Position numbers and translations under genes: made by a program
Origin: Haliotis asinina
Lineage: Eukaryota > Mollusca > Gastropoda > Lepetellida > Haliotidae
NCBI RefSeq assembly: GCF_037392515.1
Contig: NC_090283.1
Coordinates: 35,232,249-35,296,248, forward strand
Length of the DNA: 64,000 nucleotides
Reading direction: 5' to 3'
Shown here: positions 1 to 64,000 of the stretch, in pieces
How the letters are laid out: every line of letters starts with the position of its first letter
Numbering within the stretch: the stretch's first letter is position 1
The notes under the pieces: model-generated
The model's database searches: none
Told to the model about the DNA's origin: nothing
The model's input: only the letters and a program-made list of their open reading frames with translations

Positions 1-239
1 CTAGTTGTTTCCAACTCGTTTATGTTGTTGCTTCCTCTCCATCAACCATGAATGACATGCATGTGTAGTACCCGTATCTAAATGGAGCTCGAAATATTCC
101 GACACTGATTCAGTTTTCATCTCTCTCCATATCAATACAAAAACCTTGATGAAACGAAAGCTGTCCAGGAAGTCTAAGAAACAGTCTAAATTTGTCAATA
201 AACCTAATTAAAAAATGGATGAGATGTGTATATTTTTGG

Positions 240-428
240 GGGGTAGTGCGAGTCGAACAAGGCATACAGGCATGGGGTTGCCTCCCTTATATCAGGGGAT
301 ATCATGCAGGCATATATCGCCGCGTCGTGCAAGGACAAACATGTTTTGTTTTATCATATCTATGTTCTTTCGTCGAATGGTTAAATTTCTAAATTATTTG
401 TACGAACTGTGCATACTGATCTTCTGAT
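240..428. repeat. Dispersed hairpin repeat, copy 1
   Basis: This segment aligns end to end with 2014-2193 in the same orientation at roughly three-quarters identity by eye. Both begin GGGTAGTGCG and end in TAAATTTCTAAATTATT-type sequence followed by a TACGAA motif. The first 90 bases form an imperfect inverted repeat (GGCATACAGGCATG against CATGCAGGCATATATCGCC), so the element can fold back. There is no coding potential. It is probably a short non-autonomous element, family unknown. Confidence 0.6.
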
Positions 429-2013
429 GAAAAATAAATAAATAAATAAATAACGAGAGAGAATGGGAAAAGTATTGTGGACACAGCCTGATTCAGCCAA
501 CTGGAATGAAAGATTAATATTTTGCCGATACTTCACGTTACATCTCTTTGACGGCGGAGGCACTCAAGTTCCGATGGCGTCATTGAATGAGACATATCTG
601 GAGTTCATGGCGAATTCGTTGCTCCTGACAAAGGACATGGCCAGCGTCATAACAATTGTTCAAACAAGTGACGCCCGAACTACAAAGTCGTGACCCGTAG
701 TATGATGTGGAGGGAGGGAGAGAATTGGGGGGGGGGGGAGGGGCGTTCACAGTTAATTGCAGTGTACGACATATAATGAATGACTGTTAAAAAATATCAT
801 AGAATATCTAGAACCGTCTCAGTTTCACCTGGAACACAATGGAACACACACGTGAACACACCACGTACCTGTATTAGCGTTCGACATGCAGGAATAACAA
901 ACTGTCCGGGTTTGCATAAAAGTCAAGCAGGCAAGGCCGAACAAAGACGGTAATATACATTGTCAGACTATATACAGCATATCCATGCATAATATTAATA
1001 AAAGAGTGACAAATATGCAACATAATTAAGTTATAGCGAGTATATCGATGGATATAATAGTGGCGTGATGGGTTCGATGACCGTTGCTGTCCTAGGTTAC
1101 ATGTAAAAGAGGAATCGTCAAACGAAATAGGATTTCAAACACATAATATTAGCGATAGTCATGTCCCCCTGCCCGACACAACTGACTTTGCCTATTGACG
1201 ACAATATAGTGACATGACATACTGCGTACACCCATGAAAGTTAATTAAAGGGATCTGTTTCATTTGTTTCAGTGCAAGAGGAAACAACATTTAAAACTAA
1301 ACTTATTTCATTTATACTCTCCATTACATACATGTACTTTTTCCCACACAAGCCACAAATGTATCTTGGGATACGTTTTCATACAGAAAAGATGGAGGAG
1401 ATGTGTACTGGCAGGGATAATCTACAAAAGGGTCTCTAAATAGGCTCCCTGGAGCTGGTACTGGCTAGTGAATGTAGTTATCGTCATATTTTAGCAGTAT
1501 TTCCCAAATTAGGCCAATGTTCGTTAAGTTAATAAAACAGACCTAATTGTGATACATAATTAGCTTTCAACGATGTGTCCAGTCCGTTCACTGTTTTTAT
1601 ATAACGCGGCGGAAGGGAATCAGGCCAGTAAAAATTTAGTTGTTTTCTCACAACAATTACCAGTTATCGTTATTCAGAATTCGAGGGTTTATTTTGCATT
1701 AGATTAATAACATGTGAACTTGAACTTGATATTATATAAGTAGTGGGATATTCCACCATCACCTTCACCCCAACCCCACCCCGACTAAGTTAACTCAGTG
1801 TTATAAGATTCATAACTTCATAACATAACTTCAGTAATTTTTTCTCATGTTACCTGCCTTGAGGAATTTATTTCTGCTGTCGTTTATTGTCGTCAAGCAC
1901 CGTTGGGGGAAATACGAGAACTGTAATTGACTGGAACTGCGCACATGTGGTAATCATGTATTGGCGAGAAAAGTTTCGGGGCGATAACTGTTTGCTAGCC
2001 AGCATGATGCTTG
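429..2013. other. Gene-free stretch
   Basis: No exon, RNA gene or recognisable transposon protein is seen. It holds a short (AAAT)n run at about 430-453 and a G-rich run at about 726-742. The short open frames look like chance. Confidence 0.6.
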
Positions 2014-2193
2014 TTGGGTAGTGCGGGACGAATATGGCGTATAAGCATGGAGTGGCCTCCATTATATGGGTCATGCATGCTTATTTCGCCTCGTCATGCA
2101 AGCAAAAACTTGTTTTGTACTATCACATGTTCATTAGTCGCCATGCTAAATTTCTAAATTATTCGTACGAAATATACACATTGATCTCCTGAT
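2014..2193. repeat. Dispersed hairpin repeat, copy 2
   Basis: Second copy of the 240-428 element. Here the inverted arms are clearer: about 2022-2046 (GACGAATATGGCGTATAAGC) pairs with about 2070-2098 (GCTTATTTCGCCTCGTC). Keeping the arms in both copies while the sequence drifts suggests they belong to the element itself. Confidence 0.6.
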
Positions 2194-2835
2194 ATCTATA
2201 ATCTTATTAGAACTTTGTAAAGCTACAGTATTTAAAAGGGGTATATTGACTATGTAAATGCTCAATACAACTCTAGAGCTCCACATAATTTTTCATGAAA
2301 TTGGGTATTTACTCCCATCTCTGTTTATGTATGAGGAATTGCATTTTGTGAGGAGTAACTAGCATTTTGTATACCCCTACCAGTTAAAAGAATTGAGTAC
2401 TTTTACACAGAGTTTCTTATCCTTCTTGGGTACTTAACTCTTCTAAATATATAAAAATACACGCATATCATTAGCCTAAAAGTTTACAGTAATTGTCATA
2501 TTGAGAAACATTTGGCAACCACTTTTAAATATTCAGCAGAAGTCATGTGACTTTTAGAGTAATCCCCGGACAGTGGCTACGGCTATGATAGTATATGTAT
2601 ATACAGGCATCGCCTAACATTGGCTAATGCTGTTGTAGAGTTGGGGCGTCACGAAGAATCATAGGCAAGTCAGTTTAGTTAACTGAGTAAAGTACGCAAG
2701 GTATTAAAGACCTATTTGTGGTTGTAAGTTATTCGTATGCGTTTTGTGCTCCCAGATTTCTAATTAATTGAGTAAATGTGATCTTAATTGAGTAAAATAC
2801 GCAAATACGCAAATACGCGCCTATCTGGAGTTCCG
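2194..2835. other. Gene-free stretch
   Basis: AT-rich sequence without a supported feature, leading into the tandem array at 2836. Confidence 0.55.
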
Positions 2836-3383
2836 TAACTCTGTCACAGGTGTTGTTTTGACCAACTACTAGTCTTTTGACAGGTATACCGTCGCTTATT
2901 CTATCACAGGCGTTGTTTTGACCAACTGGTCTTTTGACAGGTATACCGTCACTTATTCTATCACAGGCGTTATTTTGACCAACTGCTAGTCTTTTCACAG
3001 GTATACCGTCACTTATTTTATCACATGTCTTGTTTTGACCAACTGCTAGTCTTTTCACAGGTATACCGTCACTTATTCTATCACAGGTGTTGTTTTGACC
3101 AACTACTAGTCTTTTGACAGGTATACCGTCGCTTATTCTATCACAGGCGTTGTTTTGACCAACTGGTCTTTTGACAGGTATACCGTCACTTATTCTATCA
3201 CAGGCGTTATTTTGACCAACTGCTAGTCTTTTCACAGGTATACCGTCACTTATTCTATCACAGGTGTTGTTTTGACCAACTACTAGTCTTTTGACAGGTA
3301 TACCGTCACTTATTCTATCACAGGTGTTGTTTTGACCAACTACTAGTCTTTTGACAGGTATACCGTCACTTATTCTATCACTT
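2836..3383 (-). repeat. 57/60-bp minisatellite, about nine units
   Basis: Tandem units contain AGGTATACCGTCACTTATTC followed by TATCACAGGYGTTGTTTTGACCAACT. Most units are 60 bp and two are 57 bp (the CTA triplet before GTCTTTT is missing), so all lengths are multiples of three. The minus strand stays open across the array, reading repeats of GQNNACDRISDGIPVKRL. Adjacent blocks repeat the same order of unit variants, suggesting duplication of several units at once. An ORF over an in-frame array is expected by chance once one unit is open, so this is called a repeat and not a gene. Confidence 0.85.
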
Positions 3384-3763
3384 TACTGAAGGCTGAAAGG
3401 AAACGTGAAAAATACGATAAATAGAACATATTTCCGAAACTGTGAAAACCTGTGGCAGATCATACATATATCTAGGATGCCTGTGGTGACTGGGGCAGAG
3501 AACTGAACACTGTGTGTTGGAGGAAGAGACAGCAGAGCGTCGTCCCACACGACAAGTGATGATGGAAGACACCGAGACTCTTTTGTCTCGTTGGTCAGTG
3601 TCAGATCCTCATTTTGTGAAAGCTGTTTTGGTGTTTCTCAGTGTCACAGTGGCGGATAAAAAGAAATGTTAACGTTGGGTGGCGATCCCAGTTAAGTAAA
3701 TGCCGAACGATTAGTAGGACATAGCCCATTGCCTAATCCGTAGGAATATAGGATACTGAACAC
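3384..3763. other. Gene-free stretch
   Basis: Sequence between the minisatellite and a SINE. No supported exon or repeat is seen. Confidence 0.5.
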
Positions 3764-4017
3764 AGTCAGTCAGTGAATTTAGTTTTACGAAGCACTCAGG
3801 AGTAGGGTGGCAGTGTGTAAATCATTGAGTCCAGACCAGACAAGCCAATGATCTACAGCATGAGATTTGATCTGCGCAATTGGGAGCCGATGACATGTGT
3901 CAACCAAGTCAGCGAGCCTGACCATGTGCACCCAATCCCGTTAGTCGCCTCTTGCGACAAGCATAGTCGCAAGCATGGGGTGCTGAAGGCCTTTTCTAGC
4001 CCGCGACCTTCACGGGT
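3764..4017 (-). mobile_element. tRNA-related SINE (long family)
   Basis: Near full-length copy. Reading the minus strand, it starts CCCGTGAAGG, contains tRNA-promoter-like sequence, and ends with a GCTTCGTAAAACTAAATTCA-type tail and a CAGT/CACT run. The same sequence recurs at 14276, 16779, 18521, 25258, 26564, 48836 and 54536. This copy is rather diverged. Confidence 0.8.
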
Positions 4018-4871
4018 GTACTGAAAACCGAGAACATTGCATGGGCAGAGTGCATGAAAAGATATGAAGCATGTATGTAAGTTATTTAATTAATTATTAT
4101 CACTTACAGAGATACTAGTTTTATTTATTTAGCGTTTGTTACTTAATTGCCCATAAACACTTTCACTGTGATATGAATGAAATAAAAAAATATATTACAC
4201 TCGACAAAAGGGTTTGTTCCAAAATCAATAATTCTAATTAAATGCAAAAATGCAGGAAAGTATAACCCCAAGAACTATACACCACAGATCTGTGACTTGC
4301 GATATTGTTGTGTTTTTACAGAGCCACTCAAAATTTCAGCTGAACACCAGAAAAGTGCTTCATACTCGTACATTGTGCTCGTGTGGGAATCACGCCACGT
4401 GACGAGCGAACGCCTCAGTACCAAGACCTAGATTTTCGAAGCTCTCTAATTGGCGCTAATATTCGTAAGTTTGTGCTAATGTGAGGACTGCGAGGATTAC
4501 CATTGTACCAGAAAAGCGCAATACGAAATTGTAACAATAACGTATTGCGATACGTTTATGGTGTATCAGTACACCGACAAAGATTTATTTGTTCAATTTT
4601 AACCCATTCACCACCGGAAGAAACACTACCATCCGTATACCCCCTAAATTGTAATGGTGAGAAAAAAAGATACATGTAAGTTACTACAACCTAGTGAGCT
4701 CGAAAGGCATTTTATGAATTTTGACTAAATGTAACTTAAATTCATTGTTCAAGCAGAGTGCATGAATTTTAAGCAGAGTCTGACAAAATATGGCAAAGTA
4801 AAAGCGACTTACCTTAAAAAAACAGAGGGATCTCATGCAAAGCAGGAATGATTCTAGTGTGCAACCAATAT
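4018..4871. other. Gene-free stretch
   Basis: AT-rich, no supported feature. Confidence 0.55.
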
Positions 4872-4881
4872 ATGCACACAT

Positions 4882-4927
<46 letters not shown>
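4872..4927. repeat. (CA)n(GA)n microsatellite
   Basis: A compound dinucleotide run, CA repeats followed directly by GA repeats. The ORFs over it on both strands are artefacts of the repeat. Confidence 0.95.
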
Positions 4928-4928
<1 letters not shown>

Positions 4929-7900
4929 CATATATACATACATATACAGACACACGAGGTCTGTCTGATTTTGAAAGCAAGTCCAAACGCGCAAGTGTAA
5001 TTGTCATTTTCAGTATCAGAATATATATGTCACATGCTGGTTACCATACGCAAGTTTTGGATGACAGATGCTAGCGCTGAATGCCGAAGTAGCGAAAGTT
5101 AAATAATCAAAGATTATCAATGCCACTTTAATGTTCCCTTGATAGATTATATTTAACTTGGTCAACTGTGGCTACACTATCACTCCATGTGTGGACAAAG
5201 CCCAGTGTTACGATGGATGCAAAGTGGCCTTTAATGCCATGAAGTGTCACTTGACCAGTTGCGACAGCTTGTATCCTGAGGTAATAAGTGATAATATGCC
5301 AGGTGAAAGTAGAGTTAGTTAGAGTAAAATGTACAAATGTTTGACTATATGAAGTCAAATATATATTATAGAATATTTTTCAAATTTTAGTAAAAACTTG
5401 AAGTAAAATATGACAATATTGACCCTGTTATATAAGTCAAGTGACATCTCTTCTTTCGTCGCCTCGATCTTCATGCTGGGACTTAAAAACTGCACAGAGA
5501 ATACCTGTCATAGGTCGCCATCTTGCGCGATACGCCCAGTAAGTTCCATAATGCGTGTATATGTGGCGATGTCTTGATTAACACATTCAGAATAGCATTA
5601 CTGTACTCAAAACATTGCTGTAATATGACTGGCTGCCTTAGGTTACGTGCACGAGTTTTACCTGTCATGAATCATATAGCAGATTGTGAAGAAAAGAAGA
5701 AAAAGCGTCATTAGAAACCTATCTTTATCTAATAAAATCGCTTCTTGCAACTGCGGAAAAGCTCCTGACAAGGTTACTGTGATATTATTGATCATTAGAC
5801 CTTTAAAACCATATCCGCCATGATTTTATTACGTAAACATGAAAACACATGAAATACTAGTAGGTACGATGATGTCATGGCATCTTACATGTGGGTTAAA
5901 ATAGCGGGAGTTTTTGTCTACATCGTGGTTTATCTGGACATTGTAAGTGTTTTAGCTTGTAGTTCTATCAGAAATAAACTTATTCAAGTTGAAGTTGTAT
6001 TATTTGAATGATGTTACAGTTAATAATTTGACGTGACAAAAGGTGTCAGAAATCTCCTATTAACCAACAAAGTGAAACACTGACAAGTCTAAAATATTTA
6101 ATAAAATGTATTGAGCAGACAAGAGCCAGATACAAATATCCAAAACAGAGGTTTCTAGTACAATGCAACTGAGTCAAATCTAAAGTATTGGTTCACAAAT
6201 ATAATATCATTTCACCAAAGTCTTTGTTTTCAGCGAGAAACAGTTATACTAAATGCTATACAGCAAGCGGTCTCTCTTCGATGTGGGTCAACGTTGGCGA
6301 AGAGACAGACAGATGTAGATAGGCCGAATGATGACTCAACTCCAGTGTAAGTGTGTGTGTCCCGTCAACACAACAACCAGCCTTATATACACACTCACTG
6401 ATTCTTGAGCATTCCAGCGAAGTATGGAACCACGCGATTGGCCTCGTTCACCAACAGTCAAAACACACCAAAAGGAGGCAACTCTAAAGCGCTACCTGAA
6501 AGACGTGCCGCTAAATACTATTACTGATGATACGAAATGTGACCCATATTAACCATCACTCCAAACTCTAAACATTGTGATCCAGTAATAAATATCACTT
6601 ATTCAATAATCAGAAAACACACTCCCGTAACAATAATATGATAAAAACACCTTACCTATTCATCAACAATTGAACAGTTGGACTAGACCTAAAACGTCTG
6701 AACGGTGTATGACATGTAGTAGTAATAATGTTACACGGGCTGATAATTTTCCTTGATAAACATGGCTTCTATTTTATTAATAAGGCTATGTTTCTCTTGT
6801 TTCATTCTTTTTTCATTATCCTATTCAGTCTGAAGAAAGTATACTTTACTTACAAGAGAGAGACTTCTGCCCACATTGGGTGTTTTGTTAAAACATTTCT
6901 TTATGAGAAAGTGTACCAAACGTCATTCATGAAATAGGTCATGTTAACAATAGGCACAGGTCCCTAAAATGATTAAAATGTGCCCTTCAAGATCACTTCA
7001 CATAATTGTGACTTTGCTCAGACTCTTTTTTTGTTTTTGTTTTTGTACAGTGTTGGCTAGGAATAGTGATATCAACAAAGTGTTTTAAAACTAAAGCATA
7101 AATAGAAGTGTTCTGGGATGGTTTTTCCTTTTTCACATTGAAAGAAGCTATAAAATGCGCATCGTTATTCACGTAGACTGTGATTCAGTTTGAAGATGAA
7201 AGAATGTTACAAAGTGGATATATCTTAATAGCTGTTCTTTCACAATATATCGCATACGAAATACTGGAGAGTGAATAGCTGTATCCCAATACGGAATTCG
7301 GGGCAACACACAGCCCTAGTTAATGTATGGCACTTACAACTATCTTAGCGCTTAGAGAGCTTCGAAAATGTAGGCCCAGGGTATCCCACTACCCTCATAT
7401 GACTTAAGGGATTGCTTGTTGTTGTTTCAATGCAAATGCATAACGTTGGGCGTAAGAGCTGCAGCCTTCGTCATAAGACTGAATTTTATTGTATTATCGT
7501 CCTTGAACCATATCATTTTTCTATTTAAGAATTCACACAAGGAAACGGATAAAGGCAGCTGCGAAGGAGAAAACCGGAAATGGCCCATCTCCCCAAAACA
7601 GGAACTAAACTCAACAGAATGTAAGTTGATGTTCTTGAATGTCCTATGTAAAAGTAAAACAAATGCATAAATCGTTTAAAAAATCTATGGATATTTGTGT
7701 ATTCAAATGAGTCACGGCATACATTTCGTTTAATGAATTGAATTATTGTTATTGAATAGTTACATATTTTGGTTTTAATGGTGTGTTACTGAGACATCGA
7801 CGACAGATCGATAGACGTATAAAATGAGGAATGTAAGCACATGAAGGTGTAATTCATGAAACTGTTACATGTTATGTTTCATATACCACGTATATCACGA

Positions 7901-8100
7901 ACTATTCATGAAACACAAACTTGCACAGAAATTGTAAATAATTGTGATGGTGTTTTCGTTATAATCGATAATATCAGGTATGGTTGGATATGGGGTTTTA
8001 CTTATGCCCATGTCATGTACAGCTACGTTTACCTCTAAATATTCAAAGCAGTTAAAACCTATCACGCCGGACATTTTACAACTTTACAACGATCTTTCTA
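4928..8100. other. Gene-free stretch
   Basis: No exon with matching splice sites and no transposon protein is recognised. A small hairpin (TCTCTTCG against CGAAGAGA) lies near 6274-6305. All open frames are shorter than about 85 codons and unconvincing. Confidence 0.5.
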
Positions 8101-8489
8101 ATGGCCAATGTGACATCGTCCTCCTCCTGTTCGCCGGGTCAAGTAGGCACAGTGGGTAACACAAAGGCCGAAGCTGCATCTAAGCCGTTATCTCCACTGC
8201 TGGTCCCGTGTAGTGACTCAAACGGTATACTCGGGGTCTTATGTAAGAAAGGTGGGGCACCCAAGAAGGAAGAAATAACTTCATGAATTGAAACCTTCAA
8301 CGGGCGTATACTTATTCTTGGGTTGTCAGTCATGACATGATGAGGTAATTGTACGGCCATGTACAGGGCACAGTCGGGTGATTCTGTGATATCTGCTAAA
8401 AAGGGTGGAGATTTCTCATGTGTATATGTTGCAATGAAGTATTCTCCATCAAGCTTGATTGTGGGACTTTTCAAATCGAACGGACTCAC
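8101..8489 (-). other. Unidentified open frame of 116 codons
   Basis: The minus strand is open for 116 codons and contains DGEYFIATYTHEKSPPF. The composition is protein-like and it is the longest non-repetitive frame in the first 10 kb. No domain is recognised, no clear splice partners were found, and the plus strand is also open for 61 codons here. It could be an isolated exon, an old transposon fragment or chance. Confidence 0.2.
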
Positions 8490-9705
8490 GTTATGAAGCG
8501 ATCAATCTGAAAGACCTGTTTCCCGTCAGCGGGCAGCTCATTGTGAACTACTTGAAAGAGACTGATGTGTATCATAAATTGAAACAAAACAATGTGAATT
8601 AGGGATTGGTTCTTTATAATTTAGTCTATGACTTTCATATATTTGTAAATAATAAAGGAATGAATAAGTATGTTTTTGAAAACCCCAACTCACTGAAGCT
8701 TAGTACTTAACACACATGCACATACGCAGACTTGGTCTCGTCGCTATATGACTGACATAATGCCGATGTGAACTAAAATCGAACACAACACAAGGCAACA
8801 CCCTTCAACAGCATTTAGATGTTGAATGTATCGAGACTCTGTCACGTACATACTCACTGGAATGTGGTACTACAAGTAAATGTTAAAGAACTGTGGAAAT
8901 ACATCGTTTCACAGTATCTGCATTTTGGGGTATTGTGTAAGTATTGTCGTTTGAGTGTCGTATCTTTCACATGCAATTATACGAGGACCTGTAATTGAAA
9001 CATATTACCTATCCACATACGTAGGAGTGGACATGACTATTACATTGACATGGGTGCTCCTTAATAAAACTAGAACATGCTGTGTACCGCTCTTTGCTCG
9101 TCAGTTCATGTGTTACAGAAGTTATTGTTTCTAACAATCTGGACTTGTGAGACGCAGTTTGTGTTTCAAGATCATGAAGAGCAGAATTATGTGAAGAGGC
9201 TCTCGGTGGACTATCATTATTATCAGGAATGTCTGTGGGTCACACATGACACGCGCGCGCGTGGTGGTGGTGTAAAATGGTGTACACTGTTGTTTAAAAA
9301 ATGAATACCGTCTGGTACAAAAGAGTGACGATGATCTGATGGAAGAAATTCAAAGTCATAAAAAAAAGAATGTGACAGCTGTCGTTTGAAATTTTCTGCA
9401 CGTTAGTTGGTGATTTGCTGCTCATAACGTATGCCGATGGGTGTGACTGATTCAGTGTGATTTTGCATGTTTTGTTAACATTTTTGTTGAGTTTAGCCCT
9501 ATTTTGAACAGACAGGTTACCAAACCAACAAAGAAGGTTAAAAGTTAAAATGCATTGTATATGTCAACAACAGCCTCTTGTTTTTCTATCATTCCATCAG
9601 AGGGCTGCTTCTCCACTGTCGTATACAGGGAGTTGTGCGTGCTACCTATATTTCGCTCATCACCAAAATCACGGGCTTCTATATCTGTGACGTATGACAA
9701 TTTGA
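8490..9705. other. Gene-free stretch
   Basis: No supported feature apart from a short (CG)n/(GTG)n patch near 9251-9272. Confidence 0.5.
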
Positions 9706-9792
9706 ATTCACATTCAATTGCCATCCGTCAGCCATAATGTACATATGGCTGAAACAACGTCCTATTAATGTTGCATAAATTCAAAGGAGAGC
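9706..9792. repeat. Short repeat with hairpin, copy 1 of 2
   Basis: This segment matches 10126-10205 in the same orientation. Shared landmarks are ATTCARTTGYCATCCGTCAG, a small palindrome (TCAGCCAT...ATGGCTGA) and CGTCYTAYTAATGTTG followed by ATAAATTCA. The second copy lies just upstream of the tRNA-Lys-type primer site at 10294, so these may be pieces of terminal repeats of the LTR fossil. Confidence 0.55.
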
Positions 9793-10125
9793 ACCCGCTC
9801 TATACATTCGTTCTCAATTTCTTAGTGCTAAATATCTTATTAATATCAGCTGGCGCATGAAGTAAACATATCTATCTATCGAATATCACTTACTAACTTA
9901 AGCACTAGCACGTAAGACAGTGTGTGAAAGTATGATCATAACCACTTTTATGTATCTTTTATTATCCACACCAACTAGGTATAATGTTTTAGCGATAATA
10001 TGATGCATCACCACCATGTGACGTCATCACGTTATTAATCACCATTATTCAGTTGAAATCATCATTATAACTGAAGCACACTGTGCCATGGTATAATCAC
10101 GTACACGATTAATATGCCTGATAAA

Positions 10126-10205
10126 TACATTCAGTTGTCATCCGTCAGCCATCACGTATACAGGGCTGACAGAACGTCTTACTAATGTTGTATAAATTCA
10201 TTAGG
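10126..10205. repeat. Short repeat with hairpin, copy 2 of 2
   Basis: Partner of 9706-9792, about 420 bp downstream. Its palindrome is GTCAGCC...GGGCTGAC. It lies about 90 bp before the primer binding site of the Gypsy-type element, where the 5' terminal repeat would be expected. Confidence 0.55.
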
Positions 10206-10293
10206 GCAGTAAATTAGATGTTTTAAACCAACGAGGAGCTCCGTCCGTTATTTTGCCTACTTGGCAATAGTGAGACCAGAACCCGTGACAAAT

Positions 10294-10311
10294 TGGCGCC
10301 CGAACAGAGAT
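10294..10311 (+). other. tRNA-Lys-type primer binding site
   Basis: TGGCGCCCGAACAGAGA closely matches the complement of the tRNA-Lys 3' end used to prime reverse transcription by many retroelements. It sits two bases after a CA dinucleotide, as expected at the inner edge of a 5' LTR, and marks the left end of the internal region of the fossil below. Confidence 0.75.
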
Positions 10312-13300
10312 GGAGTCAATCGACCTCGTCAACAACAGTGGCATCGACATCGTCAATGTTCACTCTCTACACGTGCTGTCAACCGAGGTATCACATACTA
10401 ACTTCCCATTCACATCGTTCACGGAGCGACACATCATGAAACAGGTTTTAGACTTGCCATATCGTAAATGCTGTGATGAACCTGGGTGATGAACTTGGGT
10501 GAAGTCACGTACAGAACGTTATGCATAACTGATCAACTGTGATAACTGATCAACTCTGACAACAGTGATCAGATGTGATAACTGTGGCTGTGAATATCTC
10601 TGATGGACATCATGTGACATTTATCACCAGATACCTGCATTTATTTCATAGACATTTCACATTGATTCACCCATTTACATTGCATTTATAACTGAATTCT
10701 TATGATATTATTGTCTTTGCATTTCCCTATACACGTGTTGAGACAATATTGATTGTGCATTCTTGTGTATTATTTCCTCATGATCAAATATCATTTCATG
10801 CAGAGCTTATTCTACTGTGTCGCAACTTACTTTGGCTTAGTTAGTTTCATATTAGCTTAGCTTTAAGTCAACCTAGTTTAGTTTAGTTCGCTGAGGTGGT
10901 TTAAGTCAGCTTGGTTAGTTCCTTATAGCAACATGATCGCCTGTAAAACGACAAAGTATTCTCAGTGTCATTATAATTAGTGCAATATTGTTTGTTTACA
11001 TTATGATTGTGTGAGCGTGTCCGTCACATACATTTGCACTGCACTCGCGTCAGTTATCGCGTTGTTCATCGTGTTCGCGTTTGTAGGCACCTTGTATAAC
11101 CTTAAACTTGTACCTTTATCAAAATTTAGGGTCTTCATTCTTCTCTCTAGCCCATAGGTCCATCCTTGCCTGTCCTATTTGCGATTACCTCCCCTTGTTT
11201 TCATTCCGGTAGATGATGTTGTGTTCGTGCTGGGAATGTTTGCGTTGCTTCATCAGTAATTTGATTACTCTTGTTGTTCCTTTGGTATCTATCTATTTCA
11301 CTACCGGTTTACAGTTTGGTTTTATATATTTGGCACTCTCTGGTGTTTACATTTCAGTATCCATTTCTGGTACATTACCGTATTAGCTTTCGTAAAGATC
11401 ATATGCAATTTATACTTGCATTCTCACTTGCTTCTTACATGTGAACACATGTACTAGTATTGCACCTACCCATTGTATACATATCACTCACGGTTCCGTT
11501 ACCATGGCACAAGGAGGTGAAGATTGGGAAGTCATGTCGGAAGTGATCTCAGGAGAGGATGAAGCCAGGATGTTGTCATACCCACCGAAGACAGGGAAAC
11601 ACAACATACAACCTACTTCTTTCACTTCTACACCATACATTAAACCCAAGTCACATTCTTCTTTATTTAGCGTTCCTCCATATGTGACTACACCAAACTC
11701 CTTCACTGTTCCAAATCAACTCTACCCTCCTTCACCTTGGTCTCTATACCAGCAGCCACCTTGCTTAGTCTTGTTCTCCGGAGAAGATCCAATTCCTCAG
11801 GGAGAGACTACGTTCGGGAATTAGATCACTGGCATCGTTTGTAAGGACCCTATGGTACCATCGTCACAGCAGAATGTCTACTTCAGGAATTTCGTCAGAC
11901 CTCAAAGCAGTACGGAACGAGAATCAATTGCATCACGGGTGATAAGATTGGAGGACTTACTTCAACGTGCATTGGACAGAGGAGCCAACATGGATAATTG
12001 CGGAAGGAATCCCGTCCTCAAGAATAGATTCTGGACTGGACTGAGGAATCCACACTTGAAGGATACCACACGACACGCTTCCTATTCAACGATGGATTTC
12101 GACACCTTACCACAGTAAGGCTCATCGAGCAGGAGCTCTCCGACACTCAGCCTGCTAGATCATGGCCCCTACGTAGCACTCATCAGCCACATCAGTCTCT
12201 TGGATTCTCACAGCAACTGGAAAGATCTGCAAAGATCCAATTCTCCTAAGGATGTCTCAGAGCAGTAAGAGGCTAGAGAAGTTGGAGACAGTTCATCGGA
12301 AGCCAAAGTCTGATAACCAGCTTCTACAACGGATTCTTAATCAGTTAACAGTGTTTGAATCCCAGAAAGAGAATCCGCCTACAAAAGTCTCTCTACAACC
12401 ATCAAGGTCTTGAGGCAGAGGCAGGAGAGCAAGAGGAAGAGGCACTGGAGGAGGAAATGGAGCTTTAAACTGATTCAGCCTACTTCAGCGGGGCATGCAG
12501 GGGCTGAACACTTTACTAGCCCCTCAAATGACGTACACAAAAGGATGATAGGCAAGGCGAACAAGGCATTGGTCAACATCGAAGAGTTGAACTATGAAGC
12601 TTTGATTGATCCTGGATCCATGGTCTCCACTGTATCGCAGGCATATCACGAGTCAAGCCTAAGTCACCTCCCGTTGAAGGCACTCACTGACTTTGAAGTG
12701 GAAGTAATGGCAGTAGGAGATAACATCATGCCCTGGATCGGATACATAGAGGCTAACATCTACATCCCTTTTATCAACCAGTACACTACCACTACTTGTA
12801 ACTGGTGACACAAAGTACAACAAAAGAGTCCCTTTGGTAATCTGCACCAACCTCATAGATCAGGTAGAAGCTTACTTGGAACCAGTCAACAGCAGTATCC
12901 CTCTGTCGGTTTGCTAAAGACTTGTAGAGATTGGAAGATATGGTAACTCTTCAAGGTTTTCTGTTCGAATCTGCAACCTCTGAAAGAACCATCACCATAC
13001 CAAGACAAGACTCTGCAAGTTACAGAGTACTTAGCCCAGTACCTATTGATGCCTTACCAATGAAAACTCCGACATCTGTAGAACCGACTCCAGCATCAAC
13101 AGTTAGCATCGACCTTTCCAATAGTTGTCTCACAGCTGCATAGAAGGAAAAGTCATTACTTTGCTTCGGAAGTGGGGCTGCATCATGTCCAAGATCTTGG
13201 GCTTAGGACACACTACTATAGCTCAACATGAGATTAACCTCACTGATGACCACCTGGAGTGTTTGAGGAAGTGAGGGAGCATCTTCATGAGATGTTAGCC

Positions 13301-14275
13301 TGAGGAGCCATATGGGAGCCCTGTCTCATCCAACGTAGTGCTTGTACAGACGTAGGACAACTCTCTGAGGTTCTGTTTAGATTTTCATTGGATTAATCAG
13401 CAGACGATTAAGGATGCCTAATCCATCTCTCGGATTGATGAGACACTGGATTGCCACTCAGGAGCATCTCTGGATTGACGCTCGGGATATTGGCAGGTGG
13501 AAATGAAAGATGAAGACATGAAGAAAACAGCATTTGCACTTGGCCCACGAGTGCAAAAGGATGCTGTTTGGCCTTACCAACGTCCCAGCTATGTTTCAAC
13601 GTTTGATGGGAAAATGCATAGGAGACCTATACCTGAAGGAATGCCTCATCTATGCTGACCACGTCATCATTTTCTCCAAAAAGTTTGAGGAGCTTCTTGA
13701 ACGCGTAGAAGTGGTATTTCAACGTCTCAATGACAATGGACTCAAACTAAAGCCATCTAAGTGCGAACTGTTCAGGGACCAAGTGACCTATCTTGGACAT
13801 GTAGTCTCTTGCAACGCGATAGAAACGGACCCAGAGACAGTCTCTGCACTAAAAGACCTGGCCAACTCCAACCACCATCCATGAAATCAGGGATAGTGGC
13901 TTTACTGGACACTATCGCCGTTTCGTCAAGGACTTCTCCAGGATTGCCCAGCCCCTGAATTCCAAACTGGATCTAATTTTGGAATTGGAACGACGAACAG
14001 CAAGAAGCATCTGACACTTTAGTCAGTCACCTCACGTCACATCCTATCTTAGCATATGCCGACTACTCTCTTTCGTTTGAAGTTCACACAGATGCCAGTG
14101 CAGAAGGACTTGGCACAGTGTTCTATCAGAAGCAGGACGTGACTATGAGATTCATCACTAATGCAAGCCGTGGTCTTAGGAAAACTGAGAAGAACTACCC
14201 TGCTTACAAACTGGAGTCCTTGGCACTCAAAATGGTCAGTCACAGACAAGTTTCATGAGTATCTCTATGGCAAGA

Positions 14276-14544
14276 GTGAGAGAGTGAGTTTAGTTTTACG
14301 CCACACTCAGCAGTAGTCCAGCTATATGGCGGCGGTCTGTAAATAATCGAGTCTGGACCAGACAATCCAGTAACCAACAACATGAGCATCGATCTGCGCA
14401 ATGGGGAACCGATGACATGTGTCAATCAAGTCAGCAAGCCTGACCACCCGATCCCGTTAGTCGCCTCTTACGACAAGCATATTCGCCTTTTATGGCAAGC
14501 TTGGGTTGCTGAAGGCCTATTCTACCCCGAGACCTTCACGGGTC
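14276..14544 (-). mobile_element. SINE nested in the Gypsy fossil
   Basis: Near full-length copy of the long SINE family, 5' end at the right. It is flanked by an 11-bp target-site duplication with one mismatch, CTATGGCAAGA at 14265-14275 and CTATGGTAAGA at 14545-14555. This defines both ends and shows the SINE arrived after the retrotransposon. Confidence 0.9.
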
Positions 14545-16778
14545 CTATGGTAAGAAGTTCGAGGTCAAGACTGACAACAATCTTATAATGTATGTGCTGA
14601 CATCCGCCAAGCTCGATGCTACTGGTCACCGATGGCTAGCTTCCTCATCAACAAATGATTTCATCATCACTTACCAAGCTGGAACCATCAATATGGATAC
14701 TGATGGATTATCAAGAAGGCCAGACTACACCATTAACCAAGAGACGCACACACAGCCAACATTTGTCAAGGTCATCTGCCAGGTCCACCAGACTCCTTGC
14801 ATAGCAGCCGAGAGCCAATCTTTCAATGAGGAAGATGTATGTCCTGATAATGTTTCGCTGACACCAACCTCACTGTCCTGGAAGAAGGAGCACCTCAGTG
14901 ACAAGCATTTCAAGCGCGCTCTCCATCTTGTCAAGCAAGGTCAAAAACCAACAGCACCCCAACATTCACTGGAGAATCCTGTTGTCAGAAGAGTAATCAA
15001 AGACTGGGACTGATTATCAGTCAAGGATGGGATTTTGCACAGACAAATCAAAGGCTCTGATGAATTGGAACAGCAACTTGTCTTACCCTCTCATAAGATA
15101 CCAGATGTACTGAAAGCCCTCCACGGTGACTCTTGACATCAAGGACGAGACAGAACCTATTATCTAGCTAAGTCAAGGTTCTTTTGGCCTTGAACGACCG
15201 TGGACGTGGAGCAATATGTGCTGTGGAAACTGCATCAAACAAATGTCCGACACTACAGTGAAAGCTGCACCTTTACTCAGCATCAAGTCATCAGAAGCCA
15301 TGGAAATGTGTGCTTGGATTATCTGAAACTTGAGGAATCAAAAGGAGGCAATGAGAATATTCATGTGATAACAGACCATTTCACCCGTTATGCAACCGCC
15401 CTCCAAACTCACAACCAATCTGCAAGAGGTTTGTTCGATAGCTTCCTTGTCCATTATGGTTTCCCAGTCAAACTTCATAGTGACCAAGGGAGAAACTTTG
15501 AGGGAGAAATCATCAAGGAACTGTGTCAGTTGACCGGAATCAGGAAGACCATAACAACGCCATATCATCCACAAGGGAATGGTATGATTGAGTGGTTTAA
15601 CCAGACTTCAATGAAGATGTGGATGATATGGCGTTGTTATGGTCTTCCTGGTTCCGGATTGCGGTCCAGAGTCTGAGAAAGAAGCTACATTTTGCCTACA
15701 ACATTGCCTCTGAGGAATCCAAGAAAGCTGGTCATCGCCACACACAGATCTATGACAAGAAAGTAAGAGAATCACTTCATTGATCTCACTTCTTTGACAG
15801 AGTGTTAGTGTACCTGTTGGACTCACAGGAAGAAACAGACTTGCTTACATTTGGAGAAAGGAAGACTACATCATCATTAAACAGCCCAATGAAGATATTC
15901 CTGTCTACACTGTAAAGCAAGAGAGTGGTAAGGGGCCAGTGAGGGGCCAATCTGTTTCCCTACAGCCAGCTCCACTTACACAACGAAACCGTAATTACCA
16001 ATGCAGCAATAAGTCTGTTTCCCTCCGTGTGAAGGAGTAAGAACCTGTAGATGGGAAGTTAGTTTAAGGCCAAGCAAGCAAACAGTTTCACTTTGAAATT
16101 CAGTCAGGAAGCATGTGCATTCAGCACTTTCATTGTACTATCTATACTCCTCCGAATGTGCTTTTTTCTGTTTTCTCCGAGTATACATAATACATGTTAT
16201 GCATGTAACTTAAACCTTACTTTGAAAACACCTCCCAAGTGAGACCCGGCTGATCAGTGGAGTTTACGCTCAATAACTTTCCTTACATATGACGAGCTCA
16301 ACTTACATGCACAGAACATTGCTAGAACACCATATTATCATTACAGAACACCTTATCATGGCAGAAAACTTTATCAACATTCTCCAGTCATCAGCAAAGA
16401 AACTGAAATACACTGAGTTACCTTTACGGGATTGACGTGTAGTTCCATAAAATCACAATGTATTTCCATGAGCCCTCTAGTTTCACAAATGTATAACAGA
16501 ACGTAGAATATGTGCAGGGTGTGGGAGGTACTGTGTATGCACTATGCACTCACTACTTTGAATACGTGCGTATGGTCTCACCTCTACCTCTTACCTGTAA
16601 CAATCACCTTCAAGTGGTTTAAGCCAGAAATTGGCCTTACACCATACCACGTGACATTCTGATTATGGCACGTGCTTTACATGTAGTCTACTGTGATGCA
16701 ATGACTGAAGAATATTGATTGTTGTTACACAAAATGACTGACCCTCTTAGTCACTTCAGAAAATTACTTAGTCCTTTC

Positions 16779-17016
16779 TTCAGCAACCCATGCTTGCCAT
16801 AAAAGGTGACTATGCTTGTCGTAAGAGGCGACTAACGGGATCGGGTGGTCAGACTAGCTGACTTGCTTGACACGTCATCGGTTCCCCATTGCGCAGATCG
16901 ATGCTCATGTTATTGATCACTGGATTGTCTGGTCCAGACTCGATTATTTACAGACCGTCGCCATATAGCTGGAATATTGCTAAGTGCGACGTAAAACTAA
17001 ACTCAATCACTCACTC
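16779..17016 (+). mobile_element. tRNA-related SINE (long family)
   Basis: The copy reads 5' to 3' on the plus strand and ends in GTAAAACTAAACTCAATCAC and TCAC repeats. A perfect 13-bp target-site duplication, ACTTAGTCCTTTC, lies at 16766-16778 and 17017-17029, so the boundaries are firm and the insertion is fairly young. Confidence 0.92.
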
Positions 17017-17029
17017 ACTTAGTCCTTTC

Positions 17030-17905
17030 ACAAAATGACTGATTTCAGAATCTGACTGTAACATATACAAGTTATCAACTTATCACTAAGAATTCATCTC
17101 CCAGCTCTTATGAAAGCCCCACGCAATTTGGCCCGCCACTGAAGGACACAATACCTGTATGATAGAAGTAATGTTATCTTCTCTTAGTGTTTCTTATCCT
17201 GTATAGATATTAGTGCTTGAGATTGTTATGTTGTGACTCAAAGTGCTCAACTAATTGCCGAGCTGAATGCACTAAGTCTGCATCTGTTAGTGTTCACAAA
17301 CATGATGGTGGCAAACCTTTCAGATCAGGTTAGTCTAATAATTATGTCAGTGTATACTTGTATTATATAAACTGCATTTATTTGTTATAGGAAATGAAAC
17401 TTATTTAAATCTGCTCACAACATGCTGCAAACTAAGCTCATAAATTGCAAGCTTTTGTGATTACTGACAGATTTTGTCTCTATTCTTGTGTGCACTTGAG
17501 TGTCAGTGTTTGTGCAATAGTCTGTGTTATATATTCCTGTGTGATTAGGAATGTGTATGCATTATATGGCAACAAAAGCTTCTATGGTAATGTAAAGTAT
17601 GAAGGCGTGGTACTCTTTGTTATTGAAGTATACATTTGGTGCAGCAATGTTGTGACATCTGTAACATCTGTTGTTGAGCAGATTTGTTGGCCATATGTCA
17701 AGTTGTCAAAAATATAGCAGCTTGGCAGATTATGTCCATGAGAACTGCAGACAGATGATGATTGTTAAAGTACTGTCTGGAATAAGGAAAAAACACCTTT
17801 TTCATGTTTATATCTTCAATTTATTTAGTCAATATGTGAAAATGTGGAACATCTGTTAAACTATCATGGCCCTAACTTCGGTCTCCACAACAGGGAGTTA
17901 GAAAA
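17030..17905. other. Gene-free stretch
   Basis: No supported gene. The 90-codon plus-strand frame at 17445-17717 is low-complexity, rich in Val, Cys and Tyr, and has no recognisable domain. Confidence 0.5.
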
Positions 17906-17909
17906 CAAG

Positions 17910-18185
17910 AGAGATCAAGAGGATTCACCCGCTTCCAATCATGCTATCATGTTAATCTTATCCTTCTAGTTGTATAAACACTCAATACATCCTGCATATC
18001 AACACTTCAGTTAATCCTCTTGATCTCTGTACATCTAATCTGTAAACACTATCTCACTGGCTTCTTGTACATACTATATATTGTTGCTCATTGCCATACC
18101 ATGTCATTCACCTGATGAAGGGGCAAGAAGTAGCACAGAAACATCGTGTTGTAAACATTAAAGAAGTTGTAATCCATACCATTTG
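17910..18185 (+). mobile_element. Possible retroelement 3' tail with inverted repeat
   Basis: A perfect 16-bp inverted repeat, AGAGATCAAGAGGATT at 17910-17925 and its complement at 18013-18028, is followed by CCTGATGAAGGGGCAAGAAG and ACATCGTGTTGTAAAC near 18110-18160. The latter resembles tails seen downstream of Penelope-like and related retroelements. No protein is present, so the assignment is tentative. Confidence 0.3.
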
Positions 18186-18520
18186 TTGTCATGAGGGATT
18201 CAATGTTATGCTGCCTCTTAAGGAGGTTATGTCACACCCATACTAGTCTTCACTCAGCAAGGACCAGCCCCAGTGTCACATTCACTTCTGTCATTGCTGT
18301 CACCTTTGACAGAGTTGATTGGAAGTCCAAATGGTTCCTGACATGCCATTCATAGCAGTCTTCTATCATCCATCAAAAAAGGTCTTTTTGAGTGGAGTTC
18401 AAGCAGCACAACCTTGACTTCACCTGTCTTGCAGTGTTTTTCATGACTTTGCTTTAGTCGAAGTAGACTTCCTACTAGAGTTTGTTAGACTCAGGAGTGT
18501 AACGAATAATCCTGAGACTA
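18186..18520. other. Gene-free stretch
   Basis: Nothing recognisable. Confidence 0.5.
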
Positions 18521-18582
18521 GTGAGTGAGTGAGATTAGTTTTATGCTGCACTCAGCAATATTCCCGCCATATGGCTGCGGTT
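18521..18582 (-). mobile_element. SINE 3' fragment
   Basis: Only the 3' end is present: the (GTGA)n run, the GATTAGTTTTATGCTGCACT tail and about 25 bases more. Truncation from the 5' side is typical of LINE-mobilised SINEs. Confidence 0.7.
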
Positions 18583-19175
18583 CCAGAGACTAAATTAACT
18601 TAGACTGTGGGTCAACAAGATGTCCGCTAAGCCATAAGATTACCATTAAGACTACCTCCTTAGATATCTTTCTATATTTAACAAGGATTTAAAATGCTCA
18701 CATTAGATGTGACATTTTGTTGTGAACTACACCATGATTGTTGAAGGTTGTCAAATAACCTTTGATTAAAAAATTAATAAACATCTTCACATTTCTCACA
18801 TTTTATGTTACCCACAAATCCCAATCCATGATTAAACAGAATGTCTTTAATACTATTAGCCCATGTGGTATGATCCAAGTTGTCCTTAAATAGCAGAATG
18901 TGATCATCCAAACACCATACTAAATAGTCCTGGTGCCCCAGAGAGTAGAGCGTATGATGGATGACTGTGACAATGAAGTTGTGAATACACTGTATATGAA
19001 TCATTGTAAGCAAGGAAGTTTGAGCAAATAAATAATATTTACTTTTAATTTATGTTTACCCAAGTATGAGACATTCAAACATGTTTCTGTAGCATCAAAT
19101 GTAATAATGATCTCAGGTGGTGAGGTGTGATGTGACAGGCCAAATAACAGACGATGGCATGAATTATGGCTAGCA
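18583..19175 (-). other. DTYMK 3' flank, probable 3' UTR
   Basis: Sequence downstream of the DTYMK stop codon on the minus strand. A variant poly(A) signal ATTAAA falls at about 19044-19049, roughly 130 bases past the stop. No second gene is seen. The 79-codon frame at 18774-19013 has no recognisable domain and is likely UTR. Confidence 0.4.
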
Positions 19176-19292
19176 CTAAGTATCAACCCACAATTTTTCG
19201 ATAGTCTTATTTCTTGCATCTTCAATGGTTTGCTTCACAATGGCATACAGTTCACTGTGGAGATCCTCTATACTCCTGTCAGCATCAATCCT
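19176..19292 (-). CDS. DTYMK: DTYMK exon 5 (C terminus and stop)
   Basis: Begins after TGTTTCAG and encodes [20 protein letters not shown] onward to KLWVDT, then TAG at 19178-19176. It has 38 codons plus stop and enters in phase 0. It corresponds to the human KMVDASKSIEAVHEDI...LGELWK region, the C-terminal helices of the kinase. Confidence 0.94.
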   Translation of the reverse strand, partial: RIDADRSIEDLHSELYAIVKQTIEDARNKTIEKLWVDT

Positions 19293-22200
19293 CTGAAACA
19301 GCAAACAAAATGAAAAACATTACATGTGTCGCAGTCTAATCAGGACATGACCGTCTGCCAGTGTTATCAATTGTTACTCTAAAGGACATGACCGTCTGCC
19401 AGTCTTATCAGTGGTTACTCTATAGGACATGACCATCTGCCAGTGTTATCAATTGTTACTCTACAGGACATCACTGTCTACCAGTCTTATCAGTGGTTAC
19501 TCTATAGGACATGACTGTCTACCAGTCTTATCAGTGGTTACTCTATAGGACATGACTGTCTGCCAGTCTTATCAGTTGTTACTCTATAGGACATGACTGT
19601 CTGCCAGTCTTATCAGTGGTTACTCTATAGGACATGACTGTCTACCAGTCTTATCAGTGGTTACTCTAAAGGACATGACCGTCTACCAATCTTATCAGTG
19701 GTTACTCTATAGGACATGACTGTCTACCAGTCTTATCAGTTGTTACTCTACAGGACATGACTGTCTACCAGTCTTATCAGTTGTTACTCTATAGGACATG
19801 ACTGTCTACCAGTCGTATCAGTGGTTACTCTACAGGACATGACTGTCTACCAGTCTTATCAGTGGTTACTCTACAGGACATGACTGTCTACCAGTCTTAT
19901 CAGTTGTTACTCTACAGGACATGACTGTCTACCAGTCTTATCAGTTGTTACTCTACAGGACATGACTGTCTACCAGTCTTATCAGTGGTTACTGTACAGG
20001 ACATGACTGTCTACCAGTCTTATCAGTTGTTACTCTATAGGACATGACTGTCTACCAGTCTTATCAGTTGTTACTCTATAGGACATGACTGTCTACCAGT
20101 CTTATCAGTGGTTACTCTATAGGACATGACTGTCTACCAGTCTTATCAGTGGTTACTCTACAGGGCATGACTGTCTACCAGTCTTATCAGTTGTTACTCT
20201 ATAGGACATGACTGTCTACCAGTCTTATCAGTGGTTACTCTATAGGACATGAGCATCTACCAGTGTTATCCCTTGTTACTCTATAGGACCAGAACTTCAG
20301 TGGTACATTATACACATTAAGACTTGAAGAAAATCTTTCCAATCATTAGATGCTTGCCTGCCAATTTTCATCTTGCAATTTTTCAAAGTTTTCAGCAACC
20401 CTTTTCTGAAAGTCCTCCTGCTCATATCTCTCCCCACCAAATCCAGCTCGCTTCCCAGCAGCTTCAGGGGTTAAGGTCATATACAACACTTTGTCTGGGC
20501 GGGGAAGTCCAACATCTGGCTGCTTGCACCACTCTAAGGTAAACCCCTGACAAGGACAAAACAAAACTAGAACATCTCTGTAGTGGACACAGGATGAGTA
20601 CATTCACTGTTCACTCCTGTTAATGACATTTCTGACAGGAAATTAATTAACAGTTTAAAAGTTTATATGAAACCAAGGAAAAATTACATTGAATTTCTTT
20701 GATCATCTCATGAGGATAATCAATGAATACCTTTTTGGCTGCTGTGAATGCCACACCAGAAAATGCATATCTGTCAACTATCAAGGTTGTGCCTTCATTC
20801 AATAACTGGTACATGTCTTTTCTGAAAAATGAAGCCACAGCAATATTAGCCCACTTTGATATTCAGTTGCCACAGAGGAGATCCACTTCAACTTGATAGT
20901 GACAATTTACAAACCAAGTAAAATGTGGAATGTCCATGTGGCCCCTCATTCACGTGTGAGACACATCTGGGCCAACAAAACCAATGCTTGTCAACTTTGT
21001 TTATGTCACTTCACCATGAGATGGATAACACTAACAGCAAAATGATATTTGGAAACTTGACCACTCCCTTGTCACTATGACCAATCAATTTTCAAATTGT
21101 GAATCCCTAAATGTATCTGTGAAATGACTTGTGGAATGAACATGTTCACCCATCACAATCATTTCACTGACAGTGTGACACTCTAATACAAGTATGTTGA
21201 ATCCTTCCTAAAAAAAATTCAGATTGATGTGCAAAGATGAGGACATACACACACTCCCATCATGTGAGGTGAGGACTTACACACACTTCCATCATGTGAG
21301 GTGAGGACTTACACACACTTCCATCATGTGAGGTGAGGACTTACACACACTCCCATCATGTCAGGTGAGGACTTACACACACTTCCATCATGTGAGGTGA
21401 GGACTTACACACACTTCCATCATGTGAGGTGAGGACTTACACACACTTCCATCATGTGAGGTGAGGACTTACACACCCTTCCATCATGTGAGGTGAGGAC
21501 TTACACACACTCCCATCATGTGAGGTGAGGACTTACACACACTCCCATCATGTGAGATGAGGACTTACACACACTTCCATCATGTGAGGTGAGGACTTAC
21601 ACACACGTCCATCATGTGAGGTGAGGACTTACACACACTCCCATCATGTGAGGTGAGGACTTACACACACTTCCATCATGTGAGGTGAGGACTTACACAC
21701 ACGTCCATCATGTGAGGTGAGGACTTACACACACTTCCATCATGTGAGGTGAGGACTTACACACACATCCATCATGTAAGGTGAGGACTTACACACACTC
21801 CCATCATGTGAGGTGAGGACTTACACACACTTCCATCATGTGAGGTGAGGACTTACACACATTTCCATCATGTGAGGTGAGGACTTACACACACTCCCAT
21901 CATGTGAGGTGAGGACTTACACACACTTCCATCATGTGAGGTGAGGACTTACACACACATCCATCATGTAAGGTGAGGACTTACACACACTCCCATCATG
22001 TGAGGTGAGGACTTACACACACTTCCATCATGTGAGGTGAGGACTTACACATATTTCCATCATGTGAGGTGAGGACTTACACACACTCCCATCATGTGAG
22101 GTGAGGACTTACACACACTTCCATCATGTGAGGTGAGGACTTACACATATTTCCATCATGTGAGGTGAGGACTTACACACACTCCCATCATGTGAGGTGA

Positions 22201-25200
22201 GGACTTACACACCCTTCCATCATGTGAGGTGAGGACTTACACACACTCCCATCATGTGAGGTGAGGACTTACACACACGTCCATCATGTGAGGTGAGGAC
22301 TTACACACACTCCCATCATGTGAGGTGAGGACTTACACACACGTCCATCATGTGAGGTGAGGACTTACACACACTTCCATCATGTGAGGTGAGGACTTAC
22401 ACACACTTCCATCATGTGAGGTGAGGACTTACACACACTCCCATCTGAAACATGTCTGGTGAGGCCACACACTCACTCCCATCTGAAACATGTCTGGTGA
22501 GGCCATACACTCACTCCCATCTGTAGCATGTCTGGTGAGGCCATATGCACACTCCCATCTGAAACATGTCTGGTGAGGCCATACACTCACTCCCATCTGT
22601 AGCATGTCTGGTGAGGCCATACACTCACTCCCATCTGAAACATGTCTGGTGAGGCCATACACTCACTCCCATCTGTAGCATGTCTGGTGAGGCCATATGC
22701 ACACTCCCATCTGTAACATGTCTAATGAGGACTTACACACACTCCCATCTGAAACATGTCTGATGAGGACTTACAAACTCCAATCTGTAACATGTCTGCT
22801 GGGGACATACACACACTCCCATCTGTAACATGTCTGGTTTGACTTACACACACTCCCATCTATTAGCTGAGAAGAGCAGATGTACAGCATGGTCATCTAA
22901 TTCTGCCTTCTTCTGTAGGTATCCATTAATCATCTCACCAATGACAGTTGTCCTGTCTGAAACATAGACCAGGAGACTTCTGTACAAGTGTCCTCAGATA
23001 CAGATCTGTGAACTTCATCATCATCACCACCATCATTGTCGTCATCAATAAGCTGGAACAGATACACTACTGCTACAACACTGCAAACGGTTCAGAGCGT
23101 TATCTTCTTACCAAACTCACCTCACTTAATCTTCTACAAAGCAAGTAATCTCTCGCAACATACTACAGTATACACTCTCACAATTTAAGTAATACAATAC
23201 TTTGTCTATTTATTCTCAAAAACATTTTCAAAATGTTTATGTGCAACACTTTCATTTCCTCCCAATCCTGCATTGCCATTAACTAATATCACACTTATAT
23301 ATGTTAACATATGTTCAGCACCAAATCTGAATTAATGACATGAGGCCCATATCACTGCCTTACATTTAGTACTTTCAGCTGTTAAGTACTGTACTTGGAG
23401 TATGTATGTCTAGTAGATGTAAGTTCTGGAAATGAACGGTAATGTACTTGTATGGTATAACAGTTATCTGGAGTATTGCATTATGTGATTAGAAGAGAGG
23501 TTGCTGCCAGGTTTTACAACATTGACAAAGTTAACTGTGACCTTTCTCGGGATTAGGAAATAACCTTTTCAAAAGAGACAAAATGTAACTCATTAAAGTT
23601 CTATTTGTTGGATTGTTTCTCACGAAGGCTGAAGACACTATCCTCCATGTTCCGAATGCATATCATACCACAGGAGACAAGTGTGTTGCCACAAGTGTGA
23701 ACCAGCTATTCCAATCTGAACTTGTGTGTCATGTCTATCTATCTTGTAATTCTGAGCTGCGACATATACAGCTTCTGCTAACCCAACTAACTAACAGTTA
23801 CTAGCCTTTAGTGATTGTCTTACTTAATGAATACCATTGCAATACATTGCTCTTACATATCATGCATGTCAGTTAAGCTTGGGTGTAGTAATGGCAATGT
23901 TGGTATTTTTAGACTTTCGAACAGTTTCAGACTGCCAGGAAAACGCATGAAACAAGTTTGCGGTACATCGGTTTAAGCTGTAATCATGGATGGTCACAGA
24001 AAACCCAACATTAACGATGGATCCAGATGGCTTCATCGTAAATGTTGACATTTTTGAGACAGTGTATGAACTCACAATTCACAGCGTTATTTGCTGTATG
24101 TTTTGAAATGTGAAGATCAAAAATTACTGGGAGTACTGAATTTCAAAAACTGCATATTAATGATCACTGATATCAATTTTCCCAAGAAATCCTTAGTGGT
24201 AATTCTGAAACGTTGCCAGTTAACCTAGAATCAGTTGGAGGTGCACTTTCCGCCATATTGGATAGTGGTTACAAAATCAGGAATCTCATTACAAATGATC
24301 TGTTGTCAACAATACCAACTGTCTGGATAAAATGAAATGAAAGATATTGGGAATGAAAACGTACGCTGTGTTCGAAATATATACAAGGAAGAATTCTGAT
24401 TTTACACTGCGTGGCATTTTCTAAAATTCAGATAGTCAGAATCATTCTGATTATCTACATCTTATAGAATTATTCATTAACAATCCCTGCAAGGGAAGAG
24501 TCCTAACAAAATTCTGTGTGCCTTCTGAATCCACTATTTTGTTGGAAGTCAATCACTGATTGTGATGTCATACAAAATTGTTGTACATATTAAACAATTT
24601 CTTTGAGGTGAAGCTCCATGACATGTGGTCAAATGGACCTGTCTTCATCCTGACTACACACTGCTAACATGTTCTGATGACTAGCATCTTCTGACCCAAT
24701 CCTACGTTTGTCTTACCTATTACCATAACTCATACACTGATTGTATTTCTGTAATTTGGAGAGCATGCAATGTAATCAAGATGTGTCAGGTTCGCTTATG
24801 GAATGAATAAAGTTATTCCTTGGATCCACTTCAGAAAGTCCCTTAGCTTACATCCCATTTCAGGATGAATATCGTTTAGTATGTTACTCACCACAAAACT
24901 GGATTTACTCTGCTCACATCTTCACCGAACTCTCTCGCAAACCCACCACAATGAATCTACTCACTGGAAAACACAGACTGTTGTCACACAGGACAACAGT
25001 TACATATACCAGCTTAGATGAAGTATCTACTGAACATAACTGGGCATATGTCTATCGGTCCCTGAACCACATTATTAAATGTCTAGATTCTATCAGGTTG
25101 GGAATTCCTCATCTCACTAGGCCTCCTTTTCAGTTAAAATCAGCTTATTTGTTACTATCAAAATTATTTATATATTCAGAGTCTAAATGTTAGTCTACAT

Positions 25201-28200
25201 AACTAGCTTTGCAGTTACACCCACGTTTAACATACATCCCTTGGGAATAGCAAAGAGGGAGTGAGTCCAGTTTCGTGATGCAGTCAGCAATATTCCAGCT
25301 ATATGGCGGCAGGCTATGGCTAACTGAGTCTGTAACAGACAATCCCCTGTTGTCCTTTTGTTGCCCGGATCTTTAAGCGTCCATTAGCTAAGAGATTTCA
25401 TTATCCAGAGGAATGTCAAAAGCAAAATAATCAAGAGCATTAATACAAAACAAAATGATATAAAATCCTACACAATAGTTCAAGGATATGTAATACATTC
25501 TTTAAATGGTAATGCTGGTGGATTTTAGTACATGATTACATAATTTAGTTTGAAAAGCTGATAATACCTGTTCAGAGGAAACATGGTAAAAGGGAAGAGC
25601 ACCCAAATAAGTCGTCTAGCTAACAACATTACTAATAATGTTTAATCAAGTCCTCCCCTGCCTCTCAGGGCGTCAAGGGTATATAGCAACCAGTGACTGG
25701 CACTTGCCATATCTGTGTTGAATCTATAGCATTAAAAAAAAGTAGGGGATATTGGACTTACAAGGCAGATAAAATGAAAATGCTGAAGCAAAGGAGGAAA
25801 CAGATGATGAAGAGAAATTAACGGAGATAGTGATATTTATTCCATTCTTTGGGAAATGTTTCATCTGTATGGAAACTTATTACTTTTTCTCACATGCATT
25901 GGCTTTGGCTAATGGAATAACTCCTACTTTTTAATGAGATATTACATCATGTATTATGCATATAGCAGAACAACAAAAGAGGAGCAGCCAGTAAGGATTC
26001 AAAGGATTAACCAATAAAGTGTTTATTGATTAATCGCTGTTATCTTGCACAATGGCTTTCACAAAAATGTTTATACATGTAAGATTTGATAGAGCAGACG
26101 GAATACACCAAAATCCTTGGTGATTCTGTAAAACAAAAGTTTTTGTTCAAACCAATGCCAATAATACATTGAGTGATAAAAACATATGTTAGGTCACTAA
26201 ATTCATCAACATGTATGTGCAATCTCAGCTGAAACAACTCTGCAGTGAAATACCTTTAAAAGACTTTAAGATCAGTTGAGTGAGTGAGTGAGTGATAATT
26301 AGCAACATCTCTGTATCATCACGGCAATGTGTGGGTCACCAGAAATGAGCGTCCCACTTTGTACCCATGTGACGAGGAACAAACTGATGATATATGGGGC
26401 ACTGTAGATATATTTAGGATATCTGTGTTTTGTTTTCATTCACTTGCTGTAGCAAGAATGTGGGAGGCATCAGTGGTAACTGTGCCATATGAAACAGGTG
26501 CTGGAAAAACATCTAGTTATTTCAAACTGCTATTGTTATTTTTTAAACATATAGCAAACCTGAGTGAGTGAGTGAGTGAGTGAGTTTAGTTTTACGCAGC
26601 ACTCAGCACTATTCCAGCTATATGACACCAGTCTGTAAATAATCGAATCAGAACCAGACAATTCAGTGATCAACAGCATGAGCATTGATCTGCGCAGTTG
26701 GGACGCGATGGCATGTGTCAACTAAGTCAGCAAGCCTGACCACCCGATCCCGTTAGTCGCCTCTTACAGCAAGCATAGTCGCCTAGTAAACCTGAAACTA
26801 AAACAACTTGCACTATTGTGATATAGAATTTCTGATAAAGTAGCAGTTTTATTGCTTCAAAATTATGGTTTTAAAGGCGCACTGATGCGGAGCGAATTAC
26901 GTTTCTCACCAATGGTCTAATTACAAAACCAAGCAGCAAATTGGTCAGCATCTGCTCTGTCGACCGTGCTAGACACGGGGACTGGGCTCCTGTCCACATT
27001 AGCAGAATTTCTTCACCCTAAAAAGTGAGTCCGGATGCCCATTTAAAAATATCCATGGTATTCCTTATCTGATTGTAACAAAATATCCCAGCAGTGTAGT
27101 TTTTTTCTGATGCCTGGATGGTATAGTGACTGATGCAATTTGATCCTATTTCTGTGTTTTTACCTTGATATTTAATCATGTCACGTGAAAATATGATGTC
27201 AGCATACATGTTGCAAGCCGTTTGCTTCATATAAGTCCGAAAGATTGCAAAGCTTTATATTTAGATAGTTTTGAGGGTTGCCCCAGCTGTCATACCAAAG
27301 ATCATACGTAAATTTTGGTAGCTACGACCCTGGTTTATTATCTATGATAATAAAAACACACAGTTGATTTATCTGAATTTGTAAACTAAAAACAACGACT
27401 TTGCCACTGGTAGAGAAATCTGAAAATGTTCTTACGTAAAAAAACTGATTATACTCATTTACCCAAATGTATAGCAAATGCCTATGTGTATTTCTTATGT
27501 AACAACGAAGTTCCGTTGGTATCCCCAAAACAGTGATGCAGAGATTACATCTTCCTTGCTGTAACTTGCATTTGATGATATAAACCTACACATGTTATTT
27601 GTCATCATTCACTTGATGGTCAGTTAATGATTTAGCATTTCTCCTGTCTGGAGCAAATGTTCCACATTATAAATTAGGGTCTGTTGTGGCATATGTGTTG
27701 TATGTTATGTAATATGTGCATGTAAATGAGGGTTTACCACCTGATTTACAAAAAAAACATCAATCAAAGCATTAACCGATAACACATGGATTGATTACTT
27801 ACTTCCACAGCGGATTTGTAAAAAAGGCAGTGTTTACGAGTGTAGATTTACGCAATCTATACTGAATACACCCTGTCGTAAAGTACGAGTGTAAAAACAA
27901 TATCCTTCCTACAAAGAATTAACCGCTACTGCCTCGAATGATTGATTGTTGCTCATTATTGGCTAACTAATGGCAGACATCATACAGTGAGTTGCCAGGT
28001 GTGCTGTCCTGGGTGACCAGCGATATTATGTATACACCAGTGTCAAAAATTCTCAAACGATGTGGCACTTTTTCTCATATTAGACTGTTGAAAGACACAA
28101 GACATACAGCAGGATTATTTACCAGCTGCAGATGAATGGAATATCGTTCTTTTATGTGGATATTGATAGACACATTCCTGAACGAGGTAATAACCTGACA

Positions 28201-28927
28201 TTGTTGCTATAACTTTCGTCTGTCTTAAATTTAATATTTGCATTTTGTTTTAATTTTAAGATGTACACTGACTTCATTATTTTTCATTCATAACGGGGTT
28301 TTTTATACCACTGGCAGATGAGTAAACTTCAAGGTACTTAAATTTGTTTTCACAATAACGAAGTCAAATGACTTCATCTTTGTTGATCAGTCTACACATA
28401 AACTATCAATTGCGCATATGGGGGGCGCTGCAGAGATCACGAACCAGTCACGAATTCTGGGATATCATCCAGGTACTCACAGGAGAAAAACAATGACAAA
28501 AGAAACAACGGAAATTGCTCCGCATCTGTGCCCCTTTAAGAGGGAGTGGGCATCATGAATTTTGTACAGGGCATATGTTCTGGGGGTTCAGCGAGTTTGT
28601 ACACAAAAACACTAAAAATCCAATTTAGAGAATGTGTGTGGGAAGTGTCACTGATTTTGGACCTGACGACATGCGGGTGGTGGGGGTAGGGGTGGGGGTG
28701 TCAGTTACACGTTTGTACATAAATGTTGTGTGTGTGTGTGTGTGTCGCACAAGTTTCACCTTCAAAATCGTCATTAACACCCCAGGATCAGTGTGCTTAC
28801 CTGGAAATTTCATCAGCTTCACTGGTATACCCTCTTCCGTGAGTTTCTGCAGCAGTTTATTACTCTGGGTTGTTTTGCCACACCTGTCACACCCTTCAAA
28901 CACGACCAACGCCCCTCTGTCTCTCAT
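19176..28927 (-). CDS. DTYMK: Thymidylate kinase (dTMP kinase), complete, five exons
   Basis: Phosphorylates dTMP to dTDP with ATP, the step joining the salvage and de novo thymidine routes; the vertebrate enzyme is cytosolic and nuclear. CDS exons, 5' to 3': 28927-28801, 22956-22848, 20821-20731, 20546-20358, 19292-19176. They give 210 codons plus stop, against 212 in human. Visible landmarks are the P-loop [10 protein letters not shown] (residues 10-19), the [11 protein letters not shown] segment, [12 protein letters not shown], the eukaryotic lid [11 protein letters not shown], and a C-terminal KLWVDT. Phases across the introns are 1, 2, 0 and 0 and all agree. Introns 1-3 are GT-AG; intron 4 uses a GC donor. 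The start at 28927 is chosen because RGALVVFEG then sits near the N terminus as in human; in-frame ATGs also occur at 28942 and 28978. Introns 2 and 4 hold minisatellites and intron 1 a DNA transposon. Confidence 0.96.
19342..20289. repeat. 41-bp minisatellite in DTYMK intron 4
   Basis: About 23 tandem copies of a 41-bp unit containing AGGACATGACTGTCTACCAG then TCTTATCAGTGGTTACTCTA. Variants alternate at a few sites (CAGTTG/CAGTGG, CTATAGG/CTACAGG, TCTACC/TCTGCC). The array fills nearly all of intron 4, between the GC donor at 20357 and the exon 5 acceptor at 19293. No splice-site-like sequence is repeated here, unlike intron 2. Confidence 0.97.
20358..20546 (-). CDS. DTYMK: DTYMK exon 4 (lid region), GC donor
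   Basis: Begins after TTGTCAG and encodes 63 codons from [18 protein letters not shown] to EKLQDENWQ. It includes the lid [11 protein letters not shown], which closes over ATP. The exon ends GGCAG followed by GCAAGC, a GC-AG intron donor. No GT is available at the position required to join NWQ to exon 5 in frame. Confidence 0.93.
20731..20821 (-). CDS. DTYMK: DTYMK exon 3 (dTMP-binding DRY motif)
   Basis: A 91-bp exon after TTTTTCAG, ending AAAAAG before GTATTC. It completes the split Val codon from exon 2 and encodes [20 protein letters not shown] and [10 protein letters not shown]. The DRYxxSGVAF segment is the thymidylate-kinase signature that contacts the nucleotide. Confidence 0.95.
21236..22440 (-). 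repeat. 32-bp minisatellite copying a splice donor, DTYMK intron 2
   Basis: About 38 tandem copies of a 32-bp unit. On the minus (sense) strand each reads ATGGGAGTGTGTGTAAGTCC then TCACCTCACATG. The first part repeats the end of DTYMK exon 2 and its donor, GATGGGAGTGTGTGTAAGTC at 22860-22841. Nearly every unit keeps GTAAGT. Unit variants recur every six units (192 bp) near 21767-22150, a higher-order structure. The array lies wholly in intron 2, downstream of the real donor. Confidence 0.97.
22441..22847 (-). repeat. 38-bp minisatellite next to exon 2 donor, DTYMK intron 2
   Basis: About ten copies of a longer, 38-bp version of the intron 2 unit, directly behind exon 2. Sense units read ACATGTTTCAGATGGGAGTG followed by TGTGTAAGTC or AGTGTATGGC. 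Several therefore hold an acceptor-like TTTCAG or TTACAG, 12 bases, and a donor-like GTAAGT or GTATGG. The 32-bp subfamily lacks the acceptor-like part and probably arose from this form. Confidence 0.93.
22848..22956 (-). CDS. DTYMK: DTYMK exon 2
   Basis: A 109-bp exon after CTATGTTTCAG, ending GGGAGTGTGT before GTAAGTC. It supplies the second part of a split Asp codon, then [20 protein letters not shown] and [15 protein letters not shown], and the first two bases of a Val codon. Human has RSTEIGKLLSSYLQKK...[11 protein letters not shown] here. The donor lies in a GT-rich run, so neighbouring GT pairs could compete; GTAAGTC is the only one that keeps the frame and fits the donor consensus well. 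Confidence 0.93.
22957..25257 (-). other. DTYMK intron 1, 3' part
   Basis: Intronic sequence, AT-rich, with no recognisable repeat or nested gene. A 68-codon frame at 23869-24075 and an 80-codon frame at 24951-25193 have no recognised domain. Confidence 0.6.
25258..25350 (-). mobile_element. SINE 3' fragment in DTYMK intron 1
   Basis: A diverged 3' end of the long SINE family containing CAGCAATATTCCAGCTATAT and GGCGGCAGGCT, truncated on the 5' side. Confidence 0.65.
25351..26550 (-). other. DTYMK intron 1, middle part
   Basis: No supported feature. Confidence 0.55.
26564..26784 (-). mobile_element. 5'-truncated SINE in DTYMK intron 1
   Basis: The copy lacks the 5' end of the family. It is flanked by an 11-bp duplication with one mismatch, AGCAAACCTGA at 26553-26563 and AGTAAACCTGA at 26785-26795. 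The (GTGA)n tail is longer than in the other copies. Confidence 0.88.
26875..28535. mobile_element. Non-autonomous Kolobok-like DNA transposon in DTYMK intron 1
   Basis: A 1661-bp element with terminal inverted repeats: AGGCGCACTGATGCGGAGC at the left and the complement of AGGGGCACAGATGCGGAGC at the right, with similarity continuing about 15 bases inward. It is bounded on both sides by TTAA (26871-26874 and 28536-28539). TTAA duplications with termini starting in purines are characteristic of Kolobok; piggyBac also uses TTAA but its ends normally begin CC. The interior shows no transposase, so it would need a partner to move. Confidence 0.8.
28723..28745. repeat. (TG)n microsatellite
   Basis: A short GT run in DTYMK intron 1, about 55 bases past the exon 1 donor. 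Confidence 0.8.
28801..28927 (-). CDS. DTYMK: DTYMK exon 1 (P-loop)
   Basis: Encodes [20 protein letters not shown] and [20 protein letters not shown] then FP, ending TTTCCAG before GTAAGC in phase 1. The Walker A loop GCDRCGKT binds ATP phosphates. The same frame extends upstream through ATGs at 28942 and 28978, which would add the basic leader MIQFWRLIRNRRMFSLT. Confidence 0.94.
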
Positions 28928-29144
28928 TGTCAAGCTGAACATACGCCGATTTCGGATTAGGCGCCAGAACTGAATCATAGGCTCAGTCGGCAATGTTCGC
29001 CTCTCTCCGCTAATGTAATTTTTTAAAGGAAAACCTAATAATTTTAGTACGTCATAAAAGTGGTTATTTATCTATTATTTTTGTATGATAAATTTGTTTC
29101 AAAATGTTACGTCTTATTTGTTAAATATTATCACATATTGTAAA

Positions 29145-29220
29145 CAAAAGCACGTGCGTGGGTACAAGATTGATTACAAACGACTATCGAATTTTGACGG
29201 TCACGCGCATGCGACGCCCA
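29145..29220 (-). promoter_or_regulatory. Possible DTYMK promoter elements
   Basis: About 220-290 bases upstream of the DTYMK start lie an E-box CACGTG (29151-29156) and an NRF1-like CGCGCATGCGAC (29204-29215) in a locally CpG-richer patch. NRF1 sites are common in animal nucleotide-metabolism promoters. The transcription start is not visible. Confidence 0.35.
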
Positions 29221-29559
29221 GTAGTAACATTCATTCCGGCTTACAAGGGCTGTGAATCACAAAGCAGAAAGCAGTTTTCAGCAGAAAACATACGTCCACG
29301 CTCACAATTCTTTGGCAACCAAGCGATGATACAACCGGAAGTTGACGTATAGCGTAGCCCATTCAAGTAAAAACGACCATTGTAGAAAACGGCCTAAGGA
29401 TACTATAGCAAACCGGCCAGTGCTGCGTGATCGAAGGGACTATAACAAAGATACGGCGATAATGTGAACGCTATGAACTAAACTACGTATTAAACTGAAG
29501 ACAGCGATGTTTGGCGGTTGCTGGGGGGAAAAGAGGAGGGGATAACATTAATTATTTGG
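29221..29559. other. Upstream flank of DTYMK
   Basis: No recognised feature. The 64-codon plus frame at 29158-29352 has no known domain. Confidence 0.5.
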
Positions 29560-29700
29560 GAGATAAACATTCTGTGTTGGAAAATCAGAGGTATATAACG
29601 AAATTATTATGGCGTAGCGTGAGGTTTTAAGTGCACAATTTAGAGCTATTATAATTTCGTTATATACGTCAGATTTTCCAACAGAAAGTACGTTTATCTC
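29560..29700. repeat. Foldback element upstream of DTYMK
   Basis: Left arm 29560-29611 (GAGATAAAC...TGTTGGAAAATC...GTATATAACGAAATTAT) is the near-perfect complement of right arm 29647-29700, with a loop of about 35 bases. A partial third copy of the arm (AAAATCAGAGGTATATAA) follows at about 29755-29774. It is probably a MITE; no TSD is clear. Confidence 0.75.
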
Positions 29701-31344
29701 AATTCTACCATAACCGCGTTATTCAGATTTTAAACAAATACATAGTGTTTTGCAAAATCAGAGGTATATAAAGTGATTATAGATGTCTGAATGACTTTGA
29801 TTAACCAATCACAATCCAGTATTTACCGAAGTCATGGTAGAATTGTAATTTGTACCATTCGGTTTGAAATTAGATTTAGTGGTCCTTCATGAACGGTGAG
29901 CCAACTCTGAATACAGTTAAACAGAATGCTTACCTGTGGTTCTTGCTTAACATACAAATCATCGATCTCGATCTTCATATGAAGATATGACAGTTTATGT
30001 AACTTCTATGGGAAGAGAATGACTTGGCAACATACAAGTGTAATACATACACGCACGCACGTACGCACACATACATACATCATACGCCCATACCGTCACG
30101 CGTGCAGCTGCAGATTGTTAAACGTTTTTCATATTTTAGCAGATATCACCCCTAGACCCTCTTTTTACCGAGACCGCCAGACCAAGTTCAGATAACGAAC
30201 GAGGGATGATATCGTTCAAGATATGAAATCTGAAGTGTAATAATCTTTTTATCAGTTAATACCTGCCTAAATTAAGACATTCCTTTCAGTTACATGTTGT
30301 CGGGGCTTTGTGATTTTTTCCCAATACTCATTGTTTATTAAAAAAATAACTGATACAGGCAACAAATACAAATATTCTGTGGAATGAATTTAATAAACAT
30401 AGAAATACAGAGGGTAAAAATTTACAGGTATTCAGGTATTTCCATATTTCCTTCCTCCTCCCTCTCTCCACTAAGTCTTCCAGTTGAAGCAATGGTCGTG
30501 ATAAAGACGCGAGCGTCCTTTCCCAGGCCACGATGACAGGTAATCTAACGTTCGTGTTTGTCAGGTTTATATAATATATCTTACACAGAGGTATTTCAAA
30601 ACGTATTTAACTTACGTAAGATAAACGTTAACGGTATGTCACAGACACGAGAACAGTAATCTGTTTCTTACACACGACCATTTTATGGTCGAATAGATTC
30701 AAACTATATGTTCTCATCAGAGCTGTGCAGTAATGCACAACACAACGTTTATGAATGAGTGACGCCTAATCACTACTTACCCCCAAGGTGATCGTTCACT
30801 ATCGATGGGGGACTACTCTTCTTCGCCACAGCCAGAAACTGCCACTTTGAATGTTACGGAATTTTTGGATTTGCCAGTGTGAATGTGGGTTGATTACATC
30901 TTGAGCGTTCTGAAGACGTGCTTCAGACGAATATTTTAAGCAGTGGATTATGTATAGATCAACCGTTCCTGTACATGTTGGATTGAAAGGAAGTGTGTCA
31001 CTCATGAACCCTCATGAACGTTCCATGTTGTACATTATTTCAACTAGTGTGTCTGGTTCTGATTGTCATGAGTGAATTTGATTACATTAGAATCACATAG
31101 TAGCTCGGAGCTGAAAGTGGACCGTTATCGAAACAATCACCTTGTTTATCAGTGGACAGAAACTTCTCCTCTTTCGTGAGAGCGACGTTTCGATATGTAT
31201 TCTTTTCCCGCTACCGCGCTAGTAATACATACGCAGTCTATGGTGTCCCCAGGAAAAGTCCATTTGGTGTAAAGGGAATATAGCTGTGAAAACTATACCA
31301 ATGGAACACTAAAAATCAGCTGTGACACCAGGTGTTCTCTGAGT
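29701..31344. other. Gene-free stretch
   Basis: No supported gene. CCAAT-type motifs occur near 29797-29815. A 67-codon minus frame at 30328-30531 has no identified domain. Confidence 0.5.
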
Positions 31345-31488
31345 GTGTAACCATGTCCTGCCATACCCACCAATTACAATAAGTGCCTAAAAGTGTCAGT
31401 ATGTCCTGTCATACCCACCATTTACAAATTGTGCCTAAAAGTGTAAGCATGTCCTGTCATCCCCGCCATTTACAAATTGTGCCTAAAA
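31345..31488. repeat. 48-bp tandem repeat, three units
   Basis: Three units of exactly 48 bp, each containing ATGTCCTGYCATMCCCRCCA and ending GTGCCTAAAA. Confidence 0.88.
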
Positions 31489-31900
31489 TGGAAACACTTG
31501 TGCCTCTAAACAAACCAGACAAAACAATCATTCCTTCTCTTGGCTGATTCCGAAAGCCCGCGATCTGCGATCTGTTTCCGTGGTGAATCCTGGCCATCTT
31601 ATGCAAGATCCAGATGAAGATGAAAGATAATGTATTACATTGGGATAAAACCACACTTCCTGTCTTGCTGAAGACTCCCCTGTGTTTGACAGTAAATACC
31701 GTGACTGCAGCAATGGATATAATCGCATCCATGCTTGAAGTATAAGGCTATTTTCTTTCTTCTTAAGTGTGCTCCCGGAAATGCTGTGTACGGAGTCCGG
31801 TTGTCCAGCCTCATCAGAATGATTCCTGAATAGGGAGTACAAGCTTGTATGCGAGAAATTGATAGGAATCTGATGTTGGTGTCACATTTGGAAGTCGTCT
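31489..31900. other. Gene-free stretch
   Basis: Two overlapping minus-strand frames of 91 and 104 codons are open here. Neither has a recognised domain or splice partner. Confidence 0.45.
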
Positions 31901-31961
31901 ACTACTACTGCTGCTGCTGCTGCTGTTGCTGCTGGTGCTACTACTACTACTACTACTACTA
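31901..31961. repeat. (CTA)n(CTG)n(CTA)n microsatellite
   Basis: A trinucleotide run, directly before a SINE. Confidence 0.95.
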
Positions 31962-31963
31962 TG

Positions 31964-32097
31964 GCCATGGTGCAGCCTAGTGGTTAAAGGGTTTGCTCGT
32001 CGCCAGGTTGGACTCCCCATATGAGTTTGATGTGTGAAGCCCATATTTAAATTATTGTTGGAAGATTGTTTAAAGTGGCATTAAATCACACTCATCA
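31964..32097 (+). mobile_element. tRNA-derived SINE (short family)
   Basis: Begins with a tRNA-like head, GCAGCCTAGTGGTTAAAGGG (box A region) and a box-B-like GGTTGGACTCC. It ends TTTAAAGTGGCATTAAATCA and CACTCATC. Confidence 0.8.
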
Positions 32098-33330
32098 CAT
32101 ACTGTACTGAAAATAAGCAAAACTAAAATAGTAATATTTGGTGGGAGGACCATCAAAAAGCATGGATTTCATTTGGATGGTAAATTACTTGAAATAGTTT
32201 ATAGTTATACCTACCTCGGTATAACGCTCCACAGAAACAGAAAACTCGTATTGAGTGTTGAAACTGTAGACAATAGTGCTTTAAGAGCAATGTATAGTTC
32301 AGTAAAAAAGCTGGAAAGTTAGAGCTACGTTTAGACTGCTTATTGTTAGCATCATCTTGACATATGGTGTAGAGGTCTGGTCTTTAGAAAACCTTGAAAT
32401 TTTGGAGAAAATTCATTTAAAATCCTCATGACTCATTACATGATTAGGATACGGTGGGGCAGTCTAGTGGTTGAAGCGTTAGCTCGTCAAGCCGAAAACC
32501 CGGGTTAGAACCCCCGCATGGATACAGTGTGTGAAACTAATTTCTGGTGTCACCGTGGTGATATTGCCGGAATAGTGCTAAAAGCGGCGTAAAAGAACAC
32601 CCACTCACTCATCCATTGCAGGATTAAGAAATTCAACTCCTCCGTTTACGCTGTATGGTACCAAGGAAGAATTATGACATATAAACGTTTATTAAACTTT
32701 TGGCACGAGTATCATTCCAAAGAGCAAGAGAGATAATACCTTGCTCTCGCATGTTGAACATGTTACTGAACCCTAGTATGTTTTTGAAAATCCCTCGATT
32801 TGTACAACCCAGTGGCTGGTCTCAAAAGTTGAACATATTCTTAAAGATCAGTTTACCCCAAACTGGCATAATGACATTATTTCTAGAACCATGGGAATAT
32901 ACTATAAGCACCTAAAGCCATTTCCCAATTTGGTGTATATCCCCTCCTTCCTAAACGTATTTCTTTACCATTTCTGAGATTTACAACACGTTTAACGCTG
33001 GTAGAATGTTCCAAGGGATGAGAGAACGCATCAACTATGCACTTCTTGAAGTATTGTGGATGAGTATCATTATAGGTTTCATGGCAAAGCATTAGATAAG
33101 TTGAGGAAACAATATTTACCCACCTTTCTTCTATTTTCCCACAGAAAAACGAAAATATCTGTAAAGATATCTCGAGACAAAGAAAATATATCAAATAATA
33201 CCCTAAATCTATCATCTCTTGTCACAAAAAGATGTTTTTTGCTCTCTTGAATTTGAATTGGTATTACATGTGTTTATAAGATACGTCCTTGTACCACCAA
33301 GGTGGTTTTCGAGAATACAGAATTGAACTG
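32098..33330 (+). mobile_element. LINE fragment, 3' part of reverse transcriptase ORF
   Basis: Plus-strand translation shows late reverse-transcriptase sequence (SKTK...IFGG, YSYTYLGITLH) near 32105-32235. LINE C-terminal regions (IIGLRNSTPPFTLYG, LPFLRFTTRLTL, DEYHYRFHG) follow, and the 3' end near 33300-33330 is AGAATTGAACTGAACT. Several stops and frameshifts are present and the 5' part is missing, typical of a dead 5'-truncated non-LTR element. A SINE at 32453-32612 interrupts it. Confidence 0.82.
32453..32612 (+). mobile_element. tRNA-derived SINE nested in the LINE
   Basis: The head contains GGGGCAGTCTAGTGGTTGAA and GCGTTAGCTCGTC (box A) and a box B GGGTTAGAACCC. The tail is GAATAGTGCTAAAAGCGGCG followed by TAAAAGAACACCCACTCACTC. 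The tail matches that of the long SINE family although the heads differ. Confidence 0.88.
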
Positions 33331-33343
33331 AACTACTAATGCC

Positions 33344-33402
33344 ATGGTATTGGTGATTTTGCTAAAAGTGGCGTTATTGTAATCACACCTACTCACTCAC
33401 CA
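33344..33402 (+). mobile_element. SINE 3' fragment
   Basis: Only the tail remains: GGTGATTTTGCTAAAAGTGG, CGTTATTGTAATCACACC and TACTCACTCACC. Confidence 0.65.
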
Positions 33403-33529
33403 ACACACCCAGACTCAACATTAGCGCTGATTCTTTCCACGCTCTGTCACATTATGCTGCAAACAGAACGTTTTTCTCACAATGCATTGTGATCATTGTG
33501 ATCAGCGACTTCCCTCACCAAGGTATGGT

Positions 33530-33700
33530 GACACACAGTCAACCAAATCACACCGATTGCTTGATCTATCAAATCGCCTCTCACGTCCAGCAACGGCTGT
33601 TGACACATAGTCAACCAAATCACAGACGCAGATAAATCGATCAAGTCACCACTCACATCCAGCGACGACTGATGGCATGCTTTCAACCAAATCAAAGAGG
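33530..33700 (-). repeat. 72-bp tandem repeat, about 2.4 units
   Basis: Units begin GACACAYAGTCAACCAAATC. The minus strand is open through the array with 24-residue repeats containing SASVIWLTMCQQPLLDVRGD. Since 72 is a multiple of three this needs no coding explanation. Confidence 0.75.
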
Positions 33701-34015
33701 CTGAGGTCACGATAAAGTGAATCAAGGTACATGGCGTGTAACAGTACTATGTAAGAACCTTTTTCAACAACTCGCCGTGACAATGGTCACCTTGTGTCAG
33801 TATTTTCGGGTTACAAGTCCCTGTGAGAATGCTGGAATCTCGTGGATTGTTAGCCACTATATAAGACACAATCAGGAATTAAGTATAGCTGATTAGTTAA
33901 AATGTAGGAGTATGGGGATTTATCACAAATTCCAAATTTGACACTGAGTATCATTGCCCCATCTTGTACGAGATCAGTACGCCAACTCGACTCTTCGTCC
34001 ATATTCAACGTATCC

Positions 34016-35520
34016 TCCCAAGTACTGATTTGGTTTGTCACTGTTTTCAGTTTGTACGATGTCTCGGCTCATGAAAAGGTCTGTAACACTCTTAGATTGT
34101 GGTATCAGTGCTTTTTTTCATAGGCCATTTTATGTGATGGGGGTATGTGAGCATTTTCATGACCTTTGGTTTGCTGCCCGACAACATCTCAAAGTTAATC
34201 ATGGATAGTTTTACTACTATTAATCTGATCACTTTCATTTTGACTTTTGTGTATTAGTAAAGGATGTTTAACTCTTTTTTACATATTTTTGCTTTTAAAA
34301 ATATAAAAATAATCAAAATGGCCGCCATTTTGCCCGCCATCTTGAATTGTCGTGTGTTGCCTTCTCGGCAGTTAAATTTATATGAAAATTAACACCGAAT
34401 GAGTCCAATTTACAACCAGATACTTTTGATCTTTTTGACACGTGTCTCTTCTAGAGTGGCGGCTCGGGCACAAAACAAGTAATTTTGTATGGTCATGTCG
34501 TGGTAATATAATGCTTATTCAGCTTATATAATATACAGCTTATTCTTTGAGACAGGGGATTTTACCGATTCTCCGACTTTTCGTGTTAATGTGTGGTGGT
34601 GATTTATTTATTGAAAGTTTACATTATTCTTGCAACTAAAATGAGTTGTTTTTGTTTCCTGTTTACTTCTACAGTGACAGCATGTTATATGGAATTATTT
34701 CATATTATCCAGAATTCAAAATGGCTGCCAAGATGGCCACCATTGTAGTTTCACTTCTTATACATAGCAGAGGACTAAATTAATTTTGTACTGATCTATA
34801 AAACAAACAATTCATTTGGTGTCACATGTTTAACACAGCATAGAAAAAAAATATTCTAATGTTATGGTTAATAAAAGCTTCACATTCCTAAAATATTTGA
34901 TGAAATAACATTATCCAAAGTATTAGAAAACTATGCTTCACGATCGATAAGTGTGTCTAAGCTCTTGTTGTAGCTAGTCAAATGGTCTGTCGGATAACTC
35001 TTAACCACATTTGATACATTCAGAAGCTTACAATTAACTCTTCTCTTCACTTTCTTTCATATCATTTGTAATATCATGCCAGAATTGTAGTCATCTACAA
35101 GCCAAAGCTGTTCGGGCAACAATCACCTGCCATACAAAAAGACATGTCTCTGTGCACAATAAATCAGTTCATCTGCATTGACAGATCTTTCTGCTGGCAT
35201 ACTGACTTTATTGCGTTTACTCTATGTCAATTCAACTAATCCACGGGGAGCAGAATCTCTCGACATCAGAACACCAGAAAAAAGGATAAGCGGACCACCA
35301 CAAGTGCTCCAACCATGGTCAAATGGTGAAGGAATATGACTGGCTGCAGATACTTTTTCCAAACATGCACTTGGTAGTTTACTTGCTCAATATGATATTC
35401 TAGACTGTTAGCGGGAGCTTTTCATTTAATGTCTTGTCTCATCTACAGACATCACTGGATTGTTTGGTACATACATTGAACTGAACGTCTGTGCGATGTA
35501 ATCTGGTAATGTTGATAGGC
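34016..35520 (-). mobile_element. Unknown transposon family, copy 1 (inverted partner of 41510-43127)
   Basis: This 1.5-kb segment is the diverged reverse complement of 41510-43127. Both share TGTCACTGTTTTCAGTTTGT, paired sequences with AAAATGGCCGCCATTTTG, the CCCTTTTCTGATGTCGAGAG-like coding region, and an outer end GGGAGGMTACG. On the coding strand a Cys-rich C terminus is followed by a long AT-rich non-coding tail. This copy carries breaks in its coding part. The class is not recognised. Confidence 0.75.
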
Positions 35521-36446
35521 TTTTGTATTGTTCTGGTTGTAGATATTATACTACGCCCGTGTATTGATGTTGGACTTGTTTCTTGATATGTTTCTGTGTT
35601 GGCAGTGTTTAGCAGTGTATGGCAGTGTATGGCAGAAACAAGCACGCCTACACGGCGATAAAGTCGGGCACACCCGATTTTCATGGACAAAAACAGTTCT
35701 TCTAGAGTTCACAACTTTCAAAAAACAAAACAACAAAACAAACAAGTACAATTGGACCAGCTGTGCGGATTACGTTTTTTAATGTCATCATTCCCAACAT
35801 AGAACAGTACCAAATCCTTGAACACAAACACCAAAAATCGTTGCCGCAGAATGTGTGTCTAAACAGACCTTGCTCAAATCTCAAATTTGAACAAGGTCAA
35901 AGGTAACTGAAGCCCGACACGTAAAACCAGCGATAAAAGACTTTTTTGAGAAAACAAAAAAAACCCTCTGGAACCGTGTTCCCTCAACGTATGCAACGGT
36001 ACCTATTCTACTGGAGGGTTTACAGTAGTGGACACGCATAGTACATTATCACAAAATCCACATCCTGCTCCAGAAGAATCCTTGATCCACTTCTGTCCAT
36101 GGAATGTCTTCTTGGCAGTCGTCCTGCCTCTGGGGGACTTCAGGGTCCGTTTCCGCCCCCAGGACGATGGTATCCCTGCTCCTAATAGCAAAGTGAATAC
36201 ATTTGACATCATTGGTACTTACTGTGTATTTAAATGGAAGTTATATACTTACACGTGAAAAAATCTCAAACAGGAAACTCAAGTTGTAATTTTCCAGCAG
36301 GTGTCATGGTAAACAAGGTTGCATTGCATTTTATGTTTTCTTCAGAAAAGTGATTGAAAGAAACAGTTGCTTGCGTAGGCGACGGTTCTACTAAAAAGGG
36401 CAAAGAACATTCTACATCATTCTTGCTTCCCACACAGATTATGACT
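35521..36446. other. Gene-free stretch
   Basis: The segment 36003-36215 has a 69-codon minus frame containing KWIKDSSGAGCGFCDN. Parts of it (GTCCTGCCTCT...CCCCAGGACGA...ATTTGACATCATTG) resemble 37569-37634, perhaps an old duplicate. No function is assigned. Confidence 0.45.
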
Positions 36447-36612
36447 GCGTGAGTGTACTTTTTACACTGCTTTTAGCAATATACCAGCTATATCACGGTG
36501 AGTTACAACAAATATACGCTTCACACGTTATTCCCATATGGGAAATCGAATTAGGGTTGTTTGGAGCGTCATGAGCGAACGCGTTAACCATTCGGTTATT
36601 CGCCGATCCCCA
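36447..36612 (-). mobile_element. tRNA-derived SINE (short family)
   Basis: Minus-strand copy with head GGGGATCGGCGAATAACCGA, box A TGGTTAACGCGTTCGCTC and tail TATTGCTAAAAGCAGTGTAA then CACTCACGC. Confidence 0.82.
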
Positions 36613-37224
36613 TAGATTTAAATACAAATATGTCGGGGCGTGAAAACAAAATTTAATCTAAACATTAAATTGAAATATTGAAATACTTTACCAGCAGTCA
36701 GCCAGTACACGGCCTCTCAAAGTGACCATCCGGGACTTGCTTTGCCTCGAGCTACCTACTGAAGGACGGAATGGTAGGTCAACACTAAGTTATGCCATCT
36801 ATAGATAGCATCGTACAGGGCATGCACGAAGGGGGCCCTATCTACACTACCACCTAAATCTACCAGTCAAGTGAAGTCAGCACTGGGCCTACTGGGGATG
36901 CTGAAAAGACTGGGGCCACAGAGTGTGCCACCCCTAAACAAGCTGGATTGCAGTAACAACCTCCTGACTGTACAATCAGTCCCTAACACCGAACCTACTC
37001 CATGTTCAGTCGGCGAGGGGCTACGCGGAGAGCGGACGTACTATGGAGCCACCATGAGACAAAAGCTCATCCCATCGGTACCTCGGAAAGCCAGTGTACT
37101 AAAGTCCAGGTGGAAGGGTTTAGAGGGACACAACACCAAATCCAGAATGTGCCAGGGTTCCTGCGTCTGAAAGAAATGAGTCATGCATAAGCATCTCGCG
37201 TATGTAGATTGGTTTAAGAACAAC
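36613..37224. other. GC-richer segment of unknown nature
   Basis: About 36712-37190 is less AT-rich than its surroundings and holds a 99-codon plus frame (contains LDCSNNLLTVQSVPNTEPTP). It reads like degraded coding or transcribed sequence, but no protein family or splice sites are recognised. Confidence 0.35.
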
Positions 37225-37372
37225 GAGTAAGTGTGGTTTTATGCCGCTTGGCAATATTCCAACGATGGGCCTCAGAAGTGGGCGTGAGCCATAGCATTTA
37301 AGTGGGGACTCGAACACTGGCACTGAACGTGGCGTGCCAACCCTTGAACAACTAGGCTACACTACCACTCCG
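37225..37372 (-). mobile_element. tRNA-derived SINE (short family)
   Basis: Minus-strand copy: head GTAGTGTAGCCTAGTTGTTC, box-B-like GTTCGAGTCCCC, tail GGAATATTGCCAAGCGGCAT. It is more diverged than the 32453 copy. Confidence 0.78.
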
Positions 37373-38202
37373 TTTACATGCAGACACCAGTATCAACCTT
37401 TCCCATCTATACCTAAATGGCTGTATACTATGAGAGAATGAGTGCGCACTGTATATTAAACAAACATTCATGAAGACGCATATTTTCTTCAAAATATATT
37501 TGGAAACACCTGCCTGTCTGTCCTCTGTCTGTCCTCTGTCTGTCCTCTGTCGTCAAGAATACTTGAAGTCGTCCTACCTCTACAGGATCTCAAGACTTTC
37601 TGTCCCCACGACGAATATTTGACATCATTGTGAGTCGGTGCTCAGACTCCATGCTCACTTCGGTCGTACACTTAAAGTGTGGAGCTGGAAACGACAAAGG
37701 GCAATCCAGCCACCTTACGCAACTTAATCCCAGTTGCCGAACACGAAACAAAGGGTTAAAGCTATTGAAAACACCTCAATCACAAGTGTTTGCACAGAGA
37801 CATGTTTTCTGGTTTAGCCTGAGCCAAGAAAGACCTCGTAATATTCTTTTTTTTTAAACAAAACGAAACAAAAACTTCTTCCATTAATTACAGTCATATT
37901 CATGTAAGACAATATGATTAAAACATAATCAACGGCTAATACAATACAGGTATGACGTTAATTACAAGTTAAACCCCAAGTGACGTAGGTGTATGGATCA
38001 TTCAATATAAATGAATTAAAACAAACGGCCGTCCGTGGGTGTGAATGTTGTAAACTGTGATGTGCCTATCACTGCTCATCGCATTTGTGACTCACTCGTG
38101 TTATTATGCAGTTACAGTCTGTTTGCCGTGAAAACGTACCGATGAATGTCTCTTTAAACCAAAAGTAAATTGAATAAAGCGATATTAAGATTGCAAATTC
38201 TT
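37373..38202. other. Gene-free stretch
   Basis: Contains a 12-bp tandem repeat (CTGTCTGTCCTC-type) at about 37513-37552. Nothing else is recognised. Confidence 0.5.
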
Positions 38203-38446
38203 ATAATTTTACCTTGCCAATTGAACATGTAATTCTCAGAATTTTATTCTACTTAGTATGAAAGTTGTTTAACAAACGATCGTAATTTCAAATCACTTGT
38301 GCTCTTGTTTCACTGATCTAACTGCTGCGCTTACCTCCTTGCAATACAAAACCAGTAATAACGATTTGAATCTATGATCGTTTGTTAAATAACTTTTATC
38401 CTAGCTTCTGAGACTTAAATTTTCAATTGGCAAGATAAAATTACGT
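38203..38446. repeat. Foldback (MITE-like) element
   Basis: Left arm 38203-38300 (AATTTTACCTTGCCAATTGA ... TTTAACAAACGATCGTAATTTC) is complementary with mismatches to right arm 38354-38446. The non-repeated centre is about 50 bp. The long imperfect hairpin has no coding potential. Confidence 0.78.
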
Positions 38447-38519
38447 GGATTCGAAATATTAATCTCACTATGTCTGGTTTACTTTTTGGGTAAAGTGAGA
38501 AGTCATCTCAACATCTGAC

Positions 38520-38745
38520 ACCACCATACATGTACATGAGACACCACCATCACATCCACCAATACATGGCGCACCACCAACGGCATTACGTGGATACACC
38601 ACAACATCCACCAATGCATGGGGCACCACCACCACATGCACCACTACATATAGACACCACAGCCAGCGACACAACATGGGACGCAACACAGCCACCAGTG
38701 ATTACGATACAACTACATCCACCACTACACCACTGGAACACTCAA
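38520..38745. repeat. Degenerate CAC/CCA-rich repeat
   Basis: Irregular repeats of ACACCACCA, CATCCACCAAT and CACCACTAC. The His/Pro-rich plus frame is a by-product. Confidence 0.7.
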
Positions 38746-40034
38746 ACCATATCTATTACTGTATGCATGTCATCATCAAGATATGGTGCTATGGTGGACA
38801 CTGAATTGTTTTAGCCCATCATGTTTAGTGGTGGGTTTGTTCATCCTTTCCTTGTGCAAATTAATTCTAAAGGTGTGATGCTACATGCATCCTAGCAAGA
38901 CAAAATAGGATAATACATTTAAATTTTGAATGAATTAAATCTCTCGATATGGAGATGAATCTGACATTAAAGGAATATGCATTTGAAACAATATTGACAC
39001 CTAGGTGATTTACAAAGTACATATGATATACTCCCAAGTTTGAGATATTCTAAAACCAACAACAATATAACTTTAAACACATGACACGTTTTATTGATAA
39101 CAGTACTTCTTTTTCATTTTTCATACGACGTTTCAGATCTAATTCTTGCTCCTAGTCAGCTATGTTTCCCAGATGATAACATGTTATATTTACTAGCCAA
39201 TGTTTAGAAGACCTCTTGGCTACATTCTTAGCTACATGTTCTTTTGCTGCATCAGCTGTCACGTAGATGCAAGTCATGGTATGGATGCATCTTTGTGTCA
39301 TCGTACATTGTAGGTTAAACATCTGTGGATTTAGATCTGGTTTTACATAATCGTAGATTGTACATGTGTTGCATCCAAATGATCGTAGATTGTAAATTTA
39401 TGGAGTAAATCTGGTTTTGAATAATCGTACTTTGCCTATGCGTGTATTAAGATCTGGTTGCAGACAATAGAACATATAAATTAATACATGTTTTATATAA
39501 TTGTATCAAATTCCGATTTATTTCCTTAAAAGTCAAAGATATTCTTGTGAAACTCAGATGTTTTAATGACCTTTCTTGTATCTTGTTTCTGGGAAGGGCA
39601 TATTCGGTAGACTGGATCAACAGCACAAAATGAGGACATAATACTTTAAAACTAACTGAACCTACACTAATTGCCAAAACGCTTGACTCACTCACTCACT
39701 CACCCTGCTATAATGGACGCTGGGATTTGATGGCAGTGTTGTATGCGTATACAATCTGGAACATTCTCCGACATTGTCTATACATATTATCCAAATGAAC
39801 TGTTCTTACGAAGTTTGTGGTATATTTCTACTCGGTTCTGAAAGAGCCCAATAGATTCTCACCAAGTTCTACTCGTTCTGTGTTTATGTAGGTCTCACAC
39901 AGGTCTTACTATGCCAACACTGTGTGCATTACGATATGACACGGTAGGGTATACAGACATGCGTTTTTAACATGATCTCCATTTGGGATATGGGACATAG
40001 CTGTCAACATGCTGAATGCTTATTTGCTGGAATT
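38746..40034. other. Gene-free stretch
   Basis: Contains GATCGTAGATTGTA-like motifs repeated irregularly near 39300-39440 and a short (CACT)n run at about 39687-39704. No gene is seen. Confidence 0.5.
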
Positions 40035-40260
40035 TTTATTGGAAGCAGAACAATTGGTAGAGCAAGAAAGGAGGAAACGAACAAAAACTGGTTGGGTGAG
40101 AAACTGGCTTTAACCTGTTAGGGGAACAGCTGTGGAACATTTCATCAGCTGACACAGTATCTCCGCCTTGATGATCATGAGGCCTACAATTTCTTGAGAA
40201 TCACCCCACTCAGATTTGATGAAATTCTTGAATGCATCACACCTTCATTTAATAAGATGT
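40035..40260 (+). mobile_element. PIF/Harbinger transposase N-terminal fragment
   Basis: Plus-strand translation gives KRTKTGWVRNWL and, in a shifted frame, AYNFLRITPLRFDEILECI. These match the start of HARBI1-type transposases (the W-V-R-x-W-L and F-L-R-x-x-x-x-x-F-D-E-L-L pattern). The frame is broken and the DDE core was not found downstream. Confidence 0.7.
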
Positions 40261-41509
40261 CTTTCTTGGTCCACCCTCATTTTTTCTGTGGAGACATGGT
40301 GGCGTCGATGTTTCCATCTTGAAACTGATGACGGAAATAGAATGGGCTGGGTACTTACAGAAATCAAATCAGGACATGTCTGCTATTACCACTGCACACG
40401 CTAGAATCAGAGTGTGAATGTAGTGCAAACGGGAAGAGGTGTCTGAATACGAGCTGGTTGAGTTAAGAAAGAGTTAGAGCTGGGTAGTGCATGTTAAGAA
40501 AGTGGTAGGTCTAATCCAGAACGGATATAAACTGACTACAGACGGGTTTGAACTGCTTGAAAACGTTGTTCACGTGGGGTGAAGGCGCATTTCTTCCCTG
40601 TTTATACGTAATACCAGCTGTCTGAGGATTGGGCACAGATGAGATAGACATACTGACAGCTATTTATGATCAGACGATCATTGTAATTTATATAATCATT
40701 ACACGTTCTATCCCGTTCAATCACTTTTTACAGTTATTGTTAAGACACGTCACGACGTCCTGAGAACTACAAATGTACCTTGGTGTGACCCGGGCCTACC
40801 AACAGGTAGCATGGCCGGACCAACAGAACTCCATCGTTCGTTCGTAGTTGCGACAAGACTAGACTTGTTGAGGGGACCGCTGATCCCAATGTCTTGGTAG
40901 TACTGTGTTTTTACCAACAATCTTGACTTCTAGTGCCGTTAACGATCACCTTTGAATAGCCCCCCTACTTCGACCGACTCTTGCCTGGCATAATTGTCCC
41001 AAACAGCATCAGCTCTAATGCAGTCAGTTCTATTCCAAATTTACATCAATGCATCAGCCAAATCTCCAAATTTTGAAGCAGTTCCCTCTCTGCACATTTG
41101 CAATTTTACCATGCCATTAACTGTATGAAGAGCCAGCATTCTCTCCTCTGCTAGTAGGCAATGAAGGGCCAAACACTCCCCTTTGAAGTTCCTCTTACAA
41201 ACCACATTTGATGTTTTTTCTTGATGTTCCATCTGAATGAGCCATTGTAAAAGGAACACTAGAAATGTCAATGTGCTAATCAGGATTGATGGGAAAATCC
41301 ATTCAATCCAAATGAATGACGTTTCATGTCTGTATCTTATGAACATTGCAAGTGGAGTTGTCCCAAGGGATATAATTCACAGCTTCGTGCATGTTGAACA
41401 GAGCAAAAGGATTAATATCATATGTAGTCAGCGGAACTCTTCCAAGACAAACTTTCCTAGAAGTCGATAAAGCCCAGGGATGAGAAGCTCCACACAACAA
41501 ATGGGTCTA
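40261..41509. other. Gene-free stretch
   Basis: A 101-codon minus frame at 41041-41346 (contains ALHCLLAEERMLALHTVNG) may be transposon-derived and linked to the element at 41510, but it is not identified. Confidence 0.4.
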
Positions 41510-43127
41510 AATGTTCACGAAACACGTCTTTACATCTTGTGGACAGCTTTCTAATGCAACTTATGTACCAAATAATCTAATAATGCTTGTAGATGAAGTA
41601 TTGACAAAAACTCCCACCAACATCCAGCAGTCTAAAACGTCTTATTGAGCGAGTTAACCACAATGTGCATGTGTGGATACAACTAATCATGAAGATTCCT
41701 TCACCAGTTGGCCCTGGTTGGAGCATTTGTGATGGTCAGCTTATCCCTTTTCTGATGTCGAGAGATCCTGCTCCCCGTGGATTGGTTGAACTGACGCCGA
41801 GTATATGCAAAAGGTCAGCATGCCAGCAGAGAGATCTATGCCAATGCAGATGAACTGATTTATCGTGCACAGAGACATGTCTTTTTGTATGGCAGGTGGA
41901 ACAACTTTGGCTTGTAGATGACTCCAATTCTGACATGATGTAATTTATTATATGAAAGAAAGTGAAGAGAAGAGTTAATTGTAAGCTTCTGAATGTATCA
42001 AATGCGATTAAGAGTTATCCGACAGACCACACTGAATAGCTACAAGAAGGCCGAACTTATCATTTCTCAATCAAGGGAGCCCTATCAACATTAAAAGAGT
42101 GTTATATTAATACGCTTGTGCATAGTTACCCGTAAAAACATTATAGGGGGAAGCTGTACCCTGCTTCCCTGACCCTGTACAGCCAAAGCTTAGACGCAGT
42201 TATCGGCCTTAAAGCATAGTTTTCTAACACTTTGCATGATGTTATTTCATCAACTATTTTAGGCAAATGACGCTTTCATAAACCATACCATTGAAATTTT
42301 GTTCTTTTTCGATACTGTATAAAATATTTGACATCAAATGAATTGTTTGTTTACATATCAGTACAAACTTTGTCCTCTGCTATTCATCAGTAGTAAAACT
42401 ACAATGCCGGCCATCTTGGCAGCCATTTTGAATTCTGGGTAATATGAAATAATTCCATATAACCTGCTGTCACTCTAGAAGCAAACAGGAAACAAAAACA
42501 ACTCATTCTAGTTGCAAGAATAATGTAAACTTTCAATAAATAAATCACCACCACACATCTCCATGAAAAGTCGGAGAATCGCTAATTATATATAAAATCC
42601 CCTGTCTCAAAGGATAAGCTGTAAAACATTATATTACCACGACATGACCATACAAAATTACTTCTTTTGTGCCCAAGCCACCACTCTAGAAGAGACAAGT
42701 GTAAAAGAAACATCAAAAGTGTCAACACTGGATGTAAATGGACACATTCGGTGTTAATGTTTGTGTAAATTTAACTGCCGAGAAGGCAACACACGACAAT
42801 TCAAGATGGCGGGCAAAATGGCGGCCATTTTGATTATTTTCAAAAGCAAAAATATGTAAAACAAATTATACATCCTATACCAATAAACAAAAGTCAAAAT
42901 GAAAGTGATCAGATTAATAGTAGTAAAACTATCCATGATTAACTTTGAGATGTTGTCGGGCAGCAAACCAAATGTCATGAAAATGCTTACATACCACCCT
43001 CACATAAAATGGCCTATGAAAAAAAACACTGATACCGCAATCTGAGAGTATTACAGGCCTTTTCATGAGCTCAAACATCATACAAACTGAAAACAGTGAC
43101 AAACCAAATCAGTACTTGGGAGGCTAC
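41510..43127 (+). mobile_element. Unknown transposon family, copy 2 (inverted partner of 34016-35520)
   Basis: The coding part near 41660-41860 reads PSPVGPGWSICDGQLIPFL then KRSACQQRDLCQCR, a Cys-rich C terminus like those of transposon proteins in molluscs. About 1.2 kb of AT-rich tail follows, including two palindromic GGCGGCCATTTTG / GGCAGCCATTTTG patches. It ends GGGAGGCTACG. No terminal inverted repeat was found within a single copy. The class is uncertain. Confidence 0.72.
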
Positions 43128-45051
43128 GAAATCCTATTTCTAGGCCCCTTTTGAAATTCTCCTGGACTATTGGGAAAGTCGCTTACCAAAGGTGATGTCA
43201 TATGAACGTCAGTATTATTCTACACATTTGGTTACGTGGAGTTAAGCACTTTTCGTATTTTCTACACACTTGCTCACGTGCTCAATATCATCTTTTGGGA
43301 CGAGACAGAATACAAATTCAGTTGACACCAGCTAATCTGAAGGGGTACGTCACGTTTGTGTATCTTTGAAAATACATGGCATATATCATGTCAACGATTA
43401 TATTGAGAGTCTTACCTTTAATGTGGGAAAAATTAGTGGATGTTTTCAAACGCTAACATTAACTAGACGTAACTGTAAAATTCTGTCTGTTCCGTATAGC
43501 AGATATATGATCGACCCTGAAGTGTACACTCACATTGTAATGACTATTGTGTACTAATGCTGTGTGAATTAGGCGAACAGTATATTGTAGTGTGTAAATT
43601 CTATTATAGTTTAACTAGAATTTTGTGTAAATATATACAGTCTTAGAAATACTGTAAAATATGTGATTCTTTGTAACACATATTCCATCGAATAAGTATT
43701 GCAACACTCAAAATGATAGTATTTACTTTTATGCAAAAAGTGGTCATGACACACTGCCAAAGCATGGCTGTATTTGGTGTATTCTCTTTATACCTGCACT
43801 TTAATTGGCTACAAGCACATGTGGATTAATTCATAGTCCAGTGCTTCCCGTGTGTTCGAGTAAGTGGAGTTCAATTACCAACAAATTAACTCACTTGTCA
43901 TACTGGACAGCACTGAACACAGTTCATAATGATTATTGAACCAGGGATAATCTACAACAATATATAGTCTCCCTGTGATTGAACTAAGTCATTGAAAGTA
44001 TTCAAAAATGACATGAGGCATGTGGGTCATAATACAGCCTTTCAGTTTATGACAAGTCATTCTACAATGGCAGGGGTTCAATTCCTGGGGTGGTCAGAAT
44101 TTAGTATTCAATGGTTATAGATTTAGAGTGAAATCAAGAGGAAATCAAGCTGGACATGTAAGAAAGGTTGTCCTGAAAACAAACTGCCAAAACCTTGTCA
44201 CAACCCTACCACCAGACATCAACCTACCTGACATCTAGTATAAGCAAACAACTAGAGACAGCTTCCTTCTGCACTAAATAAGTTGATGATCTGGTGGAAT
44301 TGTGAATGTCTTTATATATTCATGTACTTTATGATATTTGCAATGACATTTCATTTTCACCATATTTGGCAAATAATTCAAATTCATATATTTGTCGAAT
44401 ATATGCGCAAAATTGTGTATTTGCTGATGCTTCATGCAATATTAGTAAAATTAAAAACATCACCATATTTGTCAAATGATTTATATTTGTGTATTCATTG
44501 CAGCTGTGGGTACTTTAAATGCAATAACAAAATGTGATAAACTTAACTGTCTCCCCATATTTCCTGGTATACTTGCATTTCTAATCCTAGCCATAAACTC
44601 AATTCCTATTGTTCTAAGCATTAGTACAGTCCAGTGATTTTAATCCCTAAACCTGCAGGCAAAGAGAGAACATCCCTTTATTGACACATATCCACTTTAG
44701 TTAAGTAGACTATAACCAGAAATACAGTGACCTGTAGCTCTTTACCCTTTACACCACCATTCTCAGCAGTGGCAAATGACAGCAAAACAATAGAATAGAG
44801 TGACCTGATCTAATTTGGTTCAGATAAACATATGGTTGACTTCGTGTGAAATGTCCACCATTCTGTTGAATGAGTCACCGAGGCTGATCTATTGTACACT
44901 CAGCCATGTCACAACCACCCAACTGTTATTTTTGCAACATAATATTCGTAACTTAATTTCTATACACATAAAAACATAAGCATGGGAAAAGAATAACATG
45001 TTTTAATGGAGGCATGAATGAATATTCTGCATCAGTCAGCACATAGTATCA
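43128..45051. other. Gene-free stretch
   Basis: No exon or known repeat is recognised. Confidence 0.5.
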
Positions 45052-45193
45052 TCATCTCTCTTTACACAGCAACTGGGTTTCTGTACAGTCAGTATCTACA
45101 TGTCCTGCCAGCCACACTGCAAGGTGGTGCTGGATTAAGTGATCCACAATAGGCTGGAGGCTAGTCAGGGTGTCCTTTATAGAAGTCAGGAGC
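45052..45193 (-). CDS. Exon-like segment, possible terminal exon of an unknown gene
   Basis: On the minus strand an acceptor-like TTACCATTCCCAG is followed by an open frame of 46 codons and a stop: LLTSIKDTLTSLQPIVDHLI, QHHLAVWLAGHVDTDCTETQ. The composition is clearly protein-like, with helical, Leu-spaced sequence. In this frame the exon would enter after two bases of a codon. The family is not recognised. It lies 2.5 kb downstream of the SUCLA2 stop on the same strand. Confidence 0.3.
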
Positions 45194-46028
45194 CTGGGAA
45201 TGGTAAACAATTGCAAAAAAGATATTTATCAATTTATGAATAGTACATTTTTCATTGTTTCTTGAGCATCATTATCTGAACATGCTTTTTTCATTATCCA
45301 CTATAACTGTCCTAGAAATATAATGCGGGAAGAACAGAGTGCCTGCCCTGGACATAACTTTACATGTTATACTGGGTTTGCTATTATACACTCTGAAATT
45401 GTCTTGAAGTTCTGAATCAACAATGAGTCTTGTTTCAAGCAAACAAGTTTTATGCTTAACATGTATATTACAGGAAATCTTTTAAAAAAAATACCCTGAC
45501 ACAAACAGAAAACCTTAGAAGAGTTTCATATTATTTGTTTTCTCTTTTTTGTCTGTCTTAAATAGATGCTGGTTGAGAAAGCTGAGTCTGGGTACTTTCT
45601 CCCCTTCACATATCTTTTTCGTCAAGTCAGAGTTTCGGTTACCCATTCCAGCATTGTTTCACACACAACACTTGTAACTGCTTCACCTGATAGTTTAGTT
45701 GTTAGGTGTGGACAAACAAGAATAAGTGTGTTATTAACTTGTAGCAGGGAAAAGAATAGGTTGGTGGGTTGTTAATACAAATCCATGCAATGCTGATAGT
45801 TTCGATGACACAATCAGGTGTCCTACCCCTGTGTTAGTGATGTGCACAATTAGTCAACAATTATATTTCCTTCACCAGCTCCACCAACCAGCTCCACCAT
45901 CCAGGGAGATGTTATTAGATGTGAAAAACAACAACAATATGGTTTAGAAGACTATTTCACTCAGCTAGGCATGCCATGCAAAGTGGAAATAGAAGTTCAG
46001 TACACAGAGAGGAACAAATATTACTCAC

Positions 46029-46120
46029 AGGTAGAACTATTTCATACATGCTGATCATGTCCGTACACTGGCAAAGGTCAATCTTGTTGACAAAGGTACG
46101 GGCATGCCTTACATACATGG
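46029..46120 (-). CDS. Exon-like segment of unknown gene
   Basis: A minus-strand segment bounded by TTTTCACTTAG and GTGAGT. It reads MYVRHARTFVNKIDLCQCTD then MISMYEIVLP, 30 codons plus two leading bases. The protein-like frame and both splice signals suggest a real exon. Its end phase does not match the entry phase of 45193, so another exon would be needed between them, or the two are unrelated. Confidence 0.3.
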
Positions 46121-47747
46121 CTAAGTGAAAACCATGACAACACCCTGTTCATGATAGTTGTACCAAGCAAAGTTTGTGCAAGATGGCAAAACAATAACTC
46201 TCTGTGACAGGCATGTGAAAAAAATTCATCCCATAATTTTATTCAGCATGCTTTAAATTCCTATTTCTGCTTCATCAGTTTGCATTTAAAACAGTCACTG
46301 TAGCGTTGAGATGCAATATGGTGGAAATACAGTGGAATCTGTACAACACAAATCTTGTTGAAAGAATGACCACATTTACTAAATACAATTTTTCAAGTAA
46401 AATCTGTCTCATGCAGACTGAAACAAAGGTTCACTTGAAGTTTTGGCATGTCCAGTAAGATGTTCTCTTCAATAACAATGTGATCACGACAAAGATTGAA
46501 AGCTAAAGCATCAGTACCATAGCAGTATCATAGCTAATATCACCAACTGCAAAATAAGTTGACCTAAAAGTTGCATGGGTCAAAAGGGTTTATTCAGAAA
46601 TTCAGTTACATAACTATCAAACAATTTAAACAATTACACATGAAAAGAATTGAAACTAAATGTGACCAACAAGATTAACTTTACAATGTTATCATTGCAT
46701 TGACTTTCTACACAAACATACTTTAGACAGATTCCACTGAAGTCATCTCAACCTACCCATACTAAGATGAACATTCTTCTCTCTTATTACTGTGACAAAT
46801 GTGATATAAATAGCACTAACTGGAGACACCATATTATGCTCACATATCACTGTAATCTCGGGTATGAGAAAAAAAACAAACTGTGAACAGAGCACTCAGT
46901 GAGGTGTTCGTCATAGCTCTCCAGGGTCAATGATGTGTGAAGAAAACAGTGAGTGACCAATACACTATTACTACATTCTAAACACTGGATGAAAATAGGA
47001 GGCCAAAGTCTAAACAGAGTCAGGGTATATTCCTGGTCAGTCACTTGATGTTGTTCTGGAGGACATTATGTTATCAAAGAGAGTATATGAAAGTTGTTAT
47101 ATCCTAGCCTTTGCAACTAGAATTTTTGAACAATATATCAAGGCCTGCAGCTGGTAATCTACATACACCCCAAGACAGTTCCCAGTGACCAGTCAGTGTA
47201 GAAGGCCAGGGACAGTAAGAGGCAGACTGACAAGGAATACATCTAATCTGAGAGAGAAGAGGGTGATCTGTGGCAGGGACGTGGTTAGACTGCCTTGGTG
47301 TTCACCTACACTGGCAGCAGTATAGTCAACCCACCAGCAAACTTACCCAAGCTCTGCTACAACCTGAAATAACCAACACTAGAGTGTCACTCCACGCAGA
47401 CATACAACACTGTAAACACATAAATTGCCTCATGTGCCTGTTCTCACTGACCACACAGGCCACATCTGTCTCACACCACCAATTAATGCTGACACAGCTA
47501 CACAAACATCTTTAATTTTCAGCATCAAACAGAGTTCTTTTTTTAAATCTATACATTACATCTGTTGCCCTGAATGCCTGTCTACAGCCTTGCCTCACAT
47601 GTCATGATCGACCACTTCTGTCAGAGAGAGATAACAGTTACCAACAGTCATCCATACTGGAAGTCTGGTGTGTGCGGTTTTATCTACAGTCTCTTCAAAT
47701 AAACAACTTTCAGAACATTTCATGGATTATATATTACTGAGGATTAT
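46121..47747 (-). other. SUCLA2 downstream region, possible 3' UTR
   Basis: AT-rich sequence after the SUCLA2 stop. An AATAAA on the minus strand lies at about 46586-46591. No further coding sequence is recognised. Confidence 0.4.
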
Positions 47748-62831
<15,084 letters not shown>

Positions 62832-63603
62832 CTGTAACATACATATGAAACTGCTGACTGGGTTTAGTGTACTATCCCAGCATACAGAGAGTAGAGTCAT
62901 CAGAACAAGGCATGTGCACTGATAGAATATAAAATGTAATAGAATATAACATGTAAAAAATAAAAGGTTATGAGTTTATTACCCATAATAATTTAGAAAC
63001 TGCAACTGTAATTAGTTGTAGACTAAACAGATAAAGTAAATACAATCAGATGCTAAACATGGGCATTTTTTAAATGTTACATTACATGATAATTACAATT
63101 TCTGTTGTGTGTTCAAAAATTGAAAGGTCAAAACAAGAATTTACATATTTCTAGCATTTTCATTTTCAAAGGAAAGCAATGTGAAGTTAATACAGGAAAA
63201 CAGCAGAAACACTGTAAAAATTAGCACTGCCCTCAGAGTCACTCTCACTCAGTATATAAGCTACCCTGGACATTTCCGAAAGGAAAATTCAGTGTAACAA
63301 CAACAACAATCTAAAAAATTTAAAACTTTAAAATCTAAATTGTATACATCATCAGGCAACTTAGTTTCTGGCCTCTCTTGAACCCTTCGCATGAACACAT
63401 ACAACTGCTCTTATTTCTGGACAGCCTGAAAGCCTCCTGAGAAATAGGCAGCATGCTCTCCAGTTGGTCACGAGACTCTCATCTTAAAGTAATTGTATTC
63501 TGTAAAGCGTAGTTGGTCGGATGGGAATCCATAGGATTACAGATTACAGATAGGATAAGTATTATAAATTTACAATTAATCATTAAAATTTTCAGATTTT
63601 TAA
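62832..63603 (-). other. SUCLA2 intron
   Basis: No recognised feature. Confidence 0.5.
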
Positions 63604-64000
63604 ACTTATCCTCTCTGTTGAAGTGTACTTATGCCACAGTTCGATGGTGGGCTGCAGATTATCCTCAGCTGCAAGAGGAAGACCACGAAAGTGTTTGCTT
63701 GCAGGATGGTAGATCTCATCGAGGACACTTCTGCTGATGAAGCTTTTGAAAGTTTGATAAACAGATGCGCAACCTGCAACAGTCTTGTAAGGCAACAATG
63801 TAAAATCTTCAGCGCTCTGATGGAACAGGGTGAGGGATATTCAGTGTCATCAGGCCCGAGGATGATGGACGGTTGTAAAGTATATAGTCTGTCCGGGTAC
63901 CATGGCAGTTGGTTCTTTGCAATGAAGTCCCACTGGAGACTCAGCAAAACTCTGCCATGCCTCTTCCTCTTGAAACATATTTGACTGACGTCAAGATCAT
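63604..64000. other. Coding-like segment of unknown origin in SUCLA2 intron
   Basis: All of this segment is open in several frames. The plus strand runs 117 codons from 63631, with DLIEDTSADEAFESLINRCA. The minus strand has two protein-like frames, LPYKTVAGCASVYQTFKSFI and KNQLPWYPDRLYTLQPSIIL. None matches SUCLA2. The two minus frames reading onward with one shift would fit an old transposon, but no family is recognised and the window ends here. Confidence 0.35.

Follow-up and report, generated by a model that had tools for sequence, protein, structure and literature searches.

A splice-donor minisatellite that begins inside exon 2 of the abalone DTYMK gene

How does the spliceosome pick one donor among many equal ones? 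Intron 2 of the DTYMK gene of Haliotis asinina, within a window of 64,000 nucleotides (the whole stretch of DNA that was analysed, to which coordinates refer unless prefixed), poses this standing question in direct form. Immediately behind a conserved exon lie 44 decoy donors of the form GTRAGT, some with predicted U1 pairing above that of the true site. Arrays of this type make the question directly measurable, and similar ones lie behind exons of NDUFS2, Hira, GIDA/MTO1, and other genes.

The exon 2 boundary and its array

The DTYMK gene lies on the minus strand, and its five exons assemble into a single frame of 210 amino acids. The product matches solved thymidylate kinases with a best E-value of 1.5e-67; the match to 1e2d, the human enzyme, has E 1.6e-67.

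28801..28927, minus strand: exon 1, coding part from the ATG, donor CAG/GTAAGC (assembled frame and kinase match)
22848..22956, minus strand: exon 2, 109 nt, ending TGTGT/GTAAGT (frame and kinase match)
22842..22847, minus strand: putative true donor of exon 2, GTAAGT (frame and gap-free alignment)
22844..22846, minus strand: in-frame TAA reached on extension past that donor (reading frame)
20731..20821, minus strand: exon 3 (assembled frame)
20358..20546, minus strand: exon 4, GC-type donor CAG/GCAAGC (assembled frame)
19342..20289, minus strand: second minisatellite, 41 bp x 23, 89% of intron 4, no overlap with an exon end
19176..19292, minus strand: exon 5 to the stop (assembled frame)

Four GT candidates are present at the end of exon 2. 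Only those at 22847 and 22853 keep the frame, and the donor at 22847 gives an alignment to the solved kinases with no gap across the exon 2/exon 3 junction. The initial annotation had ended the exon at 22848, an assignment that the frame and the gap-free alignment together support.

The array itself comprises the following parts.

21235..22860, minus strand: whole boundary-seeded minisatellite, 49 units, 1626 bp (TRF and split at GATGG)
22446..22860, minus strand: exon-proximal block, units 1-11, 36-38 bp, with three GTAAGT and five GTGAGT
21262..22445, minus strand: distal block, units 12-48, 37 units of exactly 32 bp, GTAAGT in 37/37
21235..21261, minus strand: terminal unit 49, with GTATGT, followed by other intron sequence

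Units were delimited by splitting at the GATGG motif, and the count of 49 includes the boundary unit. TRF describes 21238-22445 as 32 bp x 37.8, and finds periods of 76 and 114 bp (two and three 38-bp units) in 22413-22861. The intronic part, 1613 bp, makes up 80% of intron 2; its unit size (within about 10-100 bp), head-to-tail order, and many copies are those of a minisatellite. Nine of the proximal units are 38 bp long, and these nine have 89% mean pairwise identity. Mean identity in the distal block is 96%, with a weak higher-order pattern of three and six units; 33 of its 37 units contain TGTGTGT. Runs of unit types recur within the array, a pattern expected from slippage or unequal exchange.

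Unit 1 consists of the last 13-14 bases of exon 2, the donor, and the head of the intron, in register with the rest. The intronic array holds 15 exact copies of the last 13 bases of the exon and three of the last 14; the remaining units differ. First inspection had proposed both an array here and an overlap with the end of exon 2, and both are confirmed. The further proposal that the exon-intron boundary itself was amplified is borne out, the boundary being the first repeat unit.

Donor number and donor choice

GTAAGT is found in 40 of the 49 units, and GTGAGT, offset six bases upstream of the usual donor place, in five more; units 2, 5, 9, and 49 lack GTRAGT. The 45 units with GTRAGT comprise one real donor and 44 decoys (39 GTAAGT, five GTGAGT), and the antisense strand of the array contains none. 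Single-base shuffling of the stretch that runs from the donor to the end of the array (200 rounds) left 1.1 GTRAGT on average against the 45 observed, which excludes an origin by chance. The initial annotation was right in predicting a large number of decoys, although its figure of about 50 becomes 44, and wrong in giving every unit a GTAAGT donor. Its description of these donors as near-consensus fits the intron side only: the exon side reads TGT in place of the usual AG, leaving 6 of 9 positions in agreement with the consensus.

What might single out the true donor? The true donor and every GTAAGT decoy share a predicted U1 pairing of -5.4 kcal/mol, against -8.4 kcal/mol at the GTGAGT sites of units 6, 7, 8, 10, and 11; U1 strength as the selector was rejected, since the decoys are predicted to pair equally well or better. 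In predicted RNA accessibility over the 9-base donor window, the 39 GTAAGT decoys (median 0.034) hardly differ from the true site (0.029), and on these values concealment of the decoys by RNA structure was rejected as well. With neither property favouring the true donor, position or signals in the exon would have to decide.

Use of any decoy would include the in-frame TAA at 22846-22844, ending the protein after 79 residues. Because this codon lies directly past the true donor, decoy isoforms are possible only as truncated messages. The earlier suggestion that isoforms could extend into the array stands to that extent, but a longer protein does not follow.

Recurrence at other exon ends

Boundary-seeded arrays are not confined to DTYMK but occur at further genes of this genome. 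Upstream flanks were read for 24 donor-word arrays, and in 11 of them what looks like an exon end, in part by visual judgement, borders the array. Five of the 11 have protein matches: GIDA/MTO1, Hira, NDUFS2, RIM-BP, and an acyl-CoA-dehydrogenase-type kinase domain. In NDUFS2, for example, the exon match ends at C1:11395714 and the array begins with a donor at 11395715; the next exon match starts at 11396453 and runs from profile position 212 onward, where the previous match had ended (array sequence was covered to 11396082). Peptides from loci L071, L075, L082, L097, L100, L105, and L106 gave no Pfam family, and L100 gave no PDB match. Among the donor flanks judged negative, the Pfam comparison covered L077. 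At acceptors, one boundary-seeded case (KCNT, L113) was found among the first 14 acceptor-word arrays, a sample in which three near-identical C1 arrays count as one and two extend to the end of the stretch examined.

Thirty RRM exon loci (95.5 kb, some overlapping) contained no array of at least three copies, with a period of 10-200 bp, within 400 bp of the matched exon. A mirror-word control took the first 14 arrays listed, one flank each; of their 60 edge ORFs, 15 were compared with Pfam, and these represent 10 of the loci. The ORFs so tested gave low-complexity or weak Pfam matches only: PT repeat at 0.017, and Atrophin-1 (4.7e-5) and DUF3915 on a RERERE stretch. By eye, what is presumably a C-type lectin-like exon, with no Pfam match, lies near L083 but outside its array. 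The exon criterion for donor arrays was partly visual, which keeps test and control from being strictly comparable.

Word counts gave no evidence that arrays of donor words are in general excess in the genome, or that donors are amplified more often than other DNA. In genome matches, real against mirrored words, triples number 22,892 versus 37,697 for GTAAGT; 2,148 versus 1,767 for AGGTRAGT; 234 versus 39 for CAGGTAAGT, with about 60 of the 100 matches listed coming from one array; and 452 versus 688 for the acceptor word TTTTRCAG. Single AGGTRAGT sites number 82,247 versus 100,004. These are counts of matches, not arrays, and so settle nothing about donor-specific amplification. If real donors make up at least a third of all AGGTRAGT sites, which is a guess, 7 of 14 would be close to what random seeding gives.

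It is conceivable, although we lean against it, that boundary-seeded donor arrays are pervasive, present in hundreds of genes as a main route of intron growth, with dozens of equal or stronger downstream donors tolerated almost freely. If so, the genome would be a natural library for measuring 5' splice site choice.

Known boundary repeats and the proposed origin

Repeats that span an exon-intron boundary are already known, as amphioxus mirages and human 6-16; what is added here is recurrence in this genome. In the available portions of the reports, mirages are tandem repeats of exon-intron boundaries that leave regular splicing undisturbed (PMC3087553, PMC3902484), with Adh3 and the globin genes BflGb6 and BflGb9 as cases and troponin C and PGBD5 also cited (PMC3902484). 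As in DTYMK, the unit contains the boundary. Many but not all mirage units keep splice signals, as do 45 of 49 units here (GTAAGT in 40), and mirages occur in several genes at both 5' and 3' boundaries, which here are represented by 11 of 24 donor arrays and 1 of 14 acceptor arrays. Two haplotypes of BflGb6 are described, one with 3 and one with 6 copies of 150-160 bp, and Adh3 has units of 10-72 bp, compared with 49 copies of 32-38 bp in DTYMK. Splicing and length instability were examined in amphioxus, whereas the DTYMK array is known here from one assembly. The name is applied to amphioxus only in the literature found, as far as its accessible parts go; the present arrays suggest mirages in several genes of another animal, and that mirages can lengthen introns.

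Other systems were also compared with the array. Introners are dispersed near-identical copies of one element that carry splice signals. The DTYMK repeat, in contrast, occupies a single locus as far as the searches could detect: no further copy turned up in the 1.14-Gb genome, all five matches lying inside the DTYMK array. When two mismatches were allowed, 39 of 44 matches fell in the array, and the other five were single scattered 20-mers. The human 6-16 (G1P3/IFI6) minisatellite reportedly has short 12-bp units, several of whose donors are used; unlike these, the DTYMK decoys are unable to give a longer protein. Internal tandem repeats of human segmental duplications also lie at boundaries, and can alter splicing and form novel introns, but as described in the portion available they belong to recent paralogs, average four 30-bp units, and fall about half within coding exons (PMC2812944). 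In Pacific abalone, a 27-bp minisatellite in intron 3 of a TSSK1-like gene varies in repeat number among individuals, and the accessible text does not mention overlap with an exon end (PMC6905558). The accessible open-licence literature that we found contains no report of a boundary-spanning array for abalone or molluscs, which is no proof of absence.

The DTYMK array is probably a minisatellite of the mirage type, grown from a boundary duplication and tolerated through continued use of the first donor. The starting event would be a tandem duplication across the exon 2/intron 2 boundary, expanded to 49 units by slippage or unequal exchange. Selection on the protein would keep the first unit in place. 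Expansion would have run into the intron, with the distal 32-bp block as the youngest part. Tolerance would follow if exon definition keeps splicing on the first donor, where the exon has an ordinary length (109 nt) and its own 3' splice site nearby; the excised intron would then carry the decoys away. Leaky splicing at the nearest decoys would lengthen the exon to 182, 220, or 290 nt and yield only truncated messages, probably degraded by NMD.

The same features could instead describe an unproductive-splicing device, in which frequent decoy use, truncation, and NMD tune the DTYMK level and copy number sets the fraction. The parity of GTAAGT decoys with the true donor in predicted pairing and accessibility would suit such a device, as would inclusion of the TAA whichever decoy is used, and a yeast paper cites, in the part available, the 6-16 minisatellite as "interfering with gene splicing" (PMC3618361). 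The donor is intact in all 37 distal units, where 7 of 32 columns vary and none of these falls within the 9-base donor window; in the 41-bp array of intron 4, by contrast, the variable columns (14 of 41) are spread out. However, the distal pattern has a chance of 0.07, which is not significant, and the units are non-independent. Eight of the 11 proximal units (2 and 5-11) lack GTAAGT, though five of them carry GTGAGT elsewhere. On these two grounds selection preserving the decoy donors was rejected, and amphioxus mirages reportedly leave splicing undisturbed; we consider the device unlikely.

Still less probable is an intronic platform for U1 snRNP or UG-repeat proteins. U1 guards against premature polyadenylation, and UG repeats are bound by CELF/TDP-43-like proteins; the sense-only GTRAGT sites and the TGTGTGT runs would fit such roles. 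However, the genome count of GTAAGT triples, not above that of the mirrored word, argues against general enrichment of such sites in arrays. We give equally little credence to the reverse of the preferred boundary-duplication origin, namely that a pre-existing minisatellite reached the exon and converted its end to array sequence. Within the repeat, GTGTGT does correspond to the two codons that precede the junction (C, V), and a solved kinase has Q where this exon has C. But the exon letters in unit 1 encode R-W-E, which is common to solved thymidylate kinases, so copying most likely ran from exon to array. The pattern also recurs, with different sequences, at other conserved exon ends, where NDUFS2 matches at 22 of 27 exon positions and the acyl-CoA-dehydrogenase-type gene at 37 of 44.

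The DTYMK exon 2 boundary and its array

The window lies on contig C4 of the 1.14-Gb genome. Exon assembly and frame reading join five minus-strand exons of the thymidylate kinase gene, DTYMK, into a single 210-residue protein frame. The protein matches solved thymidylate kinases in the PDB (best E 1.5e-67; 1e2d, which we take to be the human enzyme, 1.6e-67) and Pfam Thymidylate_kin (1.3e-48). A genome search with that family, at E up to 0.1, returned three matches, all within DTYMK.

DTYMK exons (assembled frame) and array units (array split into units), window coordinates
28927-28801, minus strand, exon 1
22956-22848, minus strand, exon 2
20821-20731, minus strand, exon 3
20546-20358, minus strand, exon 4
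19292-19176, minus strand, exon 5
Adjoining exon 2, minus strand, 11 proximal units of 36-38 bp
21262-22445, minus strand, 37 distal units of exactly 32 bp
After the 37 distal units, minus strand, one terminal unit

Only two of the four GT candidates at the exon 2 end, 22847 and 22853, keep the frame, and donor 22847 also gives a gap-free alignment across the junction to a solved kinase (15 residues over SANRWEQVPLIKEKL). The exon 2 end at 22848, as initially annotated, is therefore well supported at the sequence level. The exon 4 donor (20352-20357) is apparently of the rarer GC type, CAG/GCAAGC, as suggested by the frame and the next exon.

The minisatellite extends from 22860 to 21235, occupies 80% of intron 2, and has as its first unit the boundary AGATGGGAGTGTGT/GTAAGTC. 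The exon-intron boundary itself was thus probably amplified, as the initial annotation proposed: it is unit 1, and within the intron the array holds 15 exact copies of the last 13 exon bases. The accompanying claim, that each unit presents a near-consensus GTAAGT donor to make about 50 decoys, holds for most units only. GTAAGT is present in 40 of the 49; units 6, 7, 8, 10, and 11 instead carry GTGAGT, six bases upstream of the usual place; and units 2, 5, 9, and 49 have neither. The one true donor is therefore followed by 44 GTRAGT decoys. Shuffling single bases yields a mean of 1.1 GTRAGT, and none was found on the opposite strand of the array.

Mean identity is 89% among the nine 38-bp units of the proximal eleven versus 96% among the 37 distal units, which fall into 10 types with a weak three- and six-unit pattern. 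This suggests that the units next to the exon are older and that growth on the intron side was recent. In the distal units (21262-22445), five of seven variable columns are adjacent (columns 6-10), and the donor window is invariant.

Choice among the donors

Predicted pairing with the U1 end is -5.4 kcal/mol both for the true donor and for each GTAAGT decoy; the five GTGAGT sites pair more strongly (-8.4 kcal/mol), with an exon-side bulge in the prediction. Predicted accessibility also is similar (true donor, 0.029; decoy median, 0.034; range, 0.003-0.159). Only position, closing a 109-nt exon, is unique to the true donor. Because of this, we expect that exon definition would direct use of the first donor and that a little splicing would leak to the decoys closest to it. 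Decoy use would give exons of 182, 220, and 290 nt, rising to 1676 nt, and any such exon includes the TAA at 22846-22844, so that the protein would stop after 79 of 210 residues and the leaked message would be unproductive. The earlier suggestion that isoforms could extend into the array would hold only for truncated messages.

Boundary arrays in other genes

Arrays of three AGGTRAGT words in a row numbered 14, all on contig C1, among the first 100 of 2,148 matches listed, and the upstream flanks of all 14 were read. Five of these listed arrays start at an exon end with a protein match.

Arrays starting at an exon end with a protein match, all on contig C1
L069, putative acyl-CoA dehydrogenase (PDB, 1.2e-13), ACAD11 (3.1e-6); Pfam APH, 0.0054
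L070, Pfam GIDA, 1.1e-18; presumably MTO1
L074, RIM-binding protein 2 (PDB, 2.1e-10); Pfam SH3_9, only 0.01
L076, Pfam Hira, 7.9e-12
L080, C1:11395182-11396082, NDUFS2 (PDB, 4e-15; Pfam, 1.7e-8)

For two others (L071 and L075) the frame is open and there is similarity on the exon side, with no Pfam family match; an exon end is possible at another (L082); and none was seen in the upstream flanks of the remaining six. The first 100 matches listed, out of 234, include ten CAGGTAAGT arrays. Four appear by eye to be exon-seeded: L098, with a weak Pfam match (DUF4487, 0.0058), and L100, L105, and L106, whose peptides have no Pfam match. Seeding is doubtful for L097 and L101, and no exon end was seen for the other four listed. 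Overall, 11 of the 24 donor-word arrays with flanks read, among the matches listed, have an exon-seeded look, judged partly by eye.

Compared with a later unit, the exon tail is identical at 37/44 exon-side positions for L069, 34/41 for L098, 25/31 for L076, 22/27 for L080, 15/18 for both L075 and DTYMK, 12/15 for L071 and L100, and 8/10 for L074. Scripted identity was uninformative for L070 (4/5), L105 (7/8), and L106 (0/0), which were judged by eye across small gaps. In NDUFS2, a 44-bp array beginning at the donor repeats the exon end and donor and lies ahead of the next exon match; its initial 368 bp were read (to 11396082). The family search places that next match 738 bp past the donor, with consecutive profile positions.

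The L100 array (C2:44581346-44582246) is short, with units like TTTTCTTTGACAG/GTAAGT, resembling tandem recursive splice sites, acceptor plus donor, with no exon between. The L101 CAGGTAAGT array (C2:71626440-71629856; about 3.4 kb, 32-bp units) is longer than that of DTYMK.

Of the 14 acceptor-side arrays read, one is boundary-seeded (L113, C2:20224034-20224734). Its unit, TTTACAG/CCTGGATGAC, comprises acceptor and exon head, repeated upstream of a real, KCNT-like exon, whose PDB match is to potassium channel subfamily T member 1 (7.7e-8).

Precedents and origin

In amphioxus, tandemly repeated exon-intron boundaries have been reported under the name mirages; according to the globin paper, they occur on both boundary sides and are unstable in length, Adh3 data and globin RT-PCR suggest that regular splicing is undisturbed, and the authors propose that mirages give rise to new introns (PMC3087553). 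Other reports add further lancelet genes (PGBD5 paper, PMC3902484); boundary repeats in human duplicated genes (PMC2812944); a worm minisatellite linked to alternative splicing (PMC4039745); and an abalone gene with an intronic minisatellite of polymorphic length (PMC6905558). The title of Turri 1995 names a human minisatellite with multiple splice donor sites, and a citing sentence describes this minisatellite as "interfering with gene splicing" (PMC3618361). Because amphioxus mirages, the human multiple-donor minisatellite, and human boundary repeats were already described, the DTYMK array is of a known kind. Like the mirages it is a tandem repeat of an exon-intron boundary, but the globin cases have far fewer copies than its 49; it lies in another animal and is one of several in its genome.

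Which way was the sequence copied? The exon part of the unit encodes R-W-E, common to solved TMP kinases; of the next two codons, also covered by the repeat, V is common to them but C is not. This protein constraint on the exon letters makes copying from exon to array more likely than the reverse. Genome searches showed nothing to suggest a dispersed element: among the best candidates listed, a 449-base piece has matches in the array alone. Of the genome-wide matches to the 20-base boundary word, with up to two mismatches allowed, 39 fall in the array and five stand singly, scattered elsewhere.

Minisatellites are many in this genome, and arrays of donor words do not clearly outnumber those of mirrored words; the excess of CAGGTAAGT over its mirrored word comes largely from one array. 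Word-array counts and controls, the latter small and not like for like, gave no evidence for a donor-targeting mechanism. Most simply, tandem duplication may strike any site, exon-intron boundaries among them, and boundary duplications would persist since the first donor still works.

DTYMK contains a second minisatellite (19342-20289; 41 bp x 23), not boundary-seeded, which starts 68 bp past exon 4 and fills 89% of intron 4. A third minisatellite of the window lies at 2840-3381 (60 bp x 9), and open frames at 14588-15676 resemble, by eye, a retroelement integrase region.
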